Assembly: GCF_022678625.1 (NCBI RefSeq)
Contig: NZ_JALBYQ010000001.1
Coordinates: 868,001-932,000 of the forward strand
DNA length: 64,000 nucleotides
Source: Aliiroseovarius subalbicans
Lineage (GTDB): Bacteria; Pseudomonadota; Alphaproteobacteria; Rhodobacterales; Rhodobacteraceae
Reading direction: 5' to 3'
Part shown: piece after piece, positions 1-64,000 of the stretch
How the letters are laid out: each line of letters opens with the position of its first letter
How positions within the stretch are numbered: the stretch's first letter is position 1
Program-made: the position numbers and the translations under genes
The notes under the pieces: model-generated
What the model saw: only the letters and a program-made list of their open reading frames with translations
Database searches by the model: none
What the model was told of the DNA's origin: nothing

Positions 1-250
1 GCCGCACACGTTCCGACCGCGCATCCGCCACCAGGTAGGTGCCGAAATCCTCCAGCAGATCCTCGCAGGTTCGGTCCAGCCGGGCCGCCACGGCCAGCGT
101 CACCGCCCGCGTGACGGCATTGTCATAGCGAAACATCGGCTCGAAACTCTCGTATCCGAGATCCAGTTCCTGCATCACACTGTCCCAAAGCTCGATGCCA
201 TAGGTGTCGCGAACAAAGTTCTCCAACGACCTGTTGATCAGACCGTGCAT
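1..250 (-). CDS. Heme NO-binding (H-NOX family) protein, 3' part missing
   Basis: Only the first 83 codons are in the window; the gene continues beyond the left edge. The N-terminus MHGLINRSLENFVRDTYG, followed by a DNAVTRAVTLAVAARL stretch and LLEDFGTYLVADA, matches the opening helices of the HNOB/H-NOX heme domain, a cytoplasmic sensor of NO or O2 that normally controls a cyclase, kinase or diguanylate cyclase partner. The proximal histidine and the heme-propionate YxSxR motif would lie outside the window, so heme binding cannot be confirmed. It is transcribed away from the methyltransferase gene. Family call fairly sure; signalling output unknown. Confidence 0.75.
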   Translation of the reverse strand, partial: MHGLINRSLENFVRDTYGIELWDSVMQELDLGYESFEPMFRYDNAVTRAVTLAVAARLDRTCEDLLEDFGTYLVADARSERVR

Positions 251-340
251 ATCTCTCACCCTCAGTCACTCACAGCCTGAACCCTAGGGAACAGGTGTTA
301 AGAAACGGTGTGGGCCTCTCCGTTCGGATAGGTGCAAGGG

Positions 341-1894
341 TCAGAAATCCGTGGGCGCGCCGCCTTCTTCTTTTCGTTTTGCAACAAATGCCGCCAATTC
401 CTCGCGGATCGCCGGGTCCATCGGTGGGGCTTCGAACTCCTCCAGGATGGCCTTGAATTTCTGATGCGCCCGTTCCGGGGTCCAGACGCTGCCGTTCGCC
501 TCCCAGCCTTCGTAATTGGTCCAGTCGGACAGGAACGGCTGGTAAAACGCGGTGGTATAGCGGTCCTGGGTGTGCTGGATGCCGAAAAAGTGCCCGTCAT
601 TGCCTACATCCCGGATTGCCTCCAGCGCGATGTCGTCGGGGCTGGTGGCCCAGGTGACCGGCTCCAGGTAGCGCTGGATCTGCTGGATCACCTCGCAATC
701 CATGATGAATTTCTCGGGGCTCGCGATCAGGCCGCCTTCCAGCCAACCCGCCGCGTGATAGACCATGTTGGTGCCCGATTGCACCGCGGCCCACAGGCTG
801 TTCGAGGTTTCCCACATCGCCTGCCCGTCCGGCACATTGGCCGCACAGACGCCCGAAGACCGCAGCGGAAGGTCATAAAACCGCGCCATCTGCCCCGTCA
901 TCTGCGTCGCGCGCATGTATTCCGGCGTGCCGAACGCAGGGGCACCGGTTTTCATGTCAACGTTCGAGGTAAAGGTGCCGATCGCACAAGGCACCCCGGG
1001 ATTCACGTATTGCGCCAGCGCAATCGCGCACAGGCCCTCGGCCAGCGACTGCGCCACCGCGCCTGCCATCGTTACCGGCGCCATCGCGCCCGCAAGCGTG
1101 AAGGGCGTCACCACCAGCGCCTGTCCGCGCCGCGCCAGCCGCAGCCAGCCGTCCATCATCGGGAAATCGTGCTTGAGCGGGCTGGTCGAGTTGATGTTGG
1201 TATACATCTTCGGGCTGGCGTCGAACTCCGCGTGGCTGTGCCCGCCGGCGATACGCACCATCTCCATCACGTCCTCGACACGTTCTCGCCCCAAGGAATA
1301 GGCATGGGCGACCTTGTCGGTCAGGGTCAGCTTGTCGAAAAGCACGTCCAGATGGCGCACGCTTGCGTGAATATCCACAGGCTCGACCGGATAGCCGCCG
1401 ACGAAATGGATGCAGTTGAAATACTGGCTGAGTTTCAAGAGGTTGGCGCATTGTTCACGGGTGCCGGGCACTTTTGATCCGAGCTCCAGATCCCAGTAAT
1501 TTGGCGGCGAACTGACGTTGCCGAACAGGATATGACCGCCGCCGATGGTGATCTTGCGCTCCGGGTTGCGCGGGGTGATGTCGAACTGGCTGGGGGCCTT
1601 GGCGACCATTTCCATCACCCAGTCGCGGCCCATGCGCACGTTGTCGCCGTCGATGATACAGCCTGCGTCCTTCAGGATCGCCAGCGCCTCGGGGTTCAGA
1701 AACTCGATGCCGATCTCTTCCAGGATGCGCATCGCGCCGTCGTGGATCGCCAGCACGCCCTCCTCGCTCAAGGGCTCGGTCGGCTTGTCGTGGTTGACCG
1801 GCAAGCGCCAGGGCATCTGCTGGATCGCGCCAGTCGGGCGGGCATGGCCTGCACGGCCTCCGGCGCGGCGGCGTTTCGGTCTGTCTGCGCACAT
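341..1894 (-). CDS. MttB-family (trimethylamine/glycine-betaine type) corrinoid methyltransferase, non-pyrrolysine
   Basis: A 517-residue member of the trimethylamine:corrinoid methyltransferase family (COG5598). These proteins move a methyl group from a quaternary or tertiary amine to the cobalt of a small corrinoid protein. It has full family length and the AGWLEGGL, GNDGHFFG and helix-rich C-terminal segments typical of the TIM-barrel. No in-frame amber codon is present, so it belongs with the non-pyrrolysine homologues (MtgB-like) and not with true MttB. The start has a strong GGAGG ribosome site. The HAD gene lies 89 bp upstream on the same strand and may be co-transcribed. No corrinoid protein or reductive activator gene is adjacent, so the substrate is unknown. 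Confidence 0.88.
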   Translation of the reverse strand: MCADRPKRRRAGGRAGHARPTGAIQQMPWRLPVNHDKPTEPLSEEGVLAIHDGAMRILEEIGIEFLNPEALAILKDAGCIIDGDNVRMGRDWVMEMVAKAPSQFDITPRNPERKITIGGGHILFGNVSSPPNYWDLELGSKVPGTREQCANLLKLSQYFNCIHFVGGYPVEPVDIHASVRHLDVLFDKLTLTDKVAHAYSLGRERVEDVMEMVRIAGGHSHAEFDASPKMYTNINSTSPLKHDFPMMDGWLRLARRGQALVVTPFTLAGAMAPVTMAGAVAQSLAEGLCAIALAQYVNPGVPCAIGTFTSNVDMKTGAPAFGTPEYMRATQMTGQMARFYDLPLRSSGVCAANVPDGQAMWETSNSLWAAVQSGTNMVYHAAGWLEGGLIASPEKFIMDCEVIQQIQRYLEPVTWATSPDDIALEAIRDVGNDGHFFGIQHTQDRYTTAFYQPFLSDWTNYEGWEANGSVWTPERAHQKFKAILEEFEAPPMDPAIREELAAFVAKRKEEGGAPTDF

Positions 1895-1983
1895 GGGTGG
1901 GCCTCCTGCTGGTTGCCCTCAGGATCAGCCCCGACCGCGCCCCGCGCCAATGTATTTGCGACCGAATGCGTCGTTTTTGGCGT

Positions 1984-2670
1984 TCAGCCCGCCAACCAAC
2001 CGGGCAAATGGCCGATATCAGGCAGGACCACGTCGGCGAATGGGGTCAAAACCTCGGCCGGGGCCAGGCCGGTCAGCACGCCGACCACCTGCATCCCCGC
2101 CGCACGACCTGCGTGCAGGTCGTGCAGGCTGTCGCCCACCATAACCACGCGCGAAGGGTCCAATGCCAGGGCATCCACAAAGCCCAGGCACATGCCAGGC
2201 CCCGGCTTGGCCCCGTGGCCGCTGTCATAGCCCGCGATGAAGTCGAACCTGTCGGTCACCCCCGCCGCCGCCAGATGTGCCCGTGCGGGCGCCTCGGCGT
2301 CGTTGGTGGCCACGCCCAGCTTCAGCCCCAGCGCGCGCAGACCGTCCAGAAACGGGGCCAGCGCCACCGCCTCGGCCTGGGGCGCGTTCGCGGCCTCGTC
2401 ATTGATGAGGGTTTCAAGCGCGACCGGGTCGAGGTCGACATGCGGCGTCAGCGCCTCGACCACTTCGCCCGGCGTGCCCGCGATGACGATTGAGCCCGGA
2501 TCGAACGCATTCGCCGCATAATCATAGCCGATTGCGGCCCCGATTGCCGTGGCGCGCGCGACGTCCCGGTCACACAGCCGGTCCAAAAACGCCCGCGCCC
2601 AGGCCTCCCAGGTGGCACCGAACTGAAACAGCGTGCCGTCCTTGTCGAAAAGTATCCCGTCTGCGCGCAT
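1984..2670 (-). CDS. HAD-superfamily hydrolase, phosphoglycolate-phosphatase-like
   Basis: A 228-residue haloacid-dehalogenase fold phosphatase. Motif I is FDKDGT near residue 9 (nucleophile and acid/base aspartates), motif II is the GVATND segment, motif III the lysine of GAKPGPGM, and motif IV GDSLHD. The helical cap between motifs I and II places it with Gph-type phosphatases acting on small phosphate esters; the substrate cannot be told from sequence. It is divergent from the marR-dehalogenase pair, with 87 bp between starts, and sits upstream of the methyltransferase gene on the same strand. Despite the family name it is not a carbon-halogen hydrolase candidate, because the DxDGT motif marks phosphatases. 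Confidence 0.85.
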   Translation of the reverse strand: MRADGILFDKDGTLFQFGATWEAWARAFLDRLCDRDVARATAIGAAIGYDYAANAFDPGSIVIAGTPGEVVEALTPHVDLDPVALETLINDEAANAPQAEAVALAPFLDGLRALGLKLGVATNDAEAPARAHLAAAGVTDRFDFIAGYDSGHGAKPGPGMCLGFVDALALDPSRVVMVGDSLHDLHAGRAAGMQVVGVLTGLAPAEVLTPFADVVLPDIGHLPGWLAG

Positions 2671-2742
2671 CCTGGCCCCTCCTGTCTGTGTCCGGCCCAG
2701 CCATAGCGCAAAATGGGCTGGTTGACAGGGGCGGAAATTTGA

Positions 2743-2755
2743 TTGACATTGTCAA
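2743..2755. promoter_or_regulatory. Perfect 13-bp palindrome, candidate MarR operator
   Basis: TTGACA and its reverse complement TGTCAA are separated by one T and end two bases before the marR ATG at 2758. A second TTGACA-like half (gttgacag) lies at 2721-2728. MarR proteins bind short palindromes in their own promoters, so autoregulation, possibly also of the divergent HAD gene, is inferred. TTGACA could alternatively be a promoter -35 box for a transcript starting inside marR. Confidence 0.4.
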
Positions 2756-2757
2756 CC

Positions 2758-3213
2758 ATGTCACCCCGCCCACCCTATCGCCTGCATGATGCCATCGGCT
2801 ACCAGCTGACGGTCACTGCGCGGATGCAGGAACGCCGGTTCGAGGCGCAGCTGAAAACGCTCGACCTGACACGGATCACCTGGTGCGTGCTTCTGGCGGC
2901 CCAGGACGAAGGCCTGTGCCACCCGTCCGACATCGCCGCCTTCATCGGCATCGACCGCACCGCCACGTCGCGCGCTTTGCGCCAAATGGAGGGCGCCGGA
3001 CTGATCACGCGGGGGCTTGGTGACAACGACCGGCGCACCACCCGTGTCACCCTGACCGATCTGGGCCGCGCCCGACTGGACCAGGCCGTACCAATGGCGC
3101 TGGCCAGTCGCAATGCCACTGAAACTCAGCTGACCCCACAGGAATTGGCAGACCTACGCCGCCTGCTGACCAAACTGCGCGCGGGCGACGACGCCCCGTT
3201 GACCAAGCTTTGA
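2758..3213 (+). CDS. MarR-family transcriptional regulator
   Basis: A 151-residue winged-helix regulator. The HTH is around residues 52-90 (HPSDIAAFIGIDRTATSRAL) and is followed by the wing DNDRRTTRVTLTDLGRA, with flanking helices for dimerisation. The ATG at 2758 is preferred over an in-frame TTG at 2743 that lies inside the palindrome. It is followed after 13 bp by the dehalogenase gene, so the two are almost certainly one transcript. MarR regulators usually sense small phenolic or aromatic ligands; control of the dehalogenase by its halogenated substrate is the obvious inference but is not shown by the sequence. Confidence 0.88.
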   Translation: MSPRPPYRLHDAIGYQLTVTARMQERRFEAQLKTLDLTRITWCVLLAAQDEGLCHPSDIAAFIGIDRTATSRALRQMEGAGLITRGLGDNDRRTTRVTLTDLGRARLDQAVPMALASRNATETQLTPQELADLRRLLTKLRAGDDAPLTKL

Positions 3214-3226
3214 AAAGGCTCTGACG

Positions 3227-6200
3227 ATGACCAAGCTCTTCTCCTACCGCAATCGCGCGCCGCATCTGGGCCCCTACCCGCTTGAGGCTTTGCCGCGTGT
3301 GGATCACCCGACCGGGTTGGAACAGCTGGCGCCGATGCCCAGCCTCGATTTTCACCGCGCGGATGAGCCCCTGTCGATCGTGAACGCGATGCAGGAGTAT
3401 CAGGCGATGCTGGACGCCACCCGCGAAGGCTTGGTGAAACGTGAACGGGGCGTGATCCCGTCCGACCCGATGGAGCGCGCCAATCATCTGAAATCATTCG
3501 GTTATTATTGTGACGCGGCACAGGTTGGCATTTGCGAAATCCCGACCTCGGCGTGGTTGGAAACCCCCATGAAAAACCCCGACGTGGACCGGTTGGCGCA
3601 AAAGATCGAAACGATGCAGGTCAAGACCTATGCCGCCGGGGTCGACATGATCATGGCGGGGCTGCGCGAAAGCCTGCGCAAGCCGCCCGAAGATTGCCGC
3701 CACCACACGCACGCCCTGGTGTTCCTCTATGACTTCCCCCGCGATCCGGGCGCAGATGAGGTTGGCGCCGAGTGGATTGGCGACGCGCAGCAGCACCGCG
3801 CCTGCCTGCGCGGCATGGAGACCTCGGTCACCCTGGCCAATTACATCCGCTCGCTGGGCTGGGACGCGCGCGCACATTCCGCCGTCGCCTCGGACATCCA
3901 CCTGGATCAGATGGCAGTGGCCGCGGGTCTGGCCATTATCGACGGCGACGCCGCCGTGAACCCGTTCCACGGTCGCCGCTTTGGCCTGTCCGTCGTCACC
4001 ACCACACTGGAGCTTTCACCGGACAAGCCCCTGGCCCAAAACGCAAAACCGCCCGCGTCCTGGCGCAACAGCTTGGGACGTCATGCGCGGACCATGCGCA
4101 ACGCGGACCCGTTCGACAAACGACGCTTCACCGACGGTCCGCACCCGTTTGAACGCCTGAAACGGGTCGCGGACACCACGACCTATATCGACAAGCCCAA
4201 CGTCGCCCGCGTGCCCAAACGCGCCAACATGTTCGCGCGGTCCTTGTTCGGCGATCTTGGCAAACAGGCGCAGGAGGGGTCGAAGAACGGCAATTACGTG
4301 CGCAAATCCGCCGCCGCCTTCGCCTTCCGACCCTCGCTGGGCGCCTTCATCCTGTTGCAGGACGGGGATGCGGCAAAGGTGCATCCCTCCACGCATGATC
4401 CAGCGCGCAATGCCGCCAACATCAAGGCTGCGCTGTATTTCCTGGGCGTCGATGCGGTGGGCCTGTCGGCCTGCCCGGACTGGGCCTATTATTCCCACGA
4501 CGCGATCGGCGACCCGATCACGCCTTACCACAAGAACGCGATTTCGATGATCGTCGATCAGGGCCATGAAACGATGGAGGGTGCCTCGGGCGACGACTGG
4601 ATCGCCTGCGCCCAATCGATGCGCGCCTATCTGCGGTTTTCGCTGCTGGGCGGTGTGCTGGCGCAACATCTGCGCGGGCTGGGCTATACCGCGCGGGTGC
4701 ATTCGGTGATGGATGACGAGGTGCTTCATCCACCGCTTCTGCTGTTGTCCGGGTTGGGCGAGGTCAGCCGGATCGGCGAGGTGATCCTCAACCCCTACCT
4801 TGGCCCACGCCTGAAATCCGGTGTTGTCACCACCAACATGGAAATGACCCACGACAGGCCGATAGACTTTGGCCTGCAGGCATTTTGTGAGGCGTGCAAC
4901 AAATGCGCGCGCGAATGCCCCTCGGGCGCCATCACCGCCGGGCCGAAGCTCATGTTCAACGGCTACGAGACCTGGAAATCCGACAGCCAGAAATGCACCA
5001 CCTACCGCGTCAGTCAAAAGAACGGCGCGATGTGCGGGCGCTGCATGAAAACCTGCCCGTGGAATCTGGAAGGCCTGTTTGCCGAGGCGCCGTTTCGCTG
5101 GGCCGCGATGAAGGCACCGGCGCTGGCCAAGCCATTGGCAAAACTGGATGATATGCTGGGCAACGGTGGCATCAACCCGGTGAAGACCTGGTGGTGGGAT
5201 CTGGAGATGGTGGACGACGGGCCCTATGCGCCCCCGGACCATCCGGTGAACCGGCGCGGGCTGTCGAAAGACCTGGATTTGCGGTTCGAGGACCAGACGC
5301 TTGCCGTCTATCCCGCCCCCTTGGCCCCGCCGCCCTACAACTGGCCGTTTCCGGCGGATCGCGAGGCCGGGATCGCGGCCTATGAGGCGATGATCGACGC
5401 GGAGGAGCACAAGCGCCGCCGCGCCGCCGGGCAGCCGCCTGAACACGTCTACACCGCCGACCAGGGCGACGCGCCGGTGATCCAGACGGTGATTTCCAAG
5501 GTCGAGCGGATGACGCCAGATGTGACCAAATACACCTTCGCCCGCCCCGATGGCACCCCCCTGCCCGAAGCGACCGCAGGCGCGCATATCGACGTGGTCG
5601 TGGCGCCCGAGTTTTTCCGGCAGTATTCCCTGTGCGGCGATCCAGCGGACCGGTCCAGCTATCAGATCGCGGTGCTGCGCGAGGACGCGGGGCGTGGTGG
5701 CTCAAAACTGATGCACCGGATATTTGAAGAGGGCCGGCGCGTGTTTGTCTCCCACCCGATCAACCACTTTCCCTTGGCGGAAGAGGCCGCAGTCACCATG
5801 CTGATGGGCGGCGGCATCGGTGTGACGCCGATGATCGCGATGGCACACCGGCTCCACGCACTGGGGCGCGATTTCGCGCTCCACTATTCCTGCTCGTCCC
5901 GCGCGGCGGCGGGGTTTCTGGACGACCTGGCAGCGGTGCCCTGGGCGGACAAGGTGCACCTGCATGTCTCGGACGAAGGCAGCCGCGCCGACCTCGCTGG
6001 GCTGTTGGCCTATGAGACCGGGCGGCATGTCTATACCTGCGGGCCTGAGGTCTACATGGCGGCTGTCATGGACGCAGCCGAGGCGGGCGGATACCCCGAA
6101 GAGGCGCGGCATCTGGAGTATTTCAGCGTGCCGGAACAGCCCGAGTATGAAAACCACGATTTCACCCTGCGGCTGGCCAAATCCGGACGCGAGGTGAAGG

Positions 6201-6421
6201 TGAAGGCGGGCGAAGCACCCACCGACGCGCTGCTGGCAGCGGGCGTGCATGTGGACGTGAAATGTTCGGATGGGCTGTGTGGCGTGTGCAAATGCGGTGT
6301 GCTGTCCGGCGCGGTCGAACACCGGGATTTCGTGCTGTCGAAAAAGGACCGGGAACACCACATGATCCTGTGCCAAAGCCGCGCGGCTGACCCGGACGGG
6401 GTGGTGGAGATCGATCTGTAA
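3227..6421 (+). CDS. Self-sufficient reductive dehalogenase (RdhA) fused to flavin/NAD(P) reductase and 2Fe-2S ferredoxin
   Basis: A 1064-residue fusion. Residues about 1-690 form a catabolic, cytoplasmic cobalamin-dependent reductive dehalogenase of the NpRdhA/BhbA kind. There is no Tat signal peptide and no membrane-anchor rdhB beside it. Two 4Fe-4S motifs are visible: CxxCxxCxxxCP from Cys554, and Cys590, Cys603, Cys606, Cys610. Residues about 745-975 are an FNR-type reductase: RQYSL at 798 for flavin, GGGIGVTPM from 861 for NAD(P), then YTCGPEVYM. The last 85 residues are a plant-type 2Fe-2S ferredoxin (Cys1013, 1018, 1021, 1049). The chain can therefore carry electrons from NAD(P)H to the corrinoid and remove a halide from, probably, a halogenated aromatic. 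The MarR gene ends 13 bp upstream. Confidence 0.93.
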   Translation: MTKLFSYRNRAPHLGPYPLEALPRVDHPTGLEQLAPMPSLDFHRADEPLSIVNAMQEYQAMLDATREGLVKRERGVIPSDPMERANHLKSFGYYCDAAQVGICEIPTSAWLETPMKNPDVDRLAQKIETMQVKTYAAGVDMIMAGLRESLRKPPEDCRHHTHALVFLYDFPRDPGADEVGAEWIGDAQQHRACLRGMETSVTLANYIRSLGWDARAHSAVASDIHLDQMAVAAGLAIIDGDAAVNPFHGRRFGLSVVTTTLELSPDKPLAQNAKPPASWRNSLGRHARTMRNADPFDKRRFTDGPHPFERLKRVADTTTYIDKPNVARVPKRANMFARSLFGDLGKQAQEGSKNGNYVRKSAAAFAFRPSLGAFILLQDGDAAKVHPSTHDPARNAANIKAALYFLGVDAVGLSACPDWAYYSHDAIGDPITPYHKNAISMIVDQGHETMEGASGDDWIACAQSMRAYLRFSLLGGVLAQHLRGLGYTARVHSVMDDEVLHPPLLLLSGLGEVSRIGEVILNPYLGPRLKSGVVTTNMEMTHDRPIDFGLQAFCEACNKCARECPSGAITAGPKLMFNGYETWKSDSQKCTTYRVSQKNGAMCGRCMKTCPWNLEGLFAEAPFRWAAMKAPALAKPLAKLDDMLGNGGINPVKTWWWDLEMVDDGPYAPPDHPVNRRGLSKDLDLRFEDQTLAVYPAPLAPPPYNWPFPADREAGIAAYEAMIDAEEHKRRRAAGQPPEHVYTADQGDAPVIQTVISKVERMTPDVTKYTFARPDGTPLPEATAGAHIDVVVAPEFFRQYSLCGDPADRSSYQIAVLREDAGRGGSKLMHRIFEEGRRVFVSHPINHFPLAEEAAVTMLMGGGIGVTPMIAMAHRLHALGRDFALHYSCSSRAAAGFLDDLAAVPWADKVHLHVSDEGSRADLAGLLAYETGRHVYTCGPEVYMAAVMDAAEAGGYPEEARHLEYFSVPEQPEYENHDFTLRLAKSGREVKVKAGEAPTDALLAAGVHVDVKCSDGLCGVCKCGVLSGAVEHRDFVLSKKDREHHMILCQSRAADPDGVVEIDL

Positions 6422-6755
6422 GACCCCGCCGTTAACCCGCCTTACCCGGTTCTACACCCAACTGGCATGTTCTCGCGCAGGGGTTTTTCCAGGCAGTTCA
6501 TCATGCAAACCGACAGGAAACCTGACTTTATTCACAGCGACTTTGGTAACGGGTTTCGGGCTTGTGATCACAAGCCCGCCGCAGTTGTCCTGAGGAAGAA
6601 TCGTTACGTTTCCTTTGTGCGCACGCAGAGCCCCTATTGCATCCCGTCGAAACGCGGACCGGGTGGCCTTGGACTTGCACACCTCACATTGCTGGATGCT
6701 GTGTCCATCCCATGCCCTCATTTATGTGCCAAATCAATAGATTGCAGTCGTAACT
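6422..6755. other. 334-bp intergenic region with no supported gene
   Basis: This lies between the dehalogenase and DUF3572 stop codons, so two converging transcripts end here. Two overlapping antiparallel short ORFs are open but have no family resemblance and no clear ribosome sites. The only notable structure is a perfect 22-bp palindrome at 6557-6578. Base composition is less GC-rich than in the flanking genes. Confidence 0.5.
6557..6578. repeat. Perfect 22-bp palindrome
   Basis: CGGGCTTGTGA is followed directly by its reverse complement TCACAAGCCCG, centred on TGATCA. There is no T-run on either side, so it is not a standard intrinsic terminator. It could be a dimeric regulator site or a convergent-transcript stop. 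Confidence 0.6.
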
Positions 6756-7034
6756 TCAAGTCCAGTTTACCTGCGCCCCACCCGGCAAAGCCTGGCGCGC
6801 GCGCATGGGGTCTCCATAGGCCAGTTCGACCTGGTCGCAGAACGCCATGACCCAGGCGTCATCCATGGTCAGGAAGTCCAGCACCGAGGCCAGGAACACG
6901 GGGTCTGCTGCCCGCGTCCGCAGATCCTCCTGCGCCACTCCAGTGGCCCCCATGAACACGGGCATCAATTCCTCGTTCCCGATCAGCCATCCCAACGCCT
7001 GCAGCGCGACGGTCTCGGCAATTTCCTGCTTCAT
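6756..7034 (-). CDS. DUF3572 family protein
   Basis: A 92-residue alphaproteobacterial protein of unknown function. ALGWLIGNEELMPVFMGATG and FLASVLDFLTMDDAWVMAFC match the conserved blocks of DUF3572. The ATG at 7034 has AAGGGAA nine bases upstream; the in-frame GTG at 7052 lies upstream of that site and is less likely. It is divergent from the diguanylate cyclase gene, an arrangement I recall for DUF3572 and pleD in this order. No catalytic motif is evident, and the protein is predicted soluble. Confidence 0.82.
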   Translation of the reverse strand: MKQEIAETVALQALGWLIGNEELMPVFMGATGVAQEDLRTRAADPVFLASVLDFLTMDDAWVMAFCDQVELAYGDPMRARQALPGGAQVNWT

Positions 7035-7153
7035 GGTCCGTTCCCTTAACACTTGGAAACCTTTTCTTAACTAATGTGAGCGAGAAATTACCAGACGGAA
7101 CGCAAACCCAGTTGCTCGCTGCAGCACAATTGTCGAAAGGGCACGCAGGTCAT

Positions 7154-8536
7154 ATGGCCGGACGCATTCTCATCGCTGATGACGTCGCCACCAACCGCAT
7201 CATCCTGAAGGTGAAGCTGTCGGCGGCACGTTACAACGTGCTTCAGGCCCGCGATGGAGCCGAAGCGCAGGCAATGGCGCGCGCCGAACGTCCTGACTTG
7301 ATCATGCTGGGTCAAAACATTCCCGACGGGGGGGGCGCCAAGGTTTGCGCCGCGCTGAAGGCCGATCCTGCAATTGCGGCGATTCCGATCGTGGTCGTGG
7401 CGTCCAGTGACAACCGCGCCGCGCGCCTGAATGCGCTTGAGGCCGGGGCCGAAGACGTGCTGGTCAAACCATTGGACGAGGCCGCCTTCCTGGCGCTCGT
7501 GCGCAACCTGATACGCACCCGCGCCACGCATGACGAATTGGACCGCCGCGACGGCACCGCGCGCGAGCTTGGCTTTGCCGAGCCGCGCCAGAGCTTTCAG
7601 CGGCAGGCCCGCCTGGCCCTTGTCGGCCCGGATCCGCAGGAGGCGATCAGCTGGCGTGCGGGCCTGGGACGCATGTTGAGCGAACGGGTCCACCTGCTGA
7701 GCGTCGACGAGGTCCTGAGCCACATGGAACCGGATGAGGCGCCCGACGCTTTCGTCATCGCCGCCTCGATCGAGACGCGCGGCGACGGACTTCGCCTGGT
7801 CAGCGAGCTGCGCTCACGCACCGCGACGCGCCATGCGGTCATCATCGTGCAGGCCCGGCCCGAGGATGCCGATCTGGTGTCGATGGCGCTGGACCTTGGG
7901 GCACAATCCGTTGTCACCGGTGAGTTCGACGCCTGCGAAATGGCCGTCCGCCTGCGTCGTCAGGTGGCGCGCAAGATGGACGCCGACGCGCTGCGCAAGA
8001 GCCTGGACAAGCATCTGAGCCTGGCGTTGCAGGATCCGCTGACCGGTGTCTACAATCGGCGCTATGCCCAGACCTACTTGTCGCGGATTGCCGCGCAATC
8101 TGCCGCGGCCGAACTGCCCTTCGCCCTGATGGTGCTGGATCTGGATCGGTTCAAGGCAGTGAACGACACCCACGGCCACATGGTCGGGGACGAGGTGTTG
8201 GTCGAGGTTGCAAGGCGTCTGGGGGCCAATGTGCGCGAGATTGACCTTTTGGCGCGAATCGGCGGCGAGGAATTCGTCATCGCCATGCCCGAGACCAACG
8301 CAGCTCAGGCGGCCCGCGTGGCCGAACGCCTGCGCCGCGTTGTCGGCGACGCCCCCGTGCGCTCCCCTTCGAAGGGCATCGACATTTCGGTGACGATGTC
8401 CATTGGCGTGGCCGTGGGGGGCGCCGCTGGAACCTCGGTCGAGGATCTGATGGAAAGCGCGGACAACGCGCTTTATGCCTCTAAATCCGAGGGGCGCAAT
8501 CAGGTCACCTTCGTGCGCAATGCAAACGCCGCCTAG
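7154..8536 (+). CDS. pleD: PleD-type response regulator / diguanylate cyclase with degenerate receiver
   Basis: 460 residues in the REC-REC-GGDEF order of Caulobacter PleD, which makes cyclic di-GMP. The first receiver keeps the acidic pair (IADD) and the KP motif, but the phospho-acceptor position, residue 53, is Gly (LIMLGQNIPD). The second receiver is degenerate, as is usual for PleD. The cyclase domain has the active GGEEF motif and an RxxD inhibitory site (REID) five residues before it, so product feedback should be kept. The ATG at 7154 is chosen because it puts the lost aspartate at the canonical position 53; an in-frame GTG at 7076 has no ribosome site. The stop codon overlaps that of the converging gene. 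Confidence 0.9.
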   Translation: MAGRILIADDVATNRIILKVKLSAARYNVLQARDGAEAQAMARAERPDLIMLGQNIPDGGGAKVCAALKADPAIAAIPIVVVASSDNRAARLNALEAGAEDVLVKPLDEAAFLALVRNLIRTRATHDELDRRDGTARELGFAEPRQSFQRQARLALVGPDPQEAISWRAGLGRMLSERVHLLSVDEVLSHMEPDEAPDAFVIAASIETRGDGLRLVSELRSRTATRHAVIIVQARPEDADLVSMALDLGAQSVVTGEFDACEMAVRLRRQVARKMDADALRKSLDKHLSLALQDPLTGVYNRRYAQTYLSRIAAQSAAAELPFALMVLDLDRFKAVNDTHGHMVGDEVLVEVARRLGANVREIDLLARIGGEEFVIAMPETNAAQAARVAERLRRVVGDAPVRSPSKGIDISVTMSIGVAVGGAAGTSVEDLMESADNALYASKSEGRNQVTFVRNANAA

Positions 8537-9042
8537 CGCTGGGCGCGGTTGAGCGCGTCGCGCAATCCCCGTTCCAGATGATCGGCAAAGCGCGCACGCG
8601 CGCGGGTGTCCATCTTGCCGACCTGGTCGACCAGAACCGCGCGCCCGTCTGCGGCCCGGGTCAGAATGCGGTGGCTTTGCGCCTCAAGAACTGCATTCAG
8701 GGCCTCAGGGTCGAACGGATCAGCGCGCAGCGCAGAAATCACCGCCTTCATCTCATCCGCAAGCGCTTCACGGTTCACGGCCAGCGATCCGCCGCGTTCA
8801 CGCAAAGCTTTGCCAATCTCGCGCCGGTCCTCGCGTGACAGCGCGCCGACGAAGGGGCCAAACCCCATGTCGCGCATCGCCGAACGTTCGGGCGGGGCAA
8901 AGCGGCGGTCGTCCGCCCCGTCGCGCAAATGCGCCCCCGCCACCAGGCCCAGAACCAAGAGGTTCGCGGTCAGCGACACGGCCAGGATCACCTTGGTCAG
9001 GCGCCCTGTGCCCTTGGGCTTGGCTGTTGTCTTGTCGCTCAT
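8533..9042 (-). CDS. Spy/CpxP-like periplasmic heavy-metal-sensor family protein
   Basis: A 169-residue protein with a cytoplasmic N-tail, one membrane segment (VILAVSLTANLLVLGLVAGA, about residues 18-37) and an all-helical periplasmic part. The latter resembles the metal-resistance/Spy family of periplasmic chaperones and sensors (REIGKALRERGG, then long amphipathic helices). It is the last gene of the four-gene sigma-factor operon, starting one base after the anti-sigma-like stop, so it is probably translationally coupled. ATG 9042 matches this junction; upstream codons would run into the previous gene. A role in envelope stress sensing is inferred from family and operon. Confidence 0.75.
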   Translation of the reverse strand: MSDKTTAKPKGTGRLTKVILAVSLTANLLVLGLVAGAHLRDGADDRRFAPPERSAMRDMGFGPFVGALSREDRREIGKALRERGGSLAVNREALADEMKAVISALRADPFDPEALNAVLEAQSHRILTRAADGRAVLVDQVGKMDTRARARFADHLERGLRDALNRAQR

Positions 9043-9043
9043 C

Positions 9044-9436
9044 TCATCCCTCCTCGACCACGGCGCCGAAATTGCTGAAGCTTGGCACAAGGTCTTCCAA
9101 CTCATACCCGGTCTCGGTTGCGCCGGGCAACAACGTGCCGCCGGCCAAAGCGTTCAGCGTATCGGGTTGGGCAAAGCCAAGCCAGACACCGGCGACCGTC
9201 GCGGTGGCCATGCCGGCCAGCGCGGGCCAGCCGCCAATCGCGGCAATCAGCCCTGCCAGAAGCGAGCGGCGCTGCGCCGGGCGCGCGATCGGGCGTGGTT
9301 TGGACTGATGCGCCTCGGCATCCGCCAGCACGCGGGCCATCAGGTCCGAGGATGGGACGGGCGTGTCCGCGCGGCCTGCGGTAAAGAAGGCCTCAAGTGC
9401 CGCATCATCCAGAATGTCATGTTCAGTCTTCGCCAT
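9044..9436 (-). CDS. Probable anti-sigma factor, single-pass membrane protein
   Basis: A 130-residue protein with an acidic N-terminal cytoplasmic part (DILDDAALEAFFTAGRAD), one hydrophobic segment at about residues 59-87, and a short periplasmic tail. Its start overlaps the sigma-factor stop by 14 bp, so the two are translationally coupled, which is the usual arrangement for an ECF sigma and its membrane anti-sigma. There is no HxxxCxxC zinc motif, so it would not be a ZAS-type redox anti-sigma. Function is assigned from position and topology only, not from recognised homology. Confidence 0.6.
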   Translation of the reverse strand: MAKTEHDILDDAALEAFFTAGRADTPVPSSDLMARVLADAEAHQSKPRPIARPAQRRSLLAGLIAAIGGWPALAGMATATVAGVWLGFAQPDTLNALAGGTLLPGATETGYELEDLVPSFSNFGAVVEEG

Positions 9437-10010
9437 AACCCAACTCCTCGCGCCGACCAGCCAGAAGGGCCGCCAGTGCTCTCTTGCCCCGGGCGGTCAG
9501 ACTTTCAACCGCCTCGACGCTGATGTCCAAAACCGCGGCAATCTCGGGGTTCGTGGCCCCGTCGAGATGCCGGAGTGTGACCGCAACGCGCTGCCGTTCG
9601 GGCAGCTGGTTCAGCGCGGCCTGAAGCGCCTGCGCCCGATCCGTGTCGATCAGGCCCTGCACCGCCCCCGGCGCATCGTCTGCCGGTTCCGCGATACTGT
9701 CGATGTCCACGCCGCGCCGCTTGCGCAGCCGGTCGGTGCACAGGTTGCGCACCACGTGGAACAGCCAGGTCGTGACCTTGGCTTCGCCCTGACGCCACTC
9801 CGGTGCGATTTTCCACAGCCGGAGCATCGCCTCTTGCGTCACGTCCTCGGCCTCGGCCCGGTCGCCGCCCAGCATCCGGGCGGAAAAGCCCAGAACGCGC
9901 GGGGTTAGACGTGTGGTCAACAGCATGGCCGCCTCCCGGTCGCCATTTCCATAGGCCACCAAGAGCGCGTCGTCCGTCACATCTGAGTTTGCGTCGAATG
10001 CCATGTCCAT
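9423..10010 (-). CDS. ECF-type RNA polymerase sigma factor
   Basis: A 195-residue sigma-70 family member with only regions 2 and 4. Region 2 contains AEDVTQEAMLRLWKIAPEW and the FHVVRNLCTDRLRKRR segment for -10 melting. Region 4 contains LDGATNPEIAAVLDISVEAVESL, the HTH for -35 binding. The start is placed at ATG 10010; the longer open frame upstream runs through a strong hairpin and has no family similarity. It follows the EF-hand gene and precedes the anti-sigma-like gene on the same strand. Its regulon probably includes its own operon, as is common for ECF factors. Confidence 0.9.
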   Translation of the reverse strand: MDMAFDANSDVTDDALLVAYGNGDREAAMLLTTRLTPRVLGFSARMLGGDRAEAEDVTQEAMLRLWKIAPEWRQGEAKVTTWLFHVVRNLCTDRLRKRRGVDIDSIAEPADDAPGAVQGLIDTDRAQALQAALNQLPERQRVAVTLRHLDGATNPEIAAVLDISVEAVESLTARGKRALAALLAGRREELGYGED

Positions 10011-10052
10011 CGCGTTCCGAGGTAACCGTTCAAGGGCGGTGTCGCAAGCGGT

Positions 10053-10078
10053 GGGCAGGCCGGGACCCCGGCCTGCCC
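10053..10078 (-). terminator. Strong hairpin between EF-hand and sigma genes
   Basis: GGGCAGGCCGGG and its exact reverse complement are separated by AC, giving a stable GC stem of 11-12 pairs. No U-run follows on the minus strand. It may be a partial terminator that makes the EF-hand message more abundant than the sigma factor message, or a 3' end stabiliser. Confidence 0.55.
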
Positions 10079-10086
10079 GTGCCGGA

Positions 10087-10713
10087 TCAGTTGTTCCGGT
10101 CGCCTTTGCGGCCGTCTTTGCGCCCATCTTTGCCCGCGTGACGCTCGAACATCTCTTTCTGCGCCGCGTCGAATTCATCGGCCGAGATGGCGTTGTCGTC
10201 GTCGGTGTCGAACCGGTCGATCATACGGTCAAGCTTGGTGGTGTCGGGCGAAATCTCGTCGAAGCTCAGGGTGCCGGATTTGTCGGCATCGCGGCGTTCG
10301 ATGATGTTCTCGATCATCCAGCCCATGCGCTTTTCGGCCTTGGCACCCTGGCGGTCGCCTTTGCGATCCCCCTTGCCGTCGCCTCGGGCCTCTGCGCGGC
10401 CCTGACGGTCTTCCATCCGAGCCTTGGCCTGGGCGGCCATTTCGTCAGCGTCCAGCGCGCCGTCACTGTTGGTATCGGCCGCGTCGAACCGGGCCTGACC
10501 GTGGGCGATCAGGTCTTCCACCGTGATCTGGCCGTTGCCGTCGATGTCTACATCGGCGAATTCCAGCTGCATAACGCCGGCCCCGCCCATTGGGCCACCG
10601 TGGCCACGCATACCGCGGTCCCCGCCGCCAAAGGCGGAAGCGGACAGCGAGGTCGCCAGAACGGCGGATCCTGCCAGAAGGGCGATCAGTGCGGTTTTTG
10701 TCGTGCGTTTCAT
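10087..10713 (-). CDS. Exported EF-hand calcium-binding protein
   Basis: 208 residues with a Sec signal peptide (KTALIALLAGSAVLATSLSASA, cleavage near residue 27). There are four EF-hand loops: DVDIDGNGQITVEDL, DTNSDGALDADEM, DADKSGTLSFDEI and DTDDDNAISADEF. A charged Gly/Lys/Asp linker separates the two pairs and a basic Gly-rich tail follows. It probably acts as a periplasmic Ca2+ buffer or sensor. It is the first gene of the operon with the ECF sigma, anti-sigma-like and Spy-like genes, preceded by a GAGGAG ribosome site, and a hairpin separates it from the sigma gene. A link between calcium or envelope stress and the sigma factor is inferred from gene order. Confidence 0.87.
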   Translation of the reverse strand: MKRTTKTALIALLAGSAVLATSLSASAFGGGDRGMRGHGGPMGGAGVMQLEFADVDIDGNGQITVEDLIAHGQARFDAADTNSDGALDADEMAAQAKARMEDRQGRAEARGDGKGDRKGDRQGAKAEKRMGWMIENIIERRDADKSGTLSFDEISPDTTKLDRMIDRFDTDDDNAISADEFDAAQKEMFERHAGKDGRKDGRKGDRNN

Positions 10714-10936
10714 TCTTGTAACTCCTCAGGTTTGTTTGGCGTTTCTGCCCCAAGCGCCGGTATGTCCTTCCGGCGTCATGACAGGTAAACGCGCCGCGCT
10801 GCGGTTTCCGTCGAATTTTTTTTCGGGGCAGAGGCAAACCTTGCGACATCCCGACGCAAGGACATTCGGCGACATGGTTTTCATAAGGGGAGGCCTTAGG
10901 GTAAGACACTGGCGCGAACAGACAGGATCCGAAAAC

Positions 10937-11371
10937 ATGAACGGCACGCACGTCGAGACAGTAGACCAGCAGATCGGCGACGGTGGCGAACGCCCGCTGA
11001 AGCCCGCGATCTGGCGTGGCTGGCGTCGACGCTGCCCGCAATGCGGCACCGGGCCGATGCTGAAAAGCTACCTGAAGGTGCGCGACACCTGCACGGTGTG
11101 TGGCGAAGAGCTGCACCATCACCGCGCCGACGACGGCCCGGCCTATCTGACCATTATCGTGGTTGGCCACCTGATGGCGCCGCTGATCCACATCGCCTTT
11201 GTGCAGTTCCGGCCGGACCCGATGACGCTTGCGTCGATATTCACGGTTGGAACCGTGGCGCTTGCGCTGTACCTTCTGCCTCGGTTCAAAGGCTTCATGG
11301 TGGCCTTTCAATGGGCCAAACGCATGCATGGCTTTGCCCCCGACAAAAACGGGGACGCGGCCACCGACTGA
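10937..11371 (+). CDS. DUF983 family membrane protein
   Basis: A 144-residue protein with an N-terminal zinc-ribbon-like pair, CPQCGTG and CTVCGEELHHHRADDGPAY, followed by two membrane helices (YLTIIVVGHLMAPLIHIAFV and LASIFTVGTVALALYLL). The combination is diagnostic of DUF983, a family of unknown function. The start at 10937 has AGGAT upstream; the longer open frame upstream is antisense to the EF-hand gene. The NUDIX gene follows after 10 bp and is probably co-transcribed. Confidence 0.85.
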   Translation: MNGTHVETVDQQIGDGGERPLKPAIWRGWRRRCPQCGTGPMLKSYLKVRDTCTVCGEELHHHRADDGPAYLTIIVVGHLMAPLIHIAFVQFRPDPMTLASIFTVGTVALALYLLPRFKGFMVAFQWAKRMHGFAPDKNGDAATD

Positions 11372-11381
11372 AAGGGGCCAA

Positions 11382-12083
11382 ATGGACCAGGTCGACAAAT
11401 CAAAGATCATCCGTGACGCAGCAACCGTGATCCTGATCCGGGACGCGGGCGCGCGGCCCCATGTGTTGATGGGTCAACGCGGGGCCAAGGCTGCGTTCAT
11501 GCCGGGCAAGTTCGTGTTTCCCGGTGGCGCGGTGGATGCCGAGGATGGCAAGGTGCCGCTGGCGCAGGCCGGGGCCGAACCCTGCCTGACCCGATTGGGC
11601 GAGGATGCGACTGCGTCGAAAGCCCCTGCCTACCTGGCCGCCGCCATTCGTGAACTTTGGGAAGAGACCGGGCAGATCCTGGGCGAACCGGGCGACTGGC
11701 CCGGCGTGGTGCCCGCAAATTGGCAAGGGTTCGCCGATGCCGGTTTCATTCCATCCGCCGACGGTCTGGCCTTCGTGTTTCGCGCCATCACCCCGCCGGG
11801 CCGCCCGCGCCGGTTTGATGCGCGCTTCTTCGCGGCGGATGCGGACCGGCTGAAGACCGACCCGGATGACTTTTCCGGCGCCGAGGATGAACTGAGCCAC
11901 CTGCAATGGATTCCGTTGGACGACGTGCGGCGGTTCGACCTGCCGTTCATCACCGAGGTGGTGCTGGCCGAGATTACCGGCAACCTGCCCAACCTGGGCG
12001 CGCCCGCAGCCGTTCCGTTTTTCAACAACAACGACGAACAAAGCTTGTTTGAACGGCTGGGTGGTGCCTCGCCCCTGACCTGA
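11382..12083 (+). CDS. NUDIX hydrolase
   Basis: A 233-residue hydrolase of nucleoside-diphosphate-linked substrates. The Nudix box is split, as in the NUDT19-like group: FVFPGGAVD near residue 46, an insertion of about 30 residues, then AAIRELWEETG near residue 89, which supplies the metal-binding glutamates. The later part (ELSHLQWIPLDDVRRFDLPF) is typical of Nudix proteins acting on CoA or nucleotide derivatives, but the substrate cannot be fixed. The ribosome site is AAAGGGG. The stop codon directly abuts that of the converging transglycosylase gene, with no terminator between them. Confidence 0.88.
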   Translation: MDQVDKSKIIRDAATVILIRDAGARPHVLMGQRGAKAAFMPGKFVFPGGAVDAEDGKVPLAQAGAEPCLTRLGEDATASKAPAYLAAAIRELWEETGQILGEPGDWPGVVPANWQGFADAGFIPSADGLAFVFRAITPPGRPRRFDARFFAADADRLKTDPDDFSGAEDELSHLQWIPLDDVRRFDLPFITEVVLAEITGNLPNLGAPAAVPFFNNNDEQSLFERLGGASPLT

Positions 12084-12710
12084 TCAACTCTGGCAATAGC
12101 CCTGCGCCCGTGTCCAGGCACGCATGTCTTCGCGTTTGCGCGCGGAATGGAACGGGCCCCAGTCTGCGGCCACCCCGCGCATGCCCTGGCTGACCACACC
12201 GTCGCGCGGCACGGTGCGCGCCAAGATGCGGACGGCGCAGGACAGGTTCGCCGGACCGGATTTCAACGCCTCGCCCGAGCCCGCCGCACAGCCATAGCCG
12301 CGCGCGGTGGCCGGTGCGATCTGCACAAGGCCAAACCACTTGCCGCCGCCACCCACGGCGCGCGGGTTCCAGGTGCTTTCGTGTTTCGCCAGCGTCGACA
12401 GCAGCCCGGCCCAGAACGCCTGCCGCCCCTCAAGGCTGGCCGTGCGATAGCCCGGGCACCACGCGTCGATGTCCGCGGGCATTGTTGCGGGAAGGGCCGC
12501 CCCGTGGCTGGCCAACGCCGCCATGGTCGCCTGGGTCCAGGCACCTGAGCCTCCCAGGTGATCCCAGCGCATGGTCAGGGCCACCGCTGGGTCGTTTTTT
12601 GTGGCAATGACAGCGGCGCCACCCGCCCCAGGATCCGAAGCCCACGGCATCTGCACGCAGCCCGCAAGCACCAGAGTGGCGCCCAGAGCCAAGATCCCAT
12701 TCAGTCGCAT
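12084..12710 (-). CDS. Lipoprotein with lytic-transglycosylase-like (SLT) domain
   Basis: 208 residues with a lipoprotein signal peptide ending in the lipobox LAGC at residue 18. The mature part contains LLSTLAKHESTWNPRAVGG, where the Glu of KHES is the candidate catalytic acid, and WFGLVQIAPATARGYGC, the GLxQI segment of SLT domains. It would cut peptidoglycan glycan strands from the outer membrane. The start at 12710 is chosen because it begins the lipoprotein signal; upstream in-frame sequence is low-complexity and arginine-rich. Family assignment is good; specificity is unknown. Confidence 0.8.
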   Translation of the reverse strand: MRLNGILALGATLVLAGCVQMPWASDPGAGGAAVIATKNDPAVALTMRWDHLGGSGAWTQATMAALASHGAALPATMPADIDAWCPGYRTASLEGRQAFWAGLLSTLAKHESTWNPRAVGGGGKWFGLVQIAPATARGYGCAAGSGEALKSGPANLSCAVRILARTVPRDGVVSQGMRGVAADWGPFHSARKREDMRAWTRAQGYCQS

Positions 12711-12894
12711 GACGATCCCCCAATCGTAACAGAACGGCCGCACCCTGCCCCGCCGCGACCGAATTGGCAATTGCACGCCGCGCGACCGGCCCCGATCGGC
12801 AAGGCCCCGCCGCCGGTTTTGCCCGCCCCGGCCCTTGCCCCGCCCCGGCCCCTGCCCTAATACCCACATGAAACGCCAAGACGGGACATGCATC

Positions 12895-14409
12895 ATGCTG
12901 GATCACATCGCATACGAAGCCCCCGCCCCCAAAGTCATTGCGGGCGCCAAGGAAGACTGGGAACTGGTCATCGGCATGGAGGTCCATGCCCAGGTCAGCT
13001 CCAACGCCAAATTGTTCTCGGGCGCCTCGACGCAATTCGGCGCCGAGCCCAATTCCAACGTGGCCTTCGTGGACGCCGCCATGCCCGGCATGTTGCCCGT
13101 GATCAACGAGTATTGCGTCGAGCAGGCGGTGCGCACCGGTCTGGGCCTGAAGGCCGAAATCAACCTGGTGTCCGCTTTTGATCGCAAGAACTACTTCTAC
13201 CCGGACCTGCCGCAGGGCTACCAGATTTCGCAGCTGTATCATCCGATCGTGGGCGAAGGCGAAGTGATCGTGGACATGTCGCCCGGCGTCGCGCGTCTGG
13301 TGCGGGTCGAACGCATTCACCTGGAACAGGACGCGGGCAAATCGATCCACGACATGGACCCGAACATGTCCTTCGTCGACCTGAACCGCACCGGCGTGGC
13401 GCTGATGGAGATCGTCAGCCGCCCTGACATCCGCGGGCCCGAGGAGGCCGCCGCCTACCTGACCAAGCTGCGCCAGATCCTGCGCTATCTTGGCACCTGT
13501 GATGGCAACATGCAGGAAGGCTCGATGCGGGCGGACGTGAACATCTCGATCTGTCGTCCAGGACAGTATGAGAAATACATGGAAACGCAGGACTTTTCCC
13601 ATCTCGGCACGCGTTGCGAGATCAAGAACATGAACTCCATGCGGTTCATTCAGCAGGCGATTGATGTCGAAGCCCGGCGCCAGATTGCCATCGTCGAAGA
13701 CGGCGGCACGGTCACCCAGGAAACGCGCCTGTATGACCCCGACAAGAACGAAACGCGCTCGATGCGGTCAAAGGAAGAGGCGCACGATTACCGCTACTTC
13801 CCCTGTCCCGACTTGCTGCCGCTGGAAATCGAACAAGGCTGGGTTGATGACATCGCTGCAGGCCTGCCCGAGCTGCCGGACGCGAAAAAAGCCCGCTTCA
13901 TGGGTGATTTCAACCTGTCGGAATATGACGCCAGCGTGCTGACCGCAGACACCGCCTCGGCCAGCTATTTCGAAGCCGTGGCCGAAGGGCGCGACGGCAA
14001 ACTGGCCGCGAACTGGGTTATCAACGAGCTGTTTGGCCGGCTGAAGAAGGAAGACCACGACATCACCGAAAGCCCGGTCAGCCCGGCGCAACTGGGCGGG
14101 ATCATCGCGCTGATTTCGTCCGACGCCATTTCCGGCAAGATCGCGAAAGAGCTGTTCGAGATCGTCTATACCGAAGGCGGCGACCCCGCCGAGATCGTCG
14201 AAGCACGTGGCATGAAGCAAGTGACAGACACCGGCGCGATCGAGGCCGCGGTGGATCAGATCATCGCCGACAACCCGGCCCAGGTCGAAAAAGCCCGCGA
14301 AAATCCGAAGCTTGCGGGTTGGTTCGTGGGTCAGGTGATGAAGGCGACCGGCGGCAAGGCGAACCCCAAGGCGGTGAACGAATTGGTGGCCAAGAAGCTG
14401 GCGCAGTGA
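12895..14409 (+). CDS. gatB: Asp-tRNA(Asn)/Glu-tRNA(Gln) amidotransferase subunit B
   Basis: 504 residues, the full length of GatB, which activates the side chain of misacylated Glu-tRNA(Gln) or Asp-tRNA(Asn) in the GatCAB complex. [13 protein letters not shown] near the N-terminus, [16 protein letters not shown] and DVNISI segments mark the kinase-like domain, and the C-terminal tRNA-binding GatB/YqeY domain ends in [16 protein letters not shown] 12895 is chosen over 12868 by comparison with family N-termini. gatA and gatC are not in the window. The thioesterase gene overlaps its stop codon. Confidence 0.97.
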
Positions 14410-14876
14410 GTTCTCCGCACCTGTCATCCACGATGCAGGTCGTGCCGGACTGGCTCGACTACAACGGTCATATGAACATGGCCTATTACAACGTGCTGAT
14501 CGACCGCGCGGGGGATGAAATGTATTCCCTGATGGGGCTGGGCGAAGCCTATGCCAAAACCCGCGCCCACACGAGCTATACGGCCGAGTTTCACATCTGT
14601 TATGTGCGCGAACTGCATCTGGGCGACCGGGTGCAGGTGCAGTCGCAGCTGTTGGAGTTCGATGCCAAGCGCTTCATCACCTGGCACGAGGTCTGGCACG
14701 TTGACGGCTGGCTTGCCGCGACCGGAGAGGCGCTGGGGCTGCATATCGACATGTCAGGCCCGCGTGTGGTGCCCTTCCCCGACGATGTCCGGGCCAAGAT
14801 GCTGGCGCTGAAGGCGACTCAAGCCGACCTGCCGCGGCCCGATCGGGCCGGACGGGCGATCGCGCTTCCGGGCTGA
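14406..14876 (+). CDS. Hotdog-fold thioesterase
   Basis: 156 residues with the hotdog signature [24 protein letters not shown] near the N-terminus, as in 4-hydroxybenzoyl-CoA thioesterase relatives and the thioesterase domain of carnitine dehydrogenase. It would hydrolyse acyl-CoA thioesters; the acyl group is not identifiable. The GTG start at 14406 overlaps the gatB stop (GTGA), suggesting coupled translation; ATG 14433 is an alternative that would remove nine residues before the fold. Confidence 0.82.
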
Positions 14877-15027
14877 CCCCAGATGTCGGGGCGCGTGAGC
14901 CTCTTCCCCCAAGCCCTTGTGGCGCATTGTTTTTTCGCCACAGGCGGTGATCCGCTTCACGCAACTTGGACACATTCCCTGCGAATCGGGTAAATTGCCG
15001 GTCACTGTTTGAAGAGGGACAAGTGTG

Positions 15028-15417
15028 ATGAAATTCGAGTACAAGGTGGTTCCGGCCCCGAAAAAGGGCAAGCGCGTCAAAGGCGTGAAGGGCGCGGAAG
15101 CCCGTTTTGCCAACACGCTGTCGGATGTGATGAACGAATACGGCGCGGAAGGCTGGGAATACCAGCGCACCGACACCCTGCCCTGTGAAACCCGCTCGGG
15201 CCTGACTGGCAAGACCACCGTGTTTCAGAACATGCTTGTATTTCGCCGCGCGCTTGACGTCGCCGAAGACACCGCCCCCGAGGCGCCGCAGGTCGATGTG
15301 GAAGAGATCGCGACGGTGCACGCCCCGGCCCTGCCCTCGGCCGGCGCGGCGCAAGAACTGCCCGACTATGTGGCCCCGGTCAACGACGACGAAAAGCGCG
15401 ACGTCGCCGCCGAGTGA
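15028..15417 (+). CDS. DUF4177 domain protein
   Basis: 129 residues. The first 75 (MKFEYKVVPAPKKGK to FQNMLVFRR, including LSDVMNEYGAEGWEYQ) match DUF4177, a small alpha/beta domain of unknown role. The remainder is an acidic, proline- and alanine-rich tail without recognisable fold. The ATG at 15028 has GAGGGA upstream. The preceding 150-bp gap contains a 7-bp stem (14918-14942) with a T-rich loop but no gene. Confidence 0.8.
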   Translation: MKFEYKVVPAPKKGKRVKGVKGAEARFANTLSDVMNEYGAEGWEYQRTDTLPCETRSGLTGKTTVFQNMLVFRRALDVAEDTAPEAPQVDVEEIATVHAPALPSAGAAQELPDYVAPVNDDEKRDVAAE

Positions 15418-15439
15418 CATTGCAGGCGTGACCGCCCAG

Positions 15440-15697
15440 TCAGCCCGAGATTTCCAACGCCAGCGCGTGGATCTGAGCCATCAGGTCCGCGCCCAATGCC
15501 GCGTGCACCGCCCGGTGACGGGCGACGCGTGACATGTCGGCAAATACCGGATCCTCAAGGCGGACACGAAAATGGCTTTCGCCCGATCCGTCATCGCCCG
15601 CATGTCCCTGATGCTGATGGCTTTCGTTGAGCACTTCCAGCGCGCGCGGGTTGAATGCGCCCGCAAGCTTTGCGCGAATTTCGTCCGTCTTGTTCAT
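15440..15697 (-). CDS. bolA: BolA family protein
   Basis: An 85-residue BolA/IbaG-type protein. The signature block ALEVLNESHQHQGHAG with the SHFRVRL strand and the histidine in RHRAVHAAL are visible. BolA proteins pair with monothiol glutaredoxins on a shared 2Fe-2S cluster and act in iron-sulfur trafficking and redox signalling. The start at 15697 removes 46 spurious upstream residues. It is divergent from the J-domain gene, with 74 bp between the starts. Confidence 0.9.
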   Translation of the reverse strand: MNKTDEIRAKLAGAFNPRALEVLNESHQHQGHAGDDGSGESHFRVRLEDPVFADMSRVARHRAVHAALGADLMAQIHALALEISG

Positions 15698-15771
15698 TTT
15701 TCGCCCCATCCCTCTTCTATCTGGTGGAAAAACATCTAGTATCTTGGGTCCGAGTCGAAAAGGGTATTCCA

Positions 15772-16404
15772 ATGTCCAAAAGTGATCCGTTCGGATTCGA
15801 TATGTCCGTGAAAACGGCCAAGAAAAACAATCCACGCGGCAAGCGCGGCATGTCCGGGGCGTTCGAAACGTCGACCCGTAGATGCGAAATGGACGGCTGC
15901 ACCGAAAGCGGCCAGTACCGTGCGCCGCGCTCGCCGGACCACCTGGATGAGTTCAAGTGGTTCTGCAAAGATCACGTGCGGGAATACAATCTGAAGTGGA
16001 ATTTCTTCAACGGCGCGACCGAGGAAGAGATGAACGAACAGATGGACAAGGACCGGGTGTGGGAACGCGAGACCAAGCCGTTCTCCAAACCGACCGAGGA
16101 ACAGCGTGCCTGGGGCCGGTTGGGGGTGGATGACCCGCATCAGGTGCTGGGCGGCAACGCGACCCAGAACCCCGGTAAATCGATCACCGGCACCCGCAAG
16201 CTTCCGTCCAAGGAACGCCGCGCGGTCGATATTCTTGAGGCCAAGGATCACTGGACAAAGCCCGAGATTCGCAAGGCCTACAAGAAACTGATCAAAGTGC
16301 TGCACCCGGATATGAACGGCGGCGATCGCAGCCAGGAAGAGCAGCTGCAAGAGGTCGTCTGGGCCTGGGAGCAGATCAAGGTCAGCCGCAATTTCCGCAA
16401 CTGA
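15772..16404 (+). CDS. J-domain (DnaJ-like) protein
   Basis: 210 residues with an unusual C-terminal J domain. Helix II is KAYKKLIKVL, followed by the obligatory HPD (LHPDMNGGDRS) and a final helix near residue 195. The N-terminal two-thirds contain a conserved CEMDGCTESGQYRAPRSP block and FCKDHVREYN, which look like a small metal-binding fold, and charged linkers. It would stimulate DnaK ATPase on specific clients. ATG 15772 has AAAAGGG upstream. This architecture is one I associate with alphaproteobacterial DnaJ-family proteins next to bolA. Confidence 0.87.
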   Translation: MSKSDPFGFDMSVKTAKKNNPRGKRGMSGAFETSTRRCEMDGCTESGQYRAPRSPDHLDEFKWFCKDHVREYNLKWNFFNGATEEEMNEQMDKDRVWERETKPFSKPTEEQRAWGRLGVDDPHQVLGGNATQNPGKSITGTRKLPSKERRAVDILEAKDHWTKPEIRKAYKKLIKVLHPDMNGGDRSQEEQLQEVVWAWEQIKVSRNFRN

Positions 16405-16458
16405 CCCGGTTTCGTTTCATCCTGAACCGGGGTAGCGTCGCGCATTCCGGGAGCCAGC

Positions 16459-18426
16459 ATGCCTTTTCTGATCGCCCTTTTGTTGTTTTGTCTCGCGCCT
16501 GTGCTGGCCGCGGCGCAGGACCGGATTGCCCCCCCTGACATCACCTGGGAAATCACCAATCGTTTTGCCCCGTTCGAGGCGCAGGACGATCCCGATTTCC
16601 TGTTTGCCCGCTGGGGATTGCGCGCGGATGATGGCAACTGGCAGGGCTGGCATGAAAGGCTGTGGCGCGCGTTGGGGGACAGGTTTGCCTCGCCCTATGC
16701 CGATGCGCTGAAGCGTGATCGCGCCACACATTGGGACCAGGCGCGCCAGGGCCACAGCGCCCAAACGCTTGATTTCATCCAGCGCGAACACGCCCCAACT
16801 ACCATGATCCGCATCCGCCTGTGGGTCGAAGACGCCGCGCCCTGCACCTGGACGATCGGCGACGAGGTGGTCCGCGTGACCCATTGCAGCGAGAGGCTGA
16901 AACGCGCGATTCCGCTCGCGGGCACCCATGTGACCGTGCGCTTGGACAGCGGATTGGGCCAAAGCCGGTTCCTCAAGCCCCGCCACCATGTCGCGGTGGC
17001 GCTGGGGGACAGCTATGGCTCGGGCGAAGGCAACCCGGACCTGCCCGCGCGGTGGAACAACCGGATCGTGGTGGGCGCGGACAAGGTCGGTTGGATGACC
17101 TCCACCGAACATTTGCGCGGCGGTGAACGAGGCTATGCCCGGTGGTTGGACGACCGTTGTGACCGAAGCTTCTTTTCGCACCAAAGCCTGACGGCGCTGG
17201 GGATCGCGTCACGCGATCCGCATGTGTTCGTGTCCTTCCTGCACTACGCCTGTTCCGGCGCCGAGGTGTTCGACGGTGTGCTGACGCCACAGAACCAGCC
17301 CGGCGGCAATGCCGGCTTCAACAACCTGTCGCAGTTGAACGCAGCACTGGGGGAGCTGTGCCTGGACCCGGTCACCGCCCCCGCCGCGGTGGCACCCGAG
17401 GCACTGGCCGGTCAGAACCTGCGCGCCTTTGCCCGGCGCAATGGCACGATGCTGCGCCCGAACGACCGGCTGGACGTCAACATGCGCCCGCAAAGGACCG
17501 AAACCGGGCAGCGTGATTTTCCACGCTCGGGCATCGTGCAATGTGCGTCCGGGCGGCTGCGGGTGCCTGATACAGTGCTTCTGTCGGTGGGCGGCAATGA
17601 CATCGGTTTTGCCCAGATCGTGCATTACTTCGTCGTGCCGGTCAGCCATTCGTCGCACACGATGACCGCGCTGGCGCTGCCCGACCTGTGCCCGGCGCCG
17701 GAGTTTCGCGCCGACCCTGTCTCGTTTCCGCTGGCTGCGGAACGCTGCGCGGCACTGGATCGGCGGTTGGGCCATCACGTCGGTGATCTGATCGGCAGTC
17801 AGGCAAGTGCGGCGGGGATCGGCGCGCGCTATCGTCTGCTGTTCTCGATCCTGCGCCATTCGCTGAAGGTCACGCCCGAACAGATCGTGATGGCGCAATA
17901 CCCCGACCCTTTGCGCCTGACCGAAGGCTCAGACGACCGCTGCGGCCCGGTCGCCCAACCGGTCCTGGTGCATGGATCACCCCCCGGGTTCGATCCGGGC
18001 GGGCCGTGGAACGGGCTCCGCACCTCCCTGCCCGAACCTGCGACAAACCGTTGGCCGTTCAACCTGTTGGAGGACGAGGCGCGCAAGGTTCTGTTGCAGT
18101 TCGATGCCTTCCGCCAGCAATTATCACTGACCGCGCGGGCCGAAGGGATCATCTTCGCCTGCGCCACGCGCGACGCCTTCCTGGGCCACGGCTGGTGGCA
18201 GGGCAAACACCTGCGCCTGCCCAACGCGCCGCCGAACACCTGGGCGCCCGCGCTGTGGCAACCTTACCGGTATGAACCCTTCGGCCGCGCCGTGCGCACG
18301 GGCAATGACAGCGCCCTGACCCAGGCCGACGGCGCCCCGGCCATTTCCGGCGCGGTGCATCCGAACCTTCTGGGCCACGTGTTGATCGCCGATGGCGTGA
18401 TGCAGCGGTTGGAGGAAGACCGCTAG
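16459..18426 (+). CDS. Secreted SGNH/GDSL-type hydrolase
   Basis: 655 residues with a Sec signal peptide ([18 protein letters not shown]). After an N-terminal region of about 165 residues of unknown fold comes an SGNH hydrolase domain. Block I is GDSYGSGEG with nucleophile Ser185, block III is GGNDIGF (Asn380), and block V is [11 protein letters not shown] with His634. The usual Asp three residues before the His is Gly, as in Ser-His dyad enzymes such as the Streptomyces SEST esterase. It is probably an exported esterase or lipase; the substrate is unknown. Cysteines at both ends of the domain suggest disulfides. It stands alone, 154 bp before cobS. Confidence 0.8.
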
Positions 18427-18557
18427 CCCTGTCGCACGGTCGGCGCGACAACGCCACGTTTTTGCGCCCCTCCCCTTGCACCACGCGCCCATTTCGGGCA
18501 CCACAATCAGGTGACCAAACGGACGGAAATCCCGCCCGGGCGGCGGGCATCAGAAAC

Positions 18558-19544
18558 ATGGCGGACGGCAGAATGGACAAGGCAGTAAAACCCACCGAAG
18601 ATATCTCGGTTCGTGAGGTTTTTGGCATCGACACGGATATGGTCGTAAAGGGGTTTGAACCGGGCATGGACCGCGTGCCCACCATCGACCCGACCTATAA
18701 ATTCGATCCCGACACCACGCTGGCAATCCTGGCCGGTTTTGGCCACAACCGTCGCGTGATGATCCAGGGCTATCACGGCACGGGCAAGTCGACCCATATC
18801 GAACAGGTCGCCGCGCGCCTGAACTGGCCCACCGTGCGGGTGAACCTGGACAGCCATATTTCCCGGATCGACCTGATCGGCAAGGACGCGATCAAGCTGA
18901 AAGACGGCATGCAGGTGACCGAGTTCCAGGAAGGTATCCTTCCCTGGGCGCTGCGCAACCCGACCGCGATCGTCTTCGACGAATACGACGCCGGCCGCGC
19001 CGACGTGATGTTCGTGATCCAGCGCGTGTTGGAACATGACGGCAAGCTGACGCTTCTGGACCAGAACGAAGTGATCACCCCTCACCCGTCCTTCCGCCTG
19101 TTTGCCACCGCCAACACCGTTGGCCTGGGCGACACGACCGGGCTTTATCACGGCGTGCAACAGATCAACCAGGCGCAGATGGACCGCTGGTCGCTGGTCG
19201 CAACGCTGAACTACCTCAGCCACGACGCGGAAACCAACATCGTTCTGGCGAAGAACCCGATCTACAACACCGAAAAAGGACGCAACCAGATCGCCCAGAT
19301 GGTGACCGTTGCCGACCTGACGCGCACGGCCTTCATGAATGGGGATCTCTCCACCGTGATGAGCCCGCGCACGGTGATCAACTGGGCCGAAAACGCCACC
19401 ATCTTCCGCAACATCGGCTATGCCTTCCGCCTGTCGTTCCTGAACAAATGCGACGAGTTGGAGCGCCAGATCGTCGCCGAGTTCTATCAGCGCTGCTTTG
19501 ACGAGGAACTGCCGGAATCGGCGGCCTCGATGAGCATGGGGTGA
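18558..19544 (+). CDS. cobS: Cobaltochelatase subunit CobS
   Basis: A 328-residue AAA+ ATPase subunit of the aerobic CobN-CobS-CobT complex, which inserts Co2+ into hydrogenobyrinic acid a,c-diamide during B12 synthesis. Walker A is GYHGTGKST and Walker [11 protein letters not shown]; the N-terminal [10 protein letters not shown] and [13 protein letters not shown] are CobS hallmarks. The start is ATG 18558; ATG 18573 is an equally reasonable alternative. The next gene overlaps its stop codon (GTGATGA), and cobT follows that. cobN is not in the window. Confidence 0.95.
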
Positions 19545-20056
19545 TGATTCCGGCGGTCCTGCAACCTCGGGAACCGGACGCTGCGACATTGGCGCGAGCG
19601 GCGACGTTGATCGCGGAAGTCGAAGCGGGACTCGACAATGGGGAGTCAGCCGTCATGGCGTTGAGAGAGTTGCGCAGCTTGACGGAACAGAGTGAACTGG
19701 CTGCCGAAAACTACTACGAAATCTCCGGTGCCATGTCTTACGAAGACGCGGCCACCTTGGCGTTCTGCCCGCAACCCGAGGTTATCGCGGACCTGACGTT
19801 CCAGCAGTTTCGCTGGATCTGCGAAAAGATGCAGGCAACGCTTTGCTCGGGGCAGTTTGAATTCTGGTTCCAGCTGTTTCGACTTAACGCCCGGAATTCG
19901 CGTGCGGGGGATTTGTTTTTTAATCCCCCCGAGGCTTGGGTGTCCCGCTTGATCGAAGCCGGTGAGATCCCGGCGGACACAAAACCGAACAGCTTTTCCC
20001 CTTCGGCGCAGCAATTGGCCGAGGAGGCATGGAAAAGCGATGCGATCCTCCTTTAG
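19544..20056 (+). CDS. Unrecognised protein encoded between cobS and cobT
   Basis: 170 residues with no family I recognise. It is predicted soluble and largely helical, with an aromatic-rich centre (WICEKMQATLCSGQFEFWFQLFRL) and three cysteines. Its ATG overlaps the cobS stop codon (TGATG) and cobT starts 9 bp after its stop, so it is translated as part of the cobalt-chelatase operon. Composition is less GC-biased than its neighbours, and an in-gene 8-bp stem (GGGGGATT at 19906 with AATCCCCC at 19922) surrounds a T-run. This suggests a later insertion into the operon. A cobaltochelatase accessory role is possible but unsupported by motif. Confidence 0.75.
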   Translation: MIPAVLQPREPDAATLARAATLIAEVEAGLDNGESAVMALRELRSLTEQSELAAENYYEISGAMSYEDAATLAFCPQPEVIADLTFQQFRWICEKMQATLCSGQFEFWFQLFRLNARNSRAGDLFFNPPEAWVSRLIEAGEIPADTKPNSFSPSAQQLAEEAWKSDAILL

Positions 20057-20065
20057 GATGATGAC

Positions 20066-21937
20066 ATGAACAAACCCAGCGACAACCCCGCCGATCCGTT
20101 CAAGAAGGCCCTGGCCGAAGCGACCAAGGTCATGGCGGATGATGCCGAGCTTTCGGTCACCTATTCGGTGGACCCACCGGGTCTGTCCGGCGACGCCGTA
20201 CGCCTGCCGCAGGTGACGCGGCGGATGACGCGGGATGAGGTTCTGCTGGCCCGCGGCACGGCGGATGCGCTGGCGCTCAAGCACAAGTTCCACGACGACG
20301 CGACCCATGTGAAATACGCCCCGCCCGGCCAGATGGCGCGCGACCTCTATGAGGCGATGGAAACCGCCCGCTGCGAAGCGATGGGCGCACGCGAAATGCC
20401 CGGCACGGCCTCGAATATCGACCACAAGATTGCCGAGGACGCAGGCAAGCGCGGCTTTGACCAGATCACCGCCGCTGCCGACGCGCCGCTGGCCGATGCG
20501 GCGGGCTTCCTTGTGCGCCACCTGGCCACCGGACGCGACCTGCCCAAGGGCGCCGACAACGTGATGAACCTGTGGCGCGACTTCATCGAAGGTCAGGCCG
20601 GGGAAACGCTTGAAGACCTGAACGCAACCCTTTCCGATCAAAGGGAATTTGCCAAGTTTGCACGGCAGGTGATCGACGATCTGGGCTATGGTGACCAGTT
20701 GGGGGAAGACCCTGATCAGGACGACCAATCGGACGACGAAGCCGAACCGGATGAGGACGAGGACCAGGACAGCCAGTCCGAGGAGCAATCCGACAGCGAG
20801 GAGGAGGCCGAGGCCAGCCCCGAGCAGTCGCAGGAGGAACAGCAGGACCAGACCGAGGCACAGGTGTCGCTGGACGATCTGGCTGATGAGGAAATGGGCG
20901 ACGAGGCGGAAATGCCCGACGGCGACGCCCCGTTGGAGCCGCCCCCGCCCGCACCGGCCTCGGAGGCCGACCCGAACTACACGGTTTTCCTGCCGGATCA
21001 CGATGAGGAAATTCGCGCCGAGGATCTGGCGGAACCGGCCGAGCTGGAACGCCTGCGCGCCTATCTCGATCAGCAGCTGGAGCCCTTGAAAGGCGCCGTA
21101 TCGCGGTTGGCCAACAAGTTGCAGCGCCGCCTGCAGGCGCAGCAGAACCGCAGCTGGTTGTTCGACCTTGAGGAAGGCATTCTGGACGCTGGCCGTCTGG
21201 CCCGTGTGGTTGCCAACCCGACCACGCCCTTGTCATTCAAACAGGAAAAAGACACCGAGTTTCGCGACACGGTTGTGACGTTGCTTTTGGACAATTCCGG
21301 GTCCATGCGCGGCCGTCCGATTTCGATCGCAGCGATCTGCGCCGACGTTCTGGCGCGCACGCTGGAACGCTGCCAGGTGAAGGTCGAGATCCTGGGCTTC
21401 ACCACCCGCGCCTGGAAGGGCGGTCAAGCGCGTGAAAAATGGCTGGCTGATGGTCGTCCGCAGCAGCCCGGTCGCCTGAACGACCTGCGCCACATCATCT
21501 ATAAACAGGCCGACGCACCGATGCGCCGGACCCGGCCCAATCTGGGCCTGATGATGAAGGAAGGGCTGCTCAAGGAAAACATCGACGGCGAGGCGCTGGA
21601 ATGGGCGCACAAGCGCATCGTGGCCCGCCCCGAGGCGCGCAAGATCCTGATGGTGATCAGCGACGGCGCACCGGTGGATGACAGCACCCTGTCCGTCAAC
21701 CCCGCGAATTACCTGGAAAAGCACCTGCGCGACGTGATCGCGATGGTCGAGAAACGCAAACAGGTTGAGCTGCTTGCCATCGGCATCGGCCATGACGTAA
21801 CCCGGTATTACGACCGCGCTGTGACGATCACCGACGTGGAGCAGCTGGCGGGCGCAATGACCGAACAGCTGGCATCGCTGTTCGACACCGACCCCCGTGC
21901 GCGGGCGCGCATGATCGGCATCAAGAAGGCCAGCTGA
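20066..21937 (+). CDS. cobT: Cobaltochelatase subunit CobT
   Basis: A 623-residue partner of CobS in the aerobic cobalt chelatase. It has an N-terminal folded region to about residue 210, a very acidic linker at about 215-300 rich in Asp, Glu, Gln and Ser, then a C-terminal von Willebrand A domain with an intact MIDAS motif ([13 protein letters not shown] near residue 413), as in CobT and magnesium chelatase BchD. The acidic linker is usual for CobT. The ATG follows the unknown gene by 9 bp. The pepP start codon overlaps the stop (TGATG). Confidence 0.96.
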
Positions 21938-23739
21938 TGTTTCAAAGCTTTGAGACCACCGCAAACCCGGCCCAGGGCCCTGCCCGGCTTGCTGCTTTAC
22001 GGAACGTGATGGCGCGCGACGGGCTGGACGGGTTCTTTGTCCCCCGCGCCGACGCGCACCAGGGCGAATATGTCGCCGAATGCGACGCGCGGCTGGCGTG
22101 GTTGACCGGGTTCACCGGCTCGGCCGGGTTCTGTCTTGCGCTGGTGGACACTGCTGGTGTGTTCATCGACGGACGCTACCGCAATCAGGTCCGCAGCCAA
22201 GTCGATCTGGGCCATTTCACCCCGGTACACTGGCCCGAGGTGCAGCCCGGCCCGTGGTTGGTCGACCAGTTGCCCGACGGCGGCAAAATCGGCTTTGACC
22301 CCTGGTTGCACACGGCGGGTGAGATCGAAAAGCTGGAACACGCGCTTGGCGACAGCTTTACCCTGGTGGCCAGCGAAAACCTGGTGGACCAGATCTGGGA
22401 GGATCGCCCGGACGCACCGCAAGGCCACATATCGCCTCAACCGATCGAAATGGCAGGCAAAAGCCACGGAGACAAGCGGGACGCGCTGGCCCAAACCTTG
22501 CGCGACGCCGGGCACTCGGCCGCCGTACTGACCCTGTCCGACAGCATCGCGTGGCTTTTGAACATCCGCGGCGACGACATCCCGCACATTCCGATCGTGC
22601 AGGGCTTTGCCATTCTTCACGACACGGGTCGGGTTGATTTCTTCACCCACCCGGCGCGCAACCGCTCGATCGGCGACCATCTGGGGCCCGAGGTGCGGAT
22701 CTATCCCGACAGCGCATTTGAGGAAGGTCTGGCCGCGCTTACCGGCCCGGTGCGGGTCGACCGCGCCACCGCCCCGGTCGCCGTCAGCCGCATTCTGGAG
22801 CGTGATGGGGTCGAGATCGCTTGGGGTGATGATCCGTGCATCCTGCCCAAGGCGCGCAAGAACCCGACCGAGGTCGAAGGCGCGCGCAAGGCGCATCTGC
22901 GCGACGGTGTAGCGCTGGTTGAGTTCCTGACTTGGTTCGACGCCACCGCCCCCCGCGCGACGCTGACCGAGATCGACGTGGTGACACAGCTAGAAAACCA
23001 GCGCCGGGCGGGCAATGCACTTCTGGACATCAGCTTTGAAACCATCGCGGGATCGGGGCCCAACGGCGCGATCATGCACTACCGCGTGACCGAGGACACG
23101 AACCGGACGCTGCAAAGTGGCGACATCATGGTGGTGGACAGCGGCGGGCAGTATCGCGACGGCACCACCGACATCACCCGCACGCTGCCCATTGGCAACG
23201 TGGGGGACGAAGAAAAAGCCTGCTTCACCCGCGTGGTGCAGGGCATGATCGCGATTTCCCGCGCGCGCTGGCCCAAGGGGCTGGCGGGGCGCGATCTGGA
23301 CGCGCTGGCGCGCTTTCCACTGTGGGTCGCGCATCAGGATTTCAACCATGGCACCGGGCATGGCGTCGGGTCGTTCCTGTCCGTACACGAAGGGCCGCAA
23401 CGGATATCCAGGGTCTCGGACGTGCCGTTGGAGCCGGGCATGATCCTGTCGAACGAGCCTGGCTATTACCGCGATGGCGCCTTCGGCATTCGGATCGAAA
23501 ACCTGATCGTGGTGCAAGCCGCCGAGGCGCTGCCGGGTGGCGATGCAGATCGCGAGATGCTGTGCTTCGAAACGCTCACCTTCACGCCGATCGACCGCCG
23601 CCTGATCATGGCCGACATGCTCAGCACAGATGAACGCGACTGGCTTGACGCCTATCACGCCCAGACCTTCGCAGCACTTGAGGGGAAGGTGTCGCCTTCC
23701 GCGCGTGCCTGGCTGGAACAGGCCTGCGCCCCTCTCTGA
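21937..23739 (+). CDS. Xaa-Pro aminopeptidase (M24B family)
   Basis: A 600-residue three-domain aminopeptidase P of the long form. It has two N-terminal creatinase-like domains, then the pita-bread catalytic domain. Dinuclear metal ligands can be placed in VDSGGQYRDGTTDITRT (two Asp), GTGHGVGSFLSVHEGP (His) and ILSNEPGYY / GIRIENL (two Glu). It removes an N-terminal residue preceding proline. The start overlaps the cobT stop by one base, so it is read from the cob operon, although a role in B12 synthesis is not expected. Confidence 0.93.
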   Translation: MFQSFETTANPAQGPARLAALRNVMARDGLDGFFVPRADAHQGEYVAECDARLAWLTGFTGSAGFCLALVDTAGVFIDGRYRNQVRSQVDLGHFTPVHWPEVQPGPWLVDQLPDGGKIGFDPWLHTAGEIEKLEHALGDSFTLVASENLVDQIWEDRPDAPQGHISPQPIEMAGKSHGDKRDALAQTLRDAGHSAAVLTLSDSIAWLLNIRGDDIPHIPIVQGFAILHDTGRVDFFTHPARNRSIGDHLGPEVRIYPDSAFEEGLAALTGPVRVDRATAPVAVSRILERDGVEIAWGDDPCILPKARKNPTEVEGARKAHLRDGVALVEFLTWFDATAPRATLTEIDVVTQLENQRRAGNALLDISFETIAGSGPNGAIMHYRVTEDTNRTLQSGDIMVVDSGGQYRDGTTDITRTLPIGNVGDEEKACFTRVVQGMIAISRARWPKGLAGRDLDALARFPLWVAHQDFNHGTGHGVGSFLSVHEGPQRISRVSDVPLEPGMILSNEPGYYRDGAFGIRIENLIVVQAAEALPGGDADREMLCFETLTFTPIDRRLIMADMLSTDERDWLDAYHAQTFAALEGKVSPSARAWLEQACAPL

Positions 23740-23840
23740 AACACGCAGGTTACAAAGCGATGCCAGAAGTCGCGACATATTGCCGGTTCTCCGGTGTACC
23801 AAAACAGTTTAAGGTCCGCGGACCGTGACGGAGGACAAGC

Positions 23841-24182
23841 ATGGCTGACCATATCAAGATCCGCAAAGCCCAGGGCACCTGGGTCGTGCGCGCCGGCGGC
23901 GCGGTTTTGGGCGAAAGCACCAATGCGCTGGAGCTGAGCGAGGGCGATCTGGCCCCGGTGATCTATTTCCCGCGCAGCGACATCGCGATGGCGCTGCTGG
24001 ATGCCAGCGACACGACCAGCCACTGCCCGCACAAGGGCGACGCCAGCTATTTCTCGATCCAGACAAAATCGACCGTCATCGAAGATGCGGCCTGGAGCTA
24101 CGACGACCCGAAAGAGGACGTCGCGCGGATAAAGGGCCTTCTGGCCTTCTTCCCCGGCAAGGTGACGGTCGAACAGGTCTGA
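23841..24182 (+). CDS. DUF427 domain protein
   Basis: A 113-residue single-domain member of DUF427, a beta-rich family of unknown function. The signature WVVRAGGAVLGESTNALEL, the VIYFPRSDI strand, and the CPHKGDASYFSI block are all present and the length is typical. The ATG has GGAGG upstream (acggaggacaagc). It stands between the aminopeptidase and the converging anmK gene with no operon partner. Confidence 0.9.
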   Translation: MADHIKIRKAQGTWVVRAGGAVLGESTNALELSEGDLAPVIYFPRSDIAMALLDASDTTSHCPHKGDASYFSIQTKSTVIEDAAWSYDDPKEDVARIKGLLAFFPGKVTVEQV

Positions 24183-24242
24183 ACGGCCGACCCGGGCGCC
24201 AATCCATTGAACATGCCTGCGCGGCACGCGCAGACCGCTGGA

Positions 24243-25358
24243 TCACGCCCTCGGAACACGCCCGGCCGGGGTCGATACCGTGCCGCCGCCCACCGCCGCG
24301 CCCCCCCCTGTGGTGGACGGGCAGGACGTCGGCAGACCCCGCGCCACCCGCACCGCCAGGAAGGCAAACGCCTGCGCTTCCAGCATATCACCGTTCAGCC
24401 CGACCGCCTCGACCGGCTCAACGACGCAAGGCAATGCCGCGCCAAGCCCGGCCATCAGCGCCGCATTGTGCCGCCCGCCACCGCAAACCAACAGGCGCGC
24501 GGGCGGGATCGGGCAATGCTCCATCCCCCGCGCAACAGCGGCCACCGCGCAAGCGGTGAGCGTGGCGGCAGCGTCCGCATCTGACAGCGCGTCCACAGCC
24601 GCTGACAGCCCGGTAAAACTGTCACGATCCAAGGACTTGGGCGGCATACGATAGAAATAGGCATCGTCCAGGAAACCCGCGACCACAGCCGCATCTGCCT
24701 GCCCGGACAGGGCCAGCGCGCCCCCTTTATCAAACCCCTGCCCCAACCGCTTGGTCATCAGGTCGTTCACCGGCGCGTTCGCGGGGCCGGTGTCGAAGGC
24801 CAGCAGCGCGCCGTCATCCTCGGGGTTGGTTTTCGACGGGTCCACCCAAGTCAGGTTTCCCACCCCACCCAGGTTCAAAAACGCAACAGGCGCTTCGGCC
24901 CCAATCCATTTGGCACAGGCAAAGTGAAAGAACGGCGCCAACGGCGCGCCTTCGCCCCCCAAAGCCACGTCAGAACTGCGAAAGTCCGACACCACTGGCA
25001 CGCCCAAGACCTCAGCCAACACCTGCCCGTCGCCGATCTGATGCGTACCTCGCCCGCGCGGATCATGCGCCAGGGTTTGACCGTGGAAGCCGATGATCTC
25101 GGCGCCTTCAAACCCCGCCAGCACAGCGGCATGGGCGGTCTCGACCACCTCGGCCGCTGCCTCCAGCCCAGCGTCCCCCGGCCAGGCGCCCAGCACGGCG
25201 CGGATCGTCGTGCGTTCATCCGCCTCGTAGGGACGATAGGCGCTGTCCCCGAAGGTGAAAATCACCTCACCATCGGTCCGCAGCATCGCCGCATCGACCC
25301 CGTCCAGCGACGTGCCCGACATGGTTCCCAGTGCCCAGACGGCCCTCGGTTTCAACAT
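24243..25358 (-). CDS. anmK: Anhydro-N-acetylmuramic acid kinase
   Basis: 371 residues, the usual AnmK length. It phosphorylates and opens 1,6-anhydro-MurNAc released by lytic transglycosylases, so that the sugar can be recycled. The ATP-binding [12 protein letters not shown] at the N-terminus, [21 protein letters not shown] and the C-terminal [10 protein letters not shown] with the [16 protein letters not shown] motif are diagnostic. It is divergent from tyrS. The C-terminal tail after [14 protein letters not shown] is low-complexity. Functionally it complements the three transglycosylase genes elsewhere in the window. Confidence 0.95.
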
Positions 25359-25424
25359 GCTCTTCCCCTTTGCCCGCCCCCCGTCTATACGGGGGTTTCA
25401 ACGTCAAAGATGGACCGAGATGCG

Positions 25425-26681
25425 ATGACTTACCACCCGAAATCAGACTTCATGCGCGTGATGATCGAGCGCGGCTTTCTGGCCGATTGCACCGATTATC
25501 AGGGGCTGGACGAAGCTTTGCTCAAGGGTCCGGTCCCGGCCTATATCGGCTTTGACGCCACCGCGAAATCGCTGCACGTGGGGTCGCTGATCCAGATCAT
25601 GATGCTGCGCTGGCTGCAGAAAACCGGGCACCAGCCGATCACCCTGATGGGCGGCGGCACCACCAAGGTGGGCGACCCCAGCTTCCGCGCCGATGAACGC
25701 CCGCTGCTGACGCCCGACCAGATCGACGATAATATCGCCGGGATCAAGAAGGTCTTTGCCAATTACATCGACTATGACGGCGACGGCCAGGCCCCTGCCC
25801 TGATGCTGAACAATGCCGAGTGGCTGGACGGGCTGAACTACCTCGATTTCCTGCGTGACATCGGGCGGCATTTCTCCGTCAACCGGATGCTGTCGTTCGA
25901 AAGCGTGAAATCGCGACTGGATCGCGAACAGAGCCTGAGCTTCCTCGAATTCAACTACATGATCCTGCAAGCCTACGATTTCCTTGAGCTGAACCGCCGC
26001 TATGGCTGCCTGCTGCAGATGGGCGGCTCGGACCAATGGGGCAATATCGTCAACGGCATCGACCTGACCCGCCGGGTGTTGGAGGCCGAGATCTACGGCC
26101 TTACCTCGCCGCTTCTGACCACGTCGGACGGCAAGAAGATGGGCAAATCCCTGGACGGCGCGATCTGGCTGAACGCAGAAATGCTGTCATCCTATGAATT
26201 CTGGCAGTTTTGGCGCAACACCACCGACGCGGACGTGGGCCGGTTCCTGAAGCTTTACACCGAGCTCCCGATCGAAGACTGCGATCGCCTGGGCGCGCTG
26301 GAAGGTCAGGCGATCAACGACGCCAAGATCGTGCTGGCCAACGAAGTCACCGCGCTGGCGCATGGTCGCGCCGCCGCTGAGACCGCCGAAGCCACCGCGC
26401 GCGAAGTGTTCGAAAAAGGCGGCACGGGCGACGACCTGCCGACCATCACGCTGACCCGCGACGACATCGGCGACGGCATTTCGATCGTGCAACTGATCGT
26501 GAAATCCGGCCTGGTGAAATCAGGCAAGGAAGCCAAGCGCCTGATCGCCGAAAACGGCGCCAAAGTGAATGACGACGCCCTGAGCAATCCGGGCCTGATG
26601 GTCAGCGCGGCGGACCTCGTGCAACCGATGAAGCTGTCGGCTGGCAAGAAGCGCCACGCCCTGGTCACTTTGACGGACTAA
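25425..26681 (+). CDS. tyrS: Tyrosyl-tRNA synthetase
   Basis: 418 residues, class I synthetase charging tRNA-Tyr. The HIGH-equivalent is HVGS near residue 49, the KMSKS-equivalent KKMGKS near residue 236, and the C-terminal S4 RNA-binding domain is [20 protein letters not shown]. Start [10 protein letters not shown] at 25425 matches the family; ATG 25410 is in frame but less likely. The stop codon forms the first bases of a repeat element found again after trpE. Confidence 0.96.
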
Positions 26682-26734
26682 CCCCTTTTTCTTGCTGGAA
26701 ATATCCCGGGGGGTGCGGGGGGCTGGCCCCCCGC
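26678..26734 (+). repeat. Intergenic repeat element, copy 1 (after tyrS)
   Basis: About 36 bp, starting in the tyrS stop codon (CTAACCCCTTTTT, then CTTGCTGGAAATATCCCGGG), are identical to the copy at 31408. A GC hairpin follows, GCGGGGGG-CTGG-CCCCCCGC at 26715-26734. It is probably a dispersed Rhodobacterales 3'-end element acting as terminator or mRNA stabiliser. Confidence 0.8.
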
Positions 26735-26779
26735 TGCCCGGCCTGCTAACGTCGCTGAAACAGCAGCCAGGGACCCCCC

Positions 26780-27958
26780 ATGACCCCGCCATTCAACCCG
26801 AACATGACCGCCACCACCCCACCCCCGGTGATGGAGGCGCGGCGCTGGCTTGAGGGTGTGCGTTTCAGCGAGGCGATGCCGCTGATCAACGTTTCTCAGG
26901 CCGCGCCGGTCGACCCGCCGCCGCCCGCCTTGCGCCAGGCGATTGCCGAGGCCGCCCTGTCCGACGACGCGGCACATTTATATGGCCCGGTGCTGGGCCT
27001 GCCAGACCTCCGCGAAGAACTGGCCACACAATGGAGCGCGGCCTACGGCGGCAGTATCACACCCGACCAGGTCGCCATCACTTCGGGCTGCAACCAGGCC
27101 TTTGCCGCCACATTGGCCACCCTGGCCGCGCAAGGGGATGAGGTCATCGTGCCAACCCCGTGGTATTTCAATCACAAAATGTGGCTCGATATGGGTGGGA
27201 TCAAAACCGTGCCGCTGCCCACGGGCGATGAACTTCTGCCCAGCCCTGCCCAAGCCGAGGCGCTGATCACCACACGCACCCGCGCCATCGCGCTGGTCAC
27301 ACCGAACAATCCGGGTGGCGTGGAGTATCCCGCCGATCTGGTGCATGCCTTCTTCACACTCGCCCGTGATCACGGCATCGCGCTGATCGTCGATGAGACC
27401 TACCGCGATTTCGACAGCCGGTCCGGCGCCCCGCATGACCTGTTCCAGCACCCCGGCTGGGATGACACGCTGATCCAATTGTACAGCTTTTCCAAGGCCT
27501 ATCGCCTGACCGGACACCGGGTGGGCGCGATGGTCGCCAGCCCCGCCCGGCTGGCCGAGGTCGAGAAATTCCTCGACACTGTCGCAATCTGTCCCAACCA
27601 ACTGGGCCAGCGCGCGGCATTGTGGGGTATGCGCAACCTGTCCGATTGGCTGTCAGGGGAACGCGCCGAAATCCTCGACCGCCGCGCGGCGATCGAACAG
27701 GGCTTTGCCCGCCTGCCAGGCTGGCGCGTTCTGGGTTGCGGCGCCTATTTCGCCTATGTCGAACACCCGTTCGGCATGCCCTCGGACGCATTGTGCAAGC
27801 AATTGGTGCGCGACGTCGCGGTGCTGGCCCTGCCCGGCACCATGTTCATGCCCGAGGGCAGCGCGGACGGCGCGCGCCAATTGCGCATCGCTTTTGCCAA
27901 TATCGACCGCGCGGGCATTGCCACGCTGATCGACCGCTTGGCCGCATTTCAGCCCTGA
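26780..27958 (+). CDS. PLP-dependent aminotransferase, class I/II
   Basis: A 392-residue fold-type I aminotransferase. The PLP lysine lies in YSFSKAYRLTGHRVG (near residue 238), the PLP-contacting Asp/Tyr pair in LIVDETYRDF, the NPGG motif in TPNNPGGVEYP, and the C-terminal substrate arginine in ARQLRIAFAN. It transfers an amino group between an amino acid and a 2-oxo acid; the specific pair is not clear. The gene is alone, preceded by the repeat element and followed 87 bp later by ppiD. Confidence 0.92.
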   Translation: MTPPFNPNMTATTPPPVMEARRWLEGVRFSEAMPLINVSQAAPVDPPPPALRQAIAEAALSDDAAHLYGPVLGLPDLREELATQWSAAYGGSITPDQVAITSGCNQAFAATLATLAAQGDEVIVPTPWYFNHKMWLDMGGIKTVPLPTGDELLPSPAQAEALITTRTRAIALVTPNNPGGVEYPADLVHAFFTLARDHGIALIVDETYRDFDSRSGAPHDLFQHPGWDDTLIQLYSFSKAYRLTGHRVGAMVASPARLAEVEKFLDTVAICPNQLGQRAALWGMRNLSDWLSGERAEILDRRAAIEQGFARLPGWRVLGCGAYFAYVEHPFGMPSDALCKQLVRDVAVLALPGTMFMPEGSADGARQLRIAFANIDRAGIATLIDRLAAFQP

Positions 27959-28045
27959 GGGCTCGCTATCGCGCTTGGCATTCCCCCGCACGTCGCCTAA
28001 AACCGCATAAGCCCGCAACTGGGCAGACAGGGAAAGGAACGGGGC

Positions 28046-29887
28046 ATGGCCGCCAAACAAGTTTCGCGCACGCTGGGATGGATCCTTATGGGTCTTGTCA
28101 TGGTGGGGCTGGTGGGCTTCGGCGCCACGAATTTCGGCGGCACTTTGCGCTCGGTCGGCACAGTCGGAGACACCGAGATCGACGCAGGCCGTTATCTGCG
28201 CGATTTGGATTCCGAATTGGGTGCCTTCGAGGCCTCAACCGGGCAATCCCTGACCCTGGCGCAAGCACAACAAATCGGGCTGGACCAACAAGTTCTGGGC
28301 CGCCTGATCGCCACCGTCGCCTTGGAAAACGAAACCGCCCGGCTAGGAATTTCCGTGGGTGACGCGGAAATCCGCAACCAGGTGGTTGAAATCGCAGCGT
28401 TTCAGGGCGTGAACGGGAAGTTTGACCGCCAAGCCTATGATTTCGCCCTGCAACAATCTGGCCTGACCGCACGCGAATTCGAAGCCTCCCTGCGCTCGGA
28501 AGTCGCTCGCACGATCCTGCAATCGGCCGTGGCCGGGGGCGTTGCGAACGCGCCCGCCTATACCGACACCTTGTTTGGCTATGCCCGTGAAAGCCGGGAT
28601 TTCACCTGGGCCGCGCTGTATACCGATCAGCTGGAAACCCAGCCCGGGCAGCCCGACGACGCCGCCCTCAGCGCCTATTACGACGCCAACGCACAGGCCT
28701 TCACCCTGCCGCAGACGAAACAGATCACCTATGCTTGGCTGGACCCGGAAAGCGTGATCCCCACAATCGCCGTGGACGAGGCCGAGTTGCGCGCGCTGTA
28801 TGACGAACGGATCGACGAATACATGGTGCCGGAGCGGCGCATTGTGGAACGGCTGGTCTTCGGCACGGATGCTGAGGCGCAGAACGCGGTGGACCGGATC
28901 GCCGCCGGGGATGTTACTTTTGAGGCGCTGGTGGCTGAACGTGATCTCGCCCTGACCGATGTCGACATGGGTGACGTGACCCGCACGGACCTGGGCGACG
29001 CCGGGGATATGGTCTTTGACCTGACCGAACCGGGCATTGTCGGCCCCGCGCCCAGCCCCTTCGGCCCGGCGCTGTTTCGCATGAACGCCATTCTGACAGC
29101 GCAGGAAACCCCATTTGAGACAGTGAAAGCCGAACTTCAGGGCGAATATGCTGCCGACCGCGCCCGCCGCCAGATCGGCGACCGTGTGCCGGAACTTGAC
29201 GACCTGATGGCTGGGGGCGCGACGCTTGAAGAGCTCGCCGCTGACCACGGGTTGACCCTGGGCAAGATCGGCTGGAGCACCGACACCTCGGACGGCATCG
29301 CCGCCTATGACGCCTTCCGCAGCGCCGCTGCGGCCACGACGGCGGACGATTTTCCGGAAATCACGCTTCTGTCCGACGGCGGGCTGTTTGCCCTGCGCGT
29401 CGACGCGGTCGAAGCACCGCGCCTGCAAACGCTGGACGAAGTGCGCGATGCCGCGATCAAAGCCTGGCAGGATCAAGAGGCCCTGCGCCTTTTGACGCTT
29501 CAGGCCGAGGCCCTTCTGCCGCGCTTTGGCGATGGCGAAACGCCTTCGACCCTGGGGTTGACCGAAGTGGTCGAACAGGGTCAGACTCGCGACGCTTTCA
29601 TCGAAGGCACACCGCCTGCCCTGCTGAGCGAAGTCTTCGACATGGCCCCGGGCGACTGGCGCGTGGTGCCCGATGCGACGGGCGTGGTTCTGGTCGGACT
29701 GGACGCGGTGAACGCCGCCAATCACGACAGCGACGAAGCACAGCAGATCAAGACCGCCTTCGGTGACCGCATGTCACAGGAAATCGGGCTGGATATCGAA
29801 GCGGCCTTCTCGGCCACGGTGCAGGCCCAGGCCGGCATCACCCTGAACCGCCCGGTGATCGAGGCGGTGAACAGCCAGTTCCCGTAA
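28046..29887 (+). CDS. ppiD: Membrane-anchored peptidyl-prolyl isomerase, PpiD/SurA-like
   Basis: 613 residues with an N-terminal membrane helix (about residues 9-28, WILMGLVMVGLVGFGATNF), a SurA-N-like chaperone region to about 180, and a divergent parvulin-like domain at about 230-350. It folds newly secreted proteins at the periplasmic face of the Sec translocon. Length and topology match PpiD. The start has the strong site AAAGGAACGGGG. trpE starts 12 bp downstream, giving a probable ppiD-trpE operon of a kind I have seen in Rhodobacterales. Confidence 0.88.
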   Translation: MAAKQVSRTLGWILMGLVMVGLVGFGATNFGGTLRSVGTVGDTEIDAGRYLRDLDSELGAFEASTGQSLTLAQAQQIGLDQQVLGRLIATVALENETARLGISVGDAEIRNQVVEIAAFQGVNGKFDRQAYDFALQQSGLTAREFEASLRSEVARTILQSAVAGGVANAPAYTDTLFGYARESRDFTWAALYTDQLETQPGQPDDAALSAYYDANAQAFTLPQTKQITYAWLDPESVIPTIAVDEAELRALYDERIDEYMVPERRIVERLVFGTDAEAQNAVDRIAAGDVTFEALVAERDLALTDVDMGDVTRTDLGDAGDMVFDLTEPGIVGPAPSPFGPALFRMNAILTAQETPFETVKAELQGEYAADRARRQIGDRVPELDDLMAGGATLEELAADHGLTLGKIGWSTDTSDGIAAYDAFRSAAAATTADDFPEITLLSDGGLFALRVDAVEAPRLQTLDEVRDAAIKAWQDQEALRLLTLQAEALLPRFGDGETPSTLGLTEVVEQGQTRDAFIEGTPPALLSEVFDMAPGDWRVVPDATGVVLVGLDAVNAANHDSDEAQQIKTAFGDRMSQEIGLDIEAAFSATVQAQAGITLNRPVIEAVNSQFP

Positions 29888-29899
29888 GGAGAATGCCCT

Positions 29900-31411
29900 G
29901 TGGCCCTGACCCCATCGTTTGAGAGCTTCGAGGCCGGCTGGAACGCGGGCCGCAACCAGGTCGTCTATACCCGCCTGGCCGCCGATCTGGACACGCCTGT
30001 GTCCTTGATGCTGAAGCTGACCGAGGCACGGCGCGACAGTTTCATGCTGGAAAGCGTGACGGGTGGCGAAGTGCGCGGGCGATACTCGATCGTCGGCATG
30101 AAGCCCGACCTGATCTGGCAGTGCCGGGGCACCGAAAGCCGCGTCAACCGCCAGGCGCGCTTCGACAGCGACGCGTTTGAGGACATGCCGGGCGACCCGC
30201 TCGACACCTTGCGCGCGGTGCTGGCGGAAAGCCGCATCGACTTGCCCGAGGATCTTCCGGCCTCGGCTGCGGGGCTTTTTGGATACCTGGGCTATGACAT
30301 GATCCGGCTGGTCGAACACTTGCCTGACGTGAACCCTGACCCGTTGGGTCTGCCCGACGCGCTGATGCTGCGCCCATCCGTCGTGGCGGTTCTGGACGGC
30401 GTGAAAGGCGAAGTAACGCTGGTTGCGCCCGCCTTTGTGGGATCCGGGATGAGCGCGAAGGCCGCCTATGCCCAGGCCGCCGAACGGGTGATGGACGCGC
30501 TGCGCGATCTCGAACGCGCCGCCACCGGCGAAAGCCGCGACCTGGGCGAGGCCGCGCCGGTGGGCGAACTCACCTCGAATTTCGCAAAAGACGACTACCT
30601 TGCCGCCGTCGAACGCGCCAAGGATTACATCCGTGCAGGCGACATCTTCCAGGTGGTGCCGTCGCAACGCTGGACGCAGGATTTTCCCCTGCCGCCCTTC
30701 TCACTTTATCGTTCGCTCCGGCGCACAAACCCGTCGCCCTTCATGTTCTATTTCAACTTCGGCGGCTTCCAGATCGTCGGCGCCAGCCCAGAAATCCTGG
30801 TCCGCGTCTTCGGGCGCGAGGTCACAATCCGCCCGATCGCAGGCACCCGCCCGCGGGGCGCCACACCCGAGGAAGATCGCGCCCATGAGGCCGACCTGCT
30901 GGCCGATGAAAAGGAACTGGCCGAACACCTGATGTTGCTCGACCTGGGCCGCAACGACACCGGCCGCGTCTCCAAAATCGGCACCGTGCGCCCGACCGAA
31001 GAGTTCATCATCGAACGCTACTCCCACGTGATGCACATCGTGTCGAACGTGGTGGGGGAGCTTTCCGACGATCACGACGCGCTGTCGGCGCTGCTGGCGG
31101 GTCTGCCCGCGGGCACCGTGTCCGGCGCGCCGAAAGTGCGCGCGATGGAAATCATCGACGAGCTGGAGCCTGAGAAACGTGGCATCTATGGCGGTGGGGT
31201 CGGCTATTTCGCGGCCAATGGCGACATGGACATGTGCATCGCCCTGCGCACCGCTGTGGTGAAGGATCAGAAACTCTATATCCAAGCCGGTGGTGGCGTG
31301 GTCTACGATTCAGATCCCGAGGCCGAGTTCGAGGAAACCGTGAACAAGTCAAAAGCCATCCGCATGGCCGCCGAAACCGCGTCGATGTTCACCCGTGAGG
31401 GAAATCGCTAA
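29900..31411 (+). CDS. trpE: Anthranilate synthase component I
   Basis: A 503-residue large subunit that turns chorismate, with ammonia from TrpG, into anthranilate in tryptophan synthesis. The chorismate-binding core is evident: NPSPFMFYFNFGGFQIVGASPE, PIAGTRPRG, LLDLGRNDTGRV, VSGAPKVRAMEIIDELEP and the YGGGVGYF strand. The LMLKLTEARRDSFMLESVTGG region carries the tryptophan-feedback element LLES-like as FMLESV. Initiation is at GTG 29900, preceded by GGAGA. The stop codon lies in the second copy of the repeat element. trpG/D/C are not in the window. Confidence 0.96.
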   Translation: MALTPSFESFEAGWNAGRNQVVYTRLAADLDTPVSLMLKLTEARRDSFMLESVTGGEVRGRYSIVGMKPDLIWQCRGTESRVNRQARFDSDAFEDMPGDPLDTLRAVLAESRIDLPEDLPASAAGLFGYLGYDMIRLVEHLPDVNPDPLGLPDALMLRPSVVAVLDGVKGEVTLVAPAFVGSGMSAKAAYAQAAERVMDALRDLERAATGESRDLGEAAPVGELTSNFAKDDYLAAVERAKDYIRAGDIFQVVPSQRWTQDFPLPPFSLYRSLRRTNPSPFMFYFNFGGFQIVGASPEILVRVFGREVTIRPIAGTRPRGATPEEDRAHEADLLADEKELAEHLMLLDLGRNDTGRVSKIGTVRPTEEFIIERYSHVMHIVSNVVGELSDDHDALSALLAGLPAGTVSGAPKVRAMEIIDELEPEKRGIYGGGVGYFAANGDMDMCIALRTAVVKDQKLYIQAGGGVVYDSDPEAEFEETVNKSKAIRMAAETASMFTREGNR

Positions 31412-31461
31412 CCCCTTTTTCTTGCTGGAAATATCCCGGGGGTCTGGGGGCTGGCCCCCAG
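31408..31461 (+). repeat. Intergenic repeat element, copy 2 (after trpE)
   Basis: Same 36-bp core as at 26678, again beginning within the stop codon. The following hairpin is CTGGGGG-CTGG-CCCCCAG at 31444-31461: the same CTGG loop but a changed first stem pair, with pairing kept. Conserved position and a compensated stem point to selection on structure. Confidence 0.8.
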
Positions 31462-31475
31462 CCCGGTCTTGCCAA

Positions 31476-32447
31476 TCACGACCCGCCCAGCATCCATTCC
31501 CCGTCAGGGAAAAACGCGTGGAAGGCGAAGGCGAACATCACGTCATGGGGCAGATCGCGCCCCTGCCCGTCACGTACCCGGATCGCGCCCACGTCACGGC
31601 TGTCGGCAATGCGGCGTGCGTCCAGGGCGCTGGCCTGACCGGCCTGCCAGGTGATCACCACCCCGGCCTCGGCAATCTCGCCTTCCTCGGCCAGCCGCGT
31701 CATGCGCCAGGCCTGATCCCCCACCCGCACGACACGCTCCAACGGCGGGATTTTGTGCGGCGGCATTTCACCGGAATACAGAAACGGGCGGCGCGAACTG
31801 TCATAGGACACATAAGGGTTCTGACCATAGCGTCGGTTCCAGTTGGGCTCCCCCATCACCAGCCCTTCCGGGTTGCGTGTGGTGAAACTCTCCCAACTTT
31901 CCATCCAGGCGGGCAACTGGATCAGCTCCTTGCCGGTCAAAACGCCGACAATACCGGTGCCAAGCGCCTGCTGCCACCAGCTTTCGGTTTCACGGTCATA
32001 CATGATCATGTCAGAATTTCTGAGCTTGCCCGAGACACCGAAGCTCAACACCTGACCCTCAAGTCGCCGGTCGAACACAAGCGCGGAATTGCACAGCGGG
32101 CAGAAGGTGACGGCAAACGGCACGCCGCCCACCGCGTCATTCACGATCTCATGCCAGGTGAGGTAGCGGATCGGATAGGCCCGCGCCACTTGCCCGGGCA
32201 GCTCCAGCGTGATGACCGGTTCCCGCGCGCCGATCCGGGCCTCGCCCGAGGCGGCAATCATGGTTGGGGCATCAAGGGCAGGAATACCGTCCTTGGGTGG
32301 ACCGCCGGACAGGATCTCGACCCAGTTGGTCACGCTGGTGGTGTCGAAATCCGTGTTGGGCCATTCGTGGCGCCAGAAGCTGGGATCGGCCGAAACTGGC
32401 GTTGTGAGCAGGCTCAGAAGGACGGCAGCGATCAGCCGGGCACGCAT
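31476..32447 (-). CDS. DUF3179 exported protein
   Basis: 323 residues with a Sec signal peptide (RLIAAVLLSLLTTPVSA). The body matches DUF3179: YLTWHEIVNDAVGG, the VTFCPLCNSALVFDR block with a CxxC pair, SFGVSGKLRNSDMIMYDR and ESWWQQALG. The family is of unknown function, common in marine bacteria and archaea, and presumably periplasmic. The start at 32447 begins the signal peptide; 25 upstream in-frame residues overlap the preceding small gene. That gene's stop is one base upstream, so the two are co-translated. Confidence 0.88.
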   Translation of the reverse strand: MRARLIAAVLLSLLTTPVSADPSFWRHEWPNTDFDTTSVTNWVEILSGGPPKDGIPALDAPTMIAASGEARIGAREPVITLELPGQVARAYPIRYLTWHEIVNDAVGGVPFAVTFCPLCNSALVFDRRLEGQVLSFGVSGKLRNSDMIMYDRETESWWQQALGTGIVGVLTGKELIQLPAWMESWESFTTRNPEGLVMGEPNWNRRYGQNPYVSYDSSRRPFLYSGEMPPHKIPPLERVVRVGDQAWRMTRLAEEGEIAEAGVVITWQAGQASALDARRIADSRDVGAIRVRDGQGRDLPHDVMFAFAFHAFFPDGEWMLGGS

Positions 32448-32448
32448 C

Positions 32449-32613
32449 TCAGATGTCCCAGACGCGCGGGCAGTCGGACGGTGCACCAAGCGACAGGAAC
32501 GCCGGGATGATCCGCGCCTCATAAGGTGCGGGTGCGGCGGCGGCGCCCTGTTCTGGCCGGGTTTCGGCCAGGAACCCCAGAGCGATCAGAAGAATGGTCA
32601 GGATGATGCGCAT
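32449..32613 (-). CDS. Small exported or membrane peptide upstream of DUF3179
   Basis: A 54-residue reading frame. It has an N-terminal hydrophobic stretch (MRIILTILLIALGFLAETRP) resembling a signal peptide or single membrane helix and a tail ending APSDCPRVWDI with one cysteine. GGGAGG lies eight bases before the ATG, a better site than many real genes have here, and its stop is immediately followed by the DUF3179 start. It could serve as a translated leader or as a partner of the DUF3179 protein. No family recognised. Confidence 0.55.
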   Translation of the reverse strand: MRIILTILLIALGFLAETRPEQGAAAAPAPYEARIIPAFLSLGAPSDCPRVWDI

Positions 32614-32708
32614 GGCTTTGCCTCCCACAAACGACATTTGCCCCAGCCTGACAAGAAAGGGGGCGGTAATGCCACCCCCCCTCACGTGTGTTTGATCAAA
32701 CGTGTGCG

Positions 32709-33332
32709 TTACGGCAGCACGCGCACCGCTGTCATCACGTCCGGGTCACCCACGACCGCGCCGTTCGGCCCGGTGCCAAGCTTTATCGCCTGCACCACGT
32801 CGAAACCCGACGCCACCTGCCCGATGACGGTGTATTGCCCGTTCAGGAAATCGCCCTTGTCGAACATGATGAAGAACTGGCTGTTGGCCGAATTCGGATC
32901 GGACGAGCGTGCCATGCCCACGGTGCCCGCAACATAGGCATAATCCGAGAACTCGGCTGGCAGGTCGGGCCGGTCAGACCCGCCGGTGCCCGCCATGCGC
33001 ACGTCCCCGCCGACCTTGCCGAACTGCACATCGCCAGTTTGGGCCATGAAGCCGTCGATCACCCGGTGAAACACCACGTTGTCATAGGCCCCGGCCTGCG
33101 CCAGCGCGGTGATCTGTGCCACGTGTTTGGGCGCGATCTCGGGCATCAGGTTGATCACGATCACCCCGTTCGCCTCTCCGGCCACGGTAATCTCCAGCTG
33201 CGGCTGACCGTCTTGCGCGGGCATCTCAACCACTTCGGGCTCACCCGGCATCAGCGTCTTGAACGCATAGGCGACGATGATGATCACCCCGATCGCAAAG
33301 ACCGTCAGCGCAATCAGCTTGTCCTTAGACAT
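32709..33332 (-). CDS. Cyclophilin-type peptidyl-prolyl isomerase, membrane-anchored
   Basis: 207 residues. Residues about 7-25 are a membrane or uncleaved signal segment (IALTVFAIGVIIIVAYAF), after which a cyclophilin fold catalyses proline cis-trans isomerisation in the periplasm. FHRVIDGFMAQTGD (with the catalytic Arg) and NSANSQFFIMFD are intact. Its ATG overlaps the stop of the upstream cytoplasmic paralogue by eight bases, so they form one operon and probably arose by tandem duplication. Confidence 0.93.
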   Translation of the reverse strand: MSKDKLIALTVFAIGVIIIVAYAFKTLMPGEPEVVEMPAQDGQPQLEITVAGEANGVIVINLMPEIAPKHVAQITALAQAGAYDNVVFHRVIDGFMAQTGDVQFGKVGGDVRMAGTGGSDRPDLPAEFSDYAYVAGTVGMARSSDPNSANSQFFIMFDKGDFLNGQYTVIGQVASGFDVVQAIKLGTGPNGAVVGDPDVMTAVRVLP

Positions 33333-33825
33333 CGGCAGCCACCTTCACCGAGATCATCGTGTCGGGGTTCGCAGGCGGCTCGCCCTTGGCGATCGCGTCC
33401 ACGTGCTCCATGCCAGACGTGACCCGGCCATAAACGGTGTATTGCCCGTTCAGGAAATCGTTGTCCTTGAAGTTGATGAAGAACTGGCTGTTGGCGGAAT
33501 TCGGATTGGCCGAACGGGCCGCGCCAAGCGAGCCGCGGCAATGCGGCAGTTTCGAAAACTCGGCCGGAAGGTCGGGCATGTCCGAGCCGCCGGTGCCGGC
33601 GCGACGCATGTTGCCCGCGTCCTTGCCATGTTCCACGTCGCCAGTCTGCGCCATGAAGCCGTCGATCACGCGGTGAAACACCACGCCGTCATACTGGCCC
33701 GAACGCGCCAGCTCTTTCATCCGCGCGGTATGCTCTGGCGCCACGTCGGGCAGCAGCTCGATGACGACGGTGCCGCCTTTGACTTCCATCAGGATGGTGT
33801 TTTCGGGATCTTTGTAATCGGCCAT
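33325..33825 (-). CDS. Cyclophilin-type peptidyl-prolyl isomerase, cytoplasmic
   Basis: 166 residues with no signal peptide. The cyclophilin core is FHRVIDGFMAQTGDVEHG and NPNSANSQFFINF, followed by FLNGQYTVYGRV, closely similar to the neighbouring membrane-anchored protein. It assists protein folding in the cytoplasm. The start at 33825 has the very strong site AAAGGAGG; the open frame continues upstream only as antisense of pgk. First gene of the two-gene cyclophilin operon, divergent from pgk. Confidence 0.94.
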   Translation of the reverse strand: MADYKDPENTILMEVKGGTVVIELLPDVAPEHTARMKELARSGQYDGVVFHRVIDGFMAQTGDVEHGKDAGNMRRAGTGGSDMPDLPAEFSKLPHCRGSLGAARSANPNSANSQFFINFKDNDFLNGQYTVYGRVTSGMEHVDAIAKGEPPANPDTMISVKVAADV

Positions 33826-33963
33826 CTGGGCCTCCTTTGTCAGACGTTTGCCAGAACTTATGCGCCCCTGCGCCAAGATGAAAGGGGCGACGCGCCATGA
33901 CGCATTGACCCGAGGCCGGTTTTCGTGTGTCTGTCTTGCAAAAGACAGTTGGGAGAGTGTGAA

Positions 33964-35154
33964 ATGGCCTGGAAAACCCTTGATGACATGGATCTGGACG
34001 GCAAGGTCGTTTTGACGCGTGTGGATATCAACGTGCCGGTGGAAAACGGCCAGGTCACGGACGACACCCGCATCCGGCGCATCCTGCCGACCATTCACGA
34101 CATTCTGGCCAAAGGCGGCAAGCCCGTCCTGCTGGCGCATTTCGGGCGGCCCAAGGGCGACCGCGTGCCCGAGATGTCGCTGGCGATCGTGCGCCCCGCG
34201 CTTGAGGCGGCCCTGGGCCTGCCTGTGGGCTTTGCCAAGGATTGCATCGGCGCCCCGGCCAAGGTTGCGGTGGCGGGAATGGAGGCCGGTCAGGTTCTGC
34301 TGCTCGAAAACACCCGCTATCACGCCGAGGAACCCAAGAACGACCCGGCCTTTGCCGCCTCGCTGGCCGCTTTGGGCGATGTTTACTGCAACGACGCCTT
34401 TTCCGCCGCGCACCGTGCGCATGGCTCAACCGAAGGCATCGCGCGGCTGCTGCCGTCCTGTGCCGGGCGGCTGATGCAGGCCGAATTGTCCGCGCTGGAG
34501 GCCGCCCTTGGTCAGCCCCAGCGCCCCGTGGTGGCTGTGGTCGGCGGCGCCAAGGTGTCGACCAAGCTGGACCTGCTGGGCAATCTGGTGGCGCGCGTCA
34601 ATCACCTGGTGATCGGCGGCGGCATGGCCAACACTTTCCTGGCTGCGCAAGGTCTGGATGTGGGCAAGTCCCTGGCCGAACATGACATGGCCGACACTGC
34701 GCGTGAGATTCTGGCCAAGGCCAAGGACGTGGGCTGTGAAATCGTGCTGCCGCGCGACATCGTGGTGGCGCGGGAATTCAAGGCCAATGCCGACAACATG
34801 ACGGTTCCCGCCGATGCCTGCCCGGTTGAGGCGATGATTCTGGACGCAGGACCCGAAACGCTGGCCCATATCCAGACTGTCATCGAAGGCGCCCGCACGC
34901 TGATCATGAACGGCCCGCTGGGTGTGTTCGAAATGGAGCCGTTTCAGACCGGCACCTTCGCCATGCTGGACGTGATTGCGGCACAGACCGCGGCGGGCAC
35001 CTTGACTTCGGTCGCGGGCGGCGGCGACACGGTGGCCGCGATCAACGCGGCGGGACACGGTGACGATTTCACCTATATCTCGACCGCTGGCGGCGCCTTC
35101 CTGGAATGGATGGAAGGTAAAACCCTGCCCGGTGTCGCCGCGTTGGAAGGCTGA
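33964..35154 (+). CDS. pgk: Phosphoglycerate kinase
   Basis: 396 residues, the glycolytic/gluconeogenic enzyme that exchanges phosphate between 1,3-bisphosphoglycerate and ATP. The N-terminal signature [15 protein letters not shown], the basic-patch [32 protein letters not shown] and the C-terminal nucleotide loop [17 protein letters not shown] are all present. ATG 33964 has GGGAGAG upstream. The class I aldolase gene follows 83 bp later on the same strand, giving a glycolytic pair. Confidence 0.97.
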
Positions 35155-35237
35155 GCCCCGTTAGCGTAAGCAGAATTGAAACATGTGCCCTGCTCGCATA
35201 GAAGCGGGGCAAACGTCATTCACCGATGGGACATCCG

Positions 35238-36131
35238 ATGCCAAACCAGGACCAATTGACCAAAATTCGTGCCGGCAAAGGCTTCATCGCCGCCCTTGAT
35301 CAGTCCGGCGGATCAACCCCCAAAGCGCTGGGACTTTATGGTGTCTCGGAAAGCGCATACGGCTCGGACGCCGAAATGTATGACCTGATCCACGCCATGC
35401 GCGCGCGCATCGCTCAAGCCCCTGCTTTTACAGGGGATCAGGTGATCGGCGCGATCCTGTTCGAAATGACGATGGACCGCGAAATTGCCGGTAAACCGAC
35501 CGCGACCTTCCTGTGGGAAGAGCGCGGCGTGGTGCCGTTCCTGAAGGTCGACAAGGGGCTGGCGGATGAAGAGAACGGCGCGCAGGTGATGAAACCAATG
35601 CCCGATCTGGACGCGCTGTGCGCCCGCGCCGTGGACGCCGGAATCTTCGGCACCAAGATGCGATCCGTGATCAACGCCGCCAACCGCGACGGCATCAAAG
35701 CCGTGGTCGATCAGCAATTTGCCGTTGGCGCGCAGATCCTGGGCCACGGGCTGATCCCGATCATCGAGCCCGAGGTGACGATCTCGATTTCCGACAAGGC
35801 CGAGGCCGAAGCGATCCTGCTGGAAGAGCTGACCCGCGCGCTGGACGCTCTGGAGGACGATCAGGAGGTCATGCTGAAGCTGACCCTGCCTGAAACCGCT
35901 AACCATTACAAAACGCTGGTGGATCACCCGCGCGTGGCCCGTGTCGTCGCCCTGTCCGGCGGCTATTCGCGCAACGAGGCGAACGCGCGTCTGGCGCAGA
36001 ACACCGGCGTGATCGCCAGCTTCTCGCGCGCCCTGACCGAAGGCCTGTCAGCACAGCAGTCGGACGAGGCATTCAATGCGACCATCGCGGCGACCATCGA
36101 CGAAATCTACCAAGCCTCGATCGCGGGCTGA
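35238..36131 (+). CDS. Class I fructose-bisphosphate aldolase
   Basis: A 297-residue Schiff-base aldolase cleaving fructose 1,6-bisphosphate to triose phosphates. The N-terminal GFIAALDQSGGSTPKALGLYG, the TFLWEERGVVPFLKVDKGL strand, GTKMRSVIN and the LMLKLTLPE-type lysine strand (VMLKLTLPETANHY) fit the bacterial class I family. ATG 35238 fits the family N-terminus (MPNQDQLTKIRAGKGF) better than 35226. It is linked to pgk, and a terminator follows at 36151. Confidence 0.92.
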   Translation: MPNQDQLTKIRAGKGFIAALDQSGGSTPKALGLYGVSESAYGSDAEMYDLIHAMRARIAQAPAFTGDQVIGAILFEMTMDREIAGKPTATFLWEERGVVPFLKVDKGLADEENGAQVMKPMPDLDALCARAVDAGIFGTKMRSVINAANRDGIKAVVDQQFAVGAQILGHGLIPIIEPEVTISISDKAEAEAILLEELTRALDALEDDQEVMLKLTLPETANHYKTLVDHPRVARVVALSGGYSRNEANARLAQNTGVIASFSRALTEGLSAQQSDEAFNATIAATIDEIYQASIAG

Positions 36132-36150
36132 GACCCGGTCGCGCATCGGC

Positions 36151-36179
36151 AAAAGGCGGCTCATCCGGGTCGCCTTTTT
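36151..36179 (+). terminator. Intrinsic terminator after aldolase
   Basis: AAAAGGCG pairs with CGCCTTTT across a 12-base loop that itself can pair partly, and the T-run is included. A competing stem, GACCCGG at 36132 with CCGGGTC at 36165, overlaps it. Confidence 0.7.
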
Positions 36180-36188
36180 CAATCGCTT

Positions 36189-36217
36189 GATTCAATTAGG
36201 GATTCACAAGGCGAATC
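36189..36217. promoter_or_regulatory. Cluster of three GANTC (CcrM) methylation sites before ftsB
   Basis: GATTC at 36189, GATTC at 36201 and GAATC at 36213 occur within 29 bp in the upstream region of ftsB. The last two form an inverted pair with seven bases between. In alphaproteobacteria GANTC is methylated by CcrM and can time transcription to the cell cycle. Confidence 0.5.
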
Positions 36218-36271
36218 ACCTGTGGCATACTGCCTGAAACCGCCCGTTAGTGGCGGATGTGTGAGGCAGTG

Positions 36272-36574
36272 ATGAGCGGACCCCGTAAACAGACCGGCTT
36301 TGGCGGCGTGATCTTCTTCGTGGTGATCGTCGGACTTGGGCTCTATTTCACCTTTGCGTCGGTGCAGGGCGACTATGGCCTGTTCCGTCGGGTGCAGATC
36401 AATGCTGAGGCCGATCTGCTTGAGGTCGAGCGCGACAAGCTGGCAGCCCAGATCGCCGCGCTGTCGAACAAGACCCTGCGCCTGTCAGACGATTACCTGG
36501 ACCTGGACCTGCTGGACCAGCAAGCCCGCGAAGTTTTGGGTCTGGTACGCAGCGACGAAGTCGTGCTGCGCTAA
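36272..36574 (+). CDS. ftsB: Septum formation initiator, FtsB/DivIC family
   Basis: A 100-residue bitopic division protein. It has a short cytoplasmic N-end, a membrane helix at about residues 9-27 (GGVIFFVVIVGLGLYFTFASV), a periplasmic coiled coil (INAEADLLEVERDKLAAQIAAL) and the C-terminal LDLLDQQAREVLGL block typical of FtsB/DivIC. It bridges FtsQ and FtsL in the divisome. ATG 36272 has GAGG upstream; GTG 36257 is less likely. It sits directly before the pdh operon, as in many alphaproteobacteria. Confidence 0.9.
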   Translation: MSGPRKQTGFGGVIFFVVIVGLGLYFTFASVQGDYGLFRRVQINAEADLLEVERDKLAAQIAALSNKTLRLSDDYLDLDLLDQQAREVLGLVRSDEVVLR

Positions 36575-36676
36575 GCTTTCCCCCATCAATTAACCACGAT
36601 TGCGCAGGCTGCATAGCAGCCCGTCATGACGTTTGGTAAATTTCCGTCGAAATTCGCGGCGATCTCCTGTATATAC

Positions 36677-36694
36677 TAGTTTAATACTAAACTA
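36677..36694. promoter_or_regulatory. Inverted repeat upstream of pdhA, candidate operator
   Basis: TAGTTTA and its exact reverse complement TAAACTA are separated by ATAC, 39 bp before the pdhA ATG, and they overlap the end of a TATACT box at 36672 that could be a -10 element. AT-rich in an otherwise GC-rich region. A repressor binding here would block the pdh promoter; the regulator is unknown. Confidence 0.45.
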
Positions 36695-36733
36695 TCCCCC
36701 GGCAAAGGCCGGACCGGAACAGGAGGACGCTTC

Positions 36734-37723
36734 ATGGCCGCCCGCAAAAGCGCCAAGAAAACAAACACTTCCAAGGAAGAGCTACTCACGTTCTATCGTG
36801 AAATGCTGTTGATCCGTCGATTCGAAGAAAAGGCCGGCCAGCTGTATGGCATGGGCCTGATCGGCGGCTTCTGCCACCTCTATATCGGTCAGGAGGCCGT
36901 CGTCGTCGGCCTGGAGGCTGCCACGAAGGAAGGCGACAAGCGTCTGACCTCGTATCGCGACCACGGCCACATGTTGGCCTGTGGCATGGACCCCAAGGGC
37001 GTGATGGCCGAACTGACGGGGCGCGAGGGCGGTTATTCGCGCGGCAAGGGCGGCTCGATGCACATGTTCAGCTCGGACAAGCATTTCTATGGCGGCCACG
37101 GCATCGTCGGGGCACAGGTGCCGATCGGCGCGGGCCTTGCGTTTTCCGACAAATACAAGGGCAACGACAACGTGACCTTTGCCTATTTCGGCGACGGGGC
37201 TGCGAACCAGGGTCAGGTCTATGAGACCTTCAACATGGCGTCGCTGTGGGACCTTCCAGTCATTTTTGTCATCGAAAACAACCACTACGCCATGGGCACC
37301 GCGATGACGCGCTCCAGCTCGACCCCCGACATGTACACGCGCGGCGCCGCGTTCAACATTCCCGGAGAAGCGGTCGACGGCATGGATGTGCTGGCGGTGA
37401 AAGACGCCAGCGAACGCGCGCTGGCCCACTGCCGCGCCGGCAAGGGGCCGTATATCCTTGAGATGAAGACCTATCGCTACCGCGGCCATTCGATGTCGGA
37501 CCCGGCCAAGTACCGGACCCGCGAAGAGGTGCAGAAGATGCGCGAAGAGCGTGATGCGATCGAACATGTGCGCGTGATGCTGCTGGACGGCAAACATGCG
37601 AGCGAGGACGAGCTGAAGGCGATTGACAAAGAGATCAAGGCGGTCGTGAACGAAGCTGCCGAGTTCTCGAAAGAGAGTTCCGAGCCCGCGTTGGACGAGC
37701 TCTGGACCGATATCTACGCATAA
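36734..37723 (+). CDS. pdhA: Pyruvate dehydrogenase E1 component, alpha subunit
   Basis: 329 residues. With PdhB it forms the thiamine-diphosphate E1 that decarboxylates pyruvate and acetylates lipoyl-E2. Visible are the phosphorylation-loop-like YRDHGHMLACGMD, the GKGGSMHMFS segment and the ThDP motif GDGAANQGQVYETFNMASLW with VIFVIENNHYAMGT, followed by YRYRGHSMSDPAKYR. The ATG has AGGAGG upstream. First gene of pdhA-pdhB-pdhC; the E3 gene is not adjacent. Confidence 0.97.
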   Translation: MAARKSAKKTNTSKEELLTFYREMLLIRRFEEKAGQLYGMGLIGGFCHLYIGQEAVVVGLEAATKEGDKRLTSYRDHGHMLACGMDPKGVMAELTGREGGYSRGKGGSMHMFSSDKHFYGGHGIVGAQVPIGAGLAFSDKYKGNDNVTFAYFGDGAANQGQVYETFNMASLWDLPVIFVIENNHYAMGTAMTRSSSTPDMYTRGAAFNIPGEAVDGMDVLAVKDASERALAHCRAGKGPYILEMKTYRYRGHSMSDPAKYRTREEVQKMREERDAIEHVRVMLLDGKHASEDELKAIDKEIKAVVNEAAEFSKESSEPALDELWTDIYA

Positions 37724-37750
37724 GCCCCTGGACAGATTGGAGAAAACAAA

Positions 37751-39106
37751 ATGGCGACAGAAATTTTGATGCCCGCACTGTCCCCCACGATGGAGGAAGG
37801 GACGCTTGCGAAATGGCTGGTCAATGAGGGCGACACGGTGTCGTCCGGTGACATTCTGGCTGAAATCGAGACCGACAAGGCAACGATGGAGTTCGAAGCG
37901 GTCGACGAAGGCGTGATAGGCAAGATCCTGATCGCCGACGGCACCGAAGGCGTGAAGGTGAACACCGCGATTGCAGTGCTGCTGGAAGAAGGCGAAAGCG
38001 CCGATGCGCTGCCCGAAGCCGCCACCCCTGCCGCCCCCGCCCCCACCGCCGAGGCCCCGGCCGCCGCAGCTGCACCCGTCACCCCGGTTGTGCCGGATGC
38101 GCCGGATTACCCGGCCGGGACCGAGATGAAATCGACCACGGTGCGCGAAGCCCTTCGCGACGCGATGGCCGAGGAAATGCGCAGCGATGACGCGGTGTTC
38201 CTGATGGGCGAAGAGGTTGCCGAGTATCAGGGCGCCTACAAGGTCAGCCAGGGTCTGCTGGACGAATTCGGCGCGCGCCGCGTGATCGACACGCCGATTA
38301 CCGAACATGGCTTTACCGGGCTTGCCTCGGGGGCTGCGATGGGGGGACTGCGCCCGGTGGTCGAGTTCATGACCTTCAACTTCGCGATGCAGGCAATCGA
38401 CCACATCATCAACACCGCCGCCAAGACGCGGTACATGTCGGGCGGCCAGATGTCCTGCCCGATCGTGTTCCGGGGCGCCAACGGGGCCGCAGCCCGCGTT
38501 GCCGCGCAGCACAGCCAGGATTACGCATCCTGGTATGCGCAGGTGCCCGGCCTGCATGTCGCCATGCCTTATTCGGCGGCGGATGCGAAAGGTCTGCTGA
38601 AAACCGCGATCCGCGACGACAACCCGGTCGTGTTCTTGGAAAACGAGCTGCTGTATGGCAGCGCCTTTGATGTGCCGGTTCTGGATGATTTCACCATCCC
38701 CTTCGGCAAGGCGCGGATCTGGCGCGAGGGCACGGATGTGACCATCGTCAGCTTCGGCATCGGCATGAAATACGCGCTGGAGGCTGCCGACGCGCTGGCC
38801 GAGGACGGCATTTCCGCCGAAGTCATCGACCTGCGCACCCTGCGCCCGATGGACACCGGCACGGTGATCCGCTCGGTGATGAAAACCAACCGCTGCGTGA
38901 CGGTCGAAGAAGGCTGGCCGGTGGTCTCGATCGGCGGCCATATCTCGGCCACGCTGATGCAGGAGGCGTTTGATTACCTCGACGCGCCGGTGATCAACTG
39001 CACCGGCAAGGACGTGCCAATGCCCTATGCGGCGAACCTGGAAAAACTGGCGCTGGTGACCACGAAAGAGGTCATCGACGCCGTGAAATCCGTGACCTAC
39101 CGGTAA
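37751..39106 (+). CDS. pdhB: Pyruvate dehydrogenase E1 beta subunit with N-terminal lipoyl domain
   Basis: 451 residues. Residues 1-80 are a biotinyl-lipoyl domain with the lipoylation lysine in [17 protein letters not shown], then an Ala/Pro-rich swinging linker (about 85-118), then the E1 beta fold ([48 protein letters not shown]). A lipoyl domain on E1 beta in addition to E2 is an alphaproteobacterial trait. It starts 27 bp after pdhA, and pdhC follows 12 bp later. Confidence 0.97.
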
Positions 39107-39118
39107 GGAGACAGACAA

Positions 39119-40426
39119 ATGGCTACCGAAATTCTGATGCCCGCCCTGTCCCCGACGATGGAGGAAGGTACGCTGGCAAAATGGCTGGTCAAGGAAGGCG
39201 ACACCGTGTCGTCGGGCGACCTGCTGGCCGAGATCGAGACCGACAAGGCGACGATGGAGTTCGAAGCGGTCGATGATGGTGTGATCGGCAAGATCCTGGT
39301 CGCCGACGGCACCGAAGCGGTGAAGGTGAACACTCCAATCGCGGTGCTGCTGGAAGACGGCGAAAGCGCCGATGACATAGCGGTCAGCGCACCTGCGGCC
39401 TCTGCCGCAGCGGCGAAAGAGGCGGCCCCTGCAGGGGGCTCCGATGCCGCCGCACCCGTGGCTGCGCCTGCACCCGCAGCCGCGCAATCCGCTGATGGTA
39501 CACGCATTTTCGCCTCACCTCTGGCGCGGCGCATTGCTGCTGATAAGGGGCTGGACCTGGCCCAGATCACCGGCTCCGGCCCGCGTGGGCGGATCGTGAA
39601 GGCCGATGTCGAAGGCGCCACGGCCACCGCCCCTGCCCCGGCTGCCGCCGCCGCAGCGTCCCCCGCAGCGGCCGCGACTGCGCCCGCCCCCACCGGTCCC
39701 TCGGCCGACATGGTGGCGCGCATGTATGACGGGCGCGATTATGACGAGGTCAGCCTGGACGGCATGCGCAAGACCATCGCCGCGCGCCTGTCCGAGGCCA
39801 AGCAGACCATCCCGCATTTCTATCTGCGCCGCGACATCCAGTTGGATGCGCTGTTGGCTTTCCGCAGCCAGTTGAACAAGCAGCTGGAGGCACGCGGGGT
39901 GAAACTGTCGGTCAATGATTTCATCATCAAGGCCTGCGCGATTGCGCTGCAACAACATCCCACCGCCAACGCGGTCTGGGCCGGGGATCGGGTGCTGCAG
40001 ATGAAAGCTTCGGACGTGGCCGTGGCCGTCGCGATCGAAGGCGGGCTGTTCACGCCCGTGCTACAGGACGCCGAGATGAAGTCGCTGTCGGCTTTGTCTG
40101 CCGAGATGAAGGACCTTGCCGCCCGCGCCCGCGAGCGTAAGCTTGCGCCGCATGAATATCAGGGTGGCGCCTTCGCGATTTCCAATCTGGGCATGTATGG
40201 CATCGACAATTTCGACGCTATCGTGAACCCGCCCCACGCCGGTATTCTGGCCGTGGGTGCAGGGGTCAAAAAGCCCGTGGTGAATGCCGAGGGCGAATTG
40301 GCCGTGGCGACCGTGATGTCGGTCACCATGTCCGTCGATCATCGGGTGATCGATGGGGCGCTTGGCGCCGATCTTTTGAACGCGATCAAGGACAACCTTG
40401 AAAACCCGATGACCATGCTGGCCTGA
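39119..40426 (+). CDS. pdhC: Dihydrolipoamide acetyltransferase (E2 of pyruvate dehydrogenase)
   Basis: 435 residues. It has a single lipoyl domain ([17 protein letters not shown]) nearly identical to that of PdhB, an Ala/Pro linker, a peripheral subunit-binding domain ([33 protein letters not shown]) for docking E1 and E3, another Ala/Pro linker, and the acetyltransferase core ending in [17 protein letters not shown], with the catalytic His in DHRVIDG. It transfers acetyl to CoA and forms the complex core. A strong terminator follows. Confidence 0.97.
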
Positions 40427-40447
40427 CCGGTACGCAGATCAAACAAG

Positions 40448-40476
40448 AGGCCCCGGCACAAGTCCGGGGCCTTTTT
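40448..40476 (+). terminator. Intrinsic terminator of the pdh operon
   Basis: AGGCCCCGG, a seven-base loop, then CCGGGGCCT running into five T. It lies 22 bp after pdhC and just before the stop of the converging heme-protein gene. Confidence 0.92.
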
Positions 40477-40480
40477 CGTT

Positions 40481-41047
40481 TCAGTCCAACACTTTGGACA
40501 GGGTGAACACGCCACGCATTTCACCCATCGCGAAACCACGTGCCATGTCTTCAGGGTAAAGCTCGGCCAGTTTTGCCACCACAGGCGCGGCCACTTCGTC
40601 ACCGCCATGGCAGTTCACGCAAAGCTGCCCGGTCGGGATCGCCTTTACAAGGTGGAACACCTGTTTGCCGTCTTCCTCGACGATCTCGGCCTTGACTAGG
40701 TCATCCGCCTTTTCACCAGCGGCCTCGCGGGCCAAGAAGCCTTCGATTGCCGCCGCCGTATAGGCATCCGGCGCATTGTCCGGATTTCGCAGCTTGTGGC
40801 TGGAGCGTCCCACTGACCAGCCGCTGTCAGCCGACAACGCGGCGGCGATTTCCGGGGCACGGGTGTTGCAGACGCTGATCGCCTTGGGGGCACCCCCTTC
40901 GGCCACGGCCTGCATCAATTCATTCTTCAGCGTGCCGCCAAAGGTCATCATCAGCGCCTTGCCCTCTTCGAGCAAGGCTGCTTTGTCCGCTGCCGTCGCA
41001 GGCAGGGCCAGCGCGATCAGAGCCGCGCTCAGAGCCATCTTCTTCAT
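40481..41047 (-). CDS. Exported DUF3365 (Tll0287-like) c-heme protein
   Basis: 188 residues with a Sec signal peptide (MKKMALSAALIALALPATAA). The mature domain belongs to the DUF3365/Tll0287-like family of PAS-like heme proteins. A single c-type heme site, CVNCHGG, lies near residue 146, with an ISVCNTRAPEIAAAL block before it. It is probably a periplasmic redox or gas sensor, or a small electron carrier. ATG 41047 has GGGAGG directly upstream; the longer frame is not coding. It converges on pdhC. Confidence 0.87.
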   Translation of the reverse strand: MKKMALSAALIALALPATAADKAALLEEGKALMMTFGGTLKNELMQAVAEGGAPKAISVCNTRAPEIAAALSADSGWSVGRSSHKLRNPDNAPDAYTAAAIEGFLAREAAGEKADDLVKAEIVEEDGKQVFHLVKAIPTGQLCVNCHGGDEVAAPVVAKLAELYPEDMARGFAMGEMRGVFTLSKVLD

Positions 41048-41210
41048 GTATCCTCCCGTTCGTTGCCGTCTGTTCGCGCAGCCCCATGCTGGCACGACAG
41101 CGTCCATCTCGGAAGGAAAAACATCCAGACATTCAAATATTGGCGGATTTGACCCGCCAACACACCGCCCGCCCAACCGGCGGGAGGGGCTGCCCAGACC
41201 CCTGGGGGGA

Positions 41211-41279
41211 TCAGGCCGCAACGACCGCCAGAAACAACGCCGAGAAGGCCAGAACGGCAGCAATCCAAATCTGTTTCAT
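41211..41279 (-). CDS. Candidate 22-residue membrane microprotein
   Basis: ATG with CAGGAG eight bases upstream, then 22 codons giving one hydrophobic helix (MKQIWIAAVLAFSALFLAVV followed by AA) and a TGA stop. The composition, Met-Lys start and single membrane span are like known bacterial membrane microproteins such as CydX-type subunits, though no specific family can be claimed at this length. It lies between cysE and the heme-protein gene on their strand. Confidence 0.42.
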   Translation of the reverse strand: MKQIWIAAVLAFSALFLAVVAA

Positions 41280-41353
41280 GGCGAAGACTCCTGATGTTTT
41301 CAGCACCGGGAACCTGTCACGTCAAACTGGAAAAAGCATTGACTAAGATCAAG

Positions 41354-42175
41354 TTAGACGCGGCTCTTCGTGCAGCCATCCAGGGTCTGGTCCATTTCAA
41401 CCGAAGGGTGCTCGCAGCCCGCCTCGCCCACAACCTTGGCCGGCACGCCGGCGACGGTCACGTGGGCCGGAATGTCCTTCAACACCACGGATCCTGCAGC
41501 GATCCGGGTGCAGCAGCCGACGCGGATGTTGCCAAGCACCTTGGCGCCCGCGCCAATCAAAACGCCGTCTTCGATCTTCGGATGACGGTCCTCATCTTCC
41601 TTGCCAGTGCCGCCCAAAGTGACGGAATGCAGCATCGAGACATTGTCGCCGACTACCGCTGTTTCACCGATAACGATGGAATGGGCGTGGTCGATCATGA
41701 TGCCCTTGCCGATGCGCGCGCCGGGGTGAATGTCGATGCCGTAAACCTCCGAGCACCGCATCTGGATGAAATAGGACAGATCCTTTCGCCCTACCCGCCA
41801 CAGGTGATGCGCCAGACGATAGGCCTGCATCGCCTGGAACCCTTTGAAATAAAGGATCGGCTGCAACATGCGGTGACACGCCGGGTCCCGGTCCACGATC
41901 GCGGCCAGATCGGCGCGCGCGGCCTCGGACAGGCAGGGATCAGCGGCATAGGCTTCATCCGCAATCTCGCGCAAAAGCACCATGCTCATTTCGTTCGAGC
42001 TGAGCTTGGCGGCGAAGCGATAAGACAGCGCCTTTTCCAGCGTTTTGTGGTGCAGCACACAAGCGCCGACCAGCCCCCCCAGAAGCGGCTCTTCGGCAAC
42101 GGCGGCCTTCGCCTCGTCGGTGATGCGGGCCCAAACAGGGTCCAGTTCGGTCAGATGTGCGCGTGCTTCGGCCAT
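41354..42175 (-). CDS. cysE: Serine O-acetyltransferase
   Basis: A 273-residue enzyme making O-acetylserine from serine and acetyl-CoA, the first step of cysteine synthesis. It has an N-terminal helical domain and a left-handed beta-helix of hexapeptide repeats. GIDIHPGARIGKGIMIDHAHSIVIGE carries the catalytic Asp/His, and HSVTLGGTGKEDEDRHPKIED the loop before GAGAKVLGNI. Length and motifs match the standard CysE. It sits next to the GTA flank, an arrangement I recall from other Rhodobacterales. Confidence 0.96.
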   Translation of the reverse strand: MAEARAHLTELDPVWARITDEAKAAVAEEPLLGGLVGACVLHHKTLEKALSYRFAAKLSSNEMSMVLLREIADEAYAADPCLSEAARADLAAIVDRDPACHRMLQPILYFKGFQAMQAYRLAHHLWRVGRKDLSYFIQMRCSEVYGIDIHPGARIGKGIMIDHAHSIVIGETAVVGDNVSMLHSVTLGGTGKEDEDRHPKIEDGVLIGAGAKVLGNIRVGCCTRIAAGSVVLKDIPAHVTVAGVPAKVVGEAGCEHPSVEMDQTLDGCTKSRV

Positions 42176-42244
42176 GCTGGCCTCCCTCTCATTGCCCGGC
42201 GGTCATACACCAGATAGGCTTCCATATCAAAATGGTAAGCCGTG

Positions 42245-42601
42245 ATGACAGGGATTTCCCGGATGAATGACGCGGATGTGAGACGGTTTCGCGATCGGCT
42301 GAGGGATGAACTGGCCGCACTGGAGACCGAAGACGCCTTGGGACAGGATGCGCAGAAGGTCGTGACGCTGGACCAACAATCGGTCGGGCGGCTGTCGCGC
42401 ATGGACGCGCTGCAAAGTCAGGCGATGGCCAAGGCCACGCAGGCGCGCCGCGCCACCCAGCGCATGCGAATCGCCGCAAGTTTCGCCCGGATGAACGACG
42501 GGGAATTCGGCTATTGCGTCGAATGCGGAGACGCGATTCCAGTCAAACGTCTGGAGTTGGACCCGACAATACCCACCTGCATCTCCTGCGCATCGGGCTA
42601 G
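42245..42601 (+). CDS. DksA/TraR-family zinc-finger protein
   Basis: 118 residues with an N-terminal coiled coil (residues about 10-70) and a C-terminal zinc finger, CVECGDAIPVKRLELDPTIPTCISC, the pattern of DksA/TraR proteins that enter the RNA polymerase secondary channel. It is shorter than E. coli DksA (151), like the many alphaproteobacterial DksA-like paralogues. The start could be ATG 42245 or ATG 42263 (MNDADVRRFRDRL). It is divergent from cysE and converges on the GTA remnant. The last base of its TAG stop begins a perfect palindrome. Confidence 0.85.
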   Translation: MTGISRMNDADVRRFRDRLRDELAALETEDALGQDAQKVVTLDQQSVGRLSRMDALQSQAMAKATQARRATQRMRIAASFARMNDGEFGYCVECGDAIPVKRLELDPTIPTCISCASG

Positions 42602-42650
42602 CTGGTTTTTCTAGAAAAACCAGCAAGTCTCGAATTTTCTAGAAAATTCG
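42601..42650. terminator. Twin palindromes at the convergent gene ends
   Basis: Two perfect palindromes are separated by six bases: 24 bp at 42601-42624 (GCTGGTTTTTCT and its complement) and 20 bp at 42631-42650 (CGAATTTTCT and its complement). Both centre on TCTAGA. The first contains the last base of the DksA-like stop codon and the second contains the stop codon of the converging gene. Each arm supplies a T-run on either strand, so they probably act as a bidirectional terminator. Confidence 0.7.
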
Positions 42651-42941
42651 GCGCGCCGCCGTGTTTGACCGCGCCAGCAGCGCGTCAAACACCAACGCCA
42701 TGCAGGCGCAATACTCCGGATCGTCCAAAAAGGGTTCGCGCGCGCGCGGCCGCGCCATCGCCACCGCCATCAGGCTGCCATTTCCCCAGACCGGGTGGGC
42801 GCAACCTGTCTTGCGGCGGTAGCTGTCGGCGGCTTCAGCCTCAGCCAACATCCGGCGCATCAACCCGGCGCGGGCGGCGGTCTTGGCGTGCAAAAGTGCA
42901 CACCCCGCCGCCGCCACGTCGCCTGGCAGAACAGGACGCAT
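42639..42941 (-). CDS. Small conserved protein following GTA gp15
   Basis: 100 residues, predicted soluble, with a conserved-looking AGCALLHAKTAARAGLMRRML start and CAHPVWGNGSLMAVAM centre; two cysteine-containing segments but no catalytic motif. Its ATG follows the megatron stop by one base (TGACATG), so it is translated with the GTA genes. I recall a gene of this size after gp15 in other Rhodobacterales GTA clusters, but no function is known. Its stop codon lies inside a perfect palindrome. Confidence 0.7.
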   Translation of the reverse strand: MRPVLPGDVAAAGCALLHAKTAARAGLMRRMLAEAEAADSYRRKTGCAHPVWGNGSLMAVAMARPRAREPFLDDPEYCACMALVFDALLARSNTAARRIF

Positions 42942-42942
42942 G

Positions 42943-45453
42943 TCAGGCCCCCACGCTCAGGCGGCGGAACGGGCCGGCGCCGAACTGGTCGGACACCTGC
43001 GCCACGTCGATGTTGAACGGTGCCACCGCCCCGTCGTTACCCTGCGCCGTGGCCGAATAGGTCCAGGCGGGTGCGCTGACGGTTTCCTCGCGCAGCAGAA
43101 CCTCGCCATCCAGAACGCGCACGACATAGGTCTCAGCAGCTTCGCCCAGCGGCACCTCGACCCCAGCCCAACTGTCGCCGTCGGTGCGGGTGCGGCGGAT
43201 CCAGCCGACCGCCAAATCCCCGGCCCCATCAAGCTCGGCTTGCAGATGCACAGGCGCATAGGGGCGCAGACCGATCCCGTCGAAGGCATGCACCTGATGG
43301 GCATAGACCGGGTCATTATAGGTCCGCGAGGCCGGTCCAACCCGGTAATGACGCAGCAGGCCACGTTCTGATGCAGTCAGCGCGATCTGCTCAGGCGTGC
43401 CGTTCAGCAGAACGACATAGCTTCCCGGCGGCCATTGGTCGGGCATGATCGCGTCACTGCCCTGTTGCCCGCGCAGGCGGGTTGTCAGGTCATAAACACC
43501 CTCTTCGACCAAGGTCGCATTAGTGAACTGGAACACTTCCCAGTTTGCCGTCGAGCCGTCACCGATCACCGCCACATTGGCACCGTTCAGCACCTCATCG
43601 GCGCTGACCGAGGTCAGCTCACCCGACGCCACCCGCACACGCAGCGCGGGTCCGCGGTCAATCAGGCCAGGTTCGGCCCGGAACAGCGTGTTTTCCGTCA
43701 TCCCGATGACGGACGCGGCGGGCAGCAGCCGGTTCAGCACATAGGCGCTGTCTTGCGGGGCAGACCAGGCCGCGACCGACCCCGGCCAGGGTGTCGCGGT
43801 CACCGCCAGATGCGGTGCATGTTCGACCTCGTCGCCTTTCAAAAGCGGTAGGTCCATGAACAGTGGCAGAACCGGCACGGCGGGGGTGAAGGGCTTCGGG
43901 CGCACCGTGACCTCGACCGCATCCGAGGGCGTGTAAAGCCCCGGTTCGATGCGCACCGCCTGGATCATGCTGACCCCGGCCTGTTCCACGTGGTCCAGGC
44001 GGTAAAGCTCGGTGCCCGCGTCGGTTTCAATCTCGACCACGTCGCCGGCCATGTTGGCTATGGCCGAGGGCGGCAGAGAAAACCGCGCTTGATCACGCGC
44101 CACCCGGCTTTCCGCCAGCCAGCGTTCGACAATCGCGCGGCCTTCGCTTTGCAAGAGCACCAGCGGCATTTCCGATTGCGACACCGCGCGGCTGACCTCG
44201 TCGGGAAAGACCGCTTCGGAGGAGCGCACTTCGTAGTCGCCTTCCGCCTCGACAAAGTTCAACCGGATGCGCCCGGCGATTTCGGCCGAAGGCGCGCGGC
44301 TCAGCGACAGGGTGCCGTCCTGCTCTTCGGTGATGGCCAGGCGCGCGGGGTCAAGCACGCGGTCTGTGCGCCCATTGCGCGAGGTAAAGACCAGCGTGCC
44401 TTCCCGCTCGGCCGCCTCAAACCCATAAGCCAGCATGAGCGGTTGCAGCGCGGCCCGGCCCGAGCTGACTTGCCCGACCGAATAACCACGCACAAGGCCG
44501 TGCAGTTCGGACACGTCATAGGCGGTCACACCAGAGCGGTCGCAGATTTCGGACACGACCGAGGCCAGCGACCGCGCCGAGGTGCGCCCGTTCAGCCAAT
44601 GCCCGTGGGCGTAGTTTTCGCCATCGCTCCACAGCGCCGTATTGCCGGGGAAATACGGGAAGGGACGCGCGTCCCAGGCCCAGACATGGGCGCGCGCCAT
44701 GTCGATCATTTGCACGCCGGTTTCGCTGTCCGTCACGTTATGCGCCGGGTTACCCCAGTATTGATACATCGCGCGCAGATATTGCATCTGGATCAGGTCA
44801 TCACGCCGCCCGTTCGAGTAATTCGGCAGGCTGCTTTCCGAGCTTTTCGGGTCCAGGAACTTGTTGGGCTGGTTGGTGCCCTTGTCCACGGCGCCGCAGC
44901 CCAGTTCATCGACCCAGGCGGCATCGAACTGCGGCCCGCGCAGCGCCTCGGGTTCATGGGCGGAAAAAACCTGCGCGATCGCGCCGTTGGGCCAGAGCAG
45001 CCTTTTGCGCCCGGCCTCCCAGACTGGGCGGCGATCGGGTGGTGAGCAGGCCAGGATGCCACTGTCACCAAACACCATGACCTCGCGGACCTGATCAAAG
45101 GTTTCGCCCACCAAGGCCACGCGCGCCGACCGGCCCGGGTCCAGCGGACCCGCCCCCTCGACCTCGGCCCGCACCCATTCGGATCCCGCGCGTGTTTTAC
45201 CTGCGCCGCGCCCACCCATGATGACCCATGTGCGCCAATTGCCTTCGGGCGGCAGCTGGTGCGGTAGCGCCCAAAACTCGAACAGATAAGGCAGCGCGCT
45301 CAACGCGCCGTCACTCAGGCTGTTCAGGAACTCCTCCTGCACCTCCGATGTCGCGCAGGCGAGCCAGTCTGCGCCCGATCTCATCGCGTGCTGCGACAAG
45401 GTCAAGCTCTCGTCCGGCCGTGTTGCCGGGTGCTGTTCCACGGGCTTGGTCAA
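42943..45453 (-). CDS. In-frame chimera: GTA large terminase N-part fused to C-terminal half of GTA tail megatron (gp15)
   Basis: About 836 residues from two GTA genes. Residues about 1-181 are the large terminase ATPase: ALPYLFEFWALPHQLPPEG, Walker A VIMGGRGAGKT and the Walker B region QFDAAWVDEL. At that point (codons at about 44899-44913) the sequence becomes gp15: CGAVDKGTNQPNKFLDPKSS and ARPFPYFPG, from the GTA TIM-barrel and tail domains, running to the normal gp15 end. The terminase nuclease domain, portal, protease, capsid, head-tail genes and the N-terminal half of gp15 are missing. The frame is open throughout. Start TTG 45453 has AAAGGA upstream; ATG 45384 is an alternative. DNA packaging is not possible with this product. 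Confidence 0.88.
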   Translation of the reverse strand: MTKPVEQHPATRPDESLTLSQHAMRSGADWLACATSEVQEEFLNSLSDGALSALPYLFEFWALPHQLPPEGNWRTWVIMGGRGAGKTRAGSEWVRAEVEGAGPLDPGRSARVALVGETFDQVREVMVFGDSGILACSPPDRRPVWEAGRKRLLWPNGAIAQVFSAHEPEALRGPQFDAAWVDELGCGAVDKGTNQPNKFLDPKSSESSLPNYSNGRRDDLIQMQYLRAMYQYWGNPAHNVTDSETGVQMIDMARAHVWAWDARPFPYFPGNTALWSDGENYAHGHWLNGRTSARSLASVVSEICDRSGVTAYDVSELHGLVRGYSVGQVSSGRAALQPLMLAYGFEAAEREGTLVFTSRNGRTDRVLDPARLAITEEQDGTLSLSRAPSAEIAGRIRLNFVEAEGDYEVRSSEAVFPDEVSRAVSQSEMPLVLLQSEGRAIVERWLAESRVARDQARFSLPPSAIANMAGDVVEIETDAGTELYRLDHVEQAGVSMIQAVRIEPGLYTPSDAVEVTVRPKPFTPAVPVLPLFMDLPLLKGDEVEHAPHLAVTATPWPGSVAAWSAPQDSAYVLNRLLPAASVIGMTENTLFRAEPGLIDRGPALRVRVASGELTSVSADEVLNGANVAVIGDGSTANWEVFQFTNATLVEEGVYDLTTRLRGQQGSDAIMPDQWPPGSYVVLLNGTPEQIALTASERGLLRHYRVGPASRTYNDPVYAHQVHAFDGIGLRPYAPVHLQAELDGAGDLAVGWIRRTRTDGDSWAGVEVPLGEAAETYVVRVLDGEVLLREETVSAPAWTYSATAQGNDGAVAPFNIDVAQVSDQFGAGPFRRLSVGA

Positions 45454-45682
45454 CTCGTTTCCTTTCGTCAAATAGGCTTTGCATCGCCTTGCGTGCCGCG
45501 TCGGCCTTCTTCGAGACCTCAGGCACCGTGTCGAAGGCGCCAGCATCCAGGTCATCCAGGACCCGTTGCAGCGCCTGCAAAGCTGAAATGAAATGTTTCT
45601 CCACAAGCTCCAGAACCAATTCCGGAGCCATATCCTTCCCTGGGGGCGTCTTGTTTGTCATGCGTATGGCTTTGCCTCTCAT
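45311..45682 (-). CDS. GTA gene 1 product (small-terminase-like)
   Basis: 123 residues, equivalent by position and character to the first gene of the Rhodobacter capsulatus GTA cluster, proposed to be the small terminase. It is helical, with ELVEKHFISALQALQRVLDDL, then KKADAARKAMQSLFDERKRVD and EIGRRLARLRD coiled segments. ATG 45682 is preceded by GGGAAG; ATG 45661 is an alternative. Its 3' end overlaps the 5' end of the terminase chimera in another frame, the normal GTA arrangement. Apparently intact, so the deletion in this locus begins downstream of it. Confidence 0.75.
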   Translation of the reverse strand: MRGKAIRMTNKTPPGKDMAPELVLELVEKHFISALQALQRVLDDLDAGAFDTVPEVSKKADAARKAMQSLFDERKRVDQARGTAPGNTAGRELDLVAARDEIGRRLARLRDIGGAGGVPEQPE

Positions 45683-45705
45683 GCTGCTTCCCGCACGAGA
45701 GAAAC

Positions 45706-45740
45706 GGAAAAGCGGCCACCGGGATGTCCCGGGGCCGCTT
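45706..45740 (-). terminator. Hairpin with U-tract in the leader of the GTA remnant
   Basis: Outer arms AAGCGGCC/GGCCGCTT and inner arms CCGGGA/TCCCGG, with a one-base bulge and a two-base loop, are followed on the minus strand by TTTTCC. It lies between a consensus promoter and the gene 1 start, so it could end a short RNA, attenuate the GTA transcript or terminate readthrough from mltG. Confidence 0.7.
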
Positions 45741-45765
45741 GCCCATCTCTTCTAGCATGTCACAA

Positions 45766-45794
45766 CTTATAGGCGAAAGCGCACGCTATGTCAA
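45766..45794 (-). promoter_or_regulatory. Near-consensus sigma-70 promoter upstream of GTA gene 1
   Basis: On the minus strand TTGACA (45794-45789), a 17-bp spacer, then TATAAG (45771-45766). Transcription would start near 45759, about 77 bases before the gene 1 ATG. It is the best match to the consensus I noticed in the window. Confidence 0.65.
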
Positions 45795-45858
45795 ATCGAG
45801 GCGCACGCACGACGCACGCCAAGATCATGATTTATTAAGGATTTTTTCCCAACGCGGC

Positions 45859-47010
45859 CTACTGGTTTGCCCGCTCCGCTTCGATCGCACGCCATTTTGC
45901 GACGTTGTCGTTGTGCTCGGCCAGGGTGGCGGCGAAAGCGTGACCGCCGGTGCCATCTGCAACGAAAAACAGGTAATCCGTGCTATCGGGGTTCAACGCT
46001 GCCTCGATCGCCGCCGGACCTGGGTTGGCAATCGGCGTCGGCGGCAGGCCCGAAATCACATAGGTGTTGTAAGGCGTTTCACGGCGCAGTTCGCTCTGGC
46101 GCAGGCCACGACCCAAAGCGCCCTGCCCGTTGGTGATGCCATAGATCACCGTCGGGTCCGTCTGCAGGCGCATGCCCTGGTTCAGGCGGTTCACAAAGAC
46201 GCTGGCGACCTGACGCCGTTCGGCCGCCACGCCGGTTTCCTTTTCGACGATCGAAGCCATGATCAGCGCCTGTTCGGGCGTGTCATAGGGCAGACCCTCG
46301 GCCCGGTTTTGCCACGCCTCGGCCAACCGCTTTTCCTGCACCGCCACCATCTGGGCCAGCAGGTCGCCTCGATCCGCCCCTGGGCGCACCTCATAGCTGT
46401 CAGGCGCCAGGCTGCCTTCGGCGGGCACCCCGTCCACGTCACCGGTCAGGAACTCGGCCGCTTTCAGCGCGTCGACGATCTGCCAGGACGTGGCACCCTC
46501 AGCCAGCGCAATTCGGTAACGTGTGTCACCCTCGCCGCGCAGCCGGGTGTAATCCTCAGGCACGTCATCGCCCGGTGCAAATTCGGCCTTCACCACGAAG
46601 CGCTGGGTGGCAGGGTCTAGTTCTCGGACCTGGATTTCACTGGCCAGAACACCGATGCGATACACAATCTCGGTGCCGCAGGTCGAGGCGCCGCCACGGG
46701 TGACGATGTCCACGATCTCCACCATCGAAGCGCCTTCGGGCACCAGAAACGACCCAGCTTTCAACAGCCGCGTCTTGTCGGTGTATTGCGCACCCATGCG
46801 CAGGATCGCAGCAGAACTGACTGCGCCTTGATCCGCCAGGCGATCACTAACCCGGTTGAAAGTCGTGCCGCTTTCCACTTTCAGGCAGATCGCGACCTCC
46901 AGCGGGCCGGGCTGTTCATACTGGCGCTTGCCCCATGCAATCACGCCACCCGCTGCGATCAGGATCACGACGAACAGGGACAGGGCGTTTGACGCGATGT
47001 GCCGCCACAT
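45859..47010 (-). CDS. mltG: Endolytic murein transglycosylase MltG
   Basis: 383 residues with an N-terminal membrane helix (LSLFVVILIAAGGVIAW), a LysM-like segment (SGTTFNRVSDRLADQGAV) and the YceG catalytic domain. The active-site Glu is in IMASIVEKETGVAAER, followed by VASVFVNRLNQGMRLQTDPTVIYG and ISGLPPTPIANPG. It cuts nascent glycan strands and sets their length. Its ATG overlaps the fabF stop (ATGA), so it is the last gene of the fab operon, as is common in alphaproteobacteria. Confidence 0.96.
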   Translation of the reverse strand: MWRHIASNALSLFVVILIAAGGVIAWGKRQYEQPGPLEVAICLKVESGTTFNRVSDRLADQGAVSSAAILRMGAQYTDKTRLLKAGSFLVPEGASMVEIVDIVTRGGASTCGTEIVYRIGVLASEIQVRELDPATQRFVVKAEFAPGDDVPEDYTRLRGEGDTRYRIALAEGATSWQIVDALKAAEFLTGDVDGVPAEGSLAPDSYEVRPGADRGDLLAQMVAVQEKRLAEAWQNRAEGLPYDTPEQALIMASIVEKETGVAAERRQVASVFVNRLNQGMRLQTDPTVIYGITNGQGALGRGLRQSELRRETPYNTYVISGLPPTPIANPGPAAIEAALNPDSTDYLFFVADGTGGHAFAATLAEHNDNVAKWRAIEAERANQ

Positions 47011-48272
47011 CAATCGGTGACCTTGCCCAGAACCAGGGACGCATTGGTGCCGCCAAAGCCAAAGCTGTTGGACAGTGCCACGTTGATCTCGCGCTCTTCC
47101 TTGGCATTGGCCGCCAGGCTCAGCTTGGGCTCAACCGCCGGATTGTCCAGGTTGATCGTCGGCGGGGCCACCTGGTCGCGCAGCGCCAGGATGCAAAAGA
47201 TCGCCTCGACCGCTCCAGCAGCGCCCAGAAGGTGGCCGATCGACGATTTGGTCGACGACATGGTCGCCGTGGAGGCCGCGTCACCCAGCAGACGCTCAAC
47301 CGCTGCCAGCTCAATCGTGTCAGCCATCGTCGAGGTGCCGTGCGCGTTGATGTAATCCACCGCGTCAGGCTCCAGCCCGGCGTGTTTCAACGCCGCTTTC
47401 ATCGCGCGGAAGCCACCGTCGCCGTCCTCGGACGGGGCGGTGATGTGATAGGCATCGCCGGACAGGCCATAGCCCAGAACCTCGGCATAAATCTTGGCGC
47501 CGCGCGCCTTGGCATGTTCGTATTCTTCTAACACGACAACGCCCGCGCCCTCGCCCATCACGAAGCCGTCGCGGTCTGCGTCATAGGGCCGGCTGGCGGT
47601 TTCCGGGCTGTCGGCGCGTTTCGTCGACAGCGCCTTGCAGGCGTTGAACCCGGCAATGCCAATCTCGCTGATCGCGGTTTCCGCGCCGCCGGCCACCATC
47701 ACGTCAGCATCACCATGCTGGATCAGCCGGCTGGCGTCGCCAATGGCATGGGCACCGGTGGAACAGGCGGTCACGACCGCGTGGTTCGGACCTTTGAAAC
47801 CAAAACGGATTGACACCTGACCCGAGATCAGGTTGATCAGCGATCCGGGGATGAAGAAGGGCGACACACGGCGCGGTCCACGTTCGTGGATCAGCACAGC
47901 GGTCTCCGCGATGGAATTCAGCCCGCCGATGCCCGACCCGATCATCACACCGGTGCGCTCACGACCTTCGTCGTCCTCGGGCATCCAGCCTGAATCCTTC
48001 ACCGCCATGTCGGCGGCAGCCATGCCAAACAGGATGAACTCATCCACCTTGCGGCGTTCCTTGGCGGCCATCCAGTCGTCGGGGTTGAACGTGCCGGCGT
48101 TGCCGTCACCGTAAGGGACTTCGCAAGCGTAATTGGTGGTCACACGGCTGGCGTCGAACTTGGTGATCGGGCCTGCGCCCGACTTGCCCGCAAGAATGCG
48201 TTCCCAGGTTTCCTCGACCCCGCATGCCAGCGGTGACACCATGCCCAGACCCGTAATGACCACTCGACGCAT
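47010..48272 (-). CDS. fabF: 3-oxoacyl-[acyl-carrier-protein] synthase II
   Basis: A 420-residue condensing enzyme that elongates acyl-ACP with malonyl-ACP. The catalytic Cys is in VTACSTGAHAIGDA, and the two active-site His in NAHGTSTMADT and SSIGHLLGAAGAVE. The N-terminal RRVVITGLGMVSPLACG is typical. It lies between the rhodanese-HTH gene (85 bp upstream) and mltG (overlapping), within the fabD-fabG-acpP-fabF order. Confidence 0.97.
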   Translation of the reverse strand: MRRVVITGLGMVSPLACGVEETWERILAGKSGAGPITKFDASRVTTNYACEVPYGDGNAGTFNPDDWMAAKERRKVDEFILFGMAAADMAVKDSGWMPEDDEGRERTGVMIGSGIGGLNSIAETAVLIHERGPRRVSPFFIPGSLINLISGQVSIRFGFKGPNHAVVTACSTGAHAIGDASRLIQHGDADVMVAGGAETAISEIGIAGFNACKALSTKRADSPETASRPYDADRDGFVMGEGAGVVVLEEYEHAKARGAKIYAEVLGYGLSGDAYHITAPSEDGDGGFRAMKAALKHAGLEPDAVDYINAHGTSTMADTIELAAVERLLGDAASTATMSSTKSSIGHLLGAAGAVEAIFCILALRDQVAPPTINLDNPAVEPKLSLAANAKEEREINVALSNSFGFGGTNASLVLGKVTD

Positions 48273-48356
48273 TCTGCTGCCCCTTTTCAGGTTTCTAAAT
48301 CCTTCGCGCTTGATACCGCGCGGCGGGGGGATGGGGCAAGGGTGAAAGAAGCGGTC

Positions 48357-49019
48357 TTAGCAGGTGCGCGGGCGAACCTCCGCACGGATTTTTTCACCAA
48401 TCGCGTGGCGGGCGCGCTCCAGGTCATGTTCGGTCTGCACGTGCACCCAGAAATCGGCGGCGGTGCAGAAATACCGCGCCAGGCGCATCGACAATTCGAC
48501 GTCCACCGCCAGCGCGCCCTCGACCAGCTTGCGCACGATCTGCGGCGACACGTTCAAGCGCAGCGCCAGCTTGGCCTGGTCGATGCCCAGAGGTTCCAGA
48601 AACTCACTGCGCAGAACCTCGCCAGGCGTGGGACACAGAAACACCGGCTTGGGCGCTTCCACGGCCTCGGGCGGCAGGATCTGCACCTCAGTGGGCAAAC
48701 CGGCCGCTTTCCAGTCCTTCAACCCGCCCTCCATGTGCAAAATGCCCACGTGGCCTTCGTTCAGCAGCATTTTGGCGGCAGCCTCCGAGCGCTTGCCGAC
48801 CGCGCAGTGGATCACCACGTGCTTGCCGTCGATGGCGGGAAAGAATTCGGGGTCAAAGCTCGACAGCGGCAACAACAGCGCGCCTGCGATGTGTTCCACC
48901 TCATATTCCTTGGTTTCACGCACGTCGACCAGCAGAACCTCGCCGCCATCCAGCCAGTCCTGCACCTGCGCCGCGTTCACGGTTTCGACGAATACATCTT
49001 GTCTCTGCGCCAGGCCCAT
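48357..49019 (-). CDS. Rhodanese-like domain fused to HigA-type HTH domain
   Basis: 220 residues. Residues about 8-105 are a rhodanese homology domain with the persulfide-forming loop HCAVGKRSEA (Cys near residue 69) and GGLKDWKAAG. Residues about 125-215 are a HigA/VapI-type antidote HTH: CPTPGEVLRSEFLEPLGIDQAKLALRLNVSPQ, then VELSMRLARYFCTAADFWVHVQ. A sulfur-carrying or redox domain is thus joined to a DNA-binding domain, with no HigB toxin beside it. It probably acts as a redox- or sulfur-responsive regulator, or is a reused antitoxin. It sits between acpP and fabF, normally adjacent genes. ATG 49019 follows GAGGGGACC. Confidence 0.85.
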   Translation of the reverse strand: MGLAQRQDVFVETVNAAQVQDWLDGGEVLLVDVRETKEYEVEHIAGALLLPLSSFDPEFFPAIDGKHVVIHCAVGKRSEAAAKMLLNEGHVGILHMEGGLKDWKAAGLPTEVQILPPEAVEAPKPVFLCPTPGEVLRSEFLEPLGIDQAKLALRLNVSPQIVRKLVEGALAVDVELSMRLARYFCTAADFWVHVQTEHDLERARHAIGEKIRAEVRPRTC

Positions 49020-49133
49020 CGGGTCCCCTCCTGCGTGATATAAGCCAGTGAACCATAAGTCATTTCGGTGTGGAATGTCCGCCCTGACTGGAAGTCCACG
49101 CCGCAACATCGGTCCGGTTTCGACGCTGTAAAC

Positions 49134-49163
49134 AGAAAAACGGCGCCCGTCGGGGCGCCGTTT
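49134..49163 (-). terminator. Intrinsic terminator after acpP
   Basis: AAACGGCGCC pairs with GGCGCCGTTT around a short loop; on the minus strand a TTTTT tract follows. It lies 43 bp after the acpP stop and before the rhodanese-HTH gene, so acpP can be made as a separate short message. Confidence 0.88.
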
Positions 49164-49205
49164 CAGAATGCTTGCGAAAGAATCGCGTGCTTGTGGGACC
49201 TGCCC

Positions 49206-49439
49206 TTAAGCGGCTTCGGTGATGAACTTCACCGCGTCGCCGAAGGTCTGAATGGTCTCGGCAGCGTCGTCCGGAATTTCGATCCCGAACTCTTCTTCGA
49301 AGGCCATGACCAGCTCGACCGTGTCCAGGCTGTCCGCGCCCAGGTCGTCGATGAACGAGGCCGATTCCGTGACCTTATCCTCTTCCACACCCAAGTGCTC
49401 CACAACGATTTTCTTAACGCGATCTGCGACGTCGCTCAT
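49206..49439 (-). CDS. acpP: Acyl carrier protein
   Basis: 77 residues, highly acidic. The phosphopantetheine attachment Ser37 lies in the invariant [19 protein letters not shown]. It carries the growing acyl chain for FabD, FabF and FabG encoded around it. It has its own candidate promoter at 49567-49594 and a terminator at 49134, consistent with the high expression needed. Confidence 0.98.
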
Positions 49440-49566
49440 GGTAAATCCTCACAGTTTTTCAGGCGTTACAGCCTGTTTTCATTTGGCCCCGAAAGGCCGC
49501 TCATGTTCCCGTGCGTATCGCCGAGATGCCCTAGCGTCAGGTGACGTCAGGACCAAATCTGCGCCG

Positions 49567-49594
49567 CCTATAGCATATCGCAACACATAGGCAA
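49567..49594 (-). promoter_or_regulatory. Candidate acpP promoter
   Basis: On the minus strand TTGCCT (49594-49589), a 16-bp spacer, then TATAGG (49572-49567), in the 176-bp gap between fabG and acpP. The leader would be about 120 bases. Reasonable match, untested. Confidence 0.45.
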
Positions 49595-49615
49595 ACGCTT
49601 TCAGACCACAAGGGG

Positions 49616-50353
49616 TCAGATCATCGCCATGCCACCGTTCACATGCAGCGTGGTGCCGGTGGTGTAGCCAGCCCCGTCGCTGGCCAGATACAGGACTGCC
49701 GCGGCGATTTCCTCGGGCGTGCCCATGCGACCGGCGGGGATCTGCACGTTGATCTTGTCCTTTTGATCATCGGTCAGCTTGTCGGTCATCGCGGTGGCGA
49801 TAAACCCGGGGGCGACACAGTTCACGGTGATGCCGCGGCTCGCGACCTCATAGGCAATCGATTTGGACATGCCGACCATGCCGGCCTTGGAGGCGGCATA
49901 ATTCGCCTGCCCCGGATTACCGGTGGCACCGACGATGGAGCTGATGTTCACGATCCGGCCCCAGCGCGCCTTCATCATCGACCGCATAACACCGCGGCAC
50001 AGGCGCATGGTGGAGGTCAGGTTGACCTCAAGCACGCTGGCCCAGTCGTCGTCCGACATGCGCATGAAGATCTGGTCTCGGGTGATGCCTGCATTGTTGA
50101 CCAGGATGTCTACGCTGCCCATCGCCTCGGCGGCTTGTTTGGGCAGGGCATCCACCGCGGCGGCGTCCGATAGGTTGCAGGGCAGAACATGGGCGCGTTC
50201 ACCCAGCTCGGCGGCCAGCGCCTCCAGCGGCTCGACCCGCGTACCGCTCAGGCCCACATTGGCGCCAGCGGCATGCAATGTCTTGGCAATCTCGCCACCG
50301 ATACCTCCGGACGCCCCGGTGATCAGCGTATTCTTTCCTGTCAGATCAAACAT
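49616..50353 (-). CDS. fabG: 3-oxoacyl-[acyl-carrier-protein] reductase
   Basis: A 245-residue short-chain dehydrogenase reducing 3-oxoacyl-ACP with NADPH. The Rossmann motif is ITGASGGIGGEIA, followed by NNAGITRD, the catalytic Ser of NISSIVGATGN, Tyr-Lys in YAASKAGM, and the C-terminal YTTGTTLHVNGGMAMI. ATG 50353 is preferred because AAGGA lies six bases upstream; ATG 50359 abuts that site. It starts 9 bp after the fabD stop. Confidence 0.97.
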   Translation of the reverse strand: MFDLTGKNTLITGASGGIGGEIAKTLHAAGANVGLSGTRVEPLEALAAELGERAHVLPCNLSDAAAVDALPKQAAEAMGSVDILVNNAGITRDQIFMRMSDDDWASVLEVNLTSTMRLCRGVMRSMMKARWGRIVNISSIVGATGNPGQANYAASKAGMVGMSKSIAYEVASRGITVNCVAPGFIATAMTDKLTDDQKDKINVQIPAGRMGTPEEIAAAVLYLASDGAGYTTGTTLHVNGGMAMI

Positions 50354-50362
50354 TTGCATTCC

Positions 50363-51301
50363 TTACTTCATGCTCTCAGCGGCAGCTGCCACATCTTCGG
50401 GCGTGCCCACGGTGCGGGTGCCGACCTCTTTTGCGATCCGGCGGATCATGCCTGTCAGGGCCTTGCCCGCGCCGATCTCCCAGATTTCGGTCACGCCCTG
50501 CGCGGCCATCCAGGACACGCTTTCGCGCCAGCGGACCGAGTGGGTGACTTGATCGACCAGAAGCGATCGGATCGTGGCCGGGTCGATCACGTCGTGGGCC
50601 AGCACGTTGGCAACCAGCGGCACCTTGGGGGTGTGCATCTCGACATGGCTCAGCGCTTCGGCCATCGCCTCGGCGGCGGGCTGCATCAGGGCGCAGTGGA
50701 ACGGCGCGCTGACCGGCAGCAGAACCGCCCGGCGTGCGCCTTTGCCCTTGGCGATCTCGATCGCGCGTTCCACGGCCTCTTTGTGGCCCGACACGACCAC
50801 CTGGGCGGGGTCATTGTCGTTGGCGGCCTGACAGACCTGATCATGCGCCGCTTGCGACGCGACCTCGGTCGCAGTTTCAAAATCAAGGCCCAGCAGCGCG
50901 GCCATCGCGCCTTCGCCCACCGGAACGGCCTGTTGCATCGCCAGACCACGGGTGCGCAACAGCCGCGCGGTGTCGGCGACGGAAATCGTCCCTGCAGCAG
51001 CCAGCGCAGAATACTCGCCCAACGAGTGACCAGCGACATAGCTTGCCGCGGTGACATCAACGCCCTCCGCCTCAAGCGCGCGCATGGCGGCCAGCGAGGT
51101 GGCCATCAGCGCAGGTTGCGCGTTCTGTGTCAGGGTCAGAGCATCCTGCTCCCCCTCCCAGATCAGAGACGACAGGCTTTCACCCAAAGCCTCGTCCACC
51201 TCGTCGAACACAGCCTTTGCGGCTGGATAAGCATCAGCCAAGGCCTTGCCCATGCCGATCGACTGGGCACCTTGGCCCGGAAATACGAATGCGCGGCTCA
51301 T
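50363..51301 (-). CDS. fabD: Malonyl-CoA:ACP transacylase
   Basis: A 312-residue enzyme loading malonyl onto ACP for fatty-acid synthesis. FVFPGQGAQSIGMGKAL at the N-terminus, the nucleophile in the GHSLGEYSALAAAG elbow, and the catalytic His region VSAPFHCALMQPAA are visible. The start at 51301 has GAGGAC upstream. First gene of the fabD-fabG-acpP-(rhodanese-HTH)-fabF-mltG series. Confidence 0.97.
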   Translation of the reverse strand: MSRAFVFPGQGAQSIGMGKALADAYPAAKAVFDEVDEALGESLSSLIWEGEQDALTLTQNAQPALMATSLAAMRALEAEGVDVTAASYVAGHSLGEYSALAAAGTISVADTARLLRTRGLAMQQAVPVGEGAMAALLGLDFETATEVASQAAHDQVCQAANDNDPAQVVVSGHKEAVERAIEIAKGKGARRAVLLPVSAPFHCALMQPAAEAMAEALSHVEMHTPKVPLVANVLAHDVIDPATIRSLLVDQVTHSVRWRESVSWMAAQGVTEIWEIGAGKALTGMIRRIAKEVGTRTVGTPEDVAAAAESMK

Positions 51302-51451
51302 GAAGTCCTCCTCACCCCGATCTGTTTCAACCGGGATAGCCCGCCACGGGGGCCGGTGCAATTGTCCAAGAGATAAACAGGGTAAAAACGGCTGGAAAAA
51401 CGCCAAGACCGCCCCCGAAGGCGCGATCTTCAGACAGGCTGTGGCGGTCGA

Positions 51452-52084
51452 TCAGGCAGCGGCAAGACCGATCTTGGGTGTCCTCAACGCCTGTTGCGAC
51501 ATTGTCCGCCCATCGCGCTCACGCGCCCCGTTCAAATCGTGCGCCAGACGTTCGCGTACTGGTTCCAACTCGATTTCTTTGCCCGTTGCAACCTCAAGCG
51601 CATTTTCCGTGTTACCTATACGCAGATACAGGCGCGCTGGGGCTCCTTTATCCTTTGACCGCATAAGATACACAGACCCGATTTCATGAAATTCCAACTG
51701 CGTCGACAGGCGGTAGTCGCCCTGCAGGTTGCGTTGTCCAACGCGCAGTTCGCGGCGCACCAGATCAACCTGGAGCTCCTGGATGAACCCTTTGCGTGCG
51801 TTCCAGACAAGGATTGCGCCCATCATCATAAACAGGACCATAAGTCCCAACTTCATCACCGCGACGTCCGCCCCGGCCTGGCTTGAGGGCAGGAACCACA
51901 TACCAATGGTGGCCAGAAGGAACCCAATGCCAATGATCTTGCTGACAAGCTCAACCATAAGCCCGCGTTTCTGCGCGGTGCTCGGCTCAGAGATCGTGTA
52001 GCCCCAATAGGTCGGACAGACCTGCGGAGCAAATGCCCCGGATACTTGTACGGTACCGTCATTTCCGCCAGTGATCGCGTTCAT
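51452..52084 (-). CDS. Unrecognised membrane protein with two transmembrane helices
   Basis: 210 residues. Two adjacent hydrophobic helices at about residues 48-66 (IIGIGFLLATIGMWFLPSS) and 75-95 (VMKLGLMVLFMMMGAILVW) are followed by a cytoplasmic or periplasmic beta-rich part of about 90 residues (IQELQVDLVRRELRVGQRN, SVYLMRSKDKGAPARLYLRIG). The arrangement resembles PH-like membrane-associated domains, but I cannot name a family. It lies between fabD and rpsF, divergent from rpsF. ATG 52084 is the first Met of the conserved-looking part. Confidence 0.7.
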   Translation of the reverse strand: MNAITGGNDGTVQVSGAFAPQVCPTYWGYTISEPSTAQKRGLMVELVSKIIGIGFLLATIGMWFLPSSQAGADVAVMKLGLMVLFMMMGAILVWNARKGFIQELQVDLVRRELRVGQRNLQGDYRLSTQLEFHEIGSVYLMRSKDKGAPARLYLRIGNTENALEVATGKEIELEPVRERLAHDLNGARERDGRTMSQQALRTPKIGLAAA

Positions 52085-52215
52085 CGCGCATCCCCTCGTT
52101 GATCTGGTTCCATGGCCCCCGTTCATTTGCTTTTCAGAAATGATCGTGGCGCAAATGCGGCCAGTTGGGGTTCATTCGGTGACTGTTAAACACACCCCTC
52201 GCACCCCTTCGGGGC

Positions 52216-52243
52216 TTGCATCCCCACTCCACGCGTGTATAAG
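52216..52243 (+). promoter_or_regulatory. Candidate promoter of the rpsF operon
   Basis: TTGCAT, a 16-bp spacer, then TATAAG, located 110 bp before rpsF. Transcription would begin near 52251. It is the only convincing -35/-10 pair in the 268-bp gap before the ribosomal genes. Confidence 0.5.
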
Positions 52244-52352
52244 GCGCCGTCCTTCCGCATGTCTTATGAATGCGTAGCCTCTCGTGGGTGGGTCGTGGAA
52301 GGTCTGGCCCCTGCCCTTTGAAGCGCGCCGAACAACTAGAACTGGAGTAAGC

Positions 52353-52709
52353 ATGCCGCTTTACGAGCATGTCTTCATCTCGCGTCAGGACCTGTCCAAC
52401 ACGCAAGCTGAAAACCTCATCGAACACTTTGGCACTGTCCTGGCCGACAACGGCGGGAAACTCGTGGATCACGAGTATTGGGGTGTCAAAACGATGGCCT
52501 ACAAGATCAACAAGAACCGCAAGGGCCACTATGCCTTCCTGCGCTCGGATGCCCCGGCACCGGCCGTTCAGGAAATGGAACGCCTGATGCGCCTGCATGA
52601 CGACGTCATGCGCGTTCTGACGATCAAGGTCGACGATCATGCCGAGCTTCCCTCGGTGCAAATGCAGAAACGTGACGAACGCGGCGATCGCCGTGGCCGT
52701 GACCGCTAA
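52353..52709 (+). CDS. rpsF: 30S ribosomal protein S6
   Basis: A 118-residue small-subunit protein that binds 16S rRNA with S18. MPLYEHVFISRQDLS, the GVKTMAYKINKNRKGHY strand and the charged C-terminal tail (QKRDERGDRRGRDR) are typical. ATG 52353 has GGAGTAA upstream. First gene of rpsF-rpsR-rplI. Confidence 0.97.
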   Translation: MPLYEHVFISRQDLSNTQAENLIEHFGTVLADNGGKLVDHEYWGVKTMAYKINKNRKGHYAFLRSDAPAPAVQEMERLMRLHDDVMRVLTIKVDDHAELPSVQMQKRDERGDRRGRDR

Positions 52710-52728
52710 GCTGAAGGGGATCTAAACC

Positions 52729-52956
52729 ATGGCATCCAAACCGTTTTTCCGCCGTCGCAAGGTCTGCCCGTTCTCAGGTGAGAACGCGCCCAAGATCGAC
52801 TACAAGGACACCCGTCTGCTGCAGCGCTACATCTCTGAGCGTGGCAAGATCGTGCCCTCGCGCATCACCGCCGTTTCGGCCAAGAAGCAACGGGAACTGG
52901 CCCGCGCAATCAAACGCGCCCGCTTTCTCGCCCTGCTTCCCTACGCCGTGAAGTAA
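52729..52956 (+). CDS. rpsR: 30S ribosomal protein S18
   Basis: 75 residues. The S18 signature [20 protein letters not shown] is followed by [23 protein letters not shown], which binds 16S rRNA next to S6. The N-terminal [10 protein letters not shown] carries a single cysteine. It starts 19 bp after rpsF and 10 bp before rplI. Confidence 0.98.
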
Positions 52957-52966
52957 GGAGAGCATC

Positions 52967-53593
52967 ATGCAAGTTATCCTTCTCGAACGCGTTGTTAAAC
53001 TGGGCCAGATGGGCGACGTCGTTGACGTCAAACCCGGCTACGCCCGCAACTTCCTGCTGCCGCAAGGCAAAGCCCTGACCGCTTCGGCCGCCAACGTGGC
53101 GTCCTTCGAAGCGCGCAAGGCTCAGCTGGAAGCCAACAACCTGGAAACCAAGAAAGAGGCCGAGGCTATGGCCGAGAAACTCGATGGACAGCAGTTCATC
53201 GTGATTCGTTCCGCCTCGGACGCCGGTTCGCTCTACGGTTCGGTCACCCCGCGTGACGCCGCCGAAGCCGCGACCGCCGATGGTTTCTCGGTCGACAAGA
53301 AACAGGTCGCCCTGATCGCACCGATCAAGGACCTGGGTCTGCACGACGTGGCCGTCATCCTGCACCCCGAAGTGCAAGTGACGATCCAGATGAACGTGGC
53401 CCGCTCGCAGGAAGAAGCCGAGCTTCAGGCCTCGGGCAAGTCCATTCAGGAACTGGCCGCTGAAGCCGAAGCAGAAGCAGAGTTTGAGATCGCCGAACTG
53501 TTCGACGATATCGGCGCTGCCGCTTCGGAAGACGACGACCTTGTTGAAGCCCCCGCCGAAGAGGCCGGGGAAGAGGCTGCGGACGAAGAGTAA
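52967..53593 (+). CDS. rplI: 50S ribosomal protein L9
   Basis: 208 residues. The N-terminal 23S rRNA-binding domain ([34 protein letters not shown]) is followed by the long connecting helix and C-terminal domain ([30 protein letters not shown]). An acidic extension of about 55 residues rich in Glu and Ala follows; E. coli L9 (149 residues) lacks it, though alphaproteobacterial L9 proteins are commonly extended. A terminator follows. Confidence 0.97.
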
Positions 53594-53616
53594 TCTTCTT
53601 CCGCTCACAAGAATTA

Positions 53617-53645
53617 AGGCCGCTCCATTCGGGGCGGCCTTTTTA
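53617..53645 (+). terminator. Intrinsic terminator of the rpsF-rpsR-rplI operon
   Basis: AGGCCGCTCC pairs with GGGGCGGCCT (one G-T pair) around ATTC and runs into TTTTT, 23 bp after rplI. Confidence 0.9.
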
Positions 53646-53800
53646 GTTGGGTGGCCCGCCTTGCGCGATGGGGAGGTAACGGATCGTCCAGCTGCGGTGC
53701 CGCGACCGCGACGATGTGTGCCCCCTTTTCGTCAGCGCACTGACGCCGATCCTTGCTGTGCCCCTATCCGTTCGCCATTGGTGGGCCTATGCTGCGGCCC

Positions 53801-54298
53801 ATGACACATTTTACCCGACGCGCCCTGTTGCTTTCGCTTACTGCCTTTTCCCTGACCGCATGTGCAGGTCGCAGACGAAAGGGCGCACCTGCGGTTACAC
53901 CGGTCCGTGATGCCTTCAACCCGCCGCTGTATCCCAACGAAACGCCCGAGCTGCGGGCGCTGATCAACAAATGGGCGGATCACTACCAAATCCCGCGCGC
54001 GTTGGTGCACCGACAAGCGGTCCGCGAAAGCACACACCGTCCCTGGGCGCGCAACGGACCTTACTGGGGATTGCTACAGATCCTGCCGCAAACCGCGCGC
54101 ACAATGGGGCACCGCGGCCCGGCCAGCGAGCTTCTCAACCCCGATGTGAACCTGAAATACGCGGGCAAATACCTGCGCGGGGCCTATCTGGTGTCCGGCG
54201 GCGATATCGAGGGCGCGATGGGCTGGTATGCGCGCGGCTATTACTATGAAGCCAAGCGGCTGGGGCTTTTGGTGGAAACCGGCCTACGCCCCGGCTGA
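53801..54298 (+). CDS. Lytic transglycosylase lipoprotein (SLT domain)
   Basis: 165 residues with a lipoprotein-type signal (RRALLLSLTAFSLTACAG, lipobox LTAC). The SLT domain shows ADHYQIPRALVHRQAVRESTHRPWARNGPYWGLLQILPQTAR. The Glu of VRESTH is the catalytic acid and GLLQI the conserved strand, then NPDVNLKYAGKYLRGAY and a closing GWYARGYYYEAKR. It cleaves peptidoglycan, giving the anhydro-MurNAc that AnmK recycles. ATG 53801 begins the signal peptide; ATG 53789 is in frame four codons earlier. Confidence 0.88.
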   Translation: MTHFTRRALLLSLTAFSLTACAGRRRKGAPAVTPVRDAFNPPLYPNETPELRALINKWADHYQIPRALVHRQAVRESTHRPWARNGPYWGLLQILPQTARTMGHRGPASELLNPDVNLKYAGKYLRGAYLVSGGDIEGAMGWYARGYYYEAKRLGLLVETGLRPG

Positions 54299-54310
54299 CC
54301 CCGCAACGAA

Positions 54311-54336
54311 AAAGGCCGCCCGAAGGGGCGGCCTTT
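54311..54336. terminator. Bidirectional terminator between transglycosylase and tig
   Basis: AAAGGCCGCCC and its exact reverse complement around GAAG form an 11-bp stem with A and T tracts on both flanks. It serves the converging transglycosylase and trigger-factor transcripts. Confidence 0.88.
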
Positions 54337-54358
54337 CGCGTGACGTGAAACGTCAGAC

Positions 54359-55690
54359 TTATTCTTCTTCCAGCGCCTCAACGGCCTTCTGCAGGTCGTC
54401 CTTCGAGATCTCTTTCTCGGACACCTCAGCCAATTCGAACACGTAGTCCACGACTTTGTCTTCGAAGATCGGCGCCTGCAGCTGCTGGCGCATCTGCGGG
54501 TTTTGCTGGACGAATTCGAAGAACTCGCGTTCCTGACCCGGATATTGACGCGCCTGGTTCATCACCGCCTGCGTCATCTCGGCGTCGGACACTTCGATCT
54601 CGTTCTTCTGGCCCAACTCGGCCAGCAGCAGACCCAGACGCACACGACGGGCGGCCAGGGACTTGTGTTCGTCCGTGGCTTCGATTTCCGGGTGGTCGTG
54701 GCCTTCCACATCCGGGTTTTCGTCGTGCCACAGCTGGTGCGCAATCTGACCGGCTTCGGCGTCCAGCAGCGACGGCGGCAGATCGAAGTCGACCAGCTTG
54801 TCCAGCGCGTCCAGCAAGCCACGCTTCATCACGGCACGGGCTGCACCGGTGTATTCGGCTTCCAGACGCTCGGTGACCTGGGACTTCAGCCCGGCCAGAT
54901 CCTCGGCGCCGAACTTCTTGGCCAGCTCATCGTCGATCTCGGCAGCTTTCGGCGCTTTCACGGCTTTCACGTTGCAGGTGAAGACGGCGTCTTTGCCAGC
55001 CAGGTTTTCGGCGCCATATTCGGCGGGGAAGGCGACTTTGACCTCAACTTCGTCACCAGCTTTCGCACCAACCAGCTGTTCCTCGAAACCGGGGATGAAG
55101 CTGTTGGAGCCCAGTGTCAGCGGGTAGTCTTCCGCAGCACCACCGTCGAAGGCTTCGCCGTCAACTTTGCCCAGGAAGTCGATCACGACCTGGTCGCCGT
55201 CCTTGGCCTTGGAGCCCTTCTTGCGGTCGGCAAAGTCCTGTGCGGTTTCGGCCAGCGAAGCCAGCGCTTCCTCGACATCGGCGTCGGCGGCTTTGACGAT
55301 CAGCTTCTCCAGCTTGATGCCTTTCAGGTCGACCTCGGGGATCTCGGGCAGCGCCTCATAGGACATCTCGACTTCGACGTCGTCGCCCTCTTTCCAATCT
55401 TCATTGGTCATCTTCACGTCAGGCTGCAGCGCCGGGCGATCGCCGGAGGCTTCGAAATGATCGCTCATCGCGCCATCGACAGCTTCCTGCATGGCCTCGC
55501 CCATCAGGCGCGGGCCGAACTGCTTTTTCAGCAGAGCCATCGGAACCTTGCCCTTGCGAAAGCCCTTCAATTCGACTTCCGGCTGAGCCTCGGCCAGCTT
55601 TTCGTTCACTTTCGCGTCCAGCTCAGAAGCTTCGATCACGATGTTATAGCCGCGCTTAAGGCCTTCGTTCAGGGTCTCGGTGACCTTCAT
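54359..55690 (-). CDS. tig: Trigger factor
   Basis: A 443-residue ribosome-associated chaperone and prolyl isomerase. The N-terminal ribosome-binding loop is [20 protein letters not shown], the central FKBP domain runs around [24 protein letters not shown], and the C-terminal helical arms end in a Glu-rich tail. Start ATG 55690 ([17 protein letters not shown]) is the family start; the longer open frame upstream runs through the tRNA-Leu gene. The tRNA ends about 20 bp upstream. Confidence 0.97.
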
Positions 55691-55711
55691 GATGTCGTCC
55701 TTTTCCTCATT

Positions 55712-55796
55712 TGGTGCGGGTGAAGGGACTCGAACCCCCACGCCTTGCGGCGCCAGAACCTAAATCTGGTGCGTCTACCAGTTCCGCCACACCCGC
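55712..55796 (-). tRNA. tRNA-Leu (anticodon UAG)
   Basis: An 85-base cloverleaf on the minus strand, from GCGGGTGTGG to the genome-encoded CCA. The acceptor stem GCGGGTG pairs with CACCCGC. A D-arm with GGTAGACGC, the anticodon loop TTTAGGT in the stem CCAGA/TCTGG, a long class II variable arm, and the T-loop GGTTCGAGTCC follow. The long variable arm and UAG anticodon identify leucine (CUN codons). Confidence 0.95.
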
Positions 55797-55957
55797 ATAA
55801 CAGACAAGGCAGCCCGAAAAGGCCGCCCGAAATTCGCGCCCTTCTAACAAAGCCTGCGGGGGGATGCGAGAGGAAAAACCGTCAAAATCGCTCGCTCTTA
55901 ACCTGATTTTTGGGTATGGTGAGGGAAAACAAGAGCAGACAAACAAAGCAGGCACCC

Positions 55958-56491
55958 ATGGCACAACATAGCCAGGGGCAGAAACGTGGGGAAAACACCT
56001 GCGCGCCCCGACATATTTATACCTCCGGTCTTGCGGCCGGATGCAGCGTTTTGACGCTTGATGGCGAGTTACCGGTCGAATTTCTTCACGCCGGGGATCG
56101 AATCGTCACCGTCGATCAGGGCAAGGTGAGGTTGCGCGCGATCTCCGCGCGACCGGTTTGGAAGTCCGACCTTGTGCGGATCAATCCGCGTGCCTTGGCA
56201 CCGACTACAAACGCCCCCGATATCTGGATCGCGGCGCATCAACCACTTTTGATCCGTGATTGGCGCGCCAAGGTGATGTTCGGCCGCACGCGGGCTCTGG
56301 TGCCCGCCAACCGGATGCTGGACGGTGAACATATCCGGCGTGAACGGGATGAGGTGCAGACCACCTTGTTCCAGCTGCATTTCGATGAAACGCACCTGCT
56401 GCGCGTGGCCGGAATCGACATGACCTCAACCCGCCTGCCCGGCCTGAAGCGTGCGAACCAACGCAAAACACGTGAAACCACCAAGGGCTGA
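55958..56491 (+). CDS. Stand-alone Hint-domain protein (copy 1)
   Basis: 177 residues. After about 25 polar residues comes a Hint (Hedgehog/intein) domain. Block A is SGLAAGCSVLTLDGELPVEFL with the splicing-type Cys near residue 31, then AGDRIVTVDQGKVRLRAI, and block B is DIWIAAHQPLLI with the conserved His. The C-terminal block HLLRVAGIDMTSTRL follows. There is no N- or C-terminal extein and no signal peptide. Proteins of this Hint_2 group are numerous in Rhodobacterales and of unknown role; autocleavage at the Cys is possible. A similar gene follows 95 bp downstream. Confidence 0.82.
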   Translation: MAQHSQGQKRGENTCAPRHIYTSGLAAGCSVLTLDGELPVEFLHAGDRIVTVDQGKVRLRAISARPVWKSDLVRINPRALAPTTNAPDIWIAAHQPLLIRDWRAKVMFGRTRALVPANRMLDGEHIRRERDEVQTTLFQLHFDETHLLRVAGIDMTSTRLPGLKRANQRKTRETTKG

Positions 56492-56586
56492 TATTACCCA
56501 GGCGCCGTTAACTTTCCTTATCCCTGCCCAATTTGCGCCCCATTTTGGCGCGACATCGTCTACGGGATGTAAAGAAAGTCTACCAA

Positions 56587-57027
56587 ATGACCTATCGAGC
56601 TGCCGAATTCGACACAGAAACCAACCTTGCACCGGTTCCCTCCAGCACAATGACAGGCATTGCTGCCGGAACGGTCATTCTGACCCTGCGCGGTGAAATC
56701 GCCGTCGAGGACCTCCGGGAAGGTGACAAGGTCATCACGCGTGACATGGGTGCGCAACCGCTTCGCCACGTGACACAATATAGCGCGAGTGTTTCGGTTA
56801 TCGCCAAGAACAGCATGGGGCAGAACCGCCCGTCCCGCGACGTTCGCGTGGCTTCCACACAACCGATTCTGAACCGGGGTGAAACCACCTCCGTCGCTGC
56901 GGCAATGGATTTCGTTTCCGTTCTGCGTGGTGCCGTCGAGGAATCCCTGCTCTACCGCCTCTGCTTTGACCATGAGCACATCATCTATGCAGATGGGCTG
57001 GAAGTGACCACGGCCCGAGCGGCTTAA
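56587..57027 (+). CDS. Stand-alone Hint-domain protein (copy 2), active-site residues replaced
   Basis: 146 residues, related to the preceding protein. TGIAAGTVILTLRGEIAVEDL corresponds to block A, but the Cys is Thr. EGDKVITRDMGAQPLRHV follows, and the block B equivalent VRVASTQPILN has Ser-Thr where copy 1 has Ala-His. The C-terminal CFDHEHIIYADGLEVTTARAA aligns with the Hint end. Both residues needed for the N-S acyl shift are thus absent, so it is likely a non-cleaving structural paralogue. The stop codon overlaps that of the converging nnr gene. Confidence 0.75.
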   Translation: MTYRAAEFDTETNLAPVPSSTMTGIAAGTVILTLRGEIAVEDLREGDKVITRDMGAQPLRHVTQYSASVSVIAKNSMGQNRPSRDVRVASTQPILNRGETTSVAAAMDFVSVLRGAVEESLLYRLCFDHEHIIYADGLEVTTARAA

Positions 57028-58568
57028 AACCCCAACGTCCTGAACACGCTCGGCAATTGGTCGGGCAGATCTTCGGCGATCAGCCCTGGACCGAAAGTCA
57101 GCGCACATTCCACATGCAGCCAGGCCGCGGTTTCCGCCGCCTGCATCGGCGCAAAGCCACGGGCCAACAGCCCGGTAATGAACCCCGCCAGCACATCCCC
57201 CGACCCAGCGGTTGCCAGCCACGGTGCCGCACGGTCATAGGCGGCTGAGTTGATTGAACAGCGCCCCTCCGGACCCGCAATCACTGTATCCGCCCCCTTA
57301 AACAGCACAACACAGCCTGCCCGCGCGGCGGCCTCGCGTGTCGCGTCGACCTTGGAGTAAGCGGGGCCTGTTTTGGAAACGGCTTTCAGCTTTTTGGCGA
57401 TGTCAGGGAAAAGTCGTTCGAATTCACCTGCATGCGGCGTGATCACGCAGGCAGCCGTCAGCATTTTGAAGAGTGTTGACGGGTCATCCTGAAACGCTGT
57501 CAACGCATCTGCATCAAGCACCGTCGCCCGCCCAGCAGCCAAGGCCACAGGAACCAGGTCCCGCGCGCGATCCACGCCCAGCCCCGGCCCCAGGCACAAC
57601 ACGTTGAGCCTTTTGTCCGCCAATACGGCCTTGAGTGTCGGCGCGTCGCCAACGGGTGACAACATGATTGCATCCAGCTGCGCTGCATTCTCCTGAAGGG
57701 CCCCGGGCGTCGGCGCGACTGTTACCAGCCCAGCCCCAACTCTGAGCGCGCCGCGTGCCGCCAACCGCGCCGCACCGCCCTTGCCGGACCCACCAGACAC
57801 GATCAGGGCGTGCCCGTGGGAGAACTTGTGCCCCTGATTACCTTTTCCCAGTTCTTGGGGCTTCTCGACCATCTTAACCCAATGGCCCTGCGACATTGCT
57901 GGGCGGCTCTTCAAGCCAATGGATTTCACAACCGATTTTCCGCAGGCCTTTGATCCCGCCGCAAGGACATGTCCCAGCTTCAAGGTATGAAAGGATACGG
58001 TCAGATCCGCTTCAACGACATTTGGGCGGTCACCCAAAGGGGTTCCGCTGTCACTGCAATACCCGGAAGGCAGATCGACCGACAATGTGCGATGTGTTTG
58101 CCCCACTTCGGGCATGCAGGACAGGGCGGACAGTGGCAACGCCACCTCCCGCGCAAGGCCCGTCCCAAACAGCGCGTCGATCACGAGATCGCAAGTGCCG
58201 GGGAACGGTGCGCGCTCCCAAGTTGATGCTTTCAGGGATTGAGTCTCACCCAACACCTCCCACCGTTCATAATTCACCCGCGCATCTGACGGCAGTTTTT
58301 CGGCGTCCCCATACAGAAACACCTCAACCTCCCAGCCCCATTCCTTCAACAGCCGCGCCACCACGAACCCGTCGCCGCCATTGTTCCCCGGTCCGCACAA
58401 CACCACGGCACGATGCGAGGTCTTTGCCAGCTCGGGCCATTCCTCAAAAATCGCCTCAACCACGCCCCTGCCCGCGCGCTCCATCAGCTCCAGCCCGGTC
58501 ACGTCACCCGACTCGATCGCCGCCTGTTCGATGGCGCGCATTTGGGCGGCGGTCAGCAATTCGGTCAT
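57024..58568 (-). CDS. nnr: Bifunctional NAD(P)H-hydrate epimerase / ADP-dependent dehydratase
   Basis: A 514-residue repair enzyme for damaged NAD(P)H. The N-terminal YjeF domain (residues about 1-210) epimerises the hydrate: MTELLTAAQMRAIEQ, CGPGNNGGDGFVVARLL, IDALFGTGLAR and SVDLPSGYCSDSG. The C-terminal ribokinase-like domain (about 230-510) is the ADP-dependent dehydratase: VSGGSGKGGAARLAARGALRVGAG, ITPHAGEFERLFP and LATAGSGDVLAGFITGLLA. The start at 58568 is the conserved Met. It is divergent from glnB, the usual neighbour in this order. Confidence 0.95.
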   Translation of the reverse strand: MTELLTAAQMRAIEQAAIESGDVTGLELMERAGRGVVEAIFEEWPELAKTSHRAVVLCGPGNNGGDGFVVARLLKEWGWEVEVFLYGDAEKLPSDARVNYERWEVLGETQSLKASTWERAPFPGTCDLVIDALFGTGLAREVALPLSALSCMPEVGQTHRTLSVDLPSGYCSDSGTPLGDRPNVVEADLTVSFHTLKLGHVLAAGSKACGKSVVKSIGLKSRPAMSQGHWVKMVEKPQELGKGNQGHKFSHGHALIVSGGSGKGGAARLAARGALRVGAGLVTVAPTPGALQENAAQLDAIMLSPVGDAPTLKAVLADKRLNVLCLGPGLGVDRARDLVPVALAAGRATVLDADALTAFQDDPSTLFKMLTAACVITPHAGEFERLFPDIAKKLKAVSKTGPAYSKVDATREAAARAGCVVLFKGADTVIAGPEGRCSINSAAYDRAAPWLATAGSGDVLAGFITGLLARGFAPMQAAETAAWLHVECALTFGPGLIAEDLPDQLPSVFRTLGF

Positions 58569-58683
58569 GATCTTCGCCTCTAAAATTCGCAAATCGCCCA
58601 CATTGCACGCAATCTGCCTAAATTTTGGGCACAGGCACCGGAATCCCGCCCTGTGTCAACTTGCACTCAGCCTATCCAATTGA

Positions 58684-59082
<399 letters not shown>

Positions 59083-59114
59083 GAACACCAAGTTACCGAA
59101 AGAGGGATACTGAA

Positions 59115-60521
59115 ATGAGCAACAAAGACCTTCTCAAGCGGATCAAGGACGAAGACATCGCCTATGTCGACATCCGCTTTACCGACGTGCGCGGCAAGCT
59201 GCAGCACGTGACCGTGGATTGCGACCTGGTCGACGAAGACTTCCTGGAAGAAGGCTTCATGTTCGACGGGTCGTCGATTGCCGGCTGGAAGTCGATCGAA
59301 GCTTCGGACATGAAACTGATGCCCGACTGCGACAGCGCCTATGTCGATCCGTTCTATGCGGAAAAGACCCTGTGCGTGCATTGCTCGATCGCCGAGCCGG
59401 ACACTGGCGAGCATTACGAGCGTGACCCGCGCGGCACCGCCCAGAAAGCCGAGGCTTACCTGAAGTCCTCTGGCATCGGCGACGTGGCCTATATGGGTCC
59501 GGAAGCTGAGTTTTTCCTGTTCGACGACGTGCGTTTCTCCAACACCATGAACAAGGTGTCGTTCGAAGTGGACGCCATCGACGCGTCCTGGAACTCGGAC
59601 ACCGAATACGAAATGGGCAACTCGGGCCACCGTCCGGGCATCAAGGGTGGCTATTTCCCGGTCAACCCGATCGACGATGCGCAGGACATCCGTGGTGAAA
59701 TGCTGACCACGATGAAGCAGCTGGGCATGAAAACTGACAAGCACCACCACGAAGTGGCGTCTTGCCAGCACGAGCTGGGCCTGATCTTCGACAGCCTGAC
59801 CAAACAGGCCGACGAGCTGCAGAAATACAAGTACGTCATCCACAACGTGGCGCATGCCTACGGCAAATCGGCGACCTTCATGCCGAAGCCCATCGCGGGT
59901 GACAACGGCACCGGCATGCACGTGAACATGTCGATCTGGAAGGATGGCAAGCCGCTGTTCGCGGGTGACAAGTATGCTGACCTGAGCCAGGAAGCGATCT
60001 ACTTTATCGGAGGCATCCTGAAGCATGCGAAGACGCTGAATGCCTTCACCAACCCGGCGACCAACAGCTACAAGCGCCTGATCCCCGGTTTCGAAGCCCC
60101 CGTTCTGCGCGCCTACTCGGCCCGCAACCGCTCGGGCTGCGTGCGTATCCCGTGGACCGAAAGCCCGAAAGCCAAGCGCGTCGAGGCCCGTTTCCCCGAT
60201 CCGGCCGCGAACCCCTATCTGTGCTTCGCAGCGCTTCTGATGGCCGGCCTTGACGGCATCAAGAACAAGATCGATCCGGGCCCAGCACAGGACAAAAACC
60301 TCTATGACCTGCCGGCAGAAGAGCTGGAAGGTATCCCGACGGTTTGCGCCTCCTTGCGCGAAGCGCTGGACAGCCTGGCTGCGGACCATGACTTCCTGCT
60401 GGCCGGTGACGTGTTCACCAAAGACCAGATCCAGGGCTACATGGACCTGAAGTGGGAAGAGGTTTACGCCTATGAGCACACGCCGCACCCGGTGGAATAT
60501 CAGCTCTACTACAGCTGCTGA
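59115..60521 (+). CDS. glnA: Glutamine synthetase, type I
   Basis: A 468-residue dodecameric enzyme making glutamine from glutamate, ammonia and ATP. MFDGSSIAGWKSI, MGPEAEFFLFDD, NGTGMHVNMSIWKDG (His-containing ATP/glutamate site) and the RNRSGCVRIP arginines are present. Tyr397 in NLYDLPAEE is the adenylylation site, which makes it the GSI-beta regulated form. A terminator follows at 60545. Confidence 0.98.
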   Translation: MSNKDLLKRIKDEDIAYVDIRFTDVRGKLQHVTVDCDLVDEDFLEEGFMFDGSSIAGWKSIEASDMKLMPDCDSAYVDPFYAEKTLCVHCSIAEPDTGEHYERDPRGTAQKAEAYLKSSGIGDVAYMGPEAEFFLFDDVRFSNTMNKVSFEVDAIDASWNSDTEYEMGNSGHRPGIKGGYFPVNPIDDAQDIRGEMLTTMKQLGMKTDKHHHEVASCQHELGLIFDSLTKQADELQKYKYVIHNVAHAYGKSATFMPKPIAGDNGTGMHVNMSIWKDGKPLFAGDKYADLSQEAIYFIGGILKHAKTLNAFTNPATNSYKRLIPGFEAPVLRAYSARNRSGCVRIPWTESPKAKRVEARFPDPAANPYLCFAALLMAGLDGIKNKIDPGPAQDKNLYDLPAEELEGIPTVCASLREALDSLAADHDFLLAGDVFTKDQIQGYMDLKWEEVYAYEHTPHPVEYQLYYSC

Positions 60522-60544
60522 TCGCCACTGTCGGTCGAAAATCA

Positions 60545-60572
60545 GGGCGTCCCAATCGGGGCGCCCTTTTTT
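60545..60572 (+). terminator. Intrinsic terminator of glnBA
   Basis: GGGCGTCCC pairs with GGGGCGCCC (one G-T pair) around AATC, followed by six T, 23 bp after glnA. Confidence 0.9.
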
Positions 60573-60645
60573 GATGTCCGGTGAAAGGGATTCTCAACAA
60601 ATCTGATCCATACCGGAGCCGTAACGGTTCCGGGATGAGGTTAGA

Positions 60646-61516
60646 ATGACCCCCAGTTGGCGCACCGGCCTTTTGATTTGCCTTGCTGTAGCCTCGGCCA
60701 GCCCCCTTCGGGCGGGGTCCGAGACTGTGTTGTTTCAACCCGGCGGCGCCGTTGTGGGCGGGGCGAAACCGCTTCTGGCGATGCATCCCGCTGCCACCAA
60801 TGCTGCCGTGCCGCACAGTGCTGCCAGCTTGTTCACCGGGCAAAGCGGGGCCAGCCTGTTTGCCCCCTTGCCCGCACGCCCGTCCCGCGCCGCCGCGCGT
60901 GCCGCCGCCCGTGCGGCCGATGCCCAGGCCCGCACCGTGGCCGCCGCGGCACAGGTTACGCTGTCCGCGCCGCAATCGCTGCCTGCGCTGACCCAGATTC
61001 AGCGGCTGCGTCATCTGATTGCCCAGGCCGAGGCCGGGGCGAAGGGCTATGACGCCGTGCAACACGGGGCGAAGATCAAGCCTGACACCCCCCCCCACGC
61101 AGATGAAAGTCCAGGACATCTATGACTGGATCTCGGCAACGCCTGGCCAGCCCCACGCGATCGGGCGCTATCAGTTCATCCCGGCCACGCTGAAACGTCT
61201 GGTCACCAAGCTGGGCGTTGGGGTGGATGAGGTGTTTTCCCCCCGATTGCAGGATCGGTTGGGCGATACCCTTTTGCTGGAGGCGGGCTTGGCCGCCTTT
61301 CGTCAGGGCCGCATGACGCGACATGTCTTCATGAACAACATGGCCAAGATCTGGGCCGGGTTGCCGAATTCCTCCGGTAAATCGCACTACGATGGCTATG
61401 CCGGCAACAAGGCAACGATGACCTGGGCGCGGTTCGACCGGGAAATGGCGCGGATATTTCCCACGCCCGCGACTACGTCAGCAGGCGCGAATACCACAAC
61501 AGCCCCAAACGGGTAA
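60646..61516 (+). pseudogene. Secreted muramidase/lysozyme-like protein, frameshifted at a C9 tract
   Basis: Two overlapping frames make one protein. The first (60646 onward) gives a signal peptide (LLICLAVASASPLRAG), an Ala/Arg-rich region and the start of a lysozyme-like domain, LRHLIAQAEAGAKGYDAVQHG, with the candidate catalytic Glu. It then hits a stop at 61125. The second frame continues it with MKVQDIYDWISATPGQPHAIGRYQFIPATL and ends at 61516. The frames meet exactly at nine C (61088-61096); eight C would join them into one protein of about 289 residues. This could be a real frameshift, a slippage-controlled gene or a sequencing error. The 3' end overlaps the converging methyltransferase gene by 44 bp. 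Confidence 0.8.
61088..61096. repeat. Run of nine C inside the muramidase-like gene
   Basis: The homopolymer is at the exact site where the two halves of the coding sequence change frame. Runs of this length are prone to slippage in replication and transcription. Loss of one C restores the full protein. Confidence 0.85.
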
Positions 61517-62669
61517 GCTGCGCGGTCACCGGCGCCCAGAGGCTGCGAAAGGCGATCGGGTCCAACCCGGCCTGCCCTGCGATGGCCGACAGCGGCGCGC
61601 GCCCGGTAATCCCGGCGATCAACGGGGCGGCCGCCTTGTCAATCTTCAAGGAGATCGCCTCGCCCTCGACCTTCACGTTGACCCGACCCCGTTTGGCGAT
61701 CTCACCGGCCAGCGCCGGGGCTGACCCGCCCTTGAGATGTGGCACCAGCGTCGGGTCAGTTCCATCCGCCACCGTTTGGTCCCGCCCTTTTGCCACCGCA
61801 TAGCCCGTGTGCATCTTGATCGTGCCGCGCAGCTCTTCGGCGATGGCCATGCGGGCGATCGGGTCATCCGGCAGGCCGATGTCCCCGACAATGTCGCGCG
61901 GGTCGTACAGGCTGGGCTGTGAAAACCCCGCCAGCTGCAGCCCGGCTTGATCCAGCGCCTCGGCCACTTCTCGCACGCGGTAGGTCCGGTCGGTCGAATG
62001 CAGCAGAAGGTCAAAGAAACCTGCGTCCCCTTGCTTGTGGTCCACCACGTTCCGGTTCAGCGCAAAGGGATGGTTTTTCGGCAGGGATTTGAACACTTTG
62101 CGCGCCTCCCGCAGCTTGTCCTTGGGCGACATCCCGTCAAACAGCGCGGCAAAGGCATCCTGAAGCGGATACACGCCGGACCGCCCGAACGGGGCATAGA
62201 CCATGAAGCCCAGCCCGCCCCCCGGCGCCAGCGCCCGGCCCAGCGCGTCAAACCCGTCCTGCGGCCTTGGCAGGTGATGCAGCACCCCGCAGCAGTCGAT
62301 GTAATCGAACTGCCCCATCTCTGGCGCGTCCAGAAGGCTGCCGGTGACAAAAGTGATGCCCTTCAGCCCACGCACGCGCGCGCGTTCTTCGGCAATGGCG
62401 CGCGAGGCGCTGGACAGATCGACATAGGTGATCTCATAGGGCCGCTTGGCCATGGTCATGACCTGGGCCAGCTGGATCAGCGCATCCCCGGTACCGCCCC
62501 CCGCGACCAGTGCCTTCAACGGCTCACGCCAATTGCGCGCACCGTTCCACAGGAAATGATCCATTTCCAGCGGGTGCGACGGGGATCCATTGACAAGGCG
62601 ACGACGCTCCTCGTTCGGATCCCGCGCGGGATAGGGAAAGGCTTCGTATTGCGCTTTGACGTCGTTCAT
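61473..62669 (-). CDS. Class I SAM-dependent methyltransferase
   Basis: 398 residues. The N-terminal MNDVKAQYEAFPYPARDPNEER is followed by a Rossmann methyltransferase domain: motif I VAGGGTGDALIQLA near residue 55, the acidic motif II YVDLSSASRAIAEER, FDYIDCCGVLHHLPRP, and LAPGGGLGFMVYAPFG. The C-terminal 180 residues are a helical region of the kind found in large Tyr-x-x-F-P-Y-P-type methyltransferases. The substrate is unknown. It stands alone and overlaps the 3' end of the converging muramidase gene. Confidence 0.86.
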   Translation of the reverse strand: MNDVKAQYEAFPYPARDPNEERRRLVNGSPSHPLEMDHFLWNGARNWREPLKALVAGGGTGDALIQLAQVMTMAKRPYEITYVDLSSASRAIAEERARVRGLKGITFVTGSLLDAPEMGQFDYIDCCGVLHHLPRPQDGFDALGRALAPGGGLGFMVYAPFGRSGVYPLQDAFAALFDGMSPKDKLREARKVFKSLPKNHPFALNRNVVDHKQGDAGFFDLLLHSTDRTYRVREVAEALDQAGLQLAGFSQPSLYDPRDIVGDIGLPDDPIARMAIAEELRGTIKMHTGYAVAKGRDQTVADGTDPTLVPHLKGGSAPALAGEIAKRGRVNVKVEGEAISLKIDKAAAPLIAGITGRAPLSAIAGQAGLDPIAFRSLWAPVTAQLTRLGLLWYSRLLT

Positions 62670-62921
62670 CCCTTGGGCCCCTGTCCGAATTTTGCGCGCA
62701 GTTTGCCGGGTCCGGAGCCAAATGGCCAGAGCCTGTCAGGTGTTTCCATTTTGAGGATACTCTGCGGGGCCGCACCGGGAAAACGGCTGCAATTGTGGCA
62801 ATAACTTCACCGAAATTTACCTTTTTCGCCTCACTGTTTCCAAATCACGACCTCATTGGCTGAGTATTGTTCAGAAGAGAGAGCCAATGGACAGGCCATT
62901 GGACACCATCAAGGCAGAGTT

Positions 62922-63134
62922 ATGAGCACCTATACGAGCATACAAAAAACATCGCTCTTCCGCCTGCAGGCACAGATGGCAGAGCACCGGCTGGTGCGTG
63001 CCTTTCGGCAACGTGGCTGGCTGCGCACCCTGCGCGGAAAGATCGATTTTGGTGAACGCCGCGCCACGCATGGGGTGAAACGCATCCGCCATTGGCAAGA
63101 TGGAGGTTTCATCACGATGAAACTGCCAGCCTGA
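62922..63134 (+). CDS. Small basic hypothetical protein
   Basis: 70 residues, strongly basic (AEHRLVRAFRQRGWLRTLRGK), with no hydrophobic segment or recognised family. ATG 62922 has AAGGCAGAG upstream; the open frame extends 22 codons further but without a better start. It precedes another unknown gene on the same strand by 53 bp. The 252-bp gap before it contains no visible gene. Possibly a small regulator or nucleic-acid-binding peptide; no function can be assigned. Confidence 0.5.
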   Translation: MSTYTSIQKTSLFRLQAQMAEHRLVRAFRQRGWLRTLRGKIDFGERRATHGVKRIRHWQDGGFITMKLPA

Positions 63135-63187
63135 GCAATGGTACCGGTCTGCCCCATCGCGGGCCGTCATGAAAAAAGGGGGCCACC

Positions 63188-64000
63188 ATGGACCTGAGCG
63201 AGATCGAAACCACCTTGCTTTTCACAATGCTGCCCGAGGTCGACTTTGATGCCCTGCGCACGCGGCTGAACACCCGGCTTGCGTCACTTGGCTTGGTCCT
63301 CCACCCGGCGGTGGTGCCCGAACCGGGCTGTGCGATCTTCACCGGGTCCGGGCTTCAACTCCTGATCACCACGGACGCCGCTCCTCTGGGGGCCGAGGCG
63401 TTCGGCGGCGCCATCGCTCCGGACACGACACCGGCCAACCGGGCCGCGTTGACCGGTATCGTGGCTCGGCATGGCGCCCATCTGACAATCACGATCTGTC
63501 ACCTAGCGGACGAAGACGTGGCCGACATCACCACCGCCCGCGACAGGCTTCAGCTGGCCCATATCACCGCGGCGGAGCTGGCGCGGCTGCGTTCTCCACT
63601 GGCCGTGCACTGGCAACCCAGCAACCGCCTGATGCAACGCGCTGCCTTTGAGGCGATGGTCGAAGACGACACCCCGCTGGAGCTGTTTCTGTTCCCCGTG
63701 GACGAAGTCACCGGACCGCGCAAGACGCCCGGTCTACGACTTCACGGAGCACGCGTCTGGCTTGGTGCCGAGTTGCACGCCCAATTTGGCGCCCTGCCCC
63801 GCGACGTCGTGCGCCGTGCTGCTCTGGCCTTCGTGAAAGCCGCTTGCGGCAGTGAAACCCTGATCACCGGGCAGAGCTTTCATCATGCCGGTCAGGTGTT
63901 TCGTATCGCGCACGCGCCTCGGGGCAGCCGGATCGACTTGATCCCGGCGGCGCAATCCCCGCTGCCGATCGCACCATCGCCACGCGCACCAATCCACAGA
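63188..64000 (+). CDS. Unrecognised protein, cut by the right edge of the window
   Basis: 271 codons are open from ATG 63188 to the window end with no stop, so this is the 5' part of a longer gene. The product begins MDLSEIETTLLFTMLPEVDF. It is alpha/beta in character, with repeated short hydrophobic strands (HLTITICHLADEDV, LELFLFPVDEV, ARVWLGAELHAQFGA) and no signal peptide or membrane helix. I do not recognise a family; the pattern loosely suggests an uncharacterised DUF of two similar halves. Codon usage matches the neighbours. Confidence 0.7.
   Translation, partial: MDLSEIETTLLFTMLPEVDFDALRTRLNTRLASLGLVLHPAVVPEPGCAIFTGSGLQLLITTDAAPLGAEAFGGAIAPDTTPANRAALTGIVARHGAHLTITICHLADEDVADITTARDRLQLAHITAAELARLRSPLAVHWQPSNRLMQRAAFEAMVEDDTPLELFLFPVDEVTGPRKTPGLRLHGARVWLGAELHAQFGALPRDVVRRAALAFVKAACGSETLITGQSFHHAGQVFRIAHAPRGSRIDLIPAAQSPLPIAPSPRAPIHR

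Follow-up and report, generated by a model that had tools for sequence, protein, structure and literature searches.

The same gene fusion, in which the large terminase of a gene transfer agent (GTA) is joined at one particular codon to the C-terminal half of the GTA megatron gp15 (terminase AWxD to gp15 E-x-GC), is present in Aliiroseovarius subalbicans and in 21 other species of the Rhodobacteraceae, and phylogenetic comparison of fused and intact loci shows, at the level of sequence, that it arose independently many times. In each case an RcGTA-type locus would have lost ∼11 kb, from the codon for the Walker-B glutamate of the terminase to the codon for the WFTE glutamate in the TIM barrel of gp15.

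In the window, the 64,000-nucleotide stretch of the A. subalbicans genome that was analyzed, the fused gene occupies positions 42943..45453 on the minus strand as one uninterrupted frame, from a TTG start at 45453 to a TGA stop at 42943-42945, and encodes 836 residues. The first-pass annotation had read this gene as a single frame lacking any stop or frameshift that begins as a GTA large terminase and continues as the C-terminal half of gp15, and domain matches bear out that reading. The terminase part (44908..45453, minus strand), identified by domain and motif matches, carries GGRGAGKT and the strand QFDAAWVD(E), which we take from knowledge of the family to be Walker A and Walker B, respectively. 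With residues numbered from the codon at 45450, so that the TTG start adds one, the terminase ATPase half comprises residues 1-182 and the remainder is gp15. Pfam places Terminase_6N at residues 77-183, followed by GTA_TIM (the last third alone, profile positions 204-299 of 299), Phage-tail_3 and Rcc01698_C, and beyond residue 183 gp15 families alone match in Pfam and NCBIfam, with no terminase C-terminal nuclease domain among them. The protein thus has both motifs of a terminase ATPase (GGRGAGKT and AWVDE) but is not a full-length GTA megatron, as the NCBIfam model GTA_megatron (NF048004) scores 781.1 bits, below its cut-off of 800, and is covered at positions 639-1298 of 1299 rather than over the whole profile.

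Profile and PDB matches (the latter to residues 609-1304 of the RcGTA megatron, 6tba) assign to the gp15 part (42943..44907, minus strand) the end of the TIM-barrel/peripheral domain, the central (baseplate hub) domain and the fibre-binding domain. Compared with the GTA megatron (Rcc01698), the fusion is therefore alike over the C-terminal 660 residues, whereas the terminase ATPase half stands in place of the iris/penetration domain, the adhesin domain and most of the peripheral/TIM domain, according to the domain limits in the accessible portion of PMC7296036. Locating the breakpoint, a check proposed in the first-pass annotation, placed the join within GAT/GAA (D-E; 44905..44910, minus strand), between 44908 and 44907, with an ambiguity that arises from the shared GA.

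The surroundings are those of the RcGTA head-tail cluster. Upstream of the fusion lie mltG (45859..47013, minus strand) and a gp1-like ORF (45311..45682, minus strand) that overlaps the start of the fusion and is assigned to the GTA small terminase position by its location and by weak similarity (55% to the corresponding ORF of genome G368; no Pfam or NCBIfam match). Directly downstream is a DUF7742 gene found by profile match (42639..42941, minus strand), and then cysE (41354..42175, minus strand); the names mltG and cysE are those that we presume from knowledge of the family. By tblastn, the 21 other fusion loci have matches to mltG in 20 cases, to cysE in 20, to the DUF7742 gene, again downstream, in 11, and to the gp1-like ORF in 12 (27-55% identity), and at the remaining nine loci the upstream ORF shows, as judged by eye, a gp1-type tail (LDLxxAR-like). 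Hence the flanks, the gp1 position, the ends of the terminase and megatron and the activator gene gafA are as in the RcGTA cluster, while the fusion loci lack everything from the portal gene to gp14 together with half of each end gene, and have one gene where RcGTA has a separate terminase and gp15.

The A. subalbicans genome itself (3.53 Mb, 15 contigs, 99.16% complete) contains a DUF6456 (gafA) match with a 421-aa frame, and together with the synteny of the locus this identifies it as RcGTA-type. The only Phage-tail_3 match in the genome is the fusion, and searches of the whole assembly with Phage_capsid (PF05065) and Phage_portal (PF04860) gave no match, so the strain is not expected to make GTA particles, as had been predicted for this locus at the outset. 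These searches also bear on whether an intact cluster was simply collapsed during assembly. The possibility is negligible, since the same fusion is seen in independent assemblies, including a genome in a single contig (G457), and since no capsid or portal family match occurs in so complete a genome.

To describe the recurrence we use the codes G### for genomes and L### for loci. A first search of 394 genomes of the family, about one per genus, gave at least 16 with a junction-spanning match, that of A. subalbicans included, in a sampling that under-counts other types of collapse. A second draw of 394 genomes (≥97% complete, E up to 1e-50) contained 15 fusions, three of them new, at a threshold that would miss a fusion as divergent as that of G354. 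Within genera, four fusions were present among 19 genomes of the G121 genus and one among seven of the G199 genus, and searches of the genera of G087 and G096 gave no fusion beyond those two themselves. A scan of named genomes added the fusion of Thalassovita aquimarina KMM 8518, which is distinct in sequence from every coded one. The codon at which the terminase motif PQF-x-x-AW-x-D passes into gp15 E-x-GC is identical in position in all 22 species, and, because the query was the window's own sequence, fusions with other junctions were harder to find. The most divergent fusion (L053 of G354, positions 2474-4966) is 57% identical to that of the window in its terminase part and 40% in its gp15 part, and despite this divergence it is an open frame of 831 aa with Walker A and Walker B.

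This recurrence changes what can be concluded from the A. subalbicans locus, which the first-pass annotation had explained by a single deletion and treated as an isolated event. One deletion of ∼11 kb does account for this particular RcGTA-type locus but not for the phenomenon as a whole, given the same-codon fusion in 21 other species. That the gene is the decaying remnant of a one-off, recent deletion would be in keeping with its intact frame, with the existence of intact sister loci (L022 and the locus of G368) and with the broken state of three of the 21 checkable frames, but we consider this highly improbable because the recurrence of the junction refutes it as a full account.

The independence of the fusions was examined on five trees. 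The gp15-half tree (84 rows, 22 fusions) needs 17 changes between fused and intact labels, at least 14 of them forced by starred branches, and an earlier tree of 62 rows needs 12, at least eight of them forced. When the two halves are combined in one tree (43 rows), all 12 changes are forced, and a single fusion clade is rejected (AU test, p = 2e-5). The flank genes MltG and CysE, which the deletion leaves untouched, give a tree of 36 rows with 11 changes and at least 10 forced, and the poorly resolved terminase-half tree (61 rows) likewise needs 11, with just two forced. In theory a label change may also mark a regain, but the return of 11 kb is far less probable than its loss. The rows of all five trees were chosen and are enriched in fusions. 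The 62- and 84-row trees leave out L001, L002, L047 (another fusion), L029 and L030 (partial), L016 (intact G023) and the duplicates L003, L004 and L006, and the 84-row and later half trees also omit duplicate loci, L088 (partial) and the second gp15-like copies L089-L092, L108 and L109.

Four of the trees show weak clustering of the fusion labels, with 24 (62-row), 49 (gp15-half), 60 (joint) and 165 (flank) of 500 shuffles giving a value as low, so that most events look like tips, and the scatter of these tips suggests from the trees that many fusion lineages are young. For the joint tree, the flank tree and that of the gp15 half, the weak clustering also leaves long-term maintenance of the fusion as no more than a possibility. 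Clustering is strong on the terminase-half tree, where none of 500 shuffles gave as low a value, as would be the case if some fusions were older and shared. Sister fusions such as those of G096 and G234, which have the rare P167Y in common, may on this basis derive from one event.

An identical codon in so many species could also be accounted for if one ancestral fusion allele, which at 2.5 kb could be packaged by a GTA, had spread between species by transfer and homologous recombination in its flanks. The short length of fusion alleles relative to intact clusters would bias transfer toward loss, and over the last 60 aligned bases of the terminase side another fusion is the closer sequence in eight of 17 cases, equal in six and worse in three, although several sister terminases are missing from this comparison. 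On the gp15 side (alignment bases 60-120), however, an intact row is the best match for 15 of 17 fusions, where intact rows are also more numerous. Moreover, identity between the fusion of G457 and the intact locus of G507 is 98.5% on one side of a 10,997-bp deletion and 97.5% on the other, with one base of difference in the 60 bp that flank the junction on each side, and this near-identity largely refutes a single transferred allele. The fusion of G087 similarly has in common with its intact sister G010 the residues on both sides of the junction (DGAW on the left and TEMGC on the right). With no visible donor tract in G457 or G087, transfer is very unlikely in those two, and as a general explanation it merits almost no weight. 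Junction-adjacent residues are shared with an intact sister in two further pairs, namely G490 and G016 (WCD) and G394 and G012 (WSD).

Short matching segments coding for DEL had been put forward in the first-pass annotation as the probable ends of the deletion. That proposal fails as a general explanation. At the intact G507 locus, 2 bp at the junction are common to both ends, and 124,735 of 468,861 in-frame terminase-gp15 codon pairs, about a quarter, share at least as much, while over 30 bp 42% of in-frame pairs are as similar as the junction, so homology does not explain the site. Among the eleven intact loci measured, ten have 2-4 bp at the junction, and on these grounds a homology hot spot was rejected as the general cause. 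The exception is G006 with 8 bp, which only 716 of 476,321 in-frame pairs equal, and homology may therefore help in some lineages. The codon that follows the junction glutamate varies among the fusions (TAT, TAC, CTG, CTC, TTG, ATC, TTC or ATG), and third bases are hardly more conserved near the junction than elsewhere (0.77 compared to 0.73, and 0.70 compared to 0.64). In these alignments, what is constant at the junction is the protein context, not the DNA. A perfect 7-bp inverted repeat (GGCCGCA/TGCGGCC) with a 6-base loop was seen by eye in the terminase of G457 (L115/L246), ending nine bases before the shared GA, and it is imperfect in the window and in G507. The V-to-A change in AWVDE was considered as an adaptation that followed fusion and was dropped, as intact terminases of two genera carry the same changes.

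A junction constant in protein but not in DNA points to selection for the exact fusion protein, which is the explanation that we favor and to which we give about an even chance of being correct. It is favored over a mechanism that removes 11 kb with codon precision at a high rate, such that the in-frame product is a by-product with no need of a function; the candidates would be a site-specific recombinase or a hot spot for illegitimate recombination driven by a topoisomerase or by DNA structure. Such a mechanism, which we regard as possible but doubtful, would explain why the junction shows zero variation in the 22 fusions found, where selection should have left some variety, and a match of 2-4 bp at ten of the eleven intact loci would suit an enzyme with a short core. 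The many apparently young tip events, with four in one genus of 19 genomes, are also in its favor. The three broken frames of the 21 that could be checked count against selection. The DNA around both sites, however, differs by lineage, with third bases hardly more conserved, no symmetry is visible around the core by eye, and the reciprocal product was not found in viral contigs, where two pattern matches were both to unrelated sequence.

The terminase glutamate at the junction is the one that, in our understanding of the family, follows the Walker-B aspartate, and the gp15 glutamate is the invariant E of WFTE (E241 of alignment A3), within a predicted strand at 237-244. A second invariant gp15 glutamate, in IGSE (E58), comes after strand 52-57, and we liken the arrangement of E58 and E241 to a 4/7-type glycosidase barrel. 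The junction is in these models an in-register exchange between two strand glutamates, although a hybrid domain in register finds no support from AlphaFold2, where residues 1-290 of the fusion are of low confidence (shallow alignment) and later blocks have means of mostly 63-94 with dips to 40. In the intact control WFTE is inside strand 237-244, and the model is poor just beyond.

Evidence for constraint on the fusions fits both maintenance and youth. None of the 22 shows any change in Walker A (GGRGAGKTRAG) or in RGPQF..AW.DE. At 67 sites that are invariant in 125 intact terminases the fusions have a mean of 1.23 deviations (n = 22, with Thalassovita scored over 38 positions) and out-of-sample intact genes 1.2 (n = 10), hence no difference; invariant sites were defined on intact rows with an identity of 55% or more for the terminase and 45% or more for gp15. 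The dN/dS test suggested at the outset for each half (NG86) gave 0.09-0.38 in five fusion pairs and 0.12-0.25 in intact pairs, with dS often near saturation; the pair G121-G499 supplies both extremes, and G096-G234, G109-G154 and G499-G512 lie at 0.14-0.27. These values fit a fusion that is kept, but a very recent origin of all the fusions would predict low dN/dS and unrelaxed sites just as well. There is likewise no clear difference between fusions and intact genes in T/C distance ratios (p 0.15). The joint presence of the rare residues R358L and R122L in G161 and G394 was rejected as a special feature, as these are lineage traits that both occur in the intact G012. Of the 21 frames that could be checked 18 are open (a further one, in G156, ends at a contig edge), and the broken ones have a frameshift in Thalassovita, a stop in G329 and a frameshift in G072. 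A 2.5-kb frame under no selection would be expected to be interrupted soon, which would argue against simple decay. Hence, for the statement in the first-pass annotation that the intact frame is either recent or kept, there is evidence on both sides.

In the accessible parts of PMC6363796 and PMC9638019 gafA is described as an activator of GTA genes. The gene (DUF6456) is present in all 21 fusion genomes tested and in all 20 of the intact genomes chosen, compared to four of 12 genomes that lack any match to terminase or gp15, and to three of four with other types of collapse. In the tested genomes with broken fusions, G329 and G072, the gafA frames are 198 and 300 aa, and in the other 19 fusion genomes they are at least 376 aa, an association that was spotted after the fact and is to be read with the similarly short frame (245 aa) of the intact G010. 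With gafA and the ORF at the gp1 position retained, conditions that would switch on GTA genes probably still lead to production of the fusion, to judge from gene content.

Other forms of collapse and other collections were also encountered. L047 (G019, positions 2378-4222) holds a different in-frame terminase-gp15 fusion, a single 615-aa frame in which terminase residues 10-65 continue into gp15 from the position of residue 329 and Walker A is lost. Collapsed GTA loci with no fusion are L046 (G004), L044 (G213) and L045 (G014), in which a shortened gp15 frame lies 0.2-5 kb from a terminase frame, the latter split in G014; gafA contains a stop in G004 and has no match in G213, which is 64% complete. 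The IMG/VR viral collection commonly contains relatives of these GTA genes. Among the matches listed there, a relative of the terminase half is encoded by 594 of 600 stretches (L131-L210), and a relative of the gp15 half by 27 of 32 (L211-L237). Two fusion patterns gave no match in viral contigs, and the 14 plasmids and 159 phages that gave matches all fall short of 80% coverage of the junction query. Similar terminase genes are present on large Paracoccus plasmids (1.5-2.2 Mb; H1-H5), four of the five with no annotated feature.

Recurrent fusion has precedents. In-frame lacI-lacZ fusions that form by short-homology deletions have been isolated repeatedly at the same place, a hot spot with homology at 14 of 17 bp, whereas the GTA fusions are natural, extend over 11 kb and have 2-4 bp at most of the loci measured. 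TRIM5-CypA is a case of parallel domain capture in which the same kind of fusion protein arose more than once, and by comparison the GTA fusion recurs many more times and with codon precision, is made by deletion inside a single locus, and has no known function. In the portions of the GTA literature covered by our search, no description of a terminase-gp15 fusion was found.

The fused product keeps the ATP-binding half of the terminase with Walker A and Walker B, drops the nuclease, and retains the central hub-like and fibre-binding domains, and with the iris/penetration and adhesin domains replaced no particle could form. GTAs kill their producers, and, if selection for the exact protein is the cause, fusion lineages would be GTA non-producers that escape producer lysis; the fusion may further interfere with related particles or with phage tails. 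In the modeling of PMC6209664, as far as the accessible text goes, GTA-negative cells that still take up DNA invade producers, which would give an advantage to loss but leaves the junction unexplained. As a tentative proposal, and one that we hold as rather less likely than not to be correct in full, the Rhodobacteraceae repeatedly turn the GTA locus, by a single mutation that is precise to the codon, into a useful GafA-controlled protein that combines a terminase ATPase with a baseplate hub, for example for GTA cheating or phage-tail interference, with the junction fixed because the Walker B and WFTE strands, each with a glutamate of catalytic type, can be swapped in register.

The repetition of the same fusion at the same codon suggests that either evolution favors this exact product or something cuts at this exact place. 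The G457 and G507 loci, nearly identical but differing in the fusion, allow both readings to be tested at once. How GTAs come to be maintained or lost is an open question, and here one route of loss is repeated to the codon with gafA kept and the fused gene open. The finding is either a rare natural example of gene fusion that is highly predictable, or a sign that an unknown process makes deletions with codon precision.
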